From: Pseudomonas oryzihabitans
GTDB taxonomy: Bacteria; Pseudomonadota; Gammaproteobacteria; Pseudomonadales; Pseudomonadaceae
Direction: 5' to 3'
Assembly: GCF_014522265.1 (NCBI RefSeq)
Contig: NZ_CP017024.1
Span: 1,950,001-2,014,000, forward strand
DNA length: 64,000 nt
How positions within the stretch are numbered: position 1 is the first letter of the stretch; each line of letters starts with the position of its first letter. This document shows, piece after piece, positions 1-64,000 of the stretch. The notes under the pieces were generated by a model, which saw only the letters and a program-made list of their open reading frames with translations, did no database searches and was not told the DNA's origin. The translations under genes and the position numbers were made by a program.

Positions 1-1024
1 TGACGATCATCAGCTGCATGGCCGCCTGCAACTGGCCGATCTCGTCCTTGCGCGCCGCCTCGATCTGCACGGTCAGGTCGCCGGCAGCGAGCTGCTCCAC
101 GGTCGCCAGGGTCTGGCGCAGTGGCGTCACGATGGAGCGGGTAATGATCCAGGCCGCGACCAGGCTGAGCAGTACCGCCAGCAGCAGCCCGCCAAAGAGC
201 ATCAGCTTGGCCCCGCGGATATCGTCGAGGCGGAACTGGCTCTGTATCTGTTTCATTTCGTCGGAGGTCTTGAGCAGCACCTGGATATGCTGGTAGAGGC
301 CCTGATTAACCTCCTGGTACGCCTTCTGAATACTGAACAGCTGTTGGACCTGGCGCTGATACTCGTCAAGGAGCCCTGGCAGCTGCTGCAATTCCGGGGT
401 CGAAGGCAGGGTCTTGAGTACCTCGCCGACCCTGTCCAGAGACGCTTGCAAGGCCTCCTGTTGCGGGCCGGCTGACTTGAGTACATAGAGGTGCAGGTGG
501 ATCCGCAGCTGCTGCAGCGCCGCCAGCAGGGAAGGCAGCTGGGCGCTGGCCTGATCGCCTTCGCGGTTCAGGACGCCGGACGCCTCCTGCAACCGCTTGT
601 CCAGCATATCGCCCGTGTTGCGCACGTCCTGAAGGGTGGTGGTGCGGTCCTGGGTCACCTTCAGCGTCTGCCGATAGAGGTCACGGTATTCCCTGAGGGT
701 CTGTTCGGTGCGGGCCAGCAGCGCTTTGCTCTCCGGACGTTTGAACAGCGGACGGGCATCCTGCAAGTGCTGTTCGAGGGCATCGATGCCGCTTTTCCAG
801 CGACTGGCCTGATCCGCTTCCGGCAAGATCGCAAAGTCCTTGCGCGCATTGCGCATGTCGCGGGCAAGTAGCCCGATCTGGTTGAACTGTTCGATCAGGT
901 TGCCGCGTCGGCCCAGGGCCTGGATGCCGTTCCAACCGGCATAGGCGATAGCCAGGGTCAGGATGATCAGGACGGTAAAGCCGGAAAACAGCTTCGTACG
1001 AACACTCATGTTGCTCATTTTCAT
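1..1024 (-). CDS. Methyl-accepting chemotaxis protein, N-terminal part (cut by window edge)
   Basis: Membrane chemoreceptor that passes a periplasmic ligand signal to CheA/CheW. The 341 residues present hold a first membrane helix (about residues 10-30), a long, mainly helical periplasmic region (about 31-268), a second membrane helix (about 270-292) and the start of a HAMP domain (GDLTVQIEAARKDEIG, conserved in HAMP). The periplasmic length of about 240 residues fits the helical bimodular (HBM) or a four-helix-bundle sensor; which one cannot be settled by eye. The methylated signalling domain lies beyond the left edge. Three in-frame ATGs exist at 1024, 1018 and 1009. I use 1024 because GGGA lies about 10 bases upstream. 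The ligand is unknown. Confidence 0.85.
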   Translation of the reverse strand, partial: MKMSNMSVRTKLFSGFTVLIILTLAIAYAGWNGIQALGRRGNLIEQFNQIGLLARDMRNARKDFAILPEADQASRWKSGIDALEQHLQDARPLFKRPESKALLARTEQTLREYRDLYRQTLKVTQDRTTTLQDVRNTGDMLDKRLQEASGVLNREGDQASAQLPSLLAALQQLRIHLHLYVLKSAGPQQEALQASLDRVGEVLKTLPSTPELQQLPGLLDEYQRQVQQLFSIQKAYQEVNQGLYQHIQVLLKTSDEMKQIQSQFRLDDIRGAKLMLFGGLLLAVLLSLVAAWIITRSIVTPLRQTLATVEQLAAGDLTVQIEAARKDEIGQLQAAMQLMIV

Positions 1025-1500
1025 GGGGCTATTTCCCAACGTTCGGCGGAAAGTTCCGGGGTTCGAGGAGTGCTGAGGGCGTCGGATTCTAGCCGAGGGT
1101 CATGGGGAAAAGTTTGGTATTTACAACATTTAAATAATGGTAAGTCTAATCTTTGTATAAAGGCTTAAAGAGGGATTCCGCTGTTTGCTGGTCCCCAGTA
1201 TCGGGACTATTGAAGAAGTAGGTTCCTGGCCACGAAGTTCAGGTGAAACGAGTGGTGCCGTTTTAATGGGCTATTTTTTATTAGTCATGCTTTAGTGGTA
1301 CAGCCAAAGGGTGGGGATCGAGAGGTCCTGGCCTGGACTCGGCAGGGAAGGGCGGCTGGAGGCTTCGTCGCCAGCAGGTGCGGCCCCCCTTGGCGGAGAT
1401 GAGCGACGCCTCGCGCCCTCATCGGTTGTCTGGCGAACCCTGGAATGCCGTTAGACTCCATAGAAAGGTCATCCGCTTTCCCTCTCCGGCAAGGAATCCC
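1025..1500. other. Intergenic region, no gene recognised
   Basis: This 476 bp stretch lies between the divergent chemoreceptor and luciferase-type oxidoreductase genes. It holds an AT-rich patch (about 1120-1165) that probably carries promoter elements. I see no convincing coding frame, RNA structure or known operator. An in-frame upstream extension of the oxidoreductase (from 1378) is possible, but it lacks family resemblance and a ribosome binding site. Confidence 0.5.
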
Positions 1501-2490
1501 ATGTCCACCACGGAGCGTCGCCGCGCCTTTCTGCAGCATCCGGGCTTTTCGCGACTTTTCGCGCCGGGTCGTCTGACCCTGGGTTTTCTGCTGCCGCTGG
1601 AAGGCTATCCTGACGATCCCATGCCGACCCTGCGCGACCATGCCCGCCTGGCGCGGCTGGCCGACCAGCTGGGCTTCGCGGCACTCTGGGCGCGCGACGT
1701 GCCCTTCTACGATCCCGGTTTCAACGACGCCGGCCAGGTGTTCGAGCCCTTCACCTATCTCGGCTACCTGGCGGGCATCACCCAGCACCTGACCCTGGCC
1801 ACCGGCAGCGCCGTCATCACCCTGCGCCATCCGCTGCACCTGGCCAAGATGGCGGCCTCGGTCGACCAGTTGAGCGATGGTCGGCTGGTGCTGGGGGTGG
1901 CCTCCGGCGATCGTCCGGTGGAGTACCCGGCCTTTGGCCTGGAGAGCGAATTCGAGCGGCGAGGCGAGCGCTTCCGCGATGCCTTCGAGATGTTTCGCCT
2001 GGCCGGCGAGACCAATTTTCCCCGGGGTGAATTTCGCCGTTTCGGCGATCTGCAGGGATTGGCCGATCTGGTGCCCAAACCGGTGCACGGCCGCATCCCG
2101 GCGCTGGTGACCGGGCGCAGTCGGCAGACGGTGGACTGGATCGCCGCCAAGGCCGATGGCTGGTTCTACTACTTCGTGCCCGCCGAGCACGTCCCGGCCC
2201 TGACGCGGGTCTGGCGCGAGGCGCTGGACGAGATCGGCGGGCGCGAGCTGTTCAAGCCCTTCGCCCAGGGGCTGTTCTTCGAACTGGCCAGCGATCCGGC
2301 CCAGCCGCCTCGGCCCATCCATGCCGGACTGTCCTGCGGGCGGCGAGCGCTGGTGGACTACCTTGCCCAGTTGCAGGAGGCGGGGGTCAATCACCTGGCG
2401 CTCAACCTGCGGCCCTCGCGGCGTCCGGCCAGCGAAGTGGTCCAGGAACTGGGCGAATTCGTCCTGCCGCATTTCCCTTCCCTGGCCTGA
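1501..2490 (+). CDS. Luciferase-like (LLM class) flavin-dependent oxidoreductase
   Basis: 329-residue flavin-dependent oxidoreductase of the bacterial luciferase-like TIM-barrel family, probably using reduced FMN or F420-type flavin on an unknown substrate. Family features are the N-terminal GFLLPLEGY strand, LADQLGFAALWARDVPF, LATGSAVITLRHPL and the DQLSDGRLVLGVASGDRP segment, which is typical of this superfamily. It resembles the luciferase-type oxidoreductase subgroup named after BA3436. The ATG at 1501 is preceded by AAGGA at 7 bases and starts the conserved region; a longer frame to 1378 has no support. The gene stands alone, with putA about 260 bases downstream and its own operator between them. 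Confidence 0.85.
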   Translation: MSTTERRRAFLQHPGFSRLFAPGRLTLGFLLPLEGYPDDPMPTLRDHARLARLADQLGFAALWARDVPFYDPGFNDAGQVFEPFTYLGYLAGITQHLTLATGSAVITLRHPLHLAKMAASVDQLSDGRLVLGVASGDRPVEYPAFGLESEFERRGERFRDAFEMFRLAGETNFPRGEFRRFGDLQGLADLVPKPVHGRIPALVTGRSRQTVDWIAAKADGWFYYFVPAEHVPALTRVWREALDEIGGRELFKPFAQGLFFELASDPAQPPRPIHAGLSCGRRALVDYLAQLQEAGVNHLALNLRPSRRPASEVVQELGEFVLPHFPSLA

Positions 2491-2639
2491 AGCCAGCGCC
2501 TTGGTGTGAAGCCAGGTAACACTTGCCAGGCTAACGATCGCTCTTCGTCCGGCAGGCTCTCCTCTGCCGGGGGTTCAACCTGGTCGCACCCCTTGGCCTG
2601 ATCTCTGCATAGCCTTGCGATCTGTTACCCACCCGCTGG

Positions 2640-2685
2640 TGCAACCAGATCGACGGTAGAGCCTCATGGGTTGCACTTGGTTGCA
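2640..2685 (+). promoter_or_regulatory. Probable PutA operator: three GTTGCA motifs
   Basis: GTTGCA occurs at 2670-2675 and 2680-2685 (one helical turn apart) and inverted as TGCAAC at 2640-2645. GTTGCA is the known core bound by the ribbon-helix-helix domain of trifunctional PutA in enterics and P. putida. The cluster is 65-110 bases upstream of the putA start codon, so autorepression relieved by proline is the likely function. No putP gene is adjacent. Confidence 0.75.
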
Positions 2686-2749
2686 CTTTTATTTCGAGCA
2701 GCGCTAAGCTGCGCCGAATTTCGACGCCTTCTTGCTTGAGGACCTGCGC

Positions 2750-5700
2750 ATGGCCACTACCACTACCCTGGGCGTAAAGCTCGACGAAGCCACCCGCGAT
2801 CGTCTCAAGGAAGCGGCGCGCCGCATTGATCGGACGCCTCACTGGCTGATCAAGCAGGCCATCTACACCTACCTGGAGACCCTGGAAAGCGGCGCGACCC
2901 TGGCCGATCTGCAGGGTATCGCCCAGCGTCTGGCCGAGGGCGACAACGAAGCCGTCGAGGCCCTGGCCGATCCGGTATACCAGCCGTTCCTGGAGTTCGC
3001 CGAGAGCATCCTGCCGCAGTCCGTGCTGCGCTCGGCCATCACCGCCGCCTATCGCCGGCCGGAAGAAGAGCTGCTGCCGCTGCTGCTGGAACAGGCGCGC
3101 CTGCCCGCGGCCCAGGCCAAGGCTACCCACGAACTGGCCCATCGCATCGCCGAGAAGCTGCGCAATGCCAAGGGTGCAACCGGGCGCTCCGGAATGGTGC
3201 AGAGTCTGCTCCGCGAGTTCTCGCTGTCCTCCCAGGAGGGCGTGGCCCTGATGTGCCTGGCCGAAGCCCTGTTGCGCATCCCGGACAAGGGCACCCGTGA
3301 TGCCCTGATCCGCGACAAGATCAGCACCGGCAACTGGCAGCCGCACCTGGGCAACAGCCCGTCGCTGTTCGTCAATGCCGCCACCTGGGGCCTGCTGCTG
3401 ACCGGTCGCCTGGTGTCGACCCACAACGAGGCCGGCCTCACCAGCTCGCTCAATCGCCTCATCGGCAAGAGCGGCGAGCCGGTGATCCGCAAGGGCGTGG
3501 ACATGGCCATGCGCCTGATGGGCGAACAGTTCGTCACCGGCGAGACCATCGCCGAGGCCCTGGCCAACGCCAGCAAGTTCGAGGCGAAGGGCTTCCGCTA
3601 CAGCTACGACATGCTGGGTGAAGCGGCCCTGACCGAGGCCGACGCGCGCCGCTACCTGGCCTCCTACGAGCAGGCCATCCACTCCATCGGCAAGGCCTCC
3701 CACGGTCGCGGCATCTACGAAGGCCCGGGCATCTCCATCAAGCTCTCGGCGCTGCATCCGCGCTACAGCCGCGCCCAGTACGACCGGGTGATGAGCGAAC
3801 TCTACCCGCGCCTGCTGGAACTGACCCTGCTGGCCAAGCGCTACGACATCGGCCTGAACATCGACGCCGAGGAAGCCGATCGCCTGGAGATCTCCCTGGA
3901 TCTGCTGGAGCGTCTGTCCTTCGAGCCGCAACTGGCCGGCTGGAACGGCATCGGCTTCGTCATCCAGGCCTACCAGAAGCGCTGCCCGCTGGTGATCGAC
4001 TACCTGATCGACCTGGCCCGGCGCAGCCGTCGCCGCCTGATGATCCGCCTGGTCAAGGGCGCCTACTGGGACAGCGAGATCAAGCGCGCTCAGGTGGAAG
4101 GCCTGGAGGGTTATCCGGTCTATACCCGCAAGGTCTACACCGACGTGGCCTACCTGGCCTGCGCTCGCAAGCTGCTGGCCGCGCCGGAAGCCATCTACCC
4201 GCAATTCGCCACCCACAACGCCCACACCCTGGCCGCCATCTACCAGCTCGGCGGGCAGAACTATTACCCCGGCCAGTACGAATTCCAGTGCCTGCACGGC
4301 ATGGGTGAGCCGCTGTACGAGCAGGTGGTGGGCAGCGTCAAGGACGGCAAGCTGGCGCGGCCCTGCCGCATCTATGCCCCGGTGGGCACCCACGAGACGC
4401 TGCTGGCCTACCTGGTCCGCCGCCTCCTGGAAAACGGCGCCAACACCTCCTTCGTCAACCGCATCGCCGACCACTCCATCTCCCTCGACGAGCTGGTGGC
4501 CGATCCGGTGGTGCAGATCGAGCAGCAGTCCACCAGCGAAGGCGCCATCGGCCTGCCGCATCCGCGCATTCCCCACCCGAGCGCCCTGTACGGTGCCGAG
4601 CGTTGCAATTCCAGCGGCCTGGACCTGTCCAGCGAGCACCGCCTGGGTTCGCTGTCGGCCGCGCTGCTGGCCAGTGGCAACACCGCCTGGGAAGCCCGTC
4701 CGCTGCTGGGTCGCGCCAGCGAGCCGTCGATTCCGCAGCCGGTGCTCAATCCGGCCGATCGCCGCGACCGTGTCGGCCAGGTCAGCAACGCCACTCGCGC
4801 CGATGTCGACATCGCCCTGGAAGAGGCCCTGGCCGCCGCGCCCATCTGGCAATCCACCCCGCCCGAGCAGCGCGCCGCGGCCCTGGATCGCGCCGCCGAA
4901 CTGATGGAGGCGCAGCTGCAGCCATTGATGGGCCTCCTGGTGCGCGAGGCTGGCAAGACCTACGCCAACGCCATCGCCGAGGTACGCGAGGCAGTGGATT
5001 TCCTGCGCTACTACGCCGCCCTGGTGCGCCGTGACTTCGCCAATGACAGCCACCGCCCGCTGGGCCCGGTGGTCTGCATCAGCCCCTGGAACTTCCCCCT
5101 GGCCATCTTCAGCGGCCAGATCGCCGCAGCCCTGGCCGCCGGCAACACCGTGCTGGCCAAGCCGGCCGAGCAGACCCCGCTGATCGCCGCCCAGGCCGTG
5201 CGTCTGTTGCTGGAAGCCGGCATCCCGAGGGCGTGCTGCAGTTGCTGCCAGGCGAGGGCTCCACCATCGGCGCCGCCCTGGTCAACGATGTGCGGGTCAA
5301 GGGCGTGATGTTCACCGGCTCCACCGAGGTAGCCCAGATCCTGGCGCGCAACATCGCCGGACGCCTGGACGCCCAGGGCCGGCCGATCCCGCTGATCGCC
5401 GAGACCGGTGGCCAGAACGCCATGATCGTCGACTCCTCGGCGCTGGCCGAGCAGGTGGTGACCGACGTGGTCGCCTCCGCCTTCGACAGCGCCGGCCAGC
5501 GCTGCTCGGCCCTGCGCGTGCTCTGCGTGCAGGACGACGTGGCCGATCGCGTGCTGGAAATGCTCAAGGGTGCCATGGCGGAGTGCCGCCTGGGCAACCC
5601 GGAGAACCTGGCCATCGACATCGGCCCGGTGATCGACGGCGAGGCCAAGACCACCATCGACAAGCACATCCAGACCCTGAGAGGCAAAGGCCGCCGGGTG

Positions 5701-6717
5701 CACCAGGGCGGTCGCGTCGAAGGCGACGCCATCCACCGTGGCACCTTCGTCATGCCCACTCTGATCGAGCTGGAAAGCCTGGCCGAATTGGGTCGCGAGG
5801 TCTTCGGGCCGGTGCTGCACGTGGTGCGCTATGGCCGCAAGGACCTGGACAAGGTCATCGACCAGATCAATGCCACCGGCTACGGCCTGACCTTTGGCGT
5901 CCACACCCGCATCGACGAGACCATCGCCAAGGTGATCGAGCGTGCCCATGCCGGCAACCTCTACGTCAACCGCAACATGGTCGGCGCGGTGGTCGGGGTG
6001 CAGCCCTTCGGCGGCGAAGGCCTCTCGGGCACCGGTCCCAAGGCGGGCGGTCCGCTCTACCTCTATCGCCTGCTCAGCACCCGTCCGGATGGCGATCCCG
6101 CCGTGGCCCTGGCCAAGGGCAGCACCGGCGAGACCGAATGGCAGGTGCGTGATGCCCTGCGTCAGCAGGCCGGCAATCCGCTGGGCGCCCTGCACGACTG
6201 GGCCAGGCAGCAGGGCCTGGGCGAGCTGGAGCAGGCCTGCCTGAGATTCGCCGAAGAATCCCTGAGCGGCCTGACCCGCCTGCTGCCGGGTCCGACCGGC
6301 GAGCGCAACAGCTACAGCCTGCTGCCACGTAGCCGGGTGCTGTGCCTGGCGGCCGACGACAGCGATCTGCTGCTGCAACTGGCAGCGGTCATGGCGGTGG
6401 GCAGCACGGCGCTGATCGAGGAGGCCCACAAGGCCACCCTGAATCGCCTGCCGCAGGCTGTACGCTCGCGGGTGCAGGTGGCGGCCGACTGGCGCAAGGA
6501 CGAGGTCGCCTTCGAAGCGGTCCTGCACCATGGCGATTCCGATCAACTGCGCCAGGTCTGCCAGCAGGTGGCCAAGCGCAATGGTCCCATCGTCGGCGTC
6601 CAGGGCCTGGCCCGTGGCGAAACCGCCATCCCGCTGGAGCGCCTGCTCATCGAGCGCGCCCTGAGCGTGAACACGGCAGCGGCCGGCGGCAATGCCAGTC
6701 TGATGACCATCGGCTAA
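2750..6717 (+). CDS. putA: Trifunctional proline utilisation protein PutA (frameshift at about 5226)
   Basis: Oxidises proline to glutamate in two steps (FAD proline dehydrogenase, then NAD P5C dehydrogenase) and represses its own gene. The order is a ribbon-helix-helix domain (residues 1-47; LGVKLDEATRDRLKEAARRI), the PRODH barrel (about 85-560), ALDH (about 640-1110) with catalytic Cys near 919 in GQRCSAL, and a C-terminal domain. Restored length is about 1322 residues, against 1320 in E. coli. The ATG at 2750 follows GAGGA at 7 bases. The frame breaks at the C run 5224-5226: GIPR continues into nonsense, whereas one extra C restores GIPEGVLQLLPGEGS. Both halves are otherwise fully conserved, so a base-calling error is likelier than a pseudogene. 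Confidence 0.92.
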
Positions 6718-6791
6718 GGGATGGTCGGGCTGAGCTGAATGTAGCGAAGTCCGACATTCGTGTAGCCGTTGGGCTTCGCCGATGGAGCTGT

Positions 6792-6833
6792 CTCAACCCA
6801 ACCTACGGAAATTCATTCGTAGGTTGGGTTGAG
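6792..6833. repeat. Perfect 16 bp inverted repeat, dispersed CAACCCAACCTACG type
   Basis: Arms CTCAACCCAACCTACG (6792-6807) and its exact complement (6818-6833) flank a 10-base loop. The element lies between the convergent putA and molybdoenzyme genes. The same CTCAACCCAACCTACG string occurs near 11598-11614, next to the same TTGGGCTTCGC segment, so it belongs to a dispersed family. It may act as a bidirectional terminator, although it has no clear T-run. Confidence 0.75.
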
Positions 6834-6890
6834 CGCAGCCAAGTCCGACAGGCAGGCCATGGCCTCGCTCAGGCGAGACTCCAGCAGGAC

Positions 6891-9239
6891 CTAATACTGC
6901 GCCCCATACCCCTCCGGCTCCACTGGAAAGCTGCCATCGTTGGCGGCGATCAGCTTGTTCAGGCGGACCGGGATGGCCTTGGCCGCCGGTACCTTGCTGC
7001 CTTCGGCATGGTGCCAAAGCGGGATCAGGGCATTGCATTCCGGGTAGTAGCCGCCACAGGCGCCTTCCGGAATGTTGTAGGGCGTGACCCGCAGCGGTCC
7101 CACTTCGCGGCGCACGCCATCGTCGGCCACCGTCGACACCTGCACCTTGTCACCCTCGGCCAGGCCCAGGCGTTCGATGTCGTTGCGATTCATGAAGAGC
7201 ACCGCCCGGGTGCCCTTCACGCCGCGGAAACGATCGTGATAGCCGTAGATGGTGGTGTTGAACTGGTCGTTGCTGCGCAGCGTCATCAGGGTCAGGACGT
7301 CACGCCCGCTCGCGGGCATGTCCGGGTCTTCTTCCAGGCTGCGTGGCACGATGAGATTGGCCTTGCCGGTTTCGGTCTTCCACTCGCGCTTGGCCGCTGG
7401 CAGCGGACGATGGAAGCCACCTACCTCCCACATCCGCGCATTGAAGTCGTGGAAGATCTCCGGAAAGGAGAGGGCGATTTCGTCGCGGATCAGGGCATAG
7501 TCGGCCACCCAGGCATCCCAGGTGACCTTGGGGTTGTCCGGCAGGGTAGCCTTGGCCAACCCGGCGACGATGGCTGGCTCGGACAGCAACTCACCCTCGG
7601 GCGGCTCGGCCGCGCCGCGCCAGCCGTGGATGCAGCCGGTGCTGTCCTCGGTGCTATGGGCCTGTTCCACCTCGTTCTGGCGATCGATCTCGGTCCGCCC
7701 CATGCAGGGCAACAGGTAGGCTTTGTCCGCCGGCACCAGATGATTGCGATTGAGCTTGGTGGCGATCTGTACCGACAGGCGCAGGGTGCGCCAGGCAGGC
7801 TCCATCAGGCTGGTCTCGGGAATGGCGCGCAGGAAGTTGCCGCCCAGGCCGATGAAGGCCTTTACCGAGCCGTCGAGGATGCCTTCGCAGGCCTCTACGG
7901 TATTGCGGCCCTTGTCTTGCGGCGGCGCGAAGCCGAAACGCTCGCCCAGCTGCTTCAACGGCGCCAGTTCCGGTTTTTCGGTGATACCCACGGTACGCTG
8001 ACCCTGGACATTGGAATGCCCCCGAACCGGACAGATACCGGCACCAGGCTTGCCGAGGTTGCCGCGCAGTAGCAGCAGGTTGGCCAGCATCTGGATGGTT
8101 TCCACCCCGTAGCGATGCTGGGTCAGCCCCATGCCATAGATACCGATGACCTTCTGGCAGCGGGCATAGACGGTAGCGGCCGCTTCCAGCGCACTGCGGG
8201 TAAGGCCCGACTGGCGCTCCAGCTGCGGCCACTCCTGACGTTGCAGCCATTCGCAGAAGTCGGCGAAGCCATGGCAGTGCTCGGCGATGAAGGCATGATC
8301 GAGCACCGCGGCCTGGCCCTGTTCACGGGCCTGGTCATCGGCGGTCAGCAGCGCCTTGCACATGCCGGTAAGGGCCGCCAGGTCGCCACCCGGCTTGAGC
8401 TGATGGTACTGGGTGCTGATCTGGGTGGGGTGGTCGGTCAGCATCTCCACCGGCGATTGTGGATTGACGAAGGTTTCCAGGCCACGTTCGCGCAGGGGAT
8501 TGAAGGTGATGATGGGCGCGCCACGTTTGCGTGCTTCCTGCAGGTCATGCAGCATCCGCGGGCTGTTGCTGCCCGGATTCTGACCAAAGAACAGCAGGCA
8601 GTCGGTCTGATCGAAGTCGTCGAGGGTCACGGTGCCCACGGTCACGCCGATGCTCTTGGGCAGGGCCACCGAGGTGCTCTCGTGGCACATGTTGGAACTG
8701 TCCGGCAGGTTGTTGGTGCCGTACAGGCGGGCATAGAGCTGATATAGGTAGGAGGTCTCCAGCGCGGCGCGACCCGAGGCGTAGAAGATCACCGAGTCCG
8801 GATCCAGCGCCTTGAGTTCGGCGCCGATGTCGGCGAAGGCCTCGACCCAGCTCACCGGCCGATAACGGTCGCTGGCGGCGTCGTAACGCAGGGGGTGGGT
8901 CAGGCGTCCGACCTCCTCCAGGTCATAGTCGCGCCAGCCGCGCAGTTCGGTAAGGGAATGGCCGGCGAAGAATTCCGGTCCGCACCTCTTGCTGGTGACC
9001 TCCCAGGCAGTGGCCTTGGCGCCGTTCTCACAGAATTCCAGCGGGTGAGGCTTGCCCGGCTTGGCCCAGGCGCAACTCACGCAGGCGAAACCGCCGTGCT
9101 TGTTCTGCCTGGCCAGCAGGGCGCCGGACTTGAGCGGCACCCGTTCGCGCAGGACGATCTCGGTCACCGAGCGCGCCGAGCCCCAGCCACCGGAGGGCGC
9201 ATCGTAGCGTTCAACCTTGGGTTTGCCGATCTTGCTCAT
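6891..9239 (-). CDS. FdhF/YdeP-family molybdopterin oxidoreductase
   Basis: 782-residue protein of the FdhF/YdeP group, related to formate dehydrogenase alpha subunits and expected to bind a bis-MGD molybdenum cofactor in the cytoplasm. Family marks are GGFACVSCAWAKPGKPH near residue 50, LPDSSNMCHESTS, LLFFGQNPGSNSPRML and the C-terminal molybdopterin-dinucleotide-binding part (LMTLRSNDQFNTTIYGY and following). The substrate of YdeP proteins is not known; the E. coli member contributes to acid resistance. The ATG at 9239 starts the conserved MSKIGKPKVERYDAPSGGWG region. It is convergent with putA. No fdhD or electron-transfer subunit gene is nearby. Confidence 0.9.
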   Translation of the reverse strand: MSKIGKPKVERYDAPSGGWGSARSVTEIVLRERVPLKSGALLARQNKHGGFACVSCAWAKPGKPHPLEFCENGAKATAWEVTSKRCGPEFFAGHSLTELRGWRDYDLEEVGRLTHPLRYDAASDRYRPVSWVEAFADIGAELKALDPDSVIFYASGRAALETSYLYQLYARLYGTNNLPDSSNMCHESTSVALPKSIGVTVGTVTLDDFDQTDCLLFFGQNPGSNSPRMLHDLQEARKRGAPIITFNPLRERGLETFVNPQSPVEMLTDHPTQISTQYHQLKPGGDLAALTGMCKALLTADDQAREQGQAAVLDHAFIAEHCHGFADFCEWLQRQEWPQLERQSGLTRSALEAAATVYARCQKVIGIYGMGLTQHRYGVETIQMLANLLLLRGNLGKPGAGICPVRGHSNVQGQRTVGITEKPELAPLKQLGERFGFAPPQDKGRNTVEACEGILDGSVKAFIGLGGNFLRAIPETSLMEPAWRTLRLSVQIATKLNRNHLVPADKAYLLPCMGRTEIDRQNEVEQAHSTEDSTGCIHGWRGAAEPPEGELLSEPAIVAGLAKATLPDNPKVTWDAWVADYALIRDEIALSFPEIFHDFNARMWEVGGFHRPLPAAKREWKTETGKANLIVPRSLEEDPDMPASGRDVLTLMTLRSNDQFNTTIYGYHDRFRGVKGTRAVLFMNRNDIERLGLAEGDKVQVSTVADDGVRREVGPLRVTPYNIPEGACGGYYPECNALIPLWHHAEGSKVPAAKAIPVRLNKLIAANDGSFPVEPEGYGAQY

Positions 9240-9315
9240 GGTGCGCCTCGTGTGACGGTCTGGCGATGTGCCTGTAGGTCATGGGACGGCGCGTCTGGCG
9301 GGAAGGTTCTGACGG

Positions 9316-9783
9316 TCAGCCCGGCGGTGCGGCGAAGTCCAGTTGCCGCCAGCCTTCGTAGACCGCCACGGCCACGGTGTTGGACAGATTGAGGCTGCGG
9401 CGATTGGGCAGCATGGGCAGGCGCAGCCGCTGCTCGGGCGGCAGGGACTCCAGCACCTCGGCCGGCAGGCCGCGACTTTCCGGGCCGAACAGCAGCGCAT
9501 CGCCCGGCGCATAGGCGATCTCGGTGAAGGGATGGCTGGCCTTGGTGGTGAAGGCCAGCAGTCGGGGTGGCTGCAAATCTGCTATACAGGCCGCGAGGCT
9601 GGCATGGGTCCGCACGCTGGACCACTCGTGGTAGTCCAAGCCGGCGCGGCGCAATTTCTTGTCGTCCAGCGCAAAGCCCAGTGGCTCGATCAGATGCAGG
9701 CGGCAGCCGGTGATGGCGCACAGGCGAATGACGTTGCCGGTATTGGGCGGAATTTCCGGTTGGTAGAGGATGATGTCGAACAT
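9316..9783 (-). CDS. trmL: tRNA (cytidine/uridine-34-2'-O)-methyltransferase TrmL
   Basis: SPOUT-class methyltransferase that 2'-O-methylates the wobble nucleotide of tRNA-Leu isoacceptors using SAM. Length 155 residues, against 157 in E. coli. Typical motifs are MFDIILYQPEIPPNTGNVIR at the N-terminus, LLFGPESRGLP in the middle and LPMLPNRRSLNLSNTVAVAV in the knotted C-terminal part. The start is at MFDII; longer upstream frames lack homology. It lies divergently from the small membrane protein gene at 9856, as in the P. aeruginosa ntrC region. It ends 76 bases before the molybdoenzyme start. Confidence 0.95.
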   Translation of the reverse strand: MFDIILYQPEIPPNTGNVIRLCAITGCRLHLIEPLGFALDDKKLRRAGLDYHEWSSVRTHASLAACIADLQPPRLLAFTTKASHPFTEIAYAPGDALLFGPESRGLPAEVLESLPPEQRLRLPMLPNRRSLNLSNTVAVAVYEGWRQLDFAAPPG

Positions 9784-9855
9784 GAAGGGCAGGGCGCCTG
9801 GCAAAGCGCCTATGGTACTGCGCCACCGCCGCGCCGTCGCGAGCGGGGTAGGGCG

Positions 9856-10413
9856 ATGAACCTCTGGCGCCGGCTGGTCGACTGGCTGTTGCGCGAACAG
9901 CGCGCCCGCCGGGAAGAACTGGCGCGGGTGGAGGATCCCGACCTGCTCAAGGCCGAATGGCGCAGCCAGCGCCAGCGCCTGACCCTCTGGCTGGCCTCGG
10001 CGGCGCTGGGCGCCGGCCTGTTCGGCATGATCATCGGCCAGCTGGTGTACCAGCGTACCCATCCCGATCCCTGGTCGTCCGAGGCCCGCCGCCCGGTCAT
10101 CCTGGGGGTGGACAGTCGCCAGGAAGCCGGCCGCTTCGAATTGCTGATCACCGCCGATCGCTCGCTGTTCTACGAACGCTATCGCCCCGACGGCGCCCTC
10201 AGCCTGCGCCTGCCCCGCGCCCGCTGGGACGGCGGCGAACGCCAGGGGCGGGTGGCGCGGCCGGGCGGCAGCTTTTCCTGGACGGTACGCCAGGACGGAC
10301 AGGACCTGAAGATTTTGCTGGTAGGCGTCGGCGGCGCCCTGCAGGCCAGTGATCGTATTGCCGAGGAAGGCGAGGACTGGGTGCTCCACGTCGAGGTCCC
10401 GCTGACCCCCTGA
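9856..10413 (+). CDS. Small single-pass membrane protein of unknown function
   Basis: 185-residue protein with no function that I recognise. It has a charged N-terminus (LVDWLLREQRARREELARVE), one hydrophobic segment at about residues 42-64, and a roughly 120-residue, mainly beta-like C-terminal domain ending in VLHVEVPLTP. The topology suggests an inner-membrane anchor with a periplasmic domain. A hypothetical gene occupies the same place between ntrC and the TrmL-type gene in P. aeruginosa, so it is probably a conserved Pseudomonas protein. The start at 9856 is chosen because the frame upstream overlaps trmL; the ribosome binding site is weak. Confidence 0.7.
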   Translation: MNLWRRLVDWLLREQRARREELARVEDPDLLKAEWRSQRQRLTLWLASAALGAGLFGMIIGQLVYQRTHPDPWSSEARRPVILGVDSRQEAGRFELLITADRSLFYERYRPDGALSLRLPRARWDGGERQGRVARPGGSFSWTVRQDGQDLKILLVGVGGALQASDRIAEEGEDWVLHVEVPLTP

Positions 10414-10572
10414 AATGCCCCGTTATCAGGCAAAGGGCCGCTGGTTTGCACCAGGGCGGAACGGGATGTGGCGCCGAGTTGCCTAGGTGCTTCATCTGCC
10501 ACGGCCAATCCCATGGGCTTGGCCGTGGGGTGAAAAGCGCTCTAGCCTGGGGTTCGCGACTTTTCACGGACG

Positions 10573-10606
10573 AAAAAAAGAGGCCATCACAGTGAGTGAT
10601 GGCCTC
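10573..10606 (-). terminator. Rho-independent terminator of the small RNA
   Basis: On the minus strand an 11 bp perfect stem (GAGGCCATCAC / GTGATGGCCTC) with a 5-base loop is followed by seven T residues (10579-10573). No protein gene on this strand ends nearby; ntrC stops 1 kb away. Confidence 0.85.
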
Positions 10607-10666
10607 GAGAAGAAAAGAGGGGATTCCCCAGCCTGCCTGTACCGAGGTCCCCAAAAGGGTAGTTAC
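10573..10666 (-). ncRNA. Probable sigma-54-dependent small RNA, NrsZ-like
   Basis: A sigma-54 promoter (10676-10691, reading left) and a strong rho-independent terminator (10573-10606) face the same way about 95 bases apart, with no start codon plus ribosome binding site between them. This is the signature of a small RNA. The predicted start is about 11-12 bases past the -12 GC, near 10666. The transcript contains a GGGGA-to-TCCCC helix before the terminator. P. aeruginosa makes the nitrogen-regulated RNA NrsZ, dependent on NtrC and sigma-54, from the intergenic region beside ntrC. Here the RNA lies between ntrC and the PA5126-like gene. It appears shorter than NrsZ. Identity as NrsZ is inference from position and promoter type. 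Confidence 0.6.
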
Positions 10667-10675
10667 CTAGGATAT

Positions 10676-10691
10676 TGCAGGAGGTGTGCCA
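10676..10691 (-). promoter_or_regulatory. Sigma-54 (RpoN) promoter of the small RNA
   Basis: The minus strand reads TGGCACACCTCCTGCA from 10691 to 10676. Against the consensus TGGCACRNNNNTTGCW only one base differs (CTGC for TTGC), and the GG and GC elements have the required spacing. No clear NtrC site (GCACC N5 GGTGC) was found directly upstream, where the long repeat begins. Confidence 0.75.
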
Positions 10692-11089
10692 AGTTTTGGT
10701 TTGGGTGTTTTGGGGGGCTTTGTTACCTGGGTTGAGCGTTAGCGAAGCCCAAACGTCTCGGGTTCGGGCTTGAGGCTGCCTCAGCTGATTATCGCAGTTT
10801 GCTGATCGTTTTATTTTCGCCCCCCTCGGGCGAGTCACTTTTGCCAGTCGCGGCTGCGCGCCCCGGACAAAAGTAACCAAAAACGCTGTCCCCACGTTTC
10901 GGCCCTCCGCTGCGCTCCGGGTCCCCTCACTCCGGCGCCGCTCCGGGGGCACGGCACGAAGGGGCCTCCTGCCCCTCGCGCCTTGCTCGGCGTCCTGCCT
11001 CGCAACCCCCGCCACGACACCGGAACTCGGCCTCACTGACGGGGACGGGGCGCCAGCCTGAGAGTTCGGAGTTCAGGGGGGGGCGTAGC

Positions 11090-11115
11090 GTGGAAAACCG
11101 CGCAGCGTTTTCCAC
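11090..11115 (+). repeat. Hairpin, single dispersed copy (GTGGAAAA / TTTTCCAC)
   Basis: GTGGAAAA pairs with TTTTCCAC; an inner CGC/GCG stem closes a GCA loop. It is the same hairpin as in the tandem array at 21.4-22.1 kb and at 41027, but there the inner stem is GGC/GCC. The change is compensatory. Confidence 0.75.
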
Positions 11116-11136
11116 TGTTGGGCACCGACATCATCA

Positions 11137-11162
11137 GTGGACAAGGCTTCGCCCTTGTCCAC
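11137..11162 (+). repeat. Perfect 10 bp hairpin GTGGACAAGG / CCTTGTCCAC
   Basis: A 10 bp perfect stem closes the loop CTTCGC. It sits 21 bases after the GTGGAAAA hairpin and before the three-way-junction element, as part of the same repeat core. Confidence 0.7.
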
Positions 11163-11231
11163 GCTATGAGTCGCTTCCGTTTCTTCAACCAACACTTTCA
11201 GTCTGGCGAGTCGCCCCGTTCAGGAGGGCGA

Positions 11232-11331
11232 ACGCCAGTGTCGTGGAGTGGGTCGAGCCGCATGGATGCGGTGAGAGGCCTAACGGGCCATGGACGGCCC
11301 GTGTAGGCCGACCCCGGAACGGCGCTGGTGT
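11232..11331 (+). other. Predicted three-way-junction structured element
   Basis: The 100 bases fold into nested helices: an outer stem 11232-11244 with 11319-11331 (about 13 bp including G-T/G-U pairs), then GGGTCG (11250-11255) with CGACCC (11309-11314). These enclose hairpin CCGCA/TGCGG (11258-11262 / 11267-11271) and a long hairpin (AGGCC at 11305-11309 closing below ACGGGCC 11283-11289 / GGCCCGT 11296-11302). Wobble pairs in the outer stem mean the fold is better as RNA than as DNA cruciform. The function is unknown. It may be the body of a dispersed Pseudomonas intergenic repeat. Confidence 0.5.
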
Positions 11332-11629
11332 GAGCGAAACGTAGCGCAGCGAAGTAACAGCCGTAGGCTGGCCCGAAGGGCGAGCAACGCGAGTCACCCG
11401 GAGCGCAGCGGAGGGCCGGATGGTCGGGGCAAGCGTTTTTGCTTACTTTTGTCCGGGACGCGTAGTCCGGGGCGCGCAGCCGCGACTGAAAAAAGTGAGT
11501 CGCCCGAGTGGGCGAAAAAAGAGCTACCAGCAAAACACGATAAGCAGCTAAGGCACCGATATGAAGTTCAAGCCTGGCAATGTTGGGCTTCGCTTACGCT
11601 CAACCCAACCTACGGCACCGTCGAGAGCT

Positions 11630-13060
<1,431 letters not shown>

Positions 13061-13072
13061 GCGTACTCCTCG

Positions 13073-14137
13073 TTATTCCAGCGGCAGGAAGATGCTGAAG
13101 GCGGTGTGGCCAGGATGGCTTTCACACTCGATCAGCCCCTGGTGCTGGGTGATGATGTTCTGGGTGATGGCGAGCCCGAGGCCGGTGCCGTCGGGGCGAC
13201 CGCTGACCATGGGATAGAAGATGGTTTCCTGCAGATCCTGGGGGATGCCCGGACCGTTGTCGGTGATCTCCACCTTGCACACCAGGCGATGGCGGTGGTG
13301 GCCGATGGTGAACTGACGCAGGGTACGGGTTCTCAGGGTCACCCGGCCCAGGCGCAGTTCGTTCTGCTGGGAGATGGCCTGCATGGCGTTGCGCACGATG
13401 TTGAGCACCGCCTGGATCATCTGCTCCCGATCGATCAGCAGGTCGGGAATGCTCGGATCGTAGTCGCGTACCAGGTTGATCAGGCCCTGGCTTTCCGCTT
13501 CCACCAGGCTGCAGACCCGTTCGAGCACCTCGTGGACGTTGGTGATGGCGAGCTTCGGCAGCTTGTTGGAGCCGAGCATGCGATCGACCAGATTCCGCAG
13601 CCGGTCGGCTTCCTCGATGATGACGTTGGTGTAGTCCTTGAGTGCCTCTTCCGGCAGCTCGCGCGCCAGCAGCTGGGCCGCGCCGCGGATGCCGCCGAGG
13701 GGATTCTTGATCTCGTGGGCCAGGCCGCGCACCAGCAGCTTGGTGGTCTCCTGCTTGGAGATCTGCGCCTCTTCCTTGGTGATGCGCAGCAGGCGGTCGC
13801 GCGGATGGACTTCCAGCAGCAGCAGGGTGTTGTGGCGATCCAGGATCGGGGTCACCGCATAGTCCACCGTGAGGCTGTTGCCCGAGGTGGAGATCAGCAG
13901 CGCCTCGCGCTTGGTGAAGGGGTGGGCATGGTCCACCGCCTGACGCAGTGCCTGCAGGGCCTCGGGCGATTCGGTGAACAGCTCGCTGATGAACTGGCCA
14001 TGGCTGCGCTGGCCGCTGATGGCCAGCAGCATCTCGGCCGCCGGATTCATGTACTCCAGGCGCAACTCCGCATCGAGCAGGATGACCGCGGTGGTGAGGT
14101 TGTCGAGCAAGAGTCGGTGGATGACGTCGGTAGGCAT
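13073..14137 (-). CDS. ntrB: Nitrogen sensor kinase/phosphatase NtrB
   Basis: Soluble histidine kinase that phosphorylates or dephosphorylates NtrC according to PII state. 354 residues: an N-terminal PAS domain (LLDNLTTAVILLDAELRLEY and following), a dimerisation/His domain with His141 in GLAHEIKNPLGGIRG, and a HATPase domain with N-box NIVRNAMQA, DNGPGIP and GRPDGTGLGLAI. I start at MPTDVIHRLL (14137), which matches the family N-terminus; a frame to 14188 adds an unsupported 17 residues. The ribosome binding site is weak. The gene is the first of the ntrBC operon. Confidence 0.95.
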   Translation of the reverse strand: MPTDVIHRLLLDNLTTAVILLDAELRLEYMNPAAEMLLAISGQRSHGQFISELFTESPEALQALRQAVDHAHPFTKREALLISTSGNSLTVDYAVTPILDRHNTLLLLEVHPRDRLLRITKEEAQISKQETTKLLVRGLAHEIKNPLGGIRGAAQLLARELPEEALKDYTNVIIEEADRLRNLVDRMLGSNKLPKLAITNVHEVLERVCSLVEAESQGLINLVRDYDPSIPDLLIDREQMIQAVLNIVRNAMQAISQQNELRLGRVTLRTRTLRQFTIGHHRHRLVCKVEITDNGPGIPQDLQETIFYPMVSGRPDGTGLGLAITQNIITQHQGLIECESHPGHTAFSIFLPLE

Positions 14138-14289
14138 GAGGGGCCACAGCGCTATAGGGACGATAGGAAAATGCAAGAAGCAAACCAAGACGCCCCGAGT
14201 TAGGGCAGATGGCTGTAACGTGCACTAACAGCCGCCGCGCGACAGGCGGAACGAAACCGTATTTGTATCAAGATGGTGCACAATGAAAA

Positions 14290-14310
14290 AGCGCACCAAA
14301 TAGGTGCGCT
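14290..14310. terminator. Stem-loop AGCGCACC / GGTGCGCT: terminator, possibly also an NtrC site
   Basis: On the minus strand the 8 bp stem with loop TATTT is followed by TTTTTC, so it terminates the DUF4124 pair; the stem even overlaps the stop codon at 14309-14311. The same bases read GCACC AAATA GGTGC, which is exactly the NtrC-site pattern, about 155 bases upstream of the ntrB start. Either role, or both, is possible. Confidence 0.65.
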
Positions 14311-14947
14311 AGAGGAAGGGTAGCCAGGATTTCCTGGGTTCGGGCGGTTTCAGGTCCAGTGGGCATTCCGGGCGCTTGCCCCAATCCTTGTCGCCACAGG
14401 GATGGGCCAGACGCTTCTGCTCCAGCGAGGGGCGGCGCAGGTGGAAGGGCTGCGCCGGTGTCCGCTCCAGCACGTTGCCATCGGCGGCGAGGATCTCCGC
14501 CACCAGACTGTGGCTGCCGCGATCCAGATTGCCCAGGGGAAACACCGGACTGTGCCCGACACCGGCTTCCTTGTCGTCCAGCAGCAGCCGGTAGCTGTGC
14601 CCCGGCTGCAACGCCGGCTCGCTGACCAGGCTGACGATGAGTTGCCCTTCCTGATCGATCACCGTGGCATCGGGCTCGGGTACCAGGATGCGCAGCATCT
14701 GGTAGCGGAAGGGCGCTGTCTTGGCGGGCCTGGCCGCCGGGGCGGCGGGTGTCGGACTCAGCTTGCGGGTCGGCTGGCCCTGCTGGTTGAGATTGTTGGG
14801 CACCGTGAGCGGCACCTGGGTCGCCTTGACGCCCTTGGGTGGCTGGTCGGTGTAGACCCGATTGCCTTCCTTGTCGACATAGCTGTAGACCGCCGCCTGG
14901 ACAGGCGGCAGCAGGCAGAGCAGCAGCAGGATCAGCAGCGGACGCAT
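14309..14947 (-). CDS. DUF4124 domain protein, exported
   Basis: 212-residue exported protein of unknown function. A signal peptide (about residues 1-18, LLILLLLCLLPPVQA) is followed by a DUF4124 domain (AAVYSYVDKEGNRVYTDQPP), a Pro/Ala-rich linker, and a beta-rich region with LQPGHSYRLLLDDKEAG and LDRGSHSLVAEILAADG, also found in its neighbour. The start overlaps the stop of the upstream DUF4124 gene (TGATG at 14949-14945), which implies translational coupling. Two DUF4124 genes occupy the same place between glnA and ntrBC in P. aeruginosa. The periplasmic role is unproven. Confidence 0.8.
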   Translation of the reverse strand: MRPLLILLLLCLLPPVQAAVYSYVDKEGNRVYTDQPPKGVKATQVPLTVPNNLNQQGQPTRKLSPTPAAPAARPAKTAPFRYQMLRILVPEPDATVIDQEGQLIVSLVSEPALQPGHSYRLLLDDKEAGVGHSPVFPLGNLDRGSHSLVAEILAADGNVLERTPAQPFHLRRPSLEQKRLAHPCGDKDWGKRPECPLDLKPPEPRKSWLPFL

Positions 14948-15464
14948 CAGCGGGCCGGGCTGTTGACGCTGATGCGCTGCACGGTCACGGTCTTCTCGGC
15001 ACTGGTCTGGATCACCTCGCCGTTGCCGGACAGCACTTGGGCCGCGAAGCGGTGCTCGCCGCGCTCCAGATTGGCCACGCCGAAGCGGGTGCTCTGACCG
15101 GGGCTGCCATAGGGTGCGCCGTCCACCAGCAATTGCAGCGACTGCCCCGGGCCCAGGGCCGGTTCCACGGCTACCCCACCGAGAAGGTGCCGTTGTTGGC
15201 GCGGATGGCCTCATCGTCGGGCACATTGACTTCCAGACGGCTGAAGGCCGGGCCGGCAGGGGTCGCCGCCGCAGGCGCACTGGGGATGGGCGGTGCCGGT
15301 CGTGGATTGTCCACGGTGTTGGTGGGCGCCACCTGCACCGGCTTGGCATTGGCCGAGGGCTGGTCGCTGAATACCGTGTTGCCTTCGGCATCCACCGACT
15401 TGTAGATCGCGGCCTGGGCGGAGCAGGCGAGGCAGAGCAGACAGCAGGCAAGCAGGCGAGGCAT
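14947..15464 (-). CDS. DUF4124 domain protein, exported (frameshift at about 15175)
   Basis: About 172 residues after repair. A signal peptide (MPRLLACCLLCLACSAQA) precedes the DUF4124 motif AAIYKSVDAEGNTVFSDQPS, a Pro/Ala linker and the same beta-rich C-terminal repeat as its neighbour (LGPGQSLQLLVDGAPYG, LERGEHRFAAQVLSGNGEV). The frame is broken at the C run 15174-15177 (plus strand). One more base turns the stop after TFSVG into TFSVGVAVEPALGPG, which continues smoothly. It is probably a paralogue, by tandem duplication, of the downstream gene. Function unknown. Confidence 0.78.
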
Positions 15465-15583
15465 GGCGGAATCTCGGCCGGGCGATGGAGATCAAGGGTA
15501 GCAGGCGCGTCGTGTGGGCAGGTAGGCAGCTCGGCCGCTCTACGCTGGCGTCGGTCGCGGCGAATTTCCCAGGGCAAAAGAAA

Positions 15584-15603
15584 AGGCCTCCCGAAGGAGG
15601 CCT
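15584..15603 (-). terminator. Rho-independent terminator of glnA
   Basis: AGGCCTCC pairs with GGAGGCCT around a TTCG loop on the minus strand and is followed by a T-rich tail (TTTTCTTTT). It lies 21 bases past the glnA stop. It is nearly symmetric, so it may work in both directions. Confidence 0.85.
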
Positions 15604-15624
15604 CTTTCAATTACCGCAGCGGGA

Positions 15625-17031
15625 TCAGACGCTGTAGTACAGGTCGTATTCCAGCGGGTGCACGAAGGTACGCACCTTGATCTCTTCCTCGGACTTCAGC
15701 TCGATGTAGGCATCGATGAACTCGTCGGTGAAGACGCCGCCCTTGGTCAGGAACGCGCGACCGGCGTCCAGGGCTTCCAGGGCTTCCTTCAGGCTGCCGC
15801 AGACCTGCGGGATCTTCTTGCCTTCTTCCGGCGGCAGATCGTACAGGTTCTTGTCGGCGGCATCGCCGGGGTGGATCTTGTTCTGGATACCGTCCAGGCC
15901 GGCCATCAGCAGGGCGGCGAAGCACAGGTAGGGGTTGGCGGCCGGATCCGGGAAGCGGGCTTCGATGCGGCGGGCTTTCGGGCTCGACACATAGGGGATA
16001 CGGATGGAGGCGGAGCGGTTACGGGCCGAGTAGGCCAGCATGACCGGAGCTTCGAAGCCGGGCACCAGACGCTTGTAGCTGTTGGTGGACGGGTTGGTGA
16101 AGCCGTTCAGCGCCTTGCCGTGCTTGATGATGCCGCCGATGAAGTACAGGGCGGTATCGGACAGGCCGGCATAGCCTTCGCCGGCGAAGGTGTTCTTGCC
16201 ATCTTTGGAGATGGACATGTGCACGTGCATGCCGGAGCCGTTGTCGCCGTACAGGGGCTTGGGCATGAAGGTGGCGGTCTTGCCGTAGGCATCGGCCACG
16301 TTGTGCACGACGTACTTCAGGGTCTGGGTCTCGTCGGCCTTCTTGACCAGGGTGTTGAACTGCACACCGATCTCGTTCTGGCCAGCGGTCGCCACTTCGT
16401 GGTGGTGGACTTCCACGACCAGGCCCATCTCTTCCAGGGCGTTGCACATGGCGGTACGGATTTCGTGGTCGTGATCGACCGGCGGCACCGGGAAGTAGCC
16501 GCCCTTGACGCCCGGACGGTGGCCCTTGTTGCCGGACTCGAAGTCGGCATCGGTATTCCAGGAAGCCTGCTCGGAGAAGATCTTGAACATGGAGCCGGAG
16601 ATGTCCGACTTGAACTTCACTTCGTCGAAGATGAAGAACTCGGGCTCCGGGCCGACGAACACGGTGTCGCCGATGCCGGTGGACTTCAGGTATTCCTCGG
16701 CAGCGCGGGCGATACCACGGGGGTCGCGCTCATAGGGCTGCATGGTGGAGGGTTCGATGATGTCGCAGACCAGGATCAGGGTCGGCTCTTCGGTGAAGGG
16801 ATCCAGAACGGCGGTGCTGTCGTCGGGCAGCAGGATCATGTCGGAGGCTTCGATGCCTTTCCAGCCGGCGATGGAGGAGCCGTCGAACATCTTGCCATGG
16901 GCGAAGAAGTCTTCGTCCAGCGCGTCACGCGCCGGCATGGTGACGTGTTGCTGCTTGCCTTTGGTGTCGGTGAAGCGCAGGTCTACCCACTTCACGTCGT
17001 TTTCTTTGATCAGTTGAACAGCCTTCGACAT
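15625..17031 (-). CDS. glnA: Glutamine synthetase, type I
   Basis: Condenses ammonia and glutamate to glutamine with ATP; the dodecameric central enzyme of nitrogen assimilation. 468 residues, the GSI-beta length. Visible marks are the N-terminal beta-grasp with [16 protein letters not shown], the metal and ATP-site region [20 protein letters not shown], and the adenylylation site Tyr397 in [11 protein letters not shown]. Activity should therefore be set by GlnE adenylylation. The ATG at 17031 follows AGAGGAAA. Transcription is probably from the sigma-54 promoter at 17199-17184 with NtrC sites upstream. ntrBC lies downstream on the same strand, separated by a terminator. Confidence 0.98.
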
Positions 17032-17183
17032 GGTTTCCTCCAGAGGAATTTCGGCCGGGAGCGGTTGGCGGTACTCCCGGTATCAGCTGTGCCCTTGAGG
17101 GGCGCTTCCGTACTGCCTGGTCAGCGACCGGCGTTCCACGAAAAGCGCCCTATGCTGGCCCAGGGGCGGCTGCCTCACAAGAG

Positions 17184-17199
17184 AGCAAGTTGTATGCCA
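17184..17199 (-). promoter_or_regulatory. Sigma-54 promoter of glnA
   Basis: The minus strand reads TGGCATACAACTTGCT (17199 to 17184). It matches TGGCACRNNNNTTGCW at all positions but one, with correct GG-GC spacing. It is about 155 bases upstream of the glnA ATG. Confidence 0.85.
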
Positions 17200-17273
17200 G
17201 TGCCCTCAAATGGGCTGGAAGCCCTTCCTGACGCCAGTCGTGCCGTTTTCAGGCCAATCGGCGACGTATCTGC

Positions 17274-17319
17274 GCACCAAGTTGGTGCTTAAAAATTCAT
17301 CACTGCACTCAAATGGCGC
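17274..17319. promoter_or_regulatory. Two NtrC-binding sites upstream of glnA
   Basis: Site 1, GCACCAAGTTGGTGC (17274-17288), is a perfect palindrome of the NtrC type (GCACC N5 GGTGC). Site 2, GCACTCAAATGGCGC (17305-17319), has two mismatches. Their centres are 31 bp apart, three helical turns, as expected for cooperative NtrC binding. Both lie 75-120 bases upstream of the sigma-54 promoter, the usual enhancer position. They also sit about 100 bases before thiI on the other strand. Confidence 0.8.
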
Positions 17320-17416
17320 CTGAGGTGATTTTGTCGGCTGAATTCGAGTGAGTGATGGTTTTCAGGTATGATATTCGCCCTTTTCTTTCGCGTTACCCGC
17401 CCCCCGTTTCCCGCTC

Positions 17417-18871
17417 ATGAAGCTCATCATCAAGGTCTTTCCGGAAATCACCATCAAGAGTCGCCCGGTGCGCAAGAATTTCATTCGCCAGCTGGTGAAG
17501 AACATTCGTGTCGTGCTGCGCGATCTGGATCCGGATGTCCGCGTGGAAGGGGTCTGGGACAACATCACCCTGGAGACCGCGCTCGCCGAGCCGCGGCTGC
17601 TGGCGGAGCTGAAGCAGCGGCTGGCCTGCACCCCTGGCATCGGCCAGTTTCTCGAGGTGCACGAGTATCCGCTGGGCGATTTCGACGCGATTCTCGAGTT
17701 GTGCGTCCGCCACTTCGGCGAGCGGGTGCGCGGCAAGGTGTTCTCGGTGCGCTGCAAGCGTGCCGGTCGCCATGACTTCTCCTCGATGGACGTCGAGCGC
17801 CATGTCGGCGGTGGCCTGCGCGAACGCTGCGGCGGCGCCGGCATCGCCCTGAAGAATCCCGAGGTGAACGTCCGCCTGGAGATCCGTGACCAGCGGCTGT
17901 TCATCATCGACGAGCACCACGAAGGGCTGGGCGGTTATCCGCTGGGCGCCCTGGAGCAGGTGCTGGTGCTGATGTCCGGTGGTTTCGACTCCACCGTGGC
18001 GGCCTATCAGATGATGAGACGCGGGATGGTCAGCCATTTCTGCTTCTTCAATCTCGGCGGGCGCGCCCACGAACTGGGCGTGATGGAAGTGGCCCACTAT
18101 CTCTGGGAGAAGTACGGCCGCTCCCAGCGCGTGCTGTTCATCAGCGTGCCCTTCGAGGAAGTGGTGGGGCAGATCCTCACCCAGTGCGACGACAGCCACA
18201 TGGGCGTGATCCTCAAGCGCATGATGCTGCGTGCGGCCAGTCGTATCGCCGAGCAGCTGCAGATCGAGGCGCTGGTGACCGGCGAAGCCATCTCCCAGGT
18301 CTCCAGCCAGACCCTGACCAACCTGGCGGTGATCGACAAGGCCACCGATACCCTGGTGCTGCGCCCGCTGCTGGCCAGCCACAAGCAGGACATCATCGAC
18401 ACCGCCCAGCGCATCGGCACCGCCGACTTCGCCAAGCACATGCCTGAGTACTGCGGCATCATCTCGGTGAATCCCACCACCAAGGCCAAGGCCCTGCGGG
18501 TGGAGCACGAGGAAGGCAAGTTCGATATGGCGGTGCTCGACGCCGCCCTGGAACGCGCGCGCTTCATCACCGTCGACAAGGTGATCGAGGAACTGGGCAA
18601 GGACGTGCAGGTGGAAGAGGTGGACCAGCCGCTGCCCGGGCAGGTCGTGGTGGACATTCGCCATCCCGACGCCCAGGAAGACCTGCCGCTGGAGCTGCCC
18701 GGCATCGAGGTGCAGACCCTGCCGTTCTTCGCGCTGAACAGCCGTTTCAAGGAACTGGACGAGAATCGCCAGTACCTTCTCTATTGCGACCGCGGGGTGA
18801 TGAGCCGGCTGCACGCCCATCACCTGCTCACCGAAGGGCACGCCAATGTGCGCGTTTATCGTCCGGCCTAA
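17417..18871 (+). CDS. thiI: tRNA 4-thiouridine synthase / thiamine sulfurtransferase ThiI
   Basis: Makes 4-thiouridine at tRNA position 8 and supplies sulfur for the thiamine thiazole. 484 residues, the full enteric-type length: an N-terminal ferredoxin-like/THUMP region (1-165), an ATP-pyrophosphatase domain with PP-loop [12 protein letters not shown] (about 185), a catalytic Cys in [12 protein letters not shown] (about 344), and a C-terminal rhodanese domain with Cys about 457 in [12 protein letters not shown]. The rhodanese domain shows the long form. No Shine-Dalgarno is clear before the ATG. Divergent from glnA; the gene order glnA-thiI-typA is as in P. aeruginosa. Confidence 0.96.
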
Positions 18872-19028
18872 GCAGCCGGGCCTGCTGGGTGGCAGTATCC
18901 GCCACCGCCCTCCCGACCCCTTCTAGCCCTCCGGCCACGTACCGGTCGGCCGCGTTTCGCGCCTTTGCAATCTCCGGCTGTCAGCCTGCTGGCTGAAGCT
19001 CCTTCATTTCTATACCGAGAACACCACT

Positions 19029-20845
19029 GTGATCGAGAATCTCCGCAACATCGCCATCATCGCGCACGTCGACCATGGCAAGACCACCCTCGTCGACAAG
19101 CTGCTGCGCCTGTCCGGCACCCTGGACCGCAAAGAAGCGGAAAACGAGCGGGTGATGGACAGCAACGACCAGGAAAAGGAACGTGGCATCACCATCCTGG
19201 CCAAGAACACCGCGCTGAAGTGGGGCGACTACAACATCAACATCGTCGACACCCCCGGCCACGCCGACTTCGGTGGCGAGGTGGAGCGCGTGATGTCCAT
19301 GGTCGACTCCGTGCTGCTGGTGGTCGACGCCCAGGACGGCCCCATGCCGCAGACCCGCTTCGTGACCCAGAAGGCCTTCAAGGCCGGCCTGCGTCCGATC
19401 GTGGTGGTCAACAAGATCGACCGTCCCGGCGCGCGTCCGGACTGGGTCATCGACCAGATCTTCGACCTGTTCGACAACCTCGGCGCCACCGATGAGCAGC
19501 TGGACTTCCCGATCGTCTACGCCAGCGCCCTGAACGGCATCGCCGGTCTGGACCACGAGAAGATGGACGACAACATGGATGCCCTGTTCCAGGCCATCGT
19601 CGACCACGTGCCGGCCCCCAGGTCGATCTGGAAGGTCCCTTCCAGATGCAGATCTCCCAGCTGGACTACAACAGCTTCCTCGGCGTGATCGGCATCGGCC
19701 GTATCGCCCGTGGCCGCATCAAGGCCAACACCCCGGTCGTCGCCATCAGCGATGACGGCAGCAAGCGTAACGGTCGTATCCTCAAGATCATGGGCCACTC
19801 CGGCCTGCAGCGCGTGGAAGTGGCCGAAGCCGAAGCCGGCGACATCGTCTGCGTCTCGGGCATGGACGAGCTGTTCATCTCCGACACCCTGTGCGATCCG
19901 CAGAACGTCGAAGCCCGTCCGCCGCTGACCGTCGACCAGCCCACCGTGAGCATGACCTTCCAGGTCAACGACTCGCCGTTCGCCGGTCGTGAAGGCAAGT
20001 TTGTCACCAGCCGCAACATCAAGGACCGGCTGGAGAAGGAACTGCTGCACAACGTGGCCCTGCGCGTCGAGCCGGGCGAGTCGGCCGAGAAATTCAAGGT
20101 CTCCGGCCGTGGCGAGCTGCACCTGTCGGTACTGATCGAGAACATGCGCCGCGAAGGCTTCGAGATGGCCGTGGGCCGTCCGGAAGTGGTGATCATCGAG
20201 AAGGACGGCGTGAAGCAGGAGCCCTACGAGAACGTCTCCATCGACATCGAAGAGCAGCACCAGGGCTCGGTGATGGAGCAGATGGGTCTGCGCAAGGGCG
20301 ATCTGACCAACATGATCCCCGATGGCAAGGGCCGTATCCGCCTGGAATACACCATCCCGGCGCGTGGCCTGATCGGCTTCCGTAACAACTTCCTGACCCT
20401 GACCTCGGGCAGCGGCATCCTGACCTCGACCTTCAGCCACTACGGTCCGATCAAGGCCGGCGAAGTGACCAACCGTCAGAACGGCGTGCTGGTGTCCATG
20501 GCCACCGGTACCGCCCTGACCTACTCGCTGGAAACCCTGCAGAGCCGCGGCAAGCTGTTCCTGGCGCCGGGCGACGAGATCTACGAAGGCCAGCTGTGCG
20601 GCATCAACAGCCGTGACAACGACCTGGTGCTCAACCCCACCAAGGGCAAGAAGCTGGACAACATGCGCGCCTCGGGCAAGGACGAAGTCATCGCCCTGGT
20701 GCCGCCGATCAAGTTCACCCTCGAGCAGGCGCTGGAATTCATCGCCGACGACGAGCTGGTGGAAGTGACGCCGAAGTCCATCCGTCTGCGCAAGAAGTAC
20801 CTGAACGAGAACGACCGCAAGCGGTTCGAGCGTTCCAAGGTCTGA
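19029..20845 (+). CDS. typA: Ribosome-associated GTPase TypA/BipA (frameshift at about 19617)
   Basis: Translational GTPase that binds ribosomes and aids 50S assembly at low temperature and under stress. About 605 residues after repair, against 607 in E. coli. The G domain has [30 protein letters not shown] and [15 protein letters not shown]; then come the beta-barrel domain, the EF-G-like domains and the BipA C-terminal domain ([20 protein letters not shown]-like region, RLRKKYL end). The start is a GTG at 19029. The frame breaks in the C run 19615-19619; one extra C gives [20 protein letters not shown]. Flanking sequence is fully conserved, so error is likelier than loss. Confidence 0.93.
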
Positions 20846-20865
20846 TCCCGCCCGGGTAGTACAGG

Positions 20866-20888
20866 AAAGCGCCTTCGGGCGCTTTTTT
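20866..20888 (+). terminator. Rho-independent terminator of typA
   Basis: AAGCGCC and GGCGCTT pair around a TTCG loop (20867-20884) and are followed by TTTT. It is about 20 bases past the typA stop. Confidence 0.9.
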
Positions 20889-20991
20889 GTTGGCTGTTTT
20901 TTCAGCGCGCGCGACGCGCGGAGCCGGTGGCTCTGCTAGGTTTGGTCTCATGGCCGCGCCACTCCGGACGGCCTCCCTGCAGGATGCTGCC

Positions 20992-21381
20992 ATGCTCAAG
21001 ACCACCCTCGTCGCCACCTTCACCCTGACCGGTATCTTCGGTTTCGCCACGGCTCAGGCCGCCGGTTGCGGCACGCCGCGCAATGCCTTCGATACCGTCT
21101 ACTGCGCCAGCAACCTGTTCGCCCAGAGCGACAAGTCGCTGAACCAGACCTATGGCGAGCTGCGCAAGCAGCTGCCGGCCGATCAGCAGGCCGTGCTCAA
21201 GCAGCGCCAGCTGGCCTGGATCAAGCAGCGCGACAGCCAGTGCGCCCGCGAGGAGGCCGATGGCTACTTCGTCAATCTGGACTGCGCCGTCAGCCTGACC
21301 GACAGCCGCCTGGAGGTGCTCAAGGAACGCCTGCGCGAGTGCGCCAGCACCGGTTGCGAGGCGGGCAAGCTGGGGCAGTGA
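20992..21381 (+). CDS. LprI-family (DUF1311) exported cysteine-rich protein
   Basis: 129-residue exported protein with a signal peptide (about 1-22, cut after AQA) and six cysteines in the mature part. The DUF1311/LprI motif is visible (AQSDKSLNQTYGELRKQL...QRQLAWIKQRDSQCAREE). Members of this family have been linked to lysozyme inhibition (LprI in mycobacteria), but most are uncharacterised; the role here is inference. The ATG at 20992 follows AGGA. It has its own transcription unit after the typA terminator and is followed immediately by the tandem repeat array. Confidence 0.85.
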   Translation: MLKTTLVATFTLTGIFGFATAQAAGCGTPRNAFDTVYCASNLFAQSDKSLNQTYGELRKQLPADQQAVLKQRQLAWIKQRDSQCAREEADGYFVNLDCAVSLTDSRLEVLKERLRECASTGCEAGKLGQ

Positions 21382-21411
21382 GGTAGCTGGCGGGACAGGG
21401 GTCTCGCCGCT

Positions 21412-22120
21412 CCCTCACCCCAGCCCTCTCCCAGAGGGAGAGGGGGTTATCCGAGCAGGTGCTCAGCGTCGTCGCCCGGAGAAAATCGTAGCGTGAAAAA
21501 CGGCGTTAGCCTTTTCCACTGGGGGTTCGCCGCCAGAGAGCCCTCACCCCAACCCTCTCCCCGGGGAGAGGGGGCTATTCGAACGGGTGCTCAGCATCAT
21601 TGCCCCGGAGAAAATCGTAGCGTGGAAAACGGCGCAGCCTTTTCCACTGGGGAGTCGCCGCCAGAGAGCCCTCACCCCAACCCTCTCCCCGGGGGAGAGG
21701 GGGCTATTCGAGCGGGCGCTCAGCATCATTGCCCCGGAGAAAATCGTAGCGTGGAAAACGGCGTTAGCCTTTTCCACTGGGGGTTCGCTGTCAGAGAGCC
21801 CTCACCCCAACCCTCTCCCCGGGGAGAGGGGGCTATCCGAGCAGGCGCTCAGCGTTATTGCCCCGGAGAAAACCGTAGCGTGGAAAACGGCGCAGCCTTT
21901 TCCACTGGGGTTCGCCGCCAGAGAGCCCTCACCCCAACCCTCTCCCCGGGGGAGAGGGGGCTATCCGAGCGGGCGCTCAGCGTCATTGCCCCGGAGAAAA
22001 TCGTAGCGTGGAAAACGGCGCAGCCTTTTCCACTGGGGATTCGCCGCCAGAGAGCCCTCAGCCCAACCCTCTCCCCGGGGGAGAGGGGGCTATTCGAACG
22101 GGTGCTCAGCGTCGTCGCCC
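21412..22120 (+). repeat. Tandem array: five and a half units of about 128 bp, two hairpins each
   Basis: Units begin (CCCTCACCCC or close) at 21412, 21541, 21669, 21799, 21926 and 22055, so the period is 127-130 bp. Each full unit carries hairpin A, a perfect inverted repeat of CCCTCTCCCC with GGGGAGAGGG, then a spacer (GAGCGGGCGCTCAGCGTCAT type), then hairpin B (GTGGAAAA / TTTTCCAC with inner GGC/GCC). The inner loop alternates between GTTA and GCA while the stem is kept. Unit 6 stops before hairpin B. Long open frames cross the array, but they only translate the repeat. Copies differ by a few per cent. The 210 bp between the array and estA hold another inverted repeat (22192-22217) and no gene. 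Confidence 0.92.
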
Positions 22121-22191
22121 CCACGAGCGCTGCCGCTGGTTAGCAGCAGACTCGACGGTCATGGCGGGCCGCCCTGGTCGAACTATCGACA

Positions 22192-22217
22192 GCCGTCTGG
22201 CATGCCGTCCAGACGGC
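22192..22217. repeat. Inverted repeat GCCGTCTGG / CCAGACGGC upstream of estA
   Basis: The 9 bp perfect arms (22192-22200 and 22209-22217) flank 8 bases; an inner TGCCGTC/GACGGCA pairing is also possible. It lies about 115 bases before estA and may be a regulator site or the terminator region after the repeat array. Confidence 0.5.
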
Positions 22218-22330
22218 ATGAACGTCCTGCAAGTTTTTGTTCACACCCAGATACAACGTCACAAAAACCGTCTAGCGTGGGGCTACACGCCCTGACGCGT
22301 GCTCCGATAACAACAATCAAGGATGCAGGC

Positions 22331-24268
22331 ATGACATCTTTTCTCCGGCAACGCCTGCCGCTGGCCATCGCCCTGGCCACGGCGCTCGCGGCAACCGCCC
22401 AGGCGGCTCCCAATCCCTACAGTGGCTTCACCGTGTTCGGCGACAGCCTGCTCGATGCCGGGCAGTTTCCCGACACCGGGGTCAATGGTGCCAGCCTCAG
22501 ATTCACCAACCGTGTCGGGCCGGGCTACAGCCCGGCCAGCGGCGCGGTGACCGGACCGGTGTCCTCGATGCTGCTCGGCCAGCAACTGGGCTTCGATGTC
22601 CGTACCCTGGACGCCTCCACCTCGCTGATCAATCAGCGGATCGGCCTGAGCGATGGCGACAACTGGGCCACGGGCGGCTACACCACGGCGCAGATCCGCG
22701 ACTCCATCACCGCTCGCAACGGCTCGGTGGTGGCGGTGGGTGGCCTGACCCTGCGCAGCCGGGACGGCTACCTGCCCGGACTTGCCAGCCAGGGCCTGAG
22801 TCTGGATCCCAATACCCTGTTCTACATCAGCGGCGGGGGTAACGACTTCCTCCAGGGACTGGTCACCTCGCCGGCCACCGCGGCAGCCGCGGCCAATCGC
22901 CTGGGTGACGGCGTCGCTGCGCTGCAGCAGGCCGGCGCCCGCTACATGGTGGTCTGGCTGCTGCCCGACATCGGCCAGACCCCGGCCCTGGCCGGTTCGC
23001 CGCAACAGGCGGCCAGCTCGGCCCTGAGCCGGGTCTACAACCAGGCGCTGGTGGCGCGCCTAGCCGGCATCGACGCCCAGATCATCGGCCTCAACGTGCC
23101 CCAGCTGCTGGCCGAGGTGGTGGCCGAACCGGGACGCTATGGCCTGGCCAGCGGGCAGAATCTGACCGGCACCTGCTTCAGCGGCGACAGCTGCACCCGC
23201 AATGCCACCTATGGCCTGGGCGCGGCGGCGGCCGATCCCAGCCAGCTGCTGTTCAACGATCGCGTCCACCCGACCATCACCGGGCAGCGGCTGATCGCCG
23301 ACTACGCCTATTCGCTGCTGGCCGCACCCTGGGAGGTCACCCTGCTGCCGGAGATGGCCCAGTCCACCCTCAGGGCGCATCAGGACGGCCTGCACCAGCG
23401 CTGGCTGGGCGACTGGCATGCCTGGCAGCCGGTGGGGCGCTGGCAGGGCTATGTGGATACCAGCGCGCGGCGCCTGGACGTCGACGACCAGCGCAGCACT
23501 GCCGGCGGCGATGGCAACGGCTACAGCCTGGACCTGGGTGGCAGCTATCGACTCAGCGAGGAATGGCGCCTCGGTGTCGCCGCCGGGGTCGCGCGGCAAC
23601 ACCTGGAACCCGGTGCGGCCGATTCCGACTATCGCCTCAACAGCTATCTGCTCAGCGCCTTCGCCCAGTACCAGGGCGAGCGCCTCTGGGGCGATCTCAC
23701 CGCCACCGGCGGGCGGCTGGACTACGTCGACCTGAGCCGGCGCTTCGCGCTTGGCCCGACCACCCGCAGCGAGCAGGGCGATACCGACGGCGATCTGCGC
23801 GCCCTCTCGGCGCGCCTGGGGTACGACCTGGCAGCGGCCGGCAGTCCCTGGCACCTGAGTCCCTATCTCAGCGCCGACTATGCCCGTGTCCAGGTGGACG
23901 GCTACCGGGAGCGCGGCAACGACGCCACGGCGCTGGAATTCTACGACCAGTCGAGTACCTCGCGGCGACTGGGGCTGGGCCTGCAGGGCCGCTGGCAACT
24001 CGCACCGGCCACGGCGCTGTTCGCCGATCTGGGCCGTGAGCGGGAATTCGCCGACGGCACTCGCGATGTGACCATGCGCCTGAACAGCGTGCCGGGTCTG
24101 GACTACACCCTGGACGGCTACCAGCCCGACAGCGACCGCACCCGCCTGAGTCTGGGCGTGGTCCAGCGGCTGACGCCGGAGCTGACCCTGCGCGGCGGCT
24201 ACAGCTATGCCGGTGCGGGCGATACCCACCAGCAGGGCGTGGGCCTGGGCCTGTCGCTGGACTTCTAA
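22331..24268 (+). CDS. estA: Outer-membrane autotransporter esterase EstA (GDSL family)
   Basis: Surface-displayed esterase of the type that affects rhamnolipid production and motility in P. aeruginosa. 645 residues, against 646 for PA EstA. Parts: signal peptide (1-25, ends AQAA), GDSL/SGNH passenger (about 30-350) with nucleophile Ser39 in FTVFGDSLLD, block GGGNDFL, and Asp310/His313 in FNDRVHPTI, then a C-terminal autotransporter beta-barrel (about 380-645) ending in aromatic Phe (LGLSLDF), the outer-membrane insertion signal. The ATG at 22331 follows AAGGA. The gene stands alone, downstream of the hairpin array and convergent with the GGDEF-EAL gene. Confidence 0.95.
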   Translation: MTSFLRQRLPLAIALATALAATAQAAPNPYSGFTVFGDSLLDAGQFPDTGVNGASLRFTNRVGPGYSPASGAVTGPVSSMLLGQQLGFDVRTLDASTSLINQRIGLSDGDNWATGGYTTAQIRDSITARNGSVVAVGGLTLRSRDGYLPGLASQGLSLDPNTLFYISGGGNDFLQGLVTSPATAAAAANRLGDGVAALQQAGARYMVVWLLPDIGQTPALAGSPQQAASSALSRVYNQALVARLAGIDAQIIGLNVPQLLAEVVAEPGRYGLASGQNLTGTCFSGDSCTRNATYGLGAAAADPSQLLFNDRVHPTITGQRLIADYAYSLLAAPWEVTLLPEMAQSTLRAHQDGLHQRWLGDWHAWQPVGRWQGYVDTSARRLDVDDQRSTAGGDGNGYSLDLGGSYRLSEEWRLGVAAGVARQHLEPGAADSDYRLNSYLLSAFAQYQGERLWGDLTATGGRLDYVDLSRRFALGPTTRSEQGDTDGDLRALSARLGYDLAAAGSPWHLSPYLSADYARVQVDGYRERGNDATALEFYDQSSTSRRLGLGLQGRWQLAPATALFADLGREREFADGTRDVTMRLNSVPGLDYTLDGYQPDSDRTRLSLGVVQRLTPELTLRGGYSYAGAGDTHQQGVGLGLSLDF

Positions 24269-24320
24269 GCGCAGCTCCACCTGGTAGCGCTCGCTGACCT
24301 TGCGCCAGTGAGCGTTATCC

Positions 24321-26645
24321 CTAGACCCGGCTGGGATCGCCCAGGCGCTGGCGCTGCCAGTCGCGCAACTCGTCCAGACGCCGCGGCGGGCACACCAGAA
24401 AACCCTGCAGGAGATCGCACCCGGCCTGTTGCAGGCAGAGCTGCTTGAGTTCGGTGTCCACGCCCTCGGCGATCACCTGGGCATCCCGGGCATGGCAGAA
24501 GGCGATGAGCGCAACCAGGCTGGCCTGGTTGCCGGGTTGGCTGAGGCGCTCGACGATGAGCCGGTCAAACTTGATGGTGTCGGCAGGATAGTCGGTGACC
24601 TGCTGGATGGAGGTGTAGCCCACACCGAAATCGTCGATGGCCACGCGAAAGCCCTCGGCGCGCAATTCGTGCAGCAGTCCCAGGGTCCGCTCGTTCAACT
24701 CGGCGGCGAAGGTCTCGGTGAATTCCAGTTCCAGGTGGGCCGGATCGACGCCGTGGTGGCGCACCCGCTCGCGCAGGTAGGGCACGATGTCGGCCTGATC
24801 CAGTTGCGCGGAAGACAGGTTGACGGACAGCACCAGGTCGGTGCCCAGTACCTCTTGCAGCGCGGGATACTCGTGGCAGGCCTGGTCCACGACCCAGCGA
24901 TCGATCCAGCGGAAATGTCCCTGGCGCTCGGCGATGGGGATGAACTCCGCAGGCGACACGGCGCCGAGGCGGGGCGAATTCCAGCGCAGCAGGGTCTCGG
25001 CGGAGCGTACCTGGCCGGCACTGTCGACCGCCGGCATGTAGACCAGGTGAAACTCCTCGTCCGGGTTGAGGTGCCGCAGGTATTCGTCCAGCAGATCCTG
25101 GCGGCGCTGGCGCGCGGCCAGCTCCGGAGTGAAATGCACCAGGCGATTGCCGCCTTCGTTCTTGGCCCGCTCCAGGGCCAGATCGGCCTGGGCCAGCAGG
25201 TCGGCCAGGTCCAGCGGCGCCTCGGGGGTCGCCAGGCCGATGCTCAGGGTCACCGCATAGCGGCGTTCGCCCACCAGGGTGCCGTTGTCATGGTTCTGCT
25301 GCAGCTGCTGGCCCAGGGCGAGGGCATCGGTCGCCGCTGCCGGGCCACGTAGCAGGATGGCGAATTCATCGCCCGCCAGGCGGGTAAACACCAGCTCGTT
25401 GTCTGCCTGATAGGCCTCAAGCTGTTGCTGGGTCTGCCGGGCGACGGCCTGCAGCAGTTCATCGCCCACCTCGTGGCTGAATCTATCGTTCACCGACTTG
25501 AAATGGTCCAGGCCGAAATAGAGCAGGGCGATACGACGACCGTCCGGCTTGCCCGCCAGCCAGGATTCGCCCATGAGCTGGAAATAGCGGCGGTTGCCGA
25601 TCTGGGTGAGGACGTCGGTGCGCAAGGCCGTGCGCAATTGCGCCAGGATGGCCAGGTTGTTGTCGTGCAGGCGCTTCATGTTGGCACCCAGGTGGCCGAT
25701 CTCGCCGGGTTCGTCGCCGGTTTCGAGCGCCTGGCGCTGGCCTTCCAGGACTTCCGTGAGCTGGCTGTCCAGGCGGGCGATGGGCCGGGTGATGTAGCGG
25801 CGGATCAGCACGATCAGCACCAGGATGCAGGCCAGGGTCACCAGCAGGCCGCCGCTGAAGTAGGCGATCGCCAGGCGGCGCAACTCCTTGTCCAGGCGTC
25901 CCGGGTCCGGGGTCAGGCGTACATAGAGATCAGGCGACAGCCGCTCGATGGCACTGAAGTCGCGGGTGCGGGTAGGCGGTGTCCGGCTGAATTCCAGGGG
26001 GGCGCCATAGCTCTGTTCCAGGCTGCGGCGCAGGGCCTCCATCCGGTCCGGGCTGACCGCCAGCTGCAGTGTCATCGCCAGGCCGCGCTGTCCCGGCAGG
26101 GGTGGTCCGGCGGTGCTCGGCAGCAGCGAGGTGGTCGCCACCAGCAGTGAACGCCCCTGCTCGTCGAGCAGATAGTCGCGTCGTTCCAGCGGACCGTTCG
26201 GCTCCCGCGCCAGGCGTGCGAGCAACTGGCGCTGGACGCCGCTCAACTGGGCGAAGGGATCGCCGCTGCGCTCGTAGTAGTAGGCCAGGCTGAGATCGGG
26301 GCGGGCGATCGCCAGGGAGATGTGGCTGGGTGCATCGTCGCCGGCCAGCTGGCGCACCGCCAGTTGCAGCTGGGTACCCAGGGCTTCGTTGCGATAGGGC
26401 ACCTCGGTCTGCCGCAGGAAATTGCCCAGGGCGGCGCTGTTGGACAGGGCATAGAGCAGGTTGCGGCTGAAGTGGTCGTACTCGCGATAGGTGGTTTCCA
26501 GCGCCGCCAGGTCGTGGTTGAGCCGCGAACGTTCGAGGCCGATCACCGCCTCGCGCTGCACGGTGTAGCCCAGCCCCACCAGGGTCAGGCTGCAGAGCAG
26601 GGCGACCGGCAGGATCAGCAGCAGGGCGCGCCTATTGAGCGTCAT
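24321..26645 (-). CDS. Membrane GGDEF-EAL protein (MbaA-like), degenerate motifs
   Basis: 774-residue inner-membrane protein for c-di-GMP turnover: TM1 (about 8-28), a periplasmic domain (about 30-265), TM2 (about 268-290), HAMP (about 290-345), GGDEF (about 350-510) and EAL (about 525-765). The diguanylate cyclase signature reads AGDEF, and the EAL triad reads ETL (AETLLRW). Other phosphodiesterase residues remain: SVNLSS, LEFTET, AIDDFGVGY, IKFD and AEGVDTE. LVYMPAVD has Met where Gln is usual. Activity could be reduced or only phosphodiesterase. The gene begins 6 bases after the binding-protein gene, so it is co-transcribed. The pairing mirrors Vibrio NspS-MbaA, in which polyamine-loaded NspS controls MbaA. 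Confidence 0.88.
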   Translation of the reverse strand: MTLNRRALLLILPVALLCSLTLVGLGYTVQREAVIGLERSRLNHDLAALETTYREYDHFSRNLLYALSNSAALGNFLRQTEVPYRNEALGTQLQLAVRQLAGDDAPSHISLAIARPDLSLAYYYERSGDPFAQLSGVQRQLLARLAREPNGPLERRDYLLDEQGRSLLVATTSLLPSTAGPPLPGQRGLAMTLQLAVSPDRMEALRRSLEQSYGAPLEFSRTPPTRTRDFSAIERLSPDLYVRLTPDPGRLDKELRRLAIAYFSGGLLVTLACILVLIVLIRRYITRPIARLDSQLTEVLEGQRQALETGDEPGEIGHLGANMKRLHDNNLAILAQLRTALRTDVLTQIGNRRYFQLMGESWLAGKPDGRRIALLYFGLDHFKSVNDRFSHEVGDELLQAVARQTQQQLEAYQADNELVFTRLAGDEFAILLRGPAAATDALALGQQLQQNHDNGTLVGERRYAVTLSIGLATPEAPLDLADLLAQADLALERAKNEGGNRLVHFTPELAARQRRQDLLDEYLRHLNPDEEFHLVYMPAVDSAGQVRSAETLLRWNSPRLGAVSPAEFIPIAERQGHFRWIDRWVVDQACHEYPALQEVLGTDLVLSVNLSSAQLDQADIVPYLRERVRHHGVDPAHLELEFTETFAAELNERTLGLLHELRAEGFRVAIDDFGVGYTSIQQVTDYPADTIKFDRLIVERLSQPGNQASLVALIAFCHARDAQVIAEGVDTELKQLCLQQAGCDLLQGFLVCPPRRLDELRDWQRQRLGDPSRV

Positions 26646-26651
26646 GGCGAC

Positions 26652-27680
26652 CTACCAGAGCGCTGCCGATGCGTTGCCGGGTCTGGAAGGTGTCGGGTGG
26701 ACCTTCACGAAAGACCTGGCTGCGGGCAAGCACGTCGTCGGGGGGAACAGGCTGGGATCCTGGCGCAGGTCTGCCGGCAGCAGGCGCAGGGCGCCGGCGT
26801 TGGGGGTCGCCAGGTACAGTTCCTCGGTCGCCAGCACGGCATTGCGCGGCTCGTTGAGGAAATCAATGAAGCGCCAGGCGGCCGCCTGGTGCCGGGAGTT
26901 GCTGAGCAGGGCCACGCAGTCCACCCATAGCAGGCTGCCTTCGCGGGGCGTGACGAAGCGCCAGGGCTGTCCGGGGGTCGCGGCATTGAGCAGGTGCTGG
27001 TCGCCGCTGTAGCCCAGGGCCAGCTCGATGCGATCGCTGTAGGCCGGATTGTGCAGGGCGCTGACCACGTACTGATAGGTCAGCACCGCCGGGGCCTGGG
27101 CCTTGAGCAGGGCGAAGCTGCGTCGGAGCAGCTCGGGATCGTCGCTGTTGATGGCGGCGCCCAGGGTGATCAGGGGGGCGACCAGCAGATCGTCGTGGTC
27201 TTCGAGCATGGCGATATGACCGTGCAGGACCGGCTCCGGCTGCAGCAGCGGCTGCCAGGAAGAAGGCGCCTGGGCCAGGCGATCGCTGCGATAGAGCAGA
27301 CCCAGGGTGCCCCAGACGTAGGGCACGGCATAGTCGCCGCAACTCTGGCGCCAGCGCGGATCGAGCTCGCGCAGATGCGGCAGGCGCTGAGGGTCGATGC
27401 GGGTCAGCAGGCCGTCCTGGCCGAGGCGGGTGGCGCTGACCTCGTTGATCACCACCAGGTCGAGATCGACATCGCCGCGCGCCAGGGTCGCGTCGCGCAC
27501 GTCACTGCTGTCGAAATGGATTTCCTGCACGGTGGGATGGGCCTTGGCCCAGCGCTGCAGCAGGGTGTCGCTGAAGTAGCCTTCCCAGGTATAGAGCCGC
27601 AAGGACTCTGCAGCCGCCACGGGTGACGCGGGCAGCCCGGTAAGCACCAGGCTGCAGACAAGGGGGAGGCAGTAGCGCAT
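26652..27680 (-). CDS. Periplasmic polyamine-type substrate-binding protein (NspS-like)
   Basis: 342-residue periplasmic binding protein of the PotD/PotF spermidine/putrescine class. A signal peptide (about 1-24, cut in PVAAAES) leads into LRLYTWEGYFSDTLLQRW, the family start. Further marks are VDLDLVVINEV, CGDYAVPYVWGTLGLLYRSD and REGSLLWVDCVALLSNS. No ABC permease or ATPase gene is nearby. Instead the gene is followed after 6 bases by a membrane GGDEF-EAL gene, which points to a sensory role rather than uptake, like NspS in Vibrio cholerae. The ligand (spermidine, norspermidine, putrescine or other) cannot be read from sequence. Confidence 0.85.
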   Translation of the reverse strand: MRYCLPLVCSLVLTGLPASPVAAAESLRLYTWEGYFSDTLLQRWAKAHPTVQEIHFDSSDVRDATLARGDVDLDLVVINEVSATRLGQDGLLTRIDPQRLPHLRELDPRWRQSCGDYAVPYVWGTLGLLYRSDRLAQAPSSWQPLLQPEPVLHGHIAMLEDHDDLLVAPLITLGAAINSDDPELLRRSFALLKAQAPAVLTYQYVVSALHNPAYSDRIELALGYSGDQHLLNAATPGQPWRFVTPREGSLLWVDCVALLSNSRHQAAAWRFIDFLNEPRNAVLATEELYLATPNAGALRLLPADLRQDPSLFPPTTCLPAARSFVKVHPTPSRPGNASAALW

Positions 27681-27829
27681 GCGGACGACTCGGCGGCAAG
27701 GACTGACTTAACTAGGAGGGGCCGAAAGGCCCTGGCGTTCACCCCGGGAACGCCGGGGCTTCTGCCAGTCTAGGAGTCCGCTGGGTATTCGCCAGCCGCG
27801 GGCCGTCTATTGCAGGTGCTGGGCCTTGC

Positions 27830-28459
27830 TCAGTTCTGCAGCGGTGCCACGCCGGCACGCTGATGGGCGCGGGTCCAGGGCTTCTGCTCGTCGGCGAATT
27901 TCACCGCCAGCCGCTCCAGCACCCGTTGCGTCGGGGCATTGGTGCCATGCAGCAGCAACAGGGGCAACAGCAGCAGGCTGGCGCCCAGCGCGGCCTGGCG
28001 CGGTCTGAGGTTGACCTCCTGGCCCCGCAGCAGCCACAGCAGGCCGCCGCTGGCGGCGTAGCCGATGGGCAGGCCGGTCACCACTTCCGAGATCGAGTGA
28101 TAGCCCAGCACCACCCGCGAGACGGCGATGAGCAGGGCACAGAGCGCGCCGAGGGCGGCTGCGCTCAGCCGCAGCGGCGGCCGCGCCCGGCTGGCCAGCA
28201 GCCAGCCGAGGACCGGCAGCACGCTGCCAACCAGCATGGAGTGGCCGCTGAAGCCGGTGAAGTCCAGGCGGGGGATGCCCAGGCCCCAGCCGAAGAAGGC
28301 GATCTTCGACAGGGCAACGCTGAGCCCGGCGGCACCAAACAGCAGCAACCAGAGCAGCGCCGCCCGCGCGGACAGACCGGCCAGCAGCCAGAGCGCGATC
28401 AGCACGGCGCAGGGAAGCATCACCGAAGAATCGCCGAAGTTGGTGATGAACAGCCACAT
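27830..28459 (-). CDS. PAP2-family membrane phosphatase
   Basis: 209-residue integral membrane protein with about six hydrophobic helices. The PAP2 signature is present: Lys in LSKIAFFGWG, SGHS in FTGFSGHSMLVGS, and SRVVLGYHSISEVVTG as motif 3 (His present, Glu in place of the usual Asp). It probably removes a phosphate from a lipid phosphate such as undecaprenyl pyrophosphate or phosphatidic acid; the substrate is unproven. I chose the ATG at 28459 (MWLFITNFGDSS), since the longer frame runs into metK. It is on the same strand as metK, but a strong terminator separates them. Confidence 0.85.
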   Translation of the reverse strand: MWLFITNFGDSSVMLPCAVLIALWLLAGLSARAALLWLLLFGAAGLSVALSKIAFFGWGLGIPRLDFTGFSGHSMLVGSVLPVLGWLLASRARPPLRLSAAALGALCALLIAVSRVVLGYHSISEVVTGLPIGYAASGGLLWLLRGQEVNLRPRQAALGASLLLLPLLLLHGTNAPTQRVLERLAVKFADEQKPWTRAHQRAGVAPLQN

Positions 28460-28580
28460 GGATAAGCAGACTCCTGGGGAAGACGAGGCATTCTGACCAT
28501 CAGATGCCCAGAGGTTGCATCGCGCGTGCCAGGCTGTGGACTGGTGCAAGAAAGCGCTGGGATCCCGCGTGCAGACCCAG

Positions 28581-28613
28581 AAAAAAGCCCCGGCACCAGC
28601 GGTGGCGGGGCTG
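28581..28613 (-). terminator. Rho-independent terminator of metK
   Basis: On the minus strand GCCCCG and CGGGGC form the base of a long stem (inner CCACC/GGTG), followed by six T residues. It lies about 17 bases after the metK stop. Confidence 0.88.
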
Positions 28614-28629
28614 TTTGCCGGGAGGCGTG

Positions 28630-29820
<1,191 letters not shown>

Positions 29821-29936
29821 CGAATGGTTCCTAAATTACCAGGGGGTAGGGGCCCGCAGGCCGGTCGAGACAGCAGTTTCCTTGCTGGACATGACGCCCT
29901 TGAGCGTCGGGTCCGCCCGCCACTGGCCGGTTGGCC

Positions 29937-30935
29937 TCATGACGGGGTGTTTCCCTGATCCGGGCGCGCGAACTGACGCACCTGGATCTGAAAGCCGTTG
30001 CGCAGGCCCAGGTAGAGGCTTTCGCCCGCCTGCAGGCCGGCGGCCTGGGCCCAGCGCGCCAGTTCGTCCTGGTCGAAGCCGAGCCAGAGATCGCCACAGG
30101 CCGCGCGTGCCCAGGTCTGGTCGTGGGGGCAGAGGTCGGTGATCACCAGGCTGCCACCCGGTGCCACGCGCCGGGCCAGTTGCTGCAGGGCTTCCGCCGG
30201 TGCGGCCAGATGGTGCAGGACCATGTTGAGGACCACGCAGTCGGCCGCGGGCAGCGGCTCGGCGAGGGCGTCGGCCAGTTGCAGTTCGACATGGGCGAGA
30301 CCATCGCGCTGGCAGCGCTGACGCGCCAGTTCGAGCATGGCCGGGCTGTTGTCCACCGCCACCACCCGGGCGAAGCGCCGCGCCAGGTCCGGCAGGAAGG
30401 CGCCGTCGCCCGGGCCCACTTCCAGGGCGCAGCCGCGCGGATCCAGGGCCAGGGCGTCCAGCAGGCTGAGCAGGCCGTCGCGGTACTGCGGCAGACTGGC
30501 GATGAGGTCCTGCTGGGCCTGGAATTTTTCCGCCACCCGGGCGAAGAAGTCGCGACTCACCGCCGCGCGCTGGGCATGCACCTCGCCGATCCGCGTCTGC
30601 ACGGCGCCGGGCAGGGCCAGGCTGTCCACCTCTTCGAGCAGGGCGGCGTGCAGGGCGCCTCCCAGGCTGCCGGGACGCGGCAGGGCGCGGCGATAGAAGA
30701 TGGCATTGCCCTCGCGGCGGGTGGCCACCAGCTGCGCCTGGGCCAGCACCTTGAGGTGGTGGCTGATGCCGGACTGGCCGGTGGCGAAGATCTGTGCCAG
30801 TTCCAGCACGCCGAAAGAGGCGCTGTGCAGGGCGCGCAGGACGTTCAGGCGCAGGGGATCGCCACCGGCCTTGCACAGGGCGGCGAGGGTGTCTCCTGGT
30901 TCCTGGCCGAGCGCCGGCACGCGTAGGGGATTCAT
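29937..30935 (-). CDS. ArsR-type regulator fused to a SAM-dependent methyltransferase
   Basis: 332 residues. The N-terminal ArsR winged helix (about 15-95; LRLNVLRALHSASFGVLELAQIF, then GISHHLKVL) is joined to a class I methyltransferase domain (about 150-310) with motif I LEVGPGDGAFLPDLA, acidic motif II VVAVDNS and VLNMVLHHL. It lies upstream of metK, so it probably controls the SAM cycle; proteobacterial SahR, an ArsR-type sensor of S-adenosylhomocysteine, is a functional analogue, but orthology is not established. A palindrome 42 bases upstream suggests autoregulation. Whether the methyltransferase part is catalytic or just a ligand sensor is open. Confidence 0.88.
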   Translation of the reverse strand: MNPLRVPALGQEPGDTLAALCKAGGDPLRLNVLRALHSASFGVLELAQIFATGQSGISHHLKVLAQAQLVATRREGNAIFYRRALPRPGSLGGALHAALLEEVDSLALPGAVQTRIGEVHAQRAAVSRDFFARVAEKFQAQQDLIASLPQYRDGLLSLLDALALDPRGCALEVGPGDGAFLPDLARRFARVVAVDNSPAMLELARQRCQRDGLAHVELQLADALAEPLPAADCVVLNMVLHHLAAPAEALQQLARRVAPGGSLVITDLCPHDQTWARAACGDLWLGFDQDELARWAQAAGLQAGESLYLGLRNGFQIQVRQFARPDQGNTPS

Positions 30936-30976
30936 GGGGCGCTAGTCTAGAGACCCGTCCCGGGCCTCGCAAGAAA

Positions 30977-30998
30977 AGCATCAAAAAGTTTTGATACT
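30977..30998. promoter_or_regulatory. Palindromic operator ATCAAAA / TTTTGAT
   Basis: The core ATCAAAAAGTTTTGAT (30980-30995) is a perfect palindrome apart from the central AG; with flanks it has 10 of 11 paired positions per arm. It lies 42 bases upstream of the ArsR-methyltransferase start. Winged-helix ArsR proteins bind such sites, so autoregulation is likely. Confidence 0.65.
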
Positions 30999-31148
30999 TG
31001 TCCGCAGCGGCTGGCCGCGCATACCTTCGCCGAGGAAGGTAAGATGCCCGGGCCTTTTGCTCAGCGGTCTTCGCGGCGTTGCGGTAACGACCGCGAGCCT
31101 CGCGCGTCCAACCTGCAGCCCCCTTCCAGGAGCGTCACCGGGTAACCC

Positions 31149-31790
31149 ATGTCCGTCCAGCCACCATCTCCTTCCGCGCCTGCTGCCGGCACGCGCCTGG
31201 TGATCTGCGAGCACTGCGATTCGGTGCATCGCCTCGAACCCCTCGCGGTGGGTGAGCGGGCGCATTGTCTGCGCTGTGGCGCCTTGCTCTATCGCGCCAG
31301 CCGGCTGGATATCCAGGGTCTGCTGGCGCTGGCGATCGCCGCGGCGGTGCTGTTCGTGATCGCCAATGTCGGGCCGATCCTGCAACTCAGCTTTCGCGGC
31401 CTGCACAGCGAGGCGACCCTGCTGGAATCGGTGGTCGCCATGAGTCGCGGCTTCGCCGGACCCATGGCGCTGGTGGTGGCCATGACCCTGTTCGTGGTGC
31501 CGCTGCTGCAGATCGTCCTGCTGCTCTGGGTGCTCGGCTTCGCCCAGCTCGGCCGCCGCGCGCCCGGCTTCGCCACGGCCATGGTCACCCTGCATTACCT
31601 GCGGCCCTGGAGCATGATCGAGGTCTTCGTGCTCGGCGCCCTGGTGGCGGTGATCAAGCTCGCCGGGCTGCTGCACGTGGTGGTGGGCCTGGGGCTGTTC
31701 GGCATGGTCGGGCTGATGGTGGTCCTGCTGATCATCGCCAAGCGCGACCTGCACCCGCTGTGGGACGCCGTCGGGGAGCGCGAGCCGTGA
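31149..31790 (+). CDS. pqiA: PqiA-type membrane protein, first half
   Basis: 213-residue inner-membrane protein corresponding to one half of E. coli PqiA. An N-terminal zinc-ribbon-like motif (CEHCDSVHRLEPLAVGERAHC) with a second CxxC (CLRCGALL) is followed by four hydrophobic helices. The Pqi system is an MCE-type lipid transport pathway from inner to outer membrane. The stop overlaps the GTG of the next gene (GTGA at 31787-31790). A split pqiA is common in Pseudomonas. The start at 31149 has only a distant AGGAG. First of four overlapping genes (pqiA1-A2-B-C). Confidence 0.88.
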   Translation: MSVQPPSPSAPAAGTRLVICEHCDSVHRLEPLAVGERAHCLRCGALLYRASRLDIQGLLALAIAAAVLFVIANVGPILQLSFRGLHSEATLLESVVAMSRGFAGPMALVVAMTLFVVPLLQIVLLLWVLGFAQLGRRAPGFATAMVTLHYLRPWSMIEVFVLGALVAVIKLAGLLHVVVGLGLFGMVGLMVVLLIIAKRDLHPLWDAVGEREP

Positions 31791-32425
31791 CCGCGCCCCA
31801 GCTGCCGCGCGCCGACGAACTCGGCCTGTGCCTCTGCCACGTCTGCGGCAAGGTCTGCAGCGCGCCACGCCGGCACAAGGCCGGCTGCCCGCGCTGCGGC
31901 TCGGCGCTGCACCGGCGCAAGCCGAACGTCTATGCCAAGACCTGGGCCTATCTGCTCGCCGCGCTGATCCTCTATATCCCGGCCAATACCCTGCCGGTGA
32001 TGTTCACCGGTACCCTGGGCCGCGGCACGGAAAGCACCATCCTCGAAGGGGTGATCGAATTCTGGGAGAACGGCTCCTGGGGCGTCGCCCTGGTGATCTT
32101 CATCGCCAGCGTGGCGGTGCCCTCCATCAAGTTTCTGGTGCTCGGCACCCTGCTGGTGACCTGCCAGCGCCGCAGCGACTGGGCCACCGCCCAGCGTGCC
32201 CGGCTCTATCGCTTCGTCGAGCTGATCGGCTACTGGTCGATGCTCGACGTGATCGTGGTGGCCCTGGTCTCGGCGCTGGTGCACTTCGGTGCCCTGAGTT
32301 CGGCGGCGCCGCGCCTGGGTATCGTGTTCTTTGGTTTCGTGGTGGTGCTGACGATGCTCGCCGCGATGAGTTTCGATCCCCGCTTGATCTGGGATGCAGA
32401 GGTGAACGATGACGGACAGGCATGA
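31787..32425 (+). CDS. pqiA: PqiA-type membrane protein, second half
   Basis: 212-residue partner of the gene just upstream. It has the zinc-ribbon pair CHVCGKVC and CPRCGSAL, then four membrane helices with the PqiA marks LYIPANTLPVMFTGTLGRG and SWGVALVIFIASVAVPSIKF. It starts at a GTG that overlaps the upstream stop by four bases and ends 17 bases inside pqiB, so translation of the whole operon is coupled. Together the two proteins equal the roughly 417-residue E. coli PqiA. Confidence 0.88.
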   Translation: MTAPQLPRADELGLCLCHVCGKVCSAPRRHKAGCPRCGSALHRRKPNVYAKTWAYLLAALILYIPANTLPVMFTGTLGRGTESTILEGVIEFWENGSWGVALVIFIASVAVPSIKFLVLGTLLVTCQRRSDWATAQRARLYRFVELIGYWSMLDVIVVALVSALVHFGALSSAAPRLGIVFFGFVVVLTMLAAMSFDPRLIWDAEVNDDGQA

Positions 32426-34053
32426 ACCCGACGCCCTGGCGCCTACCCCCGAGGTACGCCGCAGTCGCTGGAGCGTATCGCTGATCTGGCTGGTGCCCAT
32501 CGTGGCGGCCCTGATCGGGCTGTCCATGGTGATCCACAGCTGGGCCTCGCGCGGTCCGACCATCACGGTGACCTTTCTCACCGCCGAGGGCCTGGAAGCC
32601 GGCAAGACCCAGGTCAAGTACAAGAACGTGGTGATCGGCACCGTCAGCGACATCCAGCTGGCGCCGGATCGCAACCGGGTGATCACCACCATCGAGCTGG
32701 AAAAGTCCGCCGAGGGCTTCGCCACCAAGGACGCCCGCTTCTGGGTGGTGCGTCCGCGCTTCGGCGTCAATGGCGTCTCTGGGGTCGACACTCTGGTGTC
32801 GGGCGCCTTCATCGGTGCCGACATCGGCGATTCCAGCGAATCCCATCGCGACTTCCGCGGTCTGGAGCAGCCGCCGGCGCTGATCCACGGGGCCTCGGGC
32901 AAGAGATTCATCGTCACCGCCGACGACATCGGCTCGCTGGACGTCGGCTCACCGGTCTATTACCGGCGCATCCAGGTCGGCCGGGTGGTGTCCTTCCACC
33001 TCAATCCGGATGGCAAGGGTGTCAGCGCCCAGGTCTTCATCGATTCGCCCTACGACCGCTTCGTCACCGCCAACAGCCGCTTCTGGAACGCCAGCGGGGT
33101 CGATGTCTCGCTCAGCGCCTCCGGGCTCAAGCTCAATACCCAGTCGCTGGCCACGGTGGTGGCGGGCGGCATCGCCTTCGTCACCCCGAATGGCCGAAGG
33201 ATCCGCAGGAGGCCCAGGAAGACCAGAGTTTCACCCTGTTCGACGACCAGACCAGCGCCCTGGCCCCGCCGGATGGCGAGCCCTTCTATGTGCGGATGAG
33301 ATTCCAGCAGTCGCTGCGCGGGCTGTCGACCGGAGCACCGGTGGAATTCCTCGGCATGAACGTCGGCCGGGTGGTGTCCCTGACCCCGACTACGAGGACA
33401 GCCAGGATCGCTTCTCGCTGATCGTCGGCGCGGTCATCTATCCCCAGCGGCTGGGTGACGTCGGCAAGCGCATCGAGACCAAGGACCGCGACGGCAAGCT
33501 GTTCGCCGGCTGGGTGGCCCGTGGTCTGCGCGCCCAGGCCCGCACCGGCAACCTGCTGACCGGCCAGCTCTACATTTCCGTCGACTTCGTGCCCAATGCG
33601 CCCAAGGTGGCCTTCGATCCCCAGGCCAAGCCGCTGTCGATTCCCACCGTCACCGGCAGCTTCGATCGCCTGCAGGAGCAGATGGCCGGCATCGTCAACA
33701 AGATCGACAAGATCCCCTTCGATTCCATCGGCAAGAATCTCGACACCAGCCTGGCGCAGCTCAGCGGCACCCTCAAGCAGCTCAACGCCGGCGTCCTGCC
33801 GCAACTGACCACCACCCTGATGGGCGTGCAGCAGCTCACCGGCAGCGCCAGCCAGAGCCTGGGCGCCGATTCGCCGGTGCAGCAGAATCTGACCCAGACC
33901 CTCGAAGAGATGCAGCGCATGGCGCGTTCCCTGCGCGTGTTCGGCGACTACCTCGGCCGCCATCCGGAATCCCTGATCCGCGGTCTGGTGACCGATCCGC
34001 CGCCCAAGTTCGAGCCGGGCTCCCGCGATCCCGCCAAAGGAAAACTGCAATGA
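32409..34053 (+). CDS. pqiB: MCE protein PqiB (two frameshifts, about 33185 and 33385)
   Basis: Periplasm-spanning MCE protein anchored by one N-terminal helix (about 20-42) and expected to form a lipid-conducting tube. About 548 residues after repair, against 546 in E. coli PqiB. Three MCE domains are recognisable, beginning GPTITVTFLTAEGLEAGKTQ, KRFIVTADDIGSLDVGSPVY and PFYVRMRFQQSLRGLSTGAP, followed by a coiled C-terminal part. Frame losses fall in C runs at 33184-33187 and 33384-33387. Adding one base at each restores FVTPEWPKDPQEAQEDQSF and VVSLTPDYEDSQDRFS. Two independent real frameshifts within 200 bases of an otherwise perfect gene are unlikely. Confidence 0.88.
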
Positions 34054-34648
34054 AGCGCCTGACCTGCCTGGCTCTGCCCCTGCTGCTGGCCGCCTGTTCA
34101 TCCAAGGCGCCGCTCAACTACCACACCCTGACCAGCGCCGCGGAACCCGCGTCCCAGGCGCGCACCGCGAATTTCCGCTTCGCCCTGCAAGGCGTCTCGG
34201 TCCCGCCGCAGGTGGATCAGCCGCAACTGGTGGTCCGCCAGGGCGACGGCATCGCCCTGCTGGAGAACGAACGCTGGATCGCGCCCCTGGCCGACGAGGT
34301 GCGCAGCGCCCTGTCCGCCGACCTGTCCCGGGACCTCGGTACCCTGGACCTGGGCGATGCCCGCGCGGCAGTGGTGCCCCGGTGCTGCGCATCAAGGTGG
34401 ATCTGCAGCGCTTCGATTCGCAGCCCGGGCGTGGCGTGCAGCAGGACGCGCTCTGGACCCTGCGCCTGGCCGAACCGGGCGGGGAGCGGGTGCTCACCTG
34501 TGGCAGCCGGATCAGCCAGCCCGCCGGCGGCTCCTATGCCGAGGTCGTGGCGGCGCACCGCCAGGCCCTGGCGACCCTGGCCAGGCGCATCGAACCGGTG
34601 GCACGCGCCTTCGTGGTCGACGGCGCCACGGTCTGCCCGGCGGGCTGA
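34050..34648 (+). CDS. pqiC: Outer-membrane lipoprotein PqiC (frameshift at about 34379)
   Basis: About 199 residues after repair. The lipoprotein signal [16 protein letters not shown] has its lipid-accepting Cys at 16; the body matches the ABC-transport-auxiliary (DUF330/PqiC) family with [12 protein letters not shown] near the N-terminus and the C-terminal [20 protein letters not shown] helix. It should be the outer-membrane end of the Pqi lipid pathway. It overlaps pqiB by four bases (ATGA). The frame breaks in CCCC at 34377-34380; one extra C gives [15 protein letters not shown]. Confidence 0.87.
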
Positions 34649-34731
34649 GGCGACCGCGCCGATTGCTGGAAGTGCCCTGGCTGGGCCAGAATAACGGCCC
34701 CTTCGCTCTGCCTCTGCCAGGAGACACCGCA

Positions 34732-36729
34732 ATGCCCAGCCGTCGTGATCGAGCCAACGCCATCCGCGCCCTCAGCATGGATGCCGTGCAAAAGGCCAAC
34801 AGTGGCCACCCCGGCGCCCCCATGGGCATGGCCGACATCGCCGAGGTGCTCTGGCACGATCAGCTCAAGCACAACCCTGGCAATCCCCTGTGGGCCGACC
34901 GCGACCGCTTCGTGCTGTCCAACGGCCACGGCTCCATGCTCATCTATTCGCTGCTGCACCTGTCCGGCTACGACCTGTCCATCGACGACCTGAAGAATTT
35001 CCGGCAGCTGCACAGCAAGACCCCGGGCCACCCCGAATACGGCTACGCCCCGGGTATCGAGACCACCACCGGCCCCCTGGGTCAGGGCATCGCCAACGCC
35101 GTGGGCTTCGCCCTGGCGGAAAAGGTCATGGCCGCCCAGTTCAACCGTGACGGCCACCGGATCGTCGACCACCACACCTACGCCTTCCTCGGCGATGGCT
35201 GCATGATGGAAGGCATCTCCCACGAGGTCTGCTCCCTGGCCGGCACCCTGGGCCTGTCCAAGCTGATCGCCTTCTACGACGACAACGGCATCTCCATCGA
35301 TGGCGAGGTCGAAGGCTGGTTCACCGACGACACCCCCAAGCGCTTCGAGAGCTACGGCTGGCAGGTGATCCGCAACGTCGACGGCCATGACGCCGACGAG
35401 ATCCGGACCGCCCTGGACACCGCGCGCAAGAGCGACAAGCCCACCCTGATCTGCTGCAAGACCGTGATCGGCTACGGCGCACCGCACAAGCAGGGCAAGG
35501 AAGAGTGCCACGGCGCGCCGCTGGGCAACGACGAGATCCAGGCCGCGCGCGAGCTGCTCGGCTGGGCCCATGCGCCCTTCGAGATTCCCGCCGACATCTA
35601 TGCCGAGTGGAGCGCCAAGGAGCGCGGCGCCGCCGCCGAGGCCGAGTGGAACGAGCGGTTCGCCGCCTACGCCCAGGCCCATCCGCAACTGGCCGCCGAG
35701 TTCAAGCGCCGCATGGCCGGTGACCTGCCCGCCGATTTCGCCGAGCGCGCCGCCGCCTTCATCCAGGACGTCGCCAGCAAGGGCGAGACCATCGCCAGCC
35801 GCAAGGCCAGCCAGAACGCCCTGCAGTTCTTTGGTCCGCTGCTGCCCGAACTGCTCGGCGGTTCCGCCGACCTGGCCGGCTCCAACCTGACCCTGTGGAA
35901 GGGCGCCCAGGGCGTCACCGCCGAAGACGCCAGCGGCAACTATGTCCACTACGGCGTGCGTGAATTCGGCATGAGCGCCATCATGAACGGCGTCGCCCTG
36001 CACGGCGGCCTGGTGCCCTACGGCGCCACCTTCCTGATGTTCATGGAATACGCCCGCAACGCGGTGCGCATGTCGGCACTGATGAAGCAGCGGGTGCTCT
36101 ATGTCTTCACCCACGACTCCATCGGTCTCGGCGAAGACGGCCCCACCCACCAGCCGGTGGAGCAGCTGGCCTCGCTGCGCTACACCCCCAACCTAGACAC
36201 CTGGCGTCCGGCCGATGCTGTGGAATCCGCCATCGCCTGGACCTCGGCCCTGGAGCGTCGCGACGGTCCCAGCGCGCTGATCTTCTCGCGCCAGAACCTG
36301 ACCCACAGCGTGCGCGACGCCGCCACCCTGGGCAACGCCGCCCGTGGCGGCTACGTGCTCAAGGACTGCAACGGCGAACCCGAGCTGATCCTCATCGCCA
36401 CCGGCTCCGAAGTCGGCCTGGCGGTGCAGGCCTATGACCGCCTGACCGCCGAAGGTCGCCAGGTGCGCGTGGTCTCCATGCCCAGCACCAGCGTCTTCGA
36501 CCGCCAGAGCCCCGAGTACCGCCAGCAGGTCCTGCCGGTGGAAGTCGGCGCGCGCATCGCCATCGAGGCCGGCATCGCCGACTTCTGGTACAAGTACGTC
36601 GGTCTCGACGGTCGTATCATCGGCATGCACACCTACGGCGAATCCGCTCCGGCGGCGGCGCTGTTCGAGCACTTCGGCTTCACCCTGGACAATGTCCTGG
36701 CGGTGGCCGGCGAGTTGCTGGAAGACTGA
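34732..36729 (+). CDS. tkt: Transketolase
   Basis: Thiamine-diphosphate enzyme of the pentose phosphate pathway, 665 residues, full length. Marks are [20 protein letters not shown], the ThDP motif [29 protein letters not shown], and the pyrimidine-domain [10 protein letters not shown] and [15 protein letters not shown]. The ATG at 34732 follows AGGAG at 9 bases. In P. aeruginosa tkt directly follows the metK/ArsR pair and precedes epd-pgk-fba. Here pqiABC separates it from the former and an 8.6 kb segment (vgrG to nrdH) from the latter. Confidence 0.98.
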
Positions 36730-36751
36730 GTCCTGTTGCGGTAATCCGAAA

Positions 36752-36771
36752 AGCCACGCCCAGGCGTGGCT
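36752..36771 (+). terminator. Rho-independent terminator of tkt (bidirectional)
   Basis: AGCCACGC pairs with GCGTGGCT around CCAG and is followed by TTTT; upstream AAAA makes it active on the other strand too, where it would stop vgrG. Confidence 0.9.
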
Positions 36772-36798
36772 TTTTCGTGTCCGGGATTCGGCACGCGC

Positions 36799-38664
36799 TC
36801 AGGGATTCACCCGGATGCTCGGGCCAGCCAGGGTGACCCCGCCGGCATCCAGCTGCACAAAGCTGCCGCCGGTCCTGAGGGTGAGGCGGGCGCCGGCTTC
36901 CAGGACGATCTTCTGGCCACTGTGCAGCCGGATCTCGCTACCGGCCTCGACCAGCAGGCTGCCGTCCAGCCGCAGATGCTGACTCGTGTTTATGTCCAGG
37001 TGATCGTCGGCGCGCACCTCGGTGCGGCGTTCGCCCCGGGTGATGCGGTGTTCCTCGGCGTGGAAGGTGCTGTAGCTGTTGCCCCGGATGCGCTGATGGC
37101 GCTCGTGGCCGATCTCGCTGCGGTGGTCGTGGCCGATGCGTTCGTCCCAGTCGCGCTGGGCATGCACATGGATTTCCTCCTGGCCCTGGCGATCCTCGCT
37201 GCGAATTTCGTTGTAGCCGTGGCCCCCGGGGCTGCTCAGCGTCTTGAAGGTGCTGCGGGTCTGGTCCCTGGGCAGTTCCAGCGGCGGACGCTGCTCGGCG
37301 TGGTACAGGCAGCCGATCACCAGCGGCTGATCGGGATCGCCTTCGAGAAAGCCGACCAGTACCTCCATGCCGATCCGCGGCAGGCTCAGGGCGCCGTGGC
37401 CGTTACCGGCCCAGCCGCTGGCGACCCGCAGCCAGCAACTGCTGTGCTCATCCGCCTGGCCTTCGCGATCCCAGTGGAATTGCACCTTGATCCGGCCCAG
37501 GGCATCGCAGTGGATTTCCTCGCCGGCCGGTCCGGTGACCACGGCGCTCTGGGCGCCCAGCAGCCGGGGTTTGGGATGGCGCAGGGGCAGGCGGAAGGGC
37601 AGCGCCCACGGCCGCGCGACAAAGCTGTTGCGATAGCCCTGGGCGAAGCCGTCGGCCGGGATCCGGTCGGTAACGTCTTCCTCCAGGACCTGCAGCTGGC
37701 GGCCCTGGTGCTGGATCTCGGTCAACAGCCAGAGCTGATTCCAGTCGGCGCGCGGATGCTGTTCCAGCGGCAGGAAGTGCCCGCTCACCAGGCTGGGCTG
37801 GTCGCTCGTGCCCTGGGCCTGGAGGGCGTCGCCCCGCAGACGCTCCAGGCGCCGGCTGCTCAGGCGCTGCCCGCGTGCGCGATCGGTGAAGCGACCGGGA
37901 AAGCCATAGTCCTCCAGCGCGGGCTGGGCCGCAGCGTCCGTACTGCTCTGCAGGCGCAGCCGAGGTTGCAGCGGATCGTGATCGCGCAGGAGGCTGGCGC
38001 TGCTGCGGATCTGCAGCGCGACCGCCAGGTGACTGATCGCGGGCTCGTCCGCCACCAGGCCGCTGCCGGCTAGATAGCGGGTGGCGCCCAGCTGCGCAAA
38101 GCTGGTGGCGTCATCGCCAAAGACCAGCACATGACCGTCGCGACGATGCTGGTGGTGAAAGTGCAGGCCCTCTTCCTCGCAGAGCCGGGTGAGAAAGGCC
38201 AGATCGCTCTCTCCGTACTGTACGCAGTAGGCGCGCGGCGGATAGCGCGTCGGTCCCAGGGCGAAGCGATAGTCGCCATCGAGGATGCCGTGCTCCTCGA
38301 GGAGCTGCGCGAGGATCTCGGGGACGCTGCGCCCCTGGAAGAGGCGGGAATTGACGCGGTGAGCCAACTGGGCCAGGCGTGGCACCAGCTCGGCTCGATA
38401 GCGGGTCAGGCGTCGACCGGAATCGCCCTGGGCCACGGCGGCGAGCTGGCCGTGGATGCCCCGGTCACCTGCACCCAGGGCGAGAAAGGCGGAGCGCTGC
38501 AACAGGGACTCCAGCGGCCAGTCCGGGCGCTCGCTGACCAGTTCGAGCTGGAAGCGATAGGGCTGGCCGATGGCTTCGTGGCCGTCGAAGGCGAGCACCT
38601 GGAAATCGTGGGCGACGCCATCCAGCGTCAGGGTGAAGGTCGGGGCGTTGGCTGAGCTGGACAT
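36799..38664 (-). CDS. vgrG: Type VI secretion spike protein VgrG, orphan
   Basis: 621-residue spike protein of the T6SS puncturing device. The N-terminal gp27-like part (about 1-370; FTLTLDGVAHDFQVLAFDGH) is followed by the gp5/OB-fold (ALGRIKVQFHWDREGQADEH, SCWLRVASGWAGNGHG) and a DUF2345-type tail (HVHAQRDWDERIGHDH, later LEAGARLTLRTGGSFVQLDA). There is no extra effector domain at the C-terminus. I use the ATG at 38664, preceded by AAGGA. No Hcp, PAAR, adaptor, effector or immunity gene adjoins it: downstream is the shared tkt terminator, upstream the alkylation-repair genes in the same orientation. The structural T6SS cluster must be elsewhere. Confidence 0.93.
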   Translation of the reverse strand: MSSSANAPTFTLTLDGVAHDFQVLAFDGHEAIGQPYRFQLELVSERPDWPLESLLQRSAFLALGAGDRGIHGQLAAVAQGDSGRRLTRYRAELVPRLAQLAHRVNSRLFQGRSVPEILAQLLEEHGILDGDYRFALGPTRYPPRAYCVQYGESDLAFLTRLCEEEGLHFHHQHRRDGHVLVFGDDATSFAQLGATRYLAGSGLVADEPAISHLAVALQIRSSASLLRDHDPLQPRLRLQSSTDAAAQPALEDYGFPGRFTDRARGQRLSSRRLERLRGDALQAQGTSDQPSLVSGHFLPLEQHPRADWNQLWLLTEIQHQGRQLQVLEEDVTDRIPADGFAQGYRNSFVARPWALPFRLPLRHPKPRLLGAQSAVVTGPAGEEIHCDALGRIKVQFHWDREGQADEHSSCWLRVASGWAGNGHGALSLPRIGMEVLVGFLEGDPDQPLVIGCLYHAEQRPPLELPRDQTRSTFKTLSSPGGHGYNEIRSEDRQGQEEIHVHAQRDWDERIGHDHRSEIGHERHQRIRGNSYSTFHAEEHRITRGERRTEVRADDHLDINTSQHLRLDGSLLVEAGSEIRLHSGQKIVLEAGARLTLRTGGSFVQLDAGGVTLAGPSIRVNP

Positions 38665-38781
38665 CGCATCGCATCCTTGCGAATGGAAAATTCCAGTTTG
38701 CGCTACAGGAGTGCACCGGCTCAAGCGCTGGAAGGCGCATGCTAGAGCCTTTTAGCAGGCAGGTTCTGGCGCGGTGGCGGG

Positions 38782-39288
38782 CTAGGACGCCGCGAAGAGA
38801 TCCCGCGGCGGTGGCAACGCGCCTTCCAGCTCCAGCAGGAATTGCTTGGTCGGCAGGCCGCCACCAAAGCCGGTCAGGGCGCCGGACGCCCCTATCACCC
38901 GGTGGCAGGGCAGCACGATGGGCAGCGGATTGCGGCCATTGGCAGCGCCCACCGCGCGCATCGCCTGGGGTCGGCCGAGGTGGCTGGCGAGCTGACCATA
39001 GCTCCAGGTCTGGCCGTGAGGGATCTCCGCCAGGGCCTGCCAGACCGCCAGCTGGAAGGGGGTGCCGCGCGGTGCCAGCGGCAGCTCGAACGTCTGGCGC
39101 TGGCCGGCGAAGTACTCGCCGAGCTGCGCGCGGGCCAGGTCGAGGATCGGATGGTCGGCGGCGCTCCAGCTGGCATCGCGCTTGGCCAGGTAGCGATTCT
39201 CGGGAAACTCCACCACGCGCAGGCCACTGTCGTCGGCGGCCAGGGTAAGCGTTCCTATGGGGCTGTCCAGCAGGCAGTAGGCGATCAT
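38782..39288 (-). CDS. ogt: Methylated-DNA-protein cysteine methyltransferase
   Basis: 168-residue suicide repair protein that moves the methyl group of O6-methylguanine or O4-methylthymine to its own Cys. The active site [18 protein letters not shown] is intact, and the helix-turn-helix region [21 protein letters not shown] is typical. It overlaps the upstream Ada/AlkA fusion gene by four bases (ATGA), so the two are translationally coupled and form one alkylation-repair operon. Confidence 0.95.
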
Positions 39289-40823
39289 CGGGGCGACTCC
39301 ATGGCGAGACGGGTGGGTACGGGTTCGGCGGGGGCGTCGGCAGGTGCCTTCCAGGTGGCCTCGCGCCAGACCTGCATCACCCCGTAGGCGCGCCAGGGTC
39401 GCCAGGCTTCGGCGCGGGCGTACAGGGCCTTGGCGGTCAGGCGCTCGCCGGGCGGCGCCAGGCGTTTCTGCAACACCAGGTCTTCCACCGGACAGGCATC
39501 GGGATGGGCGAGGGCGCGCAGGGCGATGTACTGGGCGGTCCAGGGACCTATGCCCTTGAGCGCGATCCAGCGCCGGGCGAAGTCGTCCAGGGTGCGCCCG
39601 GTGTCGAAGTCCACCTCGCCGGTACGCAAGGCCCGGGCCACCGTGCCGAGGGTACCGGCGCGGGCGCGGATCAGGCCGAGGCCGGTGAGGTCTTCCAGGG
39701 CGGCATCGGCCAGGGCCTCCACCGTGGGAAAGAAGTGGTGCAGACCGGCTGGCGGACGACTGGCCTCGTGGCCGGGCTCGCCCCAGGGCCGCCCGAAGCG
39801 CTGCACCACCCGGGCGGTCATGGTGGTGGCCGCCACCACGCTGACCTGCTGACCGATGACGGCGCGCACGGCGATCTCGAAGCCGTCCCAGCCGCTGGGC
39901 AGGCGCAGGCCGGGCCGGCGCGCCACCAGTTCGGCCAGGGTCGGGTCGACGGAAAGGCCCTGGGCGATGGCTTCGGGATCGGCGTCCAGATCGAACATGC
40001 GGCGGATGCGTGCCACTGCCGCCTGCAGTTCGCCGGGTGCGGCACCGTGCAATTCCAGGCGCAGCGCCGGCGTGTCGGCATCCCAGACCGAGACGCGCAG
40101 CCAGCCCGGCTGTTCGGGCGTGCCAATCACCCGGGCGTAGCTGGTGTCGTCCAGCACCTCCACTCCGGGCAGGGCGTGACCGCGAAGGAAATCCAGCTGG
40201 GCGGCAAAATCATAGGGCGGACGATAGGCCAGGCGCAGGACCAGCACCGGCGAAGCCGCGGCCTGGCCCTTGCGCACCTGGCTGGGGGCCAGGTCGTAGG
40301 CATCGCGAAAGGCGGTGTTGAAGCGTCTAAGACTGCCGAAGCCGGCGGCCAGGGCCACCTCGGTGATCGGCAGCCGGGTCTCGCTGAGCAATTGCTTGGC
40401 GAACAGCAGCCGGCGGGTGGTGAGCACCGCCAGGGGCGCGGCGCCCAGGCGCTCGACGAACAGCCGGCGCAACTGGCGTTCGCTGAGATCGAGGCGGGCG
40501 GCGAGGGCGGGCAGACCGCCTTCCTCCAGGCCTTCGTCCATCAGTCGCAGGGCACGCGCCAGGGTGGCGTCACCGCGTTGCCAGTGGCCGCCGGCAGGGG
40601 AGAGTTCCGGGCGGCATCTCAGGCAGGGGCGATAGCCGGCGGCCTCGGCGGCCGCGGCGCTGGGGTAGTAGCTGACGTTTTCCGGGCGTGGCGGTTGCGC
40701 CGGGCACACCGGTCGGCAGTAGATGCCGGTGGTGAGCACCGCGGTGTAGAACAGGCCATCGAAACGCGGGTCCCGCGCCAGGCGGGCGCGTTCGAAGGCG
40801 GGTATATCGGGGAAGGCGTTCAT
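39285..40823 (-). CDS. Ada N-terminal/AraC regulator fused to AlkA 3-methyladenine glycosylase
   Basis: 512-residue fusion. Residues 1-80 are the Ada zinc-methylphosphotriester domain ([20 protein letters not shown], then [10 protein letters not shown]: four Cys). Residues 85-185 are an AraC-type helix-turn-helix ([20 protein letters not shown]). Residues about 195-300 are the AlkA N-terminal domain and about 300-495 the HhH-GPD glycosylase ([20 protein letters not shown]; catalytic Asp in [12 protein letters not shown]). It both senses methylated backbone (to activate transcription) and excises alkylated bases. Ogt, encoded next, supplies the missing O6-methyltransferase, so the pair equals Ada plus AlkA. 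The glycosylase is complete. Confidence 0.93.
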
Positions 40824-40930
40824 GGCGGCAGGTTAGCACCGCCAGGTAGGGGCGACTGGCCGTTTTCGGACGGGGCCGCTGAGGTAGAGAGCTATCGCGG
40901 CCATGGGCGGGCGTCTGATAGAGCAGCTGT

Positions 40931-41000
40931 GCTATCGCGGCCATGGGCCGCTCCTACAAAAGCAGCGCTGCCCTGTAGGAGCGGCCCATGGCCGCGATAA
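40931..41000. repeat. REP-like inverted repeat (CGGCCATGGGCCGCTCCTAC type)
   Basis: The left arm 40931-40957 (starting GCTATCGCGGCCATGGGCCG) and its near-perfect complement (40975-41000) flank about 17 bases. A third partial copy, GCTATCGCGGCCATGGGC, lies at 40891-40908. This is the common Pseudomonas extragenic palindrome type. Together with the next entry it fills the 296 bp between the Ada/AlkA gene and nrdF. Confidence 0.85.
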
Positions 41001-41022
41001 GCCGTACTACTTATTAGCGTAG

Positions 41023-41102
41023 TAGCGTGGAAAACGGCGCAGCCTTTTCCACTGGGACTTTGTCGCGAGGGACGCCCTCTCCCCAAGGGAGAGGGGGCTT
41101 GC
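41023..41102. repeat. Single copy of the array unit (hairpins B and A)
   Basis: Hairpin B (GTGGAAAA 41027-41034 with TTTTCCAC 41045-41052, inner GGC/GCC) is followed by hairpin A (CCCTCTCCCC with GGGAGAGGG, about 41075-41096). It is a solitary copy of the 128 bp unit found tandemly at 21.4-22.1 kb. It lies just after the nrdF stop and could act as a 3' end structure. Confidence 0.75.
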
Positions 41103-41119
41103 CGGAGCAGCGGGTTGGC

Positions 41120-44232
<3,113 letters not shown>

Positions 44233-44251
<19 letters not shown>

Positions 44252-44637
44252 AAGTCGTTCACTCCCGTGCGCACCCGGTCGACATCCTCCGTCGTGCCGA
44301 GCAATTCGAATTGGTAGAGCAGGGGCACCGCGCATTTCTGGGCGACGATGCGTCCACCCAGGCAGTAGCCCTCGCCGAAGTTGGTGTTGCCGGCGGCAAT
44401 GACGCCGCGGATCAGGGCGCGATTGTGCGGATCGTTGAGAAAATGAATCACCGGCTTGGGCACCGCGCCCTTGCTGCCCCCACCGCCATAGGTCGGCAAG
44501 ACCAAAATGTAGGGCTCGCGGGCCTTGAGCGGTTCGGCGGCGGGATCTTGGGGAATGCGCCGCGCCGGCAGCCCGAGTTTCTCGACGAATCTGTGGGTGT
44601 TCTCCGAGGTGCTGGAGAAATACAGCAGCTCGCCCAT
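44233..44637 (-). CDS. nrdI: Flavodoxin-like NrdI
   Basis: 134-residue flavoprotein that helps assemble the manganese tyrosyl-radical cofactor of NrdF. The start [20 protein letters not shown], the loop [12 protein letters not shown] (FMN contacts) and [17 protein letters not shown] are family features. It begins 10 bases after the nrdH stop and its last codons overlap nrdE. Its presence confirms class Ib rather than class Ia. Confidence 0.95.
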
Positions 44638-44647
44638 GGCCCGGGCC

Positions 44648-44872
44648 TCAGGCCACCAGCTGGCCGAGCTTGTCCGGGCGGAAGCCGGCCCAGTGGTCGT
44701 TACCGGCCACTACCACCGGCACCTGGCGATAGCCCAGGGATTCCACGGTCTGGCGCGCCTGGGCGTCCTGCTCGATATCCACCACCTGGTAGGTGATGCC
44801 CTGACGGTCCAGGGCACGATAGGTGGCGTTGCACTGCACGCAGGCGGGCTTGCTGTAGATGGTGATGGTCAT
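44648..44872 (-). CDS. nrdH: Glutaredoxin-like electron donor NrdH
   Basis: 74-residue redoxin that reduces NrdE. The active site CVQC is in [19 protein letters not shown]; the NrdH mark WAGFRPDKL is near the C-terminus. The ATG at 44872 follows AGGAG. First gene of the nrdHIEF operon. Two NrdR-like boxes lie 120-170 bases upstream. Confidence 0.95.
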
Positions 44873-45335
44873 GGCTGACTCCTGTCCGTAGTGGGGCGAA
44901 TTCAAAGGAAAAAGCCTGTCGCCAGCCGGCGTTTGCCAGAGCGGCGCGGGTCTTTTCCTTCGAGCGCGGCTTGGGCCTCAAGTTCGGTCCAGATACTACA
45001 TATGGTGTTTTGTAATTTCTACAACACAACAAGTGGGGTTTTTGATCTGGGTCATGCCTTTGATCTATCGCCCTCGGATGACGGTTTTCGCCAGGCCATG
45101 GGCGAAGCGTCAGGTAGCCCCGCAACCCCTGGCACTACCTGCATGGCTTCCCTGCAGACCGCGATCCGTTGTCGCTGCGGCAGGCATGTCGGGCCAGGCG
45201 GCGGATTTCTTTCCTGTCTGCCAAGGAGAGCGCCTTTTTGTAGTGCGAAAGTCGACCTGACTACCCTGGCGACTCCCATTCGTCGTCGAACCGCCGCATA
45301 ATCGGCCTTTCGCTTGCGCCCGGGTCCGTTCACGC
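44873..45335. other. Intergenic region between nrdH and epd
   Basis: 463 bp separating the divergent nrdHIEF operon and epd. Besides the NrdR-like boxes it holds TTGATCTGGGTCAT (45041-45054), with one good half of an Anr/FNR site and one poor half. I see no coding frame with a ribosome binding site. Confidence 0.5.
44994..45040. promoter_or_regulatory. Two NrdR-like boxes upstream of nrdHIEF
   Basis: Box 1 TACTACATATGGTGTT (44994-45009) and box 2 CACAACAAGTGGGGTT (45025-45040) share 11 of 16 bases, and their starts are exactly 31 bp apart (three turns). They resemble the NrdR consensus ACACTATATATAGTGT, and paired boxes at this spacing are the rule for NrdR-repressed promoters. Box 1 is the better match. 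Repression at high ATP/dATP is the expected control. Confidence 0.7.
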
Positions 45336-46379
45336 ATGAGTTCCGCTCGCTATCGCCTCGCTCTCAACGGCTACGGTCGCATCGGTCGTTGCGTGTTGCG
45401 TGCGCTGCACGAGCGTGGCGTGGCCACCCAGCTCGCCATCGTCGCCCTAAACGATCTGGCCGACCGGCCCAGCCTGGAATACCTCACCCGCTTCGACTCC
45501 ACCCATGGCCGCTTTCCCGGCCGGGTCGTGCTGGAGGGTGAGCGCCTGCGCATCGGCGATCAGGCCCTGGAGATCCGCCGCGAAGCTGAGCCCGAGCGGG
45601 TGGACTGGCGGGCGCTCGACGTCGATCTGGTGCTGGAATGCTCCGGCGCCTTCAGCACCCGTGCCGAGGCCGGGCGTTTTCTCGCCGCCGGTGCGCCGCG
45701 GGTGCTGTTCTCCCAGCCCATGGTCAGCGAGACCGACGTGGACGCCACCGTGGTCTACGGGGTCAACCAGCAGGCCCTGCGCGGTGACGAGACGCTGGTC
45801 TCGAATGCCTCCTGCACCACCAACTGCAGCGTCCCGGTGCTGAAACTTTTGCACGAGACCCTGGGTCTGGAGTACGTCTCCATCACCACGATTCACTCGG
45901 CCATGAACGACCAGCCCGTGATCGACGCCTACCATGCCGAAGATCTGCGGCGGACGCGTTCCGCGTTCCAGTCGATCATCCCGGTGGCGACCGGCCTGGC
46001 GCGTGGCATCGAACGGCTGCTGCCCGAGCTCGGCGGGCGCATCCAGGCCCGCGCCGTGCGCGTACCCACGGTCAACGTCTCCTGCCTGGACATCACCTGC
46101 ATCGTCGGCCGCGACACCACGGCGCCCGCCCTCAACACCCTGTTGCGTGACGCCGCCCGGAGCGGTCCCCTGGCCGGGCTGATCGACTACACCGAGTTGC
46201 CCCACGCCTCCTGCGATTTCAACCACGATCCCCATTCCGCTATCGTCGATGGCAGCCAGACCCGCGTTTCCGGCCCCCGGCTGGTCAATCTGCTGGTGTG
46301 GTTCGACAACGAATGGGGCTTCGCCAACCGCATGCTCGACGTCGCCGGCCATTGGCTGCGCATCGCCAAGCCCACCTGA
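45336..46379 (+). CDS. epd: Erythrose-4-phosphate dehydrogenase
   Basis: GAPDH-family enzyme that oxidises erythrose 4-phosphate for pyridoxal phosphate synthesis. 347 residues. The NAD site YRLALNGYGRIGRCVLRAL, the catalytic Cys in SNASCTTNCSVPVLKLL, and WFDNEWGFANRMLDV are present. Epd is favoured over GAPDH by its place directly before pgk and fba, and by the general resemblance to E. coli Epd (STHGRF, NDQPVIDAYH). The ATG at 45336 lacks a strong ribosome binding site. Confidence 0.9.
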   Translation: MSSARYRLALNGYGRIGRCVLRALHERGVATQLAIVALNDLADRPSLEYLTRFDSTHGRFPGRVVLEGERLRIGDQALEIRREAEPERVDWRALDVDLVLECSGAFSTRAEAGRFLAAGAPRVLFSQPMVSETDVDATVVYGVNQQALRGDETLVSNASCTTNCSVPVLKLLHETLGLEYVSITTIHSAMNDQPVIDAYHAEDLRRTRSAFQSIIPVATGLARGIERLLPELGGRIQARAVRVPTVNVSCLDITCIVGRDTTAPALNTLLRDAARSGPLAGLIDYTELPHASCDFNHDPHSAIVDGSQTRVSGPRLVNLLVWFDNEWGFANRMLDVAGHWLRIAKPT

Positions 46380-46406
46380 AACAAGCACAACTAAGGGATT
46401 GCCTGT

Positions 46407-47570
46407 ATGTCCGTGTTGAAAATGAGCGACCTCGATCTGAAGGGTAAGCGCGTCCTGATTCGCGAAGACCTCAACGTTCCGGTGAAGGAAGGCCAGATCA
46501 AGAGCGATGCCCGCCTGGTCGCCGCCCTACCGACCCTCAAGCTGGCCCTGGAAAAGGGTGCCGCGGTGATCGTCTGCTCGCACCTGGGCCGTCCCACCGA
46601 GGGCGAATTCAGCGAGGAAAACAGCCTGGCACCGGTCGCCGCCTATCTGAGCAAGGCCCTGGGTCGTGACGTGCCGCTGGTGAAGGACTATCTGAACGGC
46701 GTCCAGGTCGAGCCGGGTCAACTGGTATTGCTGGAGAACGTGCGCTTCAACGTGGGCGAGAAAAAGAACGCCGACGAGCTGGCGAAGCACTATGCCGCCC
46801 TGTGCGACATCTTCGTCATGGACGCCTTCGGCACCGCCCACCGCGCTGAAGGCTCGACCCACGGCGTGGCCAAGTTCGCCAAGGTTGCCGCGGCCGGTCC
46901 GCTGCTGGCCGGCGAGCTGGACGCGCTGGGCAAGGCGCTGGGCAATCCGGCCCGGCCGATGGCAGCCATCGTCGCCGGCTCCAAGGTGTCCACCAAGCTG
47001 GACGTGCTCAATTCCCTGGCGCAGATCTGTGACCAGCTGATCGTCGGCGGCGGCATCGCCAACACCTTCCTGGCCGCGGCCGGCTACAAGGTCGGCAAGT
47101 CGCTGTACGAAGCCGATCTGGTGGACACCGCCAAGGCCATCGCCGCCAAGGTCAGCGTGCCGCTGCCGGTGGACGTGGTGGTCGCCAAGGAATTCGCCGA
47201 GACCGCCGAAGCCGTCACCAAGTCGATCAACGACGTGGCCGACGACGACATGATCCTCGACATCGGCCCGGTCAGCGCCCAGCAATTCGCCGACCTGCTC
47301 AAATCGGCCAAGACCATCCTCTGGAACGGTCCGGTCGGCGTCTTCGAATTCGACCAGTTCGGCGAAGGCACCCGCACCCTGGCCCAGGCCATCGCCGACA
47401 GCGACGCCTTCTCCATCGCCGGCGGTGGCGACACCCTGGCCGCCATCGACAAATACGGCATCGGCGAGAAGGTCTCCTATATCTCCACCGGTGGTGGCGC
47501 CTTCCTCGAATTCGTCGAGGGCAAGGTCCTGCCGGCCGTCGAAGTCCTCCAGCAACGCGCCCAGGAGTAA
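46407..47570 (+). CDS. pgk: Phosphoglycerate kinase
   Basis: Glycolytic/gluconeogenic kinase, 387 residues, full length. The N-domain has [20 protein letters not shown], the hinge and nucleotide-binding C-domain have [28 protein letters not shown]-like [16 protein letters not shown] and the C-terminal [30 protein letters not shown]. It begins 27 bases after the epd stop, so they are one operon. Confidence 0.98.
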
Positions 47571-47575
47571 TCGCC

Positions 47576-47767
47576 ATGCGTATGCCGCTGCTCGTCTGTT
47601 CCGCTGTCCTGATGCTGGCCGGTTGCGCCGGTGGCAATACCGACAAGGCCTGCGCGGTGTTCGCGCCGCCGCCCGCGGCGGCCGCCACGCCCACGGCGCA
47701 GAACGGCGAGCGCGTCGATACGCTCACCGGCAACGCCAGCCGTCCTGCCAGCGGTTGCGCCCAGTGA
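47576..47767 (+). CDS. Small lipoprotein of unknown function
   Basis: 63-residue predicted lipoprotein: signal peptide with lipobox LAGC (Cys 17 in AVLMLAGCAGGNTDK), then an Ala/Pro-rich tail without a known domain. It starts 5 bases after the pgk stop, and its stop overlaps the GTG start of the next gene by four bases. It is probably co-expressed with pgk and the MliC-like gene. Function unknown. Confidence 0.7.
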   Translation: MRMPLLVCSAVLMLAGCAGGNTDKACAVFAPPPAAAATPTAQNGERVDTLTGNASRPASGCAQ

Positions 47768-48093
47768 AGGGGCGCACGCTCGCCCTCGGGCTGCTGAGTC
47801 TCGCCCTGCTGGCCGGTTGCGCCGGTCGCGGCGCGCAGCAAACCGGCGGCTGGACCCACTGGGTCTGCGATTCCAAGGCGGCCTTCGACTGGCGCTATGT
47901 GGATCGCAGCCAGTCCATCGTCGACCTCAAGCTGGAAGGCGATGGCCTGATCCGCCATCTCAACCGCGAACCGGCCACCGATGGCCAGTCCTATACCGAC
48001 GGGCTGGTGGCTTTTCACATCCGCGGCGACCAGGGCCTCGTCTACTGGATCGCCAACAACGACCTCATCGGCCGCGGCTGCCGGACGCCTTGA
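47764..48093 (+). CDS. MliC-like lipoprotein (possible C-type lysozyme inhibitor)
   Basis: 109-residue lipoprotein with lipobox LLAGC (Cys 19). The mature part, with WVCDSKAAFDWRYVD, SYTDGLVAFHIRGDQ and a final Cys (GRGCRTP), resembles the MliC domain: two Cys that could form a disulfide and a central SYTDG/KGD-like block. The resemblance is moderate, so lysozyme inhibition is inference. It begins with GTG overlapping the previous stop (GTGA). A second candidate lysozyme-inhibitor family gene (LprI type) is at 20992. Confidence 0.6.
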   Translation: MKGRTLALGLLSLALLAGCAGRGAQQTGGWTHWVCDSKAAFDWRYVDRSQSIVDLKLEGDGLIRHLNREPATDGQSYTDGLVAFHIRGDQGLVYWIANNDLIGRGCRTP

Positions 48094-48211
48094 GCGGGCG
48101 AATGTCAGCTGAACCGATTAATCCAGGGCGGCCAGGGGTCGGCCGCTTGAACCCTGCCAGCCGCTCATGCAGGCTGGCGCCACCACCGCCTTTGTAGGGA
48201 GATAATCACCA

Positions 48212-49276
48212 ATGGCACTCGTCAGCATGCGTCAGCTGCTGGATCACGCCGCCGAATTCGGCTACGGCGTTCCGGCCTTCAACGTCAACAACCTCGAGCA
48301 GATGCGCGCCATCATGGAAGCCGCCGACAAGACCGATTCGCCGGTCATCGTCCAGGCCTCCGCCGGTGCCCGCAAGTACGCCGGCGCTCCCTTCCTGCGT
48401 CACCTGATCCTGGCCGCGGTGGAAGAATTCCCGCACATCCCGGTGGTCATGCACCAGGACCACGGCACCACTCCCGACATCTGCCAGCGCTCGATCCAGC
48501 TGGGCTTCTCCTCGGTGATGATGGACGGCTCGCTGATGGCCGACGGCAAGACGCCGTCCGACTACGACTACAACGTGCGCGTCACCCAGCAGACCGTGGC
48601 CTTCGCCCATGCCTGCGGCGTGTCCGTGGAAGGCGAGCTGGGTTGCCTGGGCAGCCTGGAAACCGGCATGGCCGGTGAAGAAGACGGCGTGGGCGCCGAA
48701 GGCACCCTGGATCACAGCCAGCTGCTGACCGATCCGGAAGAAGCCGCCCAGTTCGTCAAGGCCACCAAGGTCGATGCCCTGGCCATCGCCATCGGCACCA
48801 GCCACGGCGCCTACAAGTTCACCAAGCCGCCGACCGGGGACACCCTGTCGATCCAGCGCATCAAGGAAATCCATGCGCGCATCCCGGACACCCATCTGGT
48901 CATGCACGGCTCCAGCTCGGTGCCCCAGGAGTGGCTGAAGATCATCAACGAGTACGGTGGCGACATCAAGGAAACCTACGGCGTGCCGGTCGAAGAGATC
49001 GTCGAAGGCATCAAGTACGGGGTCCGCAAGGTCAACATCGACACCGACCTGCGTCTGGCGTCCACCGGTGCCATCCGCGAGTTCATGGCCAAGAACCGCA
49101 GCGAGTTCGATCCGCGCAAGTACCTGGCCAAGACCGTGACCGCCATGCGCGAAGTCTGCATCGCCCGTTACGAAGCCTTCGGCACCGCCGGCCAGGCCTC
49201 CAAGATCAAGCCGATCTCCCTGGATGCCATGTTCGAGCGTTATGCGCGCGGCGAACTGGATCCCAAGGTCAACTGA
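48212..49276 (+). CDS. fba: Fructose-bisphosphate aldolase, class II
   Basis: Zinc-dependent aldolase, 354 residues, of the Calvin-cycle-type class II subfamily. Marks are [39 protein letters not shown] (Zn ligand His), [15 protein letters not shown] and [24 protein letters not shown]. The ribosome binding site GGGAG is 10 bases before the ATG. It closes the epd-pgk-lipoproteins-fba glycolytic cluster and has its own terminator. Confidence 0.98.
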
Positions 49277-49290
49277 TCCCGGATGTAGAA

Positions 49291-49315
49291 AAGGCCCCGT
49301 AAGGGGCCTTTTTTT
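49291..49315 (+). terminator. Rho-independent terminator of fba
   Basis: AAGGCCCC and GGGGCCTT (49291-49298 / 49303-49310) pair around GTAA and are followed by TTTTT. Confidence 0.92.
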
Positions 49316-49358
49316 CGCCTGCCGATCGCCTGGAGCCCGAACGGCGGCGTGTTACCCC

Positions 49359-50312
49359 TTACCGCTCGGTTGCGGTCAGGACCTCTTCCATCCAGGCGAC
49401 CATGGCGGCGCCGTCCATGCCCAGGCAGACCGTTACCAGCGGATTGCCGGACCAGCGCCCGTCCAGGTAGGCGCGACCCTCGGGCGCGAAGAAGGTCTGG
49501 CCTTCCGCCAGGCCTTCGGTACCGACGCTGAGATGGCCGCGCGCGGTGTGGAACAGCTCGGGACGGCGCAGGTAGGCGAGGGCGCAGCTGTCATGGGGAT
49601 GGCAGCCGTCGATGTCCTTTACGCTGCGGTAGAAGTCCGCATAGAAATCATAGCTGCGCGCGAGCACCTCACCGAGGGCGCCCTGGCGCGCCGCGATGCG
49701 CTGCAGGCGGGGCGGGTCGAGGACGGCGCGGTGGGTGGCGTCGAGGCCGACCAGGGTCAGCGGCCAGGGCGCGGCGAAGACCCGCGCCGCGGCATGGGGA
49801 TCGGAAAAGATGTTGGCTTCGGCCACCGGCGTGACGTTGCCCGGCTCGACGATGGCGCCGCCCATCACCACCACCTCGCGGACGCGCTCGGCGACCGTGG
49901 GATCCAGCGCCAGGGCGAGGGCCAGGTTGCCCAGCGGCCCGACCGCCACCAGGGTGATCTCACCCGGTCGCAGGCGGGTCTGCTCGACGATGAAACGCGC
50001 GGCGTCCAGGGCGTGGGGCGCCTGGCTCGGCGCGGGGAGCTGCTGATTGCCCAGGCCATCCTGGCCATGCACATGCAGGGCATGGTTGCCGGCCGGCTTG
50101 ACCAGGGGTTCGGCGACACCCGCGGCGACGGGCGTGTTCCGGCCAGCCAGCTCGGTGAGCAGCAGGGCATTGCGGGTCGCCGTGGTGACCGGCACGTTGC
50201 CAAAGGTGGTGGTCAGGCCGATCACCTCGAAGGCGGGATCGGCAAACAACAGGGCGATGGCCTGGGCGTCGTCCACGCCAGGATCGGTATCGAAGATGAT
50301 GGGAAGGGACAA
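49359..50312 (-). CDS. Nucleoside hydrolase
   Basis: 317-residue inosine-uridine-preferring type nucleoside hydrolase that splits ribonucleosides into base and ribose. The calcium site IIFDTDPGVDDAQAI is at the N-terminus; other family parts are LTTTFGNVPVTTATRNALLL, VAVGPLGNLALAL, EVVVMGGAI and EANIFSDPHAAARVF. Base preference cannot be assigned. The gene is convergent with fba and stands alone. Confidence 0.93.
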   Translation of the reverse strand: MSLPIIFDTDPGVDDAQAIALLFADPAFEVIGLTTTFGNVPVTTATRNALLLTELAGRNTPVAAGVAEPLVKPAGNHALHVHGQDGLGNQQLPAPSQAPHALDAARFIVEQTRLRPGEITLVAVGPLGNLALALALDPTVAERVREVVVMGGAIVEPGNVTPVAEANIFSDPHAAARVFAAPWPLTLVGLDATHRAVLDPPRLQRIAARQGALGEVLARSYDFYADFYRSVKDIDGCHPHDSCALAYLRRPELFHTARGHLSVGTEGLAEGQTFFAPEGRAYLDGRWSGNPLVTVCLGMDGAAMVAWMEEVLTATER

Positions 50313-50368
50313 GAGGCTTTCTCCGGCTCAGATCTCTTCCCAGGCTACCCGAGGGGCGGCGCCCCTTG

Positions 50369-50623
50369 CTAGCTGGGCAGGTCCAACTCGCCCAATGCAT
50401 CCGGCTGGTTGCGAAATGCGCGGGCGAAGACCTCGCGATTGCGGGCCATGAACAGACCCAGGTCTTCGCACTGCTTTTCGGCAAGACCGGGTACGGCCTT
50501 GTCCAGCACGCTGGCGAGCGACTCGGCCAGCTCCAACATCTTGTCGTGACGATCGGCTTCGGCTTTATCCATGAACAGGCGCTCCGGATCTCGGCTGCTG
50601 CGATACAACACTTCGACGGCCAT
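50369..50623 (-). CDS. yebG: YebG-family SOS protein
   Basis: 84-residue protein matching YebG, a small SOS-induced protein of unknown biochemical role in E. coli. The start MAVEVLYRSSRDPERLFMDK and KAEADRHDKMLELAESL are family features. A LexA box lies 21 bases before the ATG, which supports SOS control and the assignment. The gene is 56 bases upstream of the nucleoside hydrolase on the same strand. Confidence 0.88.
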   Translation of the reverse strand: MAVEVLYRSSRDPERLFMDKAEADRHDKMLELAESLASVLDKAVPGLAEKQCEDLGLFMARNREVFARAFRNQPDALGELDLPS

Positions 50624-50643
50624 GCGTCACCTCGTTTCTGTAT

Positions 50644-50659
50644 CTGGTTATATATACAG
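50644..50659 (-). promoter_or_regulatory. LexA box of yebG
   Basis: CTGGTTATATATACAG matches CTGT N8 ACAG with one mismatch (the fourth base) and has the usual AT-rich centre. It overlaps the expected promoter position of yebG. Confidence 0.82.
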
Positions 50660-50939
50660 TATTCGGCTTGCGCGGCGATTGCAAGGACTACCGCTCGGCG
50701 GTCAGGCGCCAGCCAGTCATGGCAATTTGCCAATCGTTCGACATTTCTGCGTGTCTCTGGAATTGCTTCGGGAAACTTAAGCGCGGAAGCTGGTCTCTGA
50801 GTCTGGACCAAACGGGCAGCCCTGCTCGCCATTCTCCGGATTACCTCCGGCTCACGGAACGAGACCGCTCAATGCACGCCTTCCCTATCCGTCTGCGTAT
50901 TACTGCGCTTGGCCTGTCGTGGCCGACCGAGGTGCGGGC

Positions 50940-52433
50940 GTGAGTTCGACGCTTATCATCCTGGCCATCACCGTCGCCAGCTTCCTGCTGGGGTTCCTGC
51001 GCGACCTGCTGATCGCCCGGCAATTCGGCGTGAGCTGGGAAGCCGACCTGATCTTTGTCGCGCTCATCCTGCCGGTGTTCTTCGAGAGCTTCTTCGGCCT
51101 CGCCCTGCGCGATGCCATGATTCCCTATCTGCAACGCATCCGTGACCGCTGCAACGCCCAGTACGAGCAGGTCGGTCGCTGGCTGTACTGGCGCATCGGC
51201 CTGTTCGGCCTGCTGCTGTCGGTGATCGGTGTCCTCGCCAGTCCCTGGCTGATGCATGCCCTGGCCCCGGGCTGGAGCGATGAGCAGGTCGAGACCGGCA
51301 AGCTGGTCTTCGCCGTCGGCACCCTGCTGATCTGCGTGCAGGCCATGCTCTATTGCCAGGGCGCGCTGCTCAACCTGGATCGCATCTTCATCCTGCCGAT
51401 GACCCGCACCCTGATGCTCAATCTGGGCGCCATCCTGGCCATCGTCATCCTGCAGCCTAGTGGCATCGCGCTGTTCACCGGCATGCTGCTGCCCCAGGTG
51501 CTGCTGATCGTCATCCAGCACCGGCGGCTGGGCTATCTCAGCCAGCGCTCGGTAGCCTTCGAGAAGCCCGAGGGCAGTCCCTTCGCCATGACCTTCGCGC
51601 CGGTGCTGCTCGCCGCCGGCGCCCAGCAGGGCTGCATGCTGGCGGAGCGCTTCTTCGCCTCGCTGCTGGCCGAGGGCAATATCACCATGCTGTCCTTCTC
51701 CTACCGCATCGTGACCATTCCGCTGACGCTCTATGCGCTGTCCATCCTGGCGATGATCTTTCCCGAGCTGACCCGCAGTTGGAACGAGGGCAATGTCGAC
51801 AAGTACAGCGCGCTGATGCGCAAGGCGCTGCTCGGCACCCTGCTGTTCCTGGTGCCGGCCGCCGTGGTGCTGTTCAGCTATTCGGAGCCGGTGGTCAAGG
51901 TGCTGCTGGAGCGCGGAGCCTTTGGCGCCGAGCAGAGCGCGGCGACCGCGACCCTGGTGGTGGCCTATGCCCTCGGCCTGCCCTGGATGGGCCTGGCCCT
52001 GCTGTGGGGGCGTGCCCTGCTGTCGCAGCAGCGCGCCCGCACCTTCCTCTATACAACCCTGGCCAGCTCCTTCATCACCGTGGCACTGGACGCAGCTGTG
52101 TACCAGCCGTTCGGCGCCCAGGGGCTGGCCTATTCCTTTACCACCGGGGCCTTCCTGCAGGCCGTGTTCATGGCGCTGGCGCTTTATCGCCACGCCCTGG
52201 CGGGACTGCACCTGTCGCTGCTGCTGCGCTGGTTCAGCGCCGGCAGTGCGGTGGCCCTGCTGACTTTCCTGTTGCCCAAGCCGGTCGGCCTGCTGGAGCT
52301 GATCGTCAGCATCAGCGTGGCGATGCTGGGCTTCCTGGTGCTGTTGCTGGCGCTGGGCGAACGTGACCTGTTCCGCCGCGGCTATTGGGCGCGCGGTGCT
52401 GACGGTGCGGGGCGCGCAGAACCGACGAGTTGA
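50940..52433 (+). CDS. MurJ/MviN-like lipid flippase
   Basis: 497-residue integral membrane protein with about 13-14 helices of the MOP superfamily. MurJ-type features are the N-terminal LLGFLRDLLIARQFGVSWEAD and the cytoplasmic loop FPELTRSWNEGNVDKYSAL. It need not be the essential MurJ (usually next to rpsT/ribF). Pseudomonas also has MviN-like proteins in exopolysaccharide systems, so the substrate is open. The GTG at 50940, preceded by GAGG, is preferred over an earlier GTG at 50919. The GTG overlaps the stop of a 23-codon frame starting at 50872, which may be a leader peptide. Confidence 0.85.
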   Translation: MSSTLIILAITVASFLLGFLRDLLIARQFGVSWEADLIFVALILPVFFESFFGLALRDAMIPYLQRIRDRCNAQYEQVGRWLYWRIGLFGLLLSVIGVLASPWLMHALAPGWSDEQVETGKLVFAVGTLLICVQAMLYCQGALLNLDRIFILPMTRTLMLNLGAILAIVILQPSGIALFTGMLLPQVLLIVIQHRRLGYLSQRSVAFEKPEGSPFAMTFAPVLLAAGAQQGCMLAERFFASLLAEGNITMLSFSYRIVTIPLTLYALSILAMIFPELTRSWNEGNVDKYSALMRKALLGTLLFLVPAAVVLFSYSEPVVKVLLERGAFGAEQSAATATLVVAYALGLPWMGLALLWGRALLSQQRARTFLYTTLASSFITVALDAAVYQPFGAQGLAYSFTTGAFLQAVFMALALYRHALAGLHLSLLLRWFSAGSAVALLTFLLPKPVGLLELIVSISVAMLGFLVLLLALGERDLFRRGYWARGADGAGRAEPTS

Positions 52434-52672
52434 ACCGCCGTCACGGTACGGCTAGGAAAAAGGTGGCGATCTGCGGCCATTGGTCGCTATCTGTTACGAA
52501 GTCATGAATTTTTGATTTGGCTTCGAGTCGCACGGAAAGATTGATCCCAGTCATAGAATTTCTGATGGAAGCGGTTTTTCCATTTGCAAGAGATCGGACA
52601 CGCAGTTGGGGTCGGCACTTCGCATGGTGGTCTTGCTCGCCACCGACATTCTCTTTGAAAGGAATCGATCCT

Positions 52673-53935
52673 ATGTCCTCCCAATCCCCTGTCACCCGTA
52701 TCGGCATCGTCGGTACCGGCATGATCTCGCGCTGCCTGGCCCGGCTCATCAGCCGTCACTATGACGACATGACCGTGACCCGAGTCCTGACCCGCCGGCC
52801 CATCGCCACGGTTACCGACTATCCGCTGACCGAGGCGCTCACCCAGTCGGTGGCGGATCTCGTCGATCATTGCGATCTGCTGGTGGAATGCAGTGGCGAC
52901 CCCTACCACGGTACCGAGATCATCGAGCGCGCGTTCGAGGCCGGCATCAAGGTGGTCACCATCAATGCCGAACTGCAGGTGACGACCGGTTCCTACCTGG
53001 CCGGCAAGGGGTTCCTGACCGAGGCCGAGGGCGACCAGCCGGGTTCGCTGGCGGCACTGCACGAAGAAGCCGTGCAGATGGGCTTCAAGCCGCTGGTCTA
53101 CGGCAACATGAAGGGCTATCTGAACCATAATCCGACGCCGGAAGACATGGCCTACTGGTCCGCGCGCCAGGGCACCAGCGTCGACCAGACCACCTCCTTC
53201 ACCGATGGCACCAAGGTGCAGATCGAGCAGGTGGTGGTGGGCAACAACTATGGCGCCACCATCACCCGCCAGGGTCTGGAAGGCCTCAACTCGACCAGCC
53301 TGCAGGACAGCGCGAACATCCTGGCGCAGATGGCCGAGCAACTGGGCACGCCCATCGTCGATTACGTGATCCCGAGCGGCTACTCCGCGGGTGGCGTCTT
53401 CGTCGTCGGTCGTCATGACGAAGACCAGGCCGGTGCCATCGAATACTTCAAGCTGGGCAAGGGTCCGTACTATGTCCTGGTACGCCCCTTCCACCTGTGC
53501 TCCCTGGAAGTCGGCAAGACCCTGCGTCGCGTGATCGCCGGCGGCAAGATCCTGCTCAACAACTCCACCACGCCGACCCTGAGCGTGGCCGCCATCATGA
53601 AGAAACCCATGGCGGCTGGCGACATCATCGAGCGCGGCATCGGTGGCTACAGCGTGCGCGGCGAAGCGGTGAAGATCGCCGAGTGCCCGGATCACCTGCC
53701 GATCGGCCTGCTCAAGCACAGCGTGCTGAAGCGGGCCATGGAGCCGGGTCAGATCGTCACCTTCGACGACGTCGAACTGACGCCCAGCCGCGCCCTGGAC
53801 ATCGTCCTGCAACAGCACCGTGAGGCGATCCATCGCCAGCTGCTGGAAACCCAGCTGAGCGAGGCGACCTGGAACGCAACGGCCGATCTGGCACCGGTGG
53901 CACTGCCCAAGGCGGTAGGGGCGGTCCTGTCCTGA
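52673..53935 (+). CDS. NAD(P)-dependent oxidoreductase with SAF-type C-terminal domain
   Basis: 420-residue protein. The N-terminal Rossmann domain (IGIVGTGMISRCLARLI) and a homoserine-dehydrogenase-like middle (LVECSGDPYHGTEIIERAF, NMKGYLNHNPTPEDM) are followed by a SAF-like domain (MAAGDIIERGIGGYSVRGEA, later GQIVTFDDVELTPSR). Such proteins occur in sugar or sugar-acid metabolism and near polysaccharide genes, but the substrate is unknown here. The ATG at 52673 follows AAGGA. About 240 bases of leader separate it from the MurJ-like gene; co-transcription is possible. It ends at a strong terminator. Confidence 0.8.
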   Translation: MSSQSPVTRIGIVGTGMISRCLARLISRHYDDMTVTRVLTRRPIATVTDYPLTEALTQSVADLVDHCDLLVECSGDPYHGTEIIERAFEAGIKVVTINAELQVTTGSYLAGKGFLTEAEGDQPGSLAALHEEAVQMGFKPLVYGNMKGYLNHNPTPEDMAYWSARQGTSVDQTTSFTDGTKVQIEQVVVGNNYGATITRQGLEGLNSTSLQDSANILAQMAEQLGTPIVDYVIPSGYSAGGVFVVGRHDEDQAGAIEYFKLGKGPYYVLVRPFHLCSLEVGKTLRRVIAGGKILLNNSTTPTLSVAAIMKKPMAAGDIIERGIGGYSVRGEAVKIAECPDHLPIGLLKHSVLKRAMEPGQIVTFDDVELTPSRALDIVLQQHREAIHRQLLETQLSEATWNATADLAPVALPKAVGAVLS

Positions 53936-53955
53936 TTCCGCTGACGCGGAAAGCG

Positions 53956-53979
53956 AAGGGGCCCTGAGGGCCCCTTTTT
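53956..53979 (+). terminator. Rho-independent terminator after the SAF-domain oxidoreductase
   Basis: AAGGGGCCC and GGGCCCCTT pair around TGA and are followed by TTT; the A-rich upstream side lets it also serve the convergent HAD gene. Confidence 0.92.
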
Positions 53980-54670
53980 CATTGCCCGCCGTTGGCGGCG
54001 GCGCGGAGGCGGGCGACGGTCGCGGGCAATTCGTCCATGTGGGCGATCAGGGCGGTGACGCCCAGGGCGCTCAGGGTCTCGCCGTGGCTCGGCGGAATAT
54101 GGCTGGCGCCGGTGAAGCCGATGACGCGCATGCCGGCGGCCAGGGCCGCACGCACGCCGGTGGCGCTGTCTTCGATCACCAGGCAGCGCTCTGGCGCGAC
54201 GCCCAGGGTCCTGGCCGCGAGCAGATAGACATCGGGTGCCGGCTTGGGCTGGGCGACCATGTCGGCGCTGAAGATGTGGCCCGCTACCCGCGCCACCAGA
54301 TCGGCCCGGCGGACCGAGGATTCGACGCTGTGCCTGAGGCTGTTGGAGGCGACCGCCAGCGGCAGATCGATGCTCTCCAGGGCCCGCTTCACCCGGGAAT
54401 GGGCTCGACGCTGGTGGCGATCAGCGTTTCCGCCTGGGCGCGCAGGTCGCTGAACAGTGCCGGCGGCAGGGTGATGCCGAAGCGCTGTTCGACCAGGGCG
54501 AAGATATCCCGGGTGGTCAGGCCGAAGGTGCCGTGCAGCAGGGCCGCGAGTTCAGCGCGCGGTGCATGGGCGGCCAGGCCGTCGAGGACGACCCGTTCGG
54601 CGAGGATTTCACTGTCGACCAGCACGCCATCGCAATCGCTGATCAGCAGTTCCACAGGGGTGACGTTCAT
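53979..54670 (-). CDS. HAD-family sugar phosphatase (frameshift at about 54393)
   Basis: About 230 residues after repair, of the HAD-IA beta-phosphoglucomutase/6-phosphogluconate-phosphatase type (YieH-like). Motif I is LLISDCDGVLVDSE (nucleophile Asp), motif II VASNSLRHSVE, motifs III-IV PKPAPDVYLLA and CLVIEDSATGVRAA. The ATG at 54670 follows AAGGA. The frame is lost in the CCC run 54392-54394 (plus strand): VEPIPG then stop, versus VEPIPGVKRALESIDLPLAV with one more base. The substrate is probably a small phosphorylated sugar. Confidence 0.85.
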
Positions 54671-55080
54671 CGGTATTCCTTGCAGGGGGATTTCAGGGCG
54701 GAGCAACGGGCCCGAGGCCTTTCGAGAGCTACGCCAGACTGCGGCGAAGCAGTCTGGCTGCGGTTTTGCAGGGCTGTCCGGGTGGTCGAAAGCCGGCTCG
54801 ACAGTACCTTGCGCGAGGTGACAAAACAGCCCTTGTCAAAAAGGATTTCGCCCTCCGGAGGGTAATCGCTTTCCAGAAAAATATGGCGTAGAGTTCGAGA
54901 ACTGTGTTTGCTTGGGTCGCCGTCGATCGTGACCTGAGGCGGTAGGCTCTTCGTCCACCCCTTGCTGCTCGATTCTTGTTACTCCTTGCAACTCAGTACC
55001 GGGCGTCTGGTCAATGCAACGCATTACCGCGCCAGCCAGTGTCAATAACAAACTCGTGCTTCCAAGGAGCAACACCCGTC
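54671..55080. other. Intergenic region between the HAD gene and the cold-shock gene
   Basis: 410 bp between divergent genes. It contains a perfect 10 bp hairpin, GCCAGACTGC / GCAGTCTGGC (54733-54758). The last 150 bases should be the cold-shock promoter and long 5' leader typical of csp genes. No coding frame with a ribosome binding site was found. Confidence 0.5.
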
Positions 55081-55290
55081 ATGTCGAATCGTCAGAACGG
55101 TACCGTCAAGTGGTTCAACGAAACCAAAGGCTATGGCTTCATCACTCCCGAGAGCGGTCCGGACGTGTTCGTGCACTTCCGCGCCATCGAAGGCACTGGT
55201 TTCAAGACCCTGGCTGAAGGTCAGAAGGTCAGCTTCGAAGTCGTGCAAGGCCAGAAGGGCATGCAGGCAGAGCGCGTACAGGTCGTCTGA
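55081..55290 (+). CDS. Cold-shock-domain protein
   Basis: 69-residue single cold-shock domain: RNP1 KGYGFITPE and RNP2 VFVHFRAI are present, in an OB-fold that binds single-stranded RNA/DNA. It acts as RNA chaperone or antiterminator. The start [20 protein letters not shown] is the usual CspA-type start; AAGGAG lies 12 bases upstream. Monocistronic, with a terminator 25 bases after the stop. Which csp paralogue it is cannot be decided. Confidence 0.95.
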
Positions 55291-55315
55291 CACCTGACAG
55301 CGCCCGAAGCTCACG

Positions 55316-55342
55316 AAAAACCCCGGCCAGGCCGGGGTTTTT
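55316..55342 (+). terminator. Rho-independent terminator of the cold-shock gene
   Basis: CCCCGGC and GCCGGGG pair around CAG with AAAAA before and TTTTT after, so it works in both directions and may also stop the convergent exporter gene. Confidence 0.92.
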
Positions 55343-55377
55343 CGTTTCTGCCGATTGGACCGGCGTGGCCGGCCGCC

Positions 55378-56810
55378 TCACTCCACGTTCTGCGCGCTCT
55401 TTTCAGGCTCGGCCGCCAGCGGCTTGACCCGCCGGCCGGTCTCGCGCGAGGCCTGCAGGAAGATCGCCGCCGCCAGCATCGACAGGGCGCCGACGCTGAG
55501 AAAGGTCGCGCGAAAGGCGGACAGCACCTCGGTGTCGCCATAGTCGTCCTGGAAACCGCCCAGCAGGGCGGCTGCGCAGGCGACTCCAAAGCTCATGGCC
55601 AGTTGCATCACCACCGACAGCAGGCTGTTGCCGCTGGCTGCCTGCTGGTCGTGCAGATCGATGAGGGTGATGGTGTTCATGGCGGTGAACTGCATGGAGT
55701 TCACCGCGCCGAGGATACCCAGGTGGATGAGCAGCCAGACGAAGGGCGTGCCAGGACCGATCAGGGCGAGACTGGCGATCAGGCACCCCAGCAGCAGGGT
55801 GTTGCCCACCAGCAGGCGCCGATAGCCGAGCCGCCCGATCAGCGGGCCGGCGATGGGCTTGGCCAGCATCGCCGATAGCGCCAGGGGCATCATCAGCAGC
55901 CCGGCCTGGGTCGGCGAATAGCCGAGGCCCACCTGGAACAGCAGCGGGATGAGAAAGGGCAGGGCGCCACTGCCGAGGCGGGCGAAGAGATTGCCGAAGA
56001 TACCCACCGCGAAGCTGCGGATGCGAAACAGCTCGGCGGAGAACAGCGGCTGGTCGTGGTGCAGGGCGCGCAACCAGTAGGCGACCATGCAGGCCATGCC
56101 GCCCATCAGCAGCAGCACCACCCGCACATGGGGCAGGTGCAGTTCGCCGAGGCCTTCCAGGGCGACGCTGATGAGGATCATGGAGGTGCCGAAGAGCAGG
56201 AAGCCCAGGCCGTCGAAGCGTTGCGGGAGGGGGCTGCGCAGATCCGGCAGCAGGCGGCGGGTGGCCAGGCAGCCGAGGATGCCCACCGGCAGGTTGATCA
56301 GGAAAATCCAGTGCCAGGACACGGCTTCCACCAGCCAGCCGCCTAGTGCCGGGCCCGCCAGGGGACCGATCAGGCCGGGAATGGTGATGAAGCTGAGGAT
56401 GCGCACCAGCTCGCTGCGCGGATAGACGCGCAGGATCACCAGGCGCCCCACCGGCAGCATCAGCGAACCCCCGAGTCCCTGGATCACCCGGGCGGCGATC
56501 AGCAGGTTGAGGCTGGGCGCCAGGGCGCAAAGCAGCGAGCCAAAGGTGAAGAGGGCGATGGCGGTGAAGAAGACGCAGCGACTGCCGAAGCGATCGGAGA
56601 TCCAGCCGGAGGCCGGAATCAGCAGCGCGACGGTGAGCAGGTAGGCGATCACCACCCCTGCATGCGCAGCGGATTCTCGCCGAGGTCGGCGGCCATGCGC
56701 GGCAGGGCGGTGTTGACGATGGTCGCGTCCAGCGACTGCATGAAGAAGGCGACGGCGATCAGCCAGGGAAGCCAGCGGGTCGTGGTGGTATCCAGCGTCG
56801 GGGTGGGCAT
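55378..56810 (-). CDS. mdtD: MFS exporter of the DHA2 family, MdtD-like (frameshift at about 56656)
   Basis: Proton-driven drug/solute exporter with about 14 helices; about 477 residues after repair. The start [20 protein letters not shown] and [19 protein letters not shown], then [12 protein letters not shown] (motif A), [13 protein letters not shown] and [20 protein letters not shown], follow E. coli MdtD (YegB) closely. The frame is lost at the CCCC run 56655-56658 (plus strand): LRMQGW then stop, versus [17 protein letters not shown] with one base added. The ATG at 56810 follows AAGGA. No mdtABC genes are adjacent. Confidence 0.88.
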
Positions 56811-56881
56811 GGGAGATCCTTGTCGAGACAGCCGACTACCCGCTCTCTGACTGTCTGCACGCGGCAGGGTGCCCCGCTCGA

Positions 56882-57769
56882 TCAGCGCGAGCGGGAATCT
56901 AGCAGCGCCTCGATCCGCTGGTCCTTCTCTGCCCAGAGCGTGCTGACCCACTGCTGGAAGCCTGCGCGAAATTCCGCATCTTCGCTGTAGTCACCCGCCC
57001 AGCGCGCCGGATCCAGAGGTCGCGCGCGAATATCGATGATAACGCGTTTGACGCGTCCGCAGAGCAGGTCCCAGAAGCCGGGCACGCGACCGTCCGGATA
57101 GACCAGGGTGACATCCAGCAGGGTGTCCAGCTGCTCGCCCATGGCGGCGAGGACGAAGGCCATGCCGCCGGCCTTGGGCTTGAGCAGGTGGCGATAGGGC
57201 GAGTGCTGCTCGGCATGCTTGGCGGCGCTGAAGCGCGTGCCTTCCAGGTAATTGACGATGGTCACTGGCTGGCGGCGGAATTTCTCGCAGGCACGGCGGG
57301 TAATGGCCAGGTCCGCGCCCTTGAGTTCCGGGCGGCGGGCCAGTTGGGCGCGGGTGTATCTCTTCATGAAGGGGTAATCCAGGCCCCACCAGGCAAGCCC
57401 CAGGAAGGGCACCCAGATGAGCTCCTTCTTCAGGAAGAACTTGAAGTAGGGCACCTTGCCGTTGAAGGTCTCGATGAGCGCGGGGATGTCGACCCAGGAC
57501 TGGTGGTTGCAGATGACCAGGTAGGAGCTGTCGCGGTTGAGCGTCTCGGTGCCGCGGATGTCCCAGACGGTAGGGGTAAGCCGAGCGAAGATGACCTTGT
57601 TGATCTCGGCCCAGGTCTCGGCGATGGCGGTGACCACCCGGGAGCAGAGGTCGCGCAGCGCAACGATGGGCAGCAGCTTGATCAGGGCGAAGGCCAGCAG
57701 CGGACCGATCATGACCAGGGTGTTCAGCAGGAGCAGCGCAGAGACGGTGATACCGGTCAGGAGGTGCAT
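56882..57769 (-). CDS. PlsC-type acyltransferase (YihG-like)
   Basis: 295-residue membrane acyltransferase of the LPLAT/PlsC superfamily. A membrane helix (about 7-35) precedes the catalytic HX4D motif in [14 protein letters not shown]; the second motif is [13 protein letters not shown]. It resembles YihG/YihF-type 1-acylglycerol-3-phosphate acyltransferases and probably modifies phospholipid acyl chains. Its start is 105 bases from the divergent HD-GYP gene, which shares the promoter region. Confidence 0.88.
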
Positions 57770-57874
57770 GGATTCTCTCGTCTAGAACTTGGGGCGATAG
57801 TCTTTGGCGTGACATAGCATTTTGCGATCATCTGCTCTGGATGGCTGCTGCCGATCAGCTGCGAAGTGAACGCC

Positions 57875-59131
57875 ATGCTCAAGAAGGTTACCAGTGCCGA
57901 GGTCTGCCTCGGCATGTACATCCACAGATTCGAAGGCAGCTGGATCGACCATCCGTTCTGGAAGGCGCGGTTCCTGCTCCAGGAACCGCGCGACCTGCAG
58001 AAGATCCAGGACAGCGCCGTGACCGCGGTGTGGATCGATATCGCCAAGGGGCTGGATTGCCCGCCGCCGGCGGAGTGCCCGCCCGCAGTGGATCCGGTGC
58101 TGCTCTCCGAGCCCGTCGCCGCGCCGGCCATTGCTCCCGAGGTGCCCCCAGTCGCCGCTCCGGTCCCGGTTGTCGGCACCGCGCCAGGCGCCGCCCTGAG
58201 CTGTCCGCAGGAAATGGCCCAGGCTTCCGCCGTGAGCGCCCACGCCAAGCAGGAGGTGGCGCGGCTGTTCCAGGACGTGCGCCTGGGCCAGGCCATCGAG
58301 CTGAGCGAGGTGGCGACCGTGGTCGAGCAGATCTCGGCGTCGGTGCTGCGGCATCCCACGGCGCTGATCAGCCTGACGCGGCTGCGCACGGCCGACGAGT
58401 ATACCTACATCCATTCGGTGTCGGTCTGTGCCCTCATGACGGCGGTGGCACGGCAGATGGAGCTGCCGGCGGACCAGGTGCAACTGGCTGGCCAGGCCGG
58501 CCTGCTGCATGACGTGGGCAAGATGCGCACCCCTCTCGAGGTGCTCAACAAGCCGGGCAAGCTGACCGAGGCGGAATTTGCCGTGATGCAGCGGCATCCC
58601 GCGGAGGGCGTCGCCCTGCTGCAGCAGTGGGGTGCGACCGCGGAGGTCATCGACGTCTGCCTGCACCATCATGAGAAATTCGATGGCAGCGGCTATCCCC
58701 ATGGCCTGGCCGGTACGCAGATCAGTCTGCTGTCACGCATCGCCGCGGTCTGCGACGTCTACGACGCCATCTCCTCGACCCGGCCCTACAAGACCGCCTG
58801 GAGTCCCGCCGAAGCGATCCGGCGCATGGCGGAGTGGAAGGGGCATTTCGATCCGCGGGTGTTCCAGGCCTTCGTCAAGACGCTGGGCATCTATCCGATC
58901 GGTTCCCTGGTCCGGCTGAGCAACGAGCAGCTGGCGGTGGTGGTCGAGCAGCACCCGGACAGCCTGCTGACCCCGCAGGTGCGGGTGTTCTTTTCCGCCC
59001 GCTCGCGTACCCCGCTGCCGCAGCGGCTGCTGGATCTCGCCCGACCACCCGCCGATGAGCGCATCGTGCGGCGGGAGGATCCGGAGGAGTGGGGTTTTCG
59101 CAACCTGGAGCGGCTCTGGCAGCAGGCCTAG
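57875..59131 (+). CDS. HD-GYP c-di-GMP phosphodiesterase
   Basis: 418 residues: an N-terminal DUF3391 (about 1-95; TSAEVCLGMYIHRFEGSWID), a Pro/Ala-rich linker (about 65-105) and an HD-GYP domain (about 150-350) with LLHDVGKMRTPLEVLNK and HHEKFDGSGYPHGLAG. Metal and GYP residues look complete, so it should hydrolyse c-di-GMP. I start at the ATG 57875 (MLKKVTSAEV); a GTG at 57866 would add three residues. It ends 7 bases before the end of the convergent GST gene. Confidence 0.92.
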   Translation: MLKKVTSAEVCLGMYIHRFEGSWIDHPFWKARFLLQEPRDLQKIQDSAVTAVWIDIAKGLDCPPPAECPPAVDPVLLSEPVAAPAIAPEVPPVAAPVPVVGTAPGAALSCPQEMAQASAVSAHAKQEVARLFQDVRLGQAIELSEVATVVEQISASVLRHPTALISLTRLRTADEYTYIHSVSVCALMTAVARQMELPADQVQLAGQAGLLHDVGKMRTPLEVLNKPGKLTEAEFAVMQRHPAEGVALLQQWGATAEVIDVCLHHHEKFDGSGYPHGLAGTQISLLSRIAAVCDVYDAISSTRPYKTAWSPAEAIRRMAEWKGHFDPRVFQAFVKTLGIYPIGSLVRLSNEQLAVVVEQHPDSLLTPQVRVFFSARSRTPLPQRLLDLARPPADERIVRREDPEEWGFRNLERLWQQA

Positions 59132-59138
59132 CGCCGGC

Positions 59139-59753
59139 TCAGGGGCGGGTCGTCTGCAGCGAGGGGCGCTCGCCGGTACGGGCGTACCAGGCGGCGATGC
59201 GCGGGCAGTCGCTGCGCCAGGCGAAGGTGGGGATGCGGAAGTCCAGATAGCCCAGCAGGCAGGCCATGCCCAGGCAGGCCACGTCGAATTCGCCGTCCAG
59301 CTCGGCGATCGCCTCGCGCTCGAAGTAGTCCAGCGCCCGGGCGATCTTCTCCTGCTGGTTGTCCAGCCAGAGCTTCCACTGCATGCCCGGCGGGCGCATG
59401 AAGCTCTCGTAGCGGATCTGCACCGCGGCTTCCATCATGGCATCGCACAGCGAAGCCAGGGTCAGGCGGCGCCAGCGCTCCGGACCCTGGCGCGGGATCA
59501 GCGGGGTGCGCTCGTGCAGGGTGTCCAGGTAATCGAGAATGACGCGACTGTCGTGCAGGCAGGTGCCATCGGCCAGGCGCAGGGCGGGAATCTTGCCAGC
59601 CGGATTGGTATCGAGAACATCGCGATTGGGATTGAGCGGCGTCTGCTGGACGATTTCCACTTCCACCTGCTCGATCAGGTCCGTCTCGTGGAGCATCACC
59701 ACGACTTTGCGACCGAAGGGCGAGGCGGGAGTGTGGTACAGGATCATGGACAT
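59139..59753 (-). CDS. Glutathione S-transferase family protein
   Basis: 204-residue GST: a thioredoxin-like N-domain (MILYHTPASPFGRKVVVML, NPAGKIPALRL, DSRVILDYLDTL) and a helical C-domain (LDGEFDVACLGMACLLGYLD). Ser11 in the PFGRK region is the likely glutathione-activating residue. The physiological substrate is unknown. The start codon at 59753 (MSMIL) or 59747 (MIL) is possible. Convergent with the HD-GYP gene. Confidence 0.9.
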   Translation of the reverse strand: MSMILYHTPASPFGRKVVVMLHETDLIEQVEVEIVQQTPLNPNRDVLDTNPAGKIPALRLADGTCLHDSRVILDYLDTLHERTPLIPRQGPERWRRLTLASLCDAMMEAAVQIRYESFMRPPGMQWKLWLDNQQEKIARALDYFEREAIAELDGEFDVACLGMACLLGYLDFRIPTFAWRSDCPRIAAWYARTGERPSLQTTRP

Positions 59754-59861
59754 GGGCCGGGCTCTCCAGAATGCAGGACTGCATTCGCTTGTGGCGAATC
59801 CCTGCACTGTAAGCCCTAGGCCGGCCCGGATAAAAGATGGCCTTGGTCGTAGCTGGCCGGA

Positions 59862-61237
59862 TCAGGCCAGGCCGGGCAGCTCGACGTACACCCCCAGCCC
59901 GCGTCCTTGCAGGCCTTCGCCCAGGTGCAGGCTGCCGCCATGGATTTCGACGATACGTTTGACGATGGGCAGGCCCAGGCCGCTGCCGACGTTCTGACCG
60001 GCACTCTCGCTGCGGTAGAAACGGGTAAAGATCACCGCCCGCTCTTCCGGGCTGACCCCGGGGCCGCTGTCGCAGACATTGATGCGTACCCGGCCGGGCA
60101 CGTCCTCGACGACCCGCACCAGTACCTGACCCCCGCTGGGGGTGTAGCGGATGGCGTTGCCCACCAGGTTGGTGAGCAGCACGCTCAGCCAGGTGGGAAT
60201 GCCGGACAACTTGACCTCCTGATCCTCCAGCACCAGGTCGATGTTCTTCTCGATGGCCAGGGGCGCGAGTTCCGACAGGGTATCCGCCGCCAGCCGGCCG
60301 AGATGGACCGGGACGAACTGCTCCTGCAGGGCACCACTGTCCAGGCGGGCCAGGAGCAGGATCTGCTCCATCAGCTGGCTGATGCGTTCGGCGCTGCGGC
60401 GCACCTGCACCAGGCCGCGGGCGTGGGCCTGGGGATCGCTGGACCTCAGGGCGACCTGGGTGTGGGTCAGCAAGCTGGCGAGGGGCGTGCGGATCTCGTG
60501 GGCGGCGTCGCTGGTCAGGCGCCGCTCGGCTTCCAGGGCGCCGTCCAGGCGCTGCAGCAGGGCGTTGATCTCCTCGACCAGGACCGCGGCTTCCAGGGGA
60601 ACCTGATTCAGCGCCAGGGGCTCCAGGCGCTGGGCGGAACGCTGCTTGATCTGCGCCGCCAGCTGGCGCAGGGGGTCGAGACCGCGGGTAACGCCGAACC
60701 AGATGAGTGCGGCCAGCACTGGCAGGGCCAGCGCCAGGGGAAACAGCGAGCCGAGCAGCAGCAGGTTGGTGGCGCCGCGGCGATCGGCCAGGTTCTCGTA
60801 GATCCAGATGCGCCCGTCGCCGCTGCTCAGGCGCAGCACGCGCCAGTGCTGCCCGTCGGCCAGCAGACTGCTGAAACCGGGTGGCTGGTCGGCCAGGCCG
60901 GCGGGCGGCGCGGGGGTGCCGAGGCGCTGGTCACCGGCCTGCAGCAGATAGCCCAGGGCGTTGCGGCGCTTGAACAGCGGCAGGTCGGCGATGGCCGTGC
61001 GGCTGCGTTCCAGGGCGCGCGCCGCGGGCGGCAGGCTGTGGTCGCCCCCTCGCTCAGGGTGGCCAGGTGCAGGGCGGCCGAGCCGAAGTCGAGCATGTCT
61101 TCATCCGCCAGGCGATTCACCTGGCGCAGCACCAGCTGGTAGGTCACCAGGGCGGCGATCAGCCAGCAGGCGAAGATGCCACACAGCAGCAGCGTCAGCA
61201 GACGCCGCCGCAGCGAGACGGCCGGGCCGTCGGTCAT
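59862..61237 (-). CDS. Two-component sensor histidine kinase (frameshift at about 61047)
   Basis: About 458 residues after repair: TM1 (about 12-34), a periplasmic domain (about 35-165), TM2 (about 166-190), HAMP, a HisKA domain (His about 246 in SDAAHEIRTPLASLL) and HATPase with NLVGNAIRYTP, DSGPGVSPEE and GSGLGLPIVKRIVE. It is of the QseC/PmrB/TctE type. The frame is lost in the C run 61045-61049 (plus strand); one base more gives LSEGGDHSLPPAARALERSR, joining both halves. The ATG overlaps the stop of the regulator gene (ATGA). The signal is unknown. Confidence 0.88.
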
Positions 61238-61908
61238 GGAGCCGGCCGCTCGGGCTGGTCGATGCCGTAGCCGATGCCGCGCACGGTGCGGATCAGGCTG
61301 GTGCCGAGCTTGCGCCTGAGGTGATGGATATGGACCTCGATGGCATTGCTCTCGACGTCGCCGTCCCAGCCATAGAGCGCCTGTTCCAGGCGATTGCGCG
61401 AGAGCACCTTGCCCATGTTTTCCAGCAGCAGGCGCAGCAGGGCGTATTCGCGCGGTGCCAGTTCGACCGGCTGACCGGCCAGGGTCACCCGGTGGGTGGC
61501 CGGATCGACCCGCAGGTCGTTGTGTTCCAGTTGCGGCAGCGCCCGGCCGGCACTGCGCCGGGTAAGGGCGCGCACCCGGGCGAGCAGTTCGTCCAGATCG
61601 AAGGGCTTGGTCAGGTAGTCGTCGGCGCCGGTGTCCAGGCCGGTGACCCGGTCGGTGACCTTGTCGCGGGCGGTGAGGATCAGCACCGGGGTGGCGTCGC
61701 CGCGCTTGCGCAGGGCGGCCAGGACCTCGAGTCCCGAACGGCGGGGCAGGCCGATGTCGAGCACCACCAGATCGAAGGGATCGGTTTCCAGCGCCGCCTG
61801 GGCGGCCTGGCCATCGGTCACCCAATCGACGGTATCGCCTTCCAGCGCCAGACCGGCGCGGATGCCGTCGCCCAGCAGCATGTCGTCTTCGGCCAGCAGT
61901 ATTCTCAT
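61234..61908 (-). CDS. OmpR/PhoB-family response regulator (QseB/PmrA type)
   Basis: 224 residues: a receiver domain with Asp51 in DLVVLDIGLPRRSG and a winged-helix DNA-binding domain (about 125-220; VELAPREYALLRLLLENMGK, VHIHHLRRKLG). It is the partner of the kinase downstream, which overlaps it by four bases. The ATG at 61908 is the family start; the longer frame has no support. Targets are unknown; the neighbouring sugar dehydrogenase (62033-63361) is upstream on the same strand and could be in the same or a separate unit. Confidence 0.94.
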   Translation of the reverse strand: MRILLAEDDMLLGDGIRAGLALEGDTVDWVTDGQAAQAALETDPFDLVVLDIGLPRRSGLEVLAALRKRGDATPVLILTARDKVTDRVTGLDTGADDYLTKPFDLDELLARVRALTRRSAGRALPQLEHNDLRVDPATHRVTLAGQPVELAPREYALLRLLLENMGKVLSRNRLEQALYGWDGDVESNAIEVHIHHLRRKLGTSLIRTVRGIGYGIDQPERPAP

Positions 61909-62032
61909 CGGATTTTCCCAGGCGGTTGAGCGGTTGTACCGCTCCGGGCCGGCCTCGGCAAGAGCGGTGACCACCTCCGGGATGGTCAGCCTCCAGCCTA
62001 GGCCAAGGCGCTTAAGGGCGGATTAACAACGC

Positions 62033-63361
62033 TCAGGGGCGCTGGGCGCTGACCCGCCAGAGGGTGTTGCCGACGTCGTCGGCCACCAGCAGGCCGCCAC
62101 GACCATCGTTGACCACCCCGACCGGCCGCCCCTGAGCTTCCTCCTTGCCATTGAGGAAACCGGTCAGCAGGTCCCGCGGCGGGCCGCTGGGCTTGCCGTC
62201 CTGGAAGGGCACGAAGATGACCTTGTAGCCGCTCTTGGGATCACGATTCCAGGAACCGTGCTGGCCGACGAACAGCCCCTGGCGGAAAGCCGTCGGCAAC
62301 TGGCTGTCGGCGCTGGCGAAGGCGAGGCCCAGGGAGGCCGTATGGGTGCCCAGGGCATAGTCGGGGGTCAGCGCCTTGGCCACCAGATCCGGACGGGGCG
62401 GCTGCACCCGGCTGTCCACGGTCTTGCCCCAGTAGCTGTAGGGCCAGCCATAGAAGCCGCCATCCTGCACCGAGGTGGCGTAGTCAGGCACCAGGTCGCT
62501 GCCGATCTCGTCGCGCTCGTTGACCACCGTCCACAGCTTGCCGGTGGTGGGCTCCCAGTCCAGGCCATTGGGATTGCGCAGGCCGGTGGCGAACAGGCGC
62601 TTCTGGCCACTGGCGCGGTCCAGCTCCCAGATGGCGGCGCGGCCTTGCTCGATGTCCAGACCGTTTTCGCCGACGTTGCTGTTGGAGCCCACGGTGAGAT
62701 AGAGCTTCCTGCCGTCGCGACTGGCGATGACGTTCTTGGTCCAGTGGTGATTGATGCCGGCCGGCAGGTCGGTGACCGTCACCGGCGGACCTTCCAGGTG
62801 AGTCGCCCCGGGGCGGTAGGTGAAGCGCACCAGGGCATCGGCGTTGGCGACATAGAAGTCCTCGCCCACCAGCGCCATGCCGAAGGGCGAATGCAGGTGC
62901 TCGGCGAAGACCATGCGGGTCTCGGCGACGCCATCGCCGTCGCCATCGCGCAGCAGGGTGATGCGGTCAGCGCTGGGTACCCCGGCGCCGGCCTTCTTCA
63001 TGAGCAGGCCGGCGATCCAGTTCTTGATGCCGGGAAAATCATCGCGCCCGGGCGCATTGCTTTCCGCCACCAGCACATCGCCATTGGGCAGCACATAGAG
63101 CCAGCGCGGATGGTCCAGCCCACGGGCGAAGGCCTGGACCTGGGTGCCGGGCGCGGCAATGGGCTTGCCGCCCTCGGGCCAACCGATCGCCGGCGCCACG
63201 TTGATGGTCGGCAGCAGGGTCTTGTGGGGCTCCGGCAAGGTGGGGGTCGGGCCATACCCGGCTTCGCGCTGCAGCCGCGCGGTCTCGCCGCAGCCGACCA
63301 GGATCACGACGGCCAAGGTCAGGGCCAGGGTACGCAAGGGATGGGGCGCGCTCAGGGACAT
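62033..63361 (-). CDS. Lipoprotein sugar dehydrogenase (sorbosone dehydrogenase family)
   Basis: 442-residue periplasmic lipoprotein: a signal with lipobox ILVGCGE (Cys about 24) and a six-bladed beta-propeller of the PQQ-dependent soluble glucose/sorbosone dehydrogenase family. Marks are [75 protein letters not shown] and [15 protein letters not shown]. It oxidises an unknown aldose or polyol; PQQ use is inferred from the family. I use the ATG at 63361, since the longer frame adds a non-signal extension. Confidence 0.88.
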
Positions 63362-63436
63362 GGCGGGGCTCTCGCGAAGGGCTCGCAGGATAGAGCGCGG
63401 CGTCCGGGGAACGTTCCGGGCCCGGTTCTGGAGCAC

Positions 63437-63803
63437 AACAGGCAGGCTCGTTCCGAGCGGTTTTGGAAATGACTCCTTTTGGTCTATCGGTCTTTTTGCG
63501 TGCTGCGGCTCCTCACCCGTCCTTTTACGGATACAGAAAGTCGTGCCGATTCAAGGCGTTAGCCTGACTGCGCTGGCGCCTATGGAAAAGTGGCGGCTAT
63601 CTGACGCGAATTAATGCGTAACCGGCTGTTTTTGCAGGAAAAAATCTCTAAAGCTGGCGGCTGGGACGCCGATAGCTGCCCCAACAATGACGACGAAGTC
63701 GCACCCAGTGGCGCCGCAACCGGACGCGGTCGCCTGAGCTCGCCTACGCCAGAACCCGCTAGCTTGCGGGGGCGGGGAGTCTTTCTCTTTCACAGGTGCA
63801 GTC
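63437..63803. other. Intergenic region before the cellulase gene
   Basis: 367 bp between divergent genes. GAAAAGTGGCGGCTATCTGACGCGAA (63586-63611 region) resembles the leader of the 52673 gene (GGTCGCTATCTGTTACGAA), which may be a shared regulator site or chance. A short minus-strand frame over 63611-63970 has no family likeness. No terminator is evident. Confidence 0.4.
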
Positions 63804-64000
63804 ATGCAATCCCTTACCCGGCGCTTGCGCCAGTTTTCCCTGCGGCTGGCCGGTACCCTGGCCCTGAGCAGCGCCTTGCTAGGTTCGGTCCAGGCGGTCG
63901 AACTGGTCGGCCTCAACTTTTCCGGTGCCGGCTTCGCCAGCCAGGTGCTGCCCGGTCTCAACAACCGCAACTACATCTTCCCCAGCGAACAGCACTTCAA
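63804..64000 (+). CDS. Glycoside hydrolase family 5 cellulase, N-terminus (cut by window edge)
   Basis: 65 residues are present. A signal peptide (about 1-31, ending SVQA) leads into VELVGLNFSGAGFASQVLPG and NYIFPSEQHF, which is the characteristic start of bacterial GH5 endoglucanases. The enzyme is expected to be exported and to cut beta-1,4-glucan. The catalytic glutamates lie beyond the right edge, so function is not confirmed. The ATG at 63804 has weak Shine-Dalgarno support (AGGTG). Confidence 0.75.
   Translation, partial: MQSLTRRLRQFSLRLAGTLALSSALLGSVQAVELVGLNFSGAGFASQVLPGLNNRNYIFPSEQHF

What the first reader, a model, noticed from the sequence alone, without database searches (positions are those of the whole stretch)
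21412..22120. Tandem array of two-hairpin 128 bp units between an LprI-like gene and estA
Five full units and one partial show a constant period, with every unit keeping hairpin A (CCCTCTCCCC/GGGGAGAGGG) and hairpin B (GTGGAAAA/TTTTCCAC). The hairpin B loop switches between GTTA and GCA while the stem is kept. Solitary units exist at 41023-41102 and, in part, at 11090-11115. This is more orderly than ordinary REP sequences and may be a nuclease-resistant RNA, a protein-binding array or a mobile non-coding element.
Basis: seen in the sequence. Interest (0 to 1): 0.75.

Follow-up and report, generated by a model that had tools for sequence, protein, structure and literature searches.

The report
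Tandem array of hybrid hairpin repeats
Between two genes of a Pseudomonas lies a real but non-coding row of repeats, each a hybrid of two already known kinds of bacterial hairpin DNA, and rows like it differ in length and spacing at the same gene junctions in related species.

Summary
The array is real: 710 bp (21412-22121), period 128/129, six A blocks and five B hairpins. It is not unique. The same ~108-nt element, (CC)GTAG-hairpin B, ~22-nt spacer, hairpin A with a third block, occurs at 35 scored loci of this Pseudomonas (oryzihabitans-group) genome, 13 of them tandem, arrays having their own periods and linkers. Hairpin B is a GTAG-type REP that elsewhere in this genome forms inverted REPINs. 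The unit is a chimera in which the TM stands where a REPIN's second arm would be. Of the 35 loci, 25 lie between convergent genes, none between divergent ones. At orthologous junctions related species differ in unit number and period, units being more alike within than between genomes: recurrent local amplification. The only RAYT found is flanked by another REP. Best mechanism: selfish or neutral intergenic repeats amplified by slippage or unequal recombination seeded by the TM (inferred). Tandem REP clusters are known; the REP-TM chimera is a new variant. No evidence was found for a dedicated RNA or protein-binding array.

The parts
21412..22121 (.). whole tandem array, period 128/129 bp, 5.5 copies
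   Evidence: TRF and repeat finder
21412..21444 (+). A block 1: CCCTCACCCC third strand + hairpin A (9-bp stem, AGA loop)
21541..21572 (+). A block 2
21669..21701 (+). A block 3
21799..21830 (+). A block 4
21926..21958 (+). A block 5
22055..22087 (+). A block 6 (last; third strand CCCTCAGCCC)
21488..21519 (+). GTAG + hairpin B 1 (GTTA loop, one stem mismatch)
21617..21647 (+). GTAG + hairpin B 2 (GCA loop)
21746..21777 (+). GTAG + hairpin B 3 (GTTA loop)
21875..21905 (+). GTAG + hairpin B 4 (GCA loop)
22003..22033 (+). GTAG + hairpin B 5 (GCA loop)
41022..41117 (+). solitary B-A unit without the third-strand block; the orthologous junction in P. oryzihabitans DE0602 carries three units with it
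11085..11167 (.). inverted pair of B-type REPs (REPIN) with 21-nt spacer, not a partial array unit
20992..21381 (+). upstream gene, LprI family (PF07007)
22331..24268 (+). downstream gene, EstA/EstP-like GDSL esterase autotransporter
   Evidence: PF00657 + PF03797; NF041609 at 958.5 bits, under its cut-off of 1000

Best explanation
The array is a local tandem amplification of a dispersed, non-coding, chimeric repeat: a GTAG-tagged REP arm (hairpin B) joined, at the spacing of a REPIN, to a G/C-rich intrastrand-triplex motif (hairpin A plus third strand). The REP arm gives the element its sharp 5' end. The triplex motif is the likely seed of instability: in single-stranded DNA at a replication fork it folds and stalls synthesis, and the nascent strand slips or recombines with a neighbouring copy, so that element plus flanking DNA is duplicated, deleted and homogenised. 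The elements survive where they do least harm, downstream of genes and above all between convergent genes. Shown: anatomy, copy number, genus distribution, gene context, between-species differences in number and period, within-genome homogeneity. Inferred: triplex formation in vivo, fork stalling, slippage or unequal exchange, spread of the dispersed copies by a Y1 transposase now lost or not recognised, absence of a selected function.
For: REP arm: GTAG 98% and B stem 97% conserved over 56 units; conservation upstream stops at CC|GTAG (29 loci); the same B hairpin forms inverted pairs, 22 confirmed places, spacer 17-24 nt and exactly 21 in 14 of 22, while the gap from B to A is 20-25 nt in 52 of 58 units. 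Triplex arm: third strand 98.4% conserved against 59.8% for the spacer; 38 of 56 units keep 9 of 9 reverse-Hoogsteen triads, as 2.6% of 2000 shuffled third strands do; same three blocks as the E. coli motif list of PMC4666352. Amplification: 13 of 35 loci hold two or more units, with locus-specific spacing. Ten orthologous locus sets were compared; in 6 of the 6 with enough units, units are more alike within a genome (0.88-0.94) than between genomes (0.61-0.82), the 289-kb locus having spacings of about 158, 142, 139 and 229-293 in four genomes. At the window locus the five genomes with lprI upstream have 6A5B, 5A4B, 3A2B, 1A and 1A, units 91.3% identical within and 84.6% between genomes. TM as driver: tandem at 13 of 35 REP-TM loci and at 13 of 43 clusters of the motif without a composite hit, but at 0 of 14 REPIN loci without the motif (Fisher 0.0098 and 0.025). 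Context: 25 of 35 loci convergent, 0 divergent, against 9-14% convergent gaps in 400 kb of the same genome.
Against: Within REPIN loci alone the motif's effect is not significant (tandem 2 of 6 with it, 0 of 14 without, p = 0.079). One of the 14 is unconfirmed; with 13 the three p values are 0.010, 0.026 and 0.088. All these tests are post hoc. Pair covariation is weak: two pairs of B change on both sides, each in the three units of one array only (L003, L012), and 40 of 500 shuffles reach two such pairs; hairpin A shows none, so its structure rests on conservation, which copying also gives. No precise empty site was found; at the P. rhizoryzae array locus this genome holds other repeats instead. 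The three array-bearing species of the window locus do not form one clade in the estA tree, where some support is very low. No transcription, replication or strain-level data.
Confidence: 0.7

Rival explanations
1. RAYT-made arrays: a REP-associated Y1 transposase recognises GTAG-hairpin B, cuts beside it, and strand transfer or circular intermediates make both the dispersed copies and the tandem arrays.
For: B has the GTAG tag and a stem like published RAYT substrates, and the element's 5' end is sharp at GTAG. B-type REPINs exist in the same genome. TnpA_REP proteins cleave single-stranded REPs near the hairpin (passages of PMC8266576). One B-like REP (7 mismatches to the consensus) lies about 450 bp from a weak Y1 match in another genus (L088).
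Against: The only PF01797 match here is flanked by another REP, GTAGGAGCGGCC. I scanned the flanks of 50 of the Y1 matches listed: none has the full A pattern (L053 has a short part of it 1.4 kb away), and only L088 has a B-like hit. G007, G009 and G010 have 11, 18 and 56 composite hits and no PF01797 match. REPINs without the triplex motif are tandem at 0 of 14 loci.
Confidence: 0.15
2. Selected 3'-end element: the repeats act in RNA as transcription buffers or mRNA 3'-end stabilisers between convergent genes, and selection keeps or multiplies them there.
For: 25 of 35 loci convergent, none divergent (background). The authors of the Enterobacter sp. 638 genome presumed a role in termination for CCCTCTCCC..GGGAGAGGG repeats (passage of PMC2869309). 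REPs are known to lie downstream of genes (PMC3733652 section 15).
Against: The same placement follows if insertions near promoters are purged. At the 10 co-directional loci the unit has the genes' orientation in 3 and the opposite in 7. No T-run terminator at the array by simple scan. Numbers run from one A to six at one junction between species, and an orthologous junction can lack the array altogether.
Confidence: 0.13
3. Dedicated structured RNA or protein-binding array specific to this locus.
For: Hairpins conserved; folding z about -2.
Against: No Rfam match at gathering score; the same element at 35 loci with different linkers and spacing; only one A block upstream of estA in six of the nine genomes with the closer estA.
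Confidence: 0.03

Closest known systems
GTAG-tagged REPs, in particular long-stemmed families such as GTAG-24 (PMC3733652)
   Same: 5' GTAG, palindrome with a one-base bulge and short loop, intergenic, many copies, inverted dimers; tandem clusters with flanking DNA are described.
   Different: In the array unit the partner is not a second REP but a triplex motif. Likeness to GTAG-24 rests on its described 12-13-bp stem with bulge; the consensus figure was not seen.
Intrastrand triplex motif TM / TM-ECO (PMC4666352); the CCCTCTCCC..GGGAGAGGG repeats of Enterobacter sp. 638 (PMC2869309)
   Same: Three blocks CCCTCTCCC, GGGAGAGGG, GGGGTGAGGG on one strand (two of them quoted for Enterobacter); intergenic; linked by the authors of PMC4666352 to local instability.
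   Different: In the E. coli K-12 list (passages and section 18 read) copies are single or in inverted pairs; here the motif is fused to a REP and stands in head-to-tail arrays.
Tandem REPIN clusters of P. fluorescens SBW25 (PMC3116915, passages)
   Same: Head-to-tail copies including flanking DNA, up to over 700 bp.
   Different: Units there are symmetric REPINs or REPs; here one arm is the triplex motif, and no tandem REPIN without the motif was found among 14 loci.
BIMEs
   Same: Mosaic of palindromes with linkers, frequently in tandem (passage of PMC8266576).
   Different: A BIME joins a REP and an inverted REP; A carries no GTAG.

Membership tests
GTAG REP (hairpin B) | short palindrome preceded by an unpaired GTAG | tested here: met
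   GTAG 98%, stem 97% conserved over 56 units; 98.4% of cells of helix 1 paired
GTAG REP (hairpin B) | many copies, intergenic | tested here: met
   70 of the 71 composite hits of 60 bits or more form 35 loci, all in gaps between called genes, with overlaps of at most 20 bp at two; B also in inverted pairs at 20 pattern loci, one of them (1901360) not confirmed
GTAG REP (hairpin B) | cognate RAYT flanked by the same REP (common, not obligatory) | tested here: inconclusive
   one PF01797 gene here, flanked by a different REP; 50 Y1 loci scanned, one doubtful B-like hit
REPIN | two REPs in inverted orientation with spacer | tested here: not met
   the array unit has B and then A, not B and inverted B; only the spacing agrees
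BIME | REP and inverted REP with linker, often tandem | tested here: not met
   tandem yes, second inverted REP no
Intrastrand triplex motif (hairpin A with third block) | three consecutive blocks giving G*G-C, A*A-T, T*A-T triads | tested here: met
   9 of 9 triads in 38 of 56 units, 8 or more in 48 of 56; same blocks as the list read in PMC4666352
Intrastrand triplex motif (hairpin A with third block) | folds as a triplex (CD, NMR, footprint) | not testable with these tools
   done by others for the E. coli motif, according to the abstract of PMC4666352
Structured RNA family (Rfam) | match to a covariance model at gathering score | tested here: not met
   no match in the window
Protein-coding repeat | period a multiple of three kept within and between arrays | tested here: not met
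   128/129 here; elsewhere for example 121/122, 124/135, 130/131, 135/137, 138/148, 158/159, 247-249

The most novel reading that the evidence does not exclude
A chimeric mobile element in which an intrastrand-triplex motif has taken the place of one REPIN arm, so that a single unit carries both a dispersal end (GTAG REP) and a local amplification seed (triplex). It would create species-specific minisatellites again and again at the same, mostly convergent, gene junctions: a natural system in which triplex-driven tandem amplification can be followed over evolutionary time.
Probability: 0.3. Interest if true: 0.65.

Novelty: new variant of a known kind. Interest (0 to 1): 0.45.

Why it matters
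How REP clusters and other intergenic minisatellites arise is, to my knowledge, unsettled. Here one genus offers a built-in comparison: the same REP with and without the triplex motif, the motif with and without the REP, and orthologous junctions at different stages of expansion. If the triplex motif is the driver, the proposal that such motifs cause instability becomes directly testable with natural alleles. Repeat numbers are also candidate strain-typing markers, and the spurious open frames across the arrays (for example 21493-22143) are an annotation trap.

Tried and rejected
Coding repeat: a 216-aa open frame crosses the array, but periods are not multiples of three; rejected. RNA gene: no Rfam match. 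Terminator or promoter: none by simple scan. TIR of the TIRYT transposases: GGGGTGAG fits the degenerate GGGGWSAS motif of PMC3733652 (section 16), but no scanned Y1 gene had the full A pattern beside it, and at the one locus where that degenerate motif stood on both sides of a Y1 gene (L063) the sequence was GGGGACAG; dropped. Replication-strand bias: 18 against 17 of 35 loci, with a dif-like site at 3.98 Mb and an origin only guessed near 1.9 Mb from GC skew; no bias seen. Phage or plasmid carriage: no phage record matched; 11 plasmid records matched at most 40% of the unit, all in the A part and its tail. Two-unit higher-order pattern in this array (GTTA/GCA alternation): suggestive only, not tested.

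Rows dropped and limits: alignment A1 holds 56 of the 57 units found (L003:1953-2063 left out by me; L006, the same place as part of L013, was skipped in that script). One search used 70 of the 71 hits with 60 bits or more (3311420, 60.1 bits, left out); some of its spacings (105, 114, 115, 125, 301) involve incomplete or unscored units. The search scored 150 candidates and that at most 67 per genome, so copy numbers are lower bounds. One search used the 100 A places that one search listed, of 206, and its clusters 'without composite' may still have other B sequence nearby (209357 has a REPIN). The spacer counts include a place held twice (L024 lies in L181); I use the list instead. The ten locus sets were picked by me. 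Some of the named relatives seem to be the same genomes as G handles (equal contig lengths), so searches are not fully independent. Gene calls come from a home-made codon-usage caller trained on the window. One search read minus-strand loci in the wrong orientation; corrected.

Full report
Observation. The array stands as described: 21412-22121, period 128/129, TRF score 1157. It lies between an LprI-family gene (20992-21381, PF07007) and an EstA/EstP-like GDSL autotransporter esterase (22331-24268). Six A blocks alternate with five B hairpins; the array begins and ends with A.

The element. A DNA search of the window's own genome (one 5.05-Mb contig) gave 76 matches. Fetching most of these places showed one repeated anatomy: GTAG, hairpin B, a variable spacer, CCCTCACCCC, hairpin A, a decaying tail. 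A covariance model built from 56 units gave 60 hits of 80 bits or more and 71 of 60 bits or more, with 150 candidates scored. Seventy of these form 35 loci; 13 loci hold two or more and 11 three or more. Spacing between successive hits is characteristic of the locus (for example 121/122, 130/131, 138, 158/159, 247-249; all values 105 to 301, some from incomplete units), because the linker is local sequence. Conservation begins abruptly at CC|GTAG and fades about 25 nt after hairpin A (29 loci).

What B is. B has the marks of a GTAG-type REP. In the same genome it also forms inverted pairs with GTAG outside: 23 different places in the pattern search, 22 of them confirmed, at 20 loci; the spacer is 17-24 nt and exactly 21 in 14 of 22. 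[quoted passage not shown]

What A is. A typical A has three blocks, not two. On the complementary strand they read CCCTCTCCC-loop-GGGAGAGGG-NN-GGGGTGAGGG, the triplex motif TM studied in PMC4666352 (abstract, sections 15 and 18, and passages read). The third block is 98.4% conserved, the stems 97.0%, the B-A spacer 59.8%; 38 of 56 units allow 9 of 9 triads and 48 of 56 at least 8. The genome has 206 such motifs at up to two mismatches against 4 for the reversed pattern. The motif alone is widespread: plasmids of Azospirillum, Variovorax and Rhizobium matched only that part of the unit. The solitary unit at 41022 and the last units of the arrays in L004 and L007 have lost one of the two C-rich blocks, as a slippage deletion would leave them.

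The chimera. The gap from the end of B to A is 20-25 nt in 52 of 58 units, mode 22, close to the REPIN spacer. The unit therefore looks like a REPIN whose second arm is the triplex motif. That A replaced an arm, rather than that a REP inserted beside A, is inference. At one junction a relative (L133) has B-A and a further inverted B where this genome (L215) has only the inverted pair, but the intervening DNA differs too much to reconstruct the event.

Distribution. The exact B..A pattern hits 63 stretches of the genome collection, all titled Pseudomonas: oryzihabitans, rhizoryzae, unnamed strains and one MAG. With the model, 9 of 12 other genomes of the genus have hits (11-66 each, at most 67 scored), and 2 of 44 genomes outside it, with weaker scores. 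The A motif alone (up to one mismatch) is present in those nine at 33-249 copies, absent from G001, G004 and G012, at 238 and 189 copies in one other genus, and at 0-59 in the remaining genomes.

Copy number at the window locus. estA is found in 12 of 13 genomes of the genus, not in G006. Five have lprI within 1.5 kb upstream: this genome 6A/5B, G008 5A/4B, G002 3A/2B, and a single A in G007 and G009, there next to a different REP. G003, G005, G010 and G011 have no lprI match there and one A each (that of G003 read by eye, the pattern missed it; G010 has a further partial one), so their A need not be the same insertion. G001, G004 and G012, with distant estA, have none. Units are 91.3% identical within and 84.6% between genomes. 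The estA tree does not group the three array-bearing species, with supports from 0.097 to 1.0 at the nodes concerned, so loss or repeated gain must be assumed.

Copy number elsewhere. Of 63 stretches from relatives, 45 align over at least 1 kb at 80% or more with a fetched stretch of this genome that carries the element or its parts. Ten orthologous sets were compared; in 6 of the 6 with enough units, units are more alike within a genome (0.88-0.94) than between genomes (0.61-0.82). Spacings often differ: at the 289-kb locus about 158, 142, 139 and 229-293 in four genomes; at two loci they agree within a base or two. At another junction P. rhizoryzae has five units and this genome none, holding other REPs instead. 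The pattern is recurrent local amplification and homogenisation at old sites.

Which half drives amplification. REPIN loci without the motif are tandem in 0 of 14 cases; REP-triplex loci in 13 of 35; clusters of the motif without a composite hit in 13 of 43 (Fisher p = 0.0098 and 0.025; 0.010 and 0.026 without one unconfirmed REPIN). Within REPIN loci alone the contrast is not significant (2 of 6 against 0 of 14, p = 0.079). These tests are post hoc.

Structure. Pairing is kept in 97.0% of cells, and the covariation score exceeds all 500 shuffles, but two-sided changes occur at only two pairs of B, each confined to one array, and 40 of 500 shuffles reach that number. Hairpin A has none.

Context. 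Of 35 loci, 25 are convergent, 10 co-directional, none divergent. In 20 spread 20-kb stretches of the same genome, 12 of 133 gaps of at least 100 bp are convergent and 35 divergent; of all 279 gaps, 40 and 45. REPs show a like preference in other genomes (section 15 of PMC3733652).

Transposase. PF01797 gives one match in this genome, a 151-aa protein scoring 144 bits (cut-off 80) against NF047646, REP-associated tyrosine transposase. Its flanks carry GTAGGAGCGGCC repeats, as do those of one PF01797 gene each in five other genomes of the genus; one in G011 has GTAGGTTGGGCT repeats near it. None of 50 scanned Y1 loci has the full A pattern; one in another genus has a distant B-like REP. Three element-bearing genomes have no PF01797 match, two of them in about 40 contigs.

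Mechanism and verdict. Shown: a chimeric REP-triplex element, dispersed, retained at many shared loci, amplified in place differently in different species, kept out of divergent gaps. Inferred: the triplex motif seeds slippage or unequal exchange. PMC4666352 links the motif with rearranged and deleted loci in E. coli and discusses slippage; expansion is my extension. I saw no mention of the chimera in the listings and passages from the searches, which cover open-access papers only. I call it a new variant of a known kind.

Noticed in passing
window 19029-20845: The typA/bipA gene is split over two overlapping frames (one matching TypA 1-198, the other 207-603): a frameshift, either a sequencing error or a broken copy.
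   Followed up: partly
L009 1307-1992 (G000:C1 about 2172.6-2173.3 kb): The genome's only PF01797 gene, a RAYT by NF047646, is enclosed by inverted pairs of a different REP, GTAGGAGCGGCC; similar arrangements stand in G002, G003, G005, G006 and G008.
   Followed up: yes
L075 (G011): A Y1 transposase gene with GTAGGTTGGGCT repeats within the fetched stretch, suggesting that this other REP has its own RAYT in the genus.
   Followed up: partly
G000:C1 685521-685886, 987260-987398, 2363797-2364019: Arrays of the triplex motif without a composite hit of 60 bits (115 bp x4, 58-60 bp x3, 101 bp x3).
   Followed up: partly
window 41022-41117; last units in L004 and L007: Units that have lost one of the two C-rich blocks of the triplex motif, as a slippage deletion between its CCCTC repeats would leave them.
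   Followed up: partly
G001, G004, G012: Three genomes placed in the same genus had no hit for the element or the triplex motif and have only about 60% estA nucleotide identity to the others: a deep split in the genus.
   Followed up: no
G025:C29 102006-102614: A genome of another genus has five copies of a CCCTCTCCCC variant of the A motif at an exact 147-bp spacing, an independent array.
   Followed up: no
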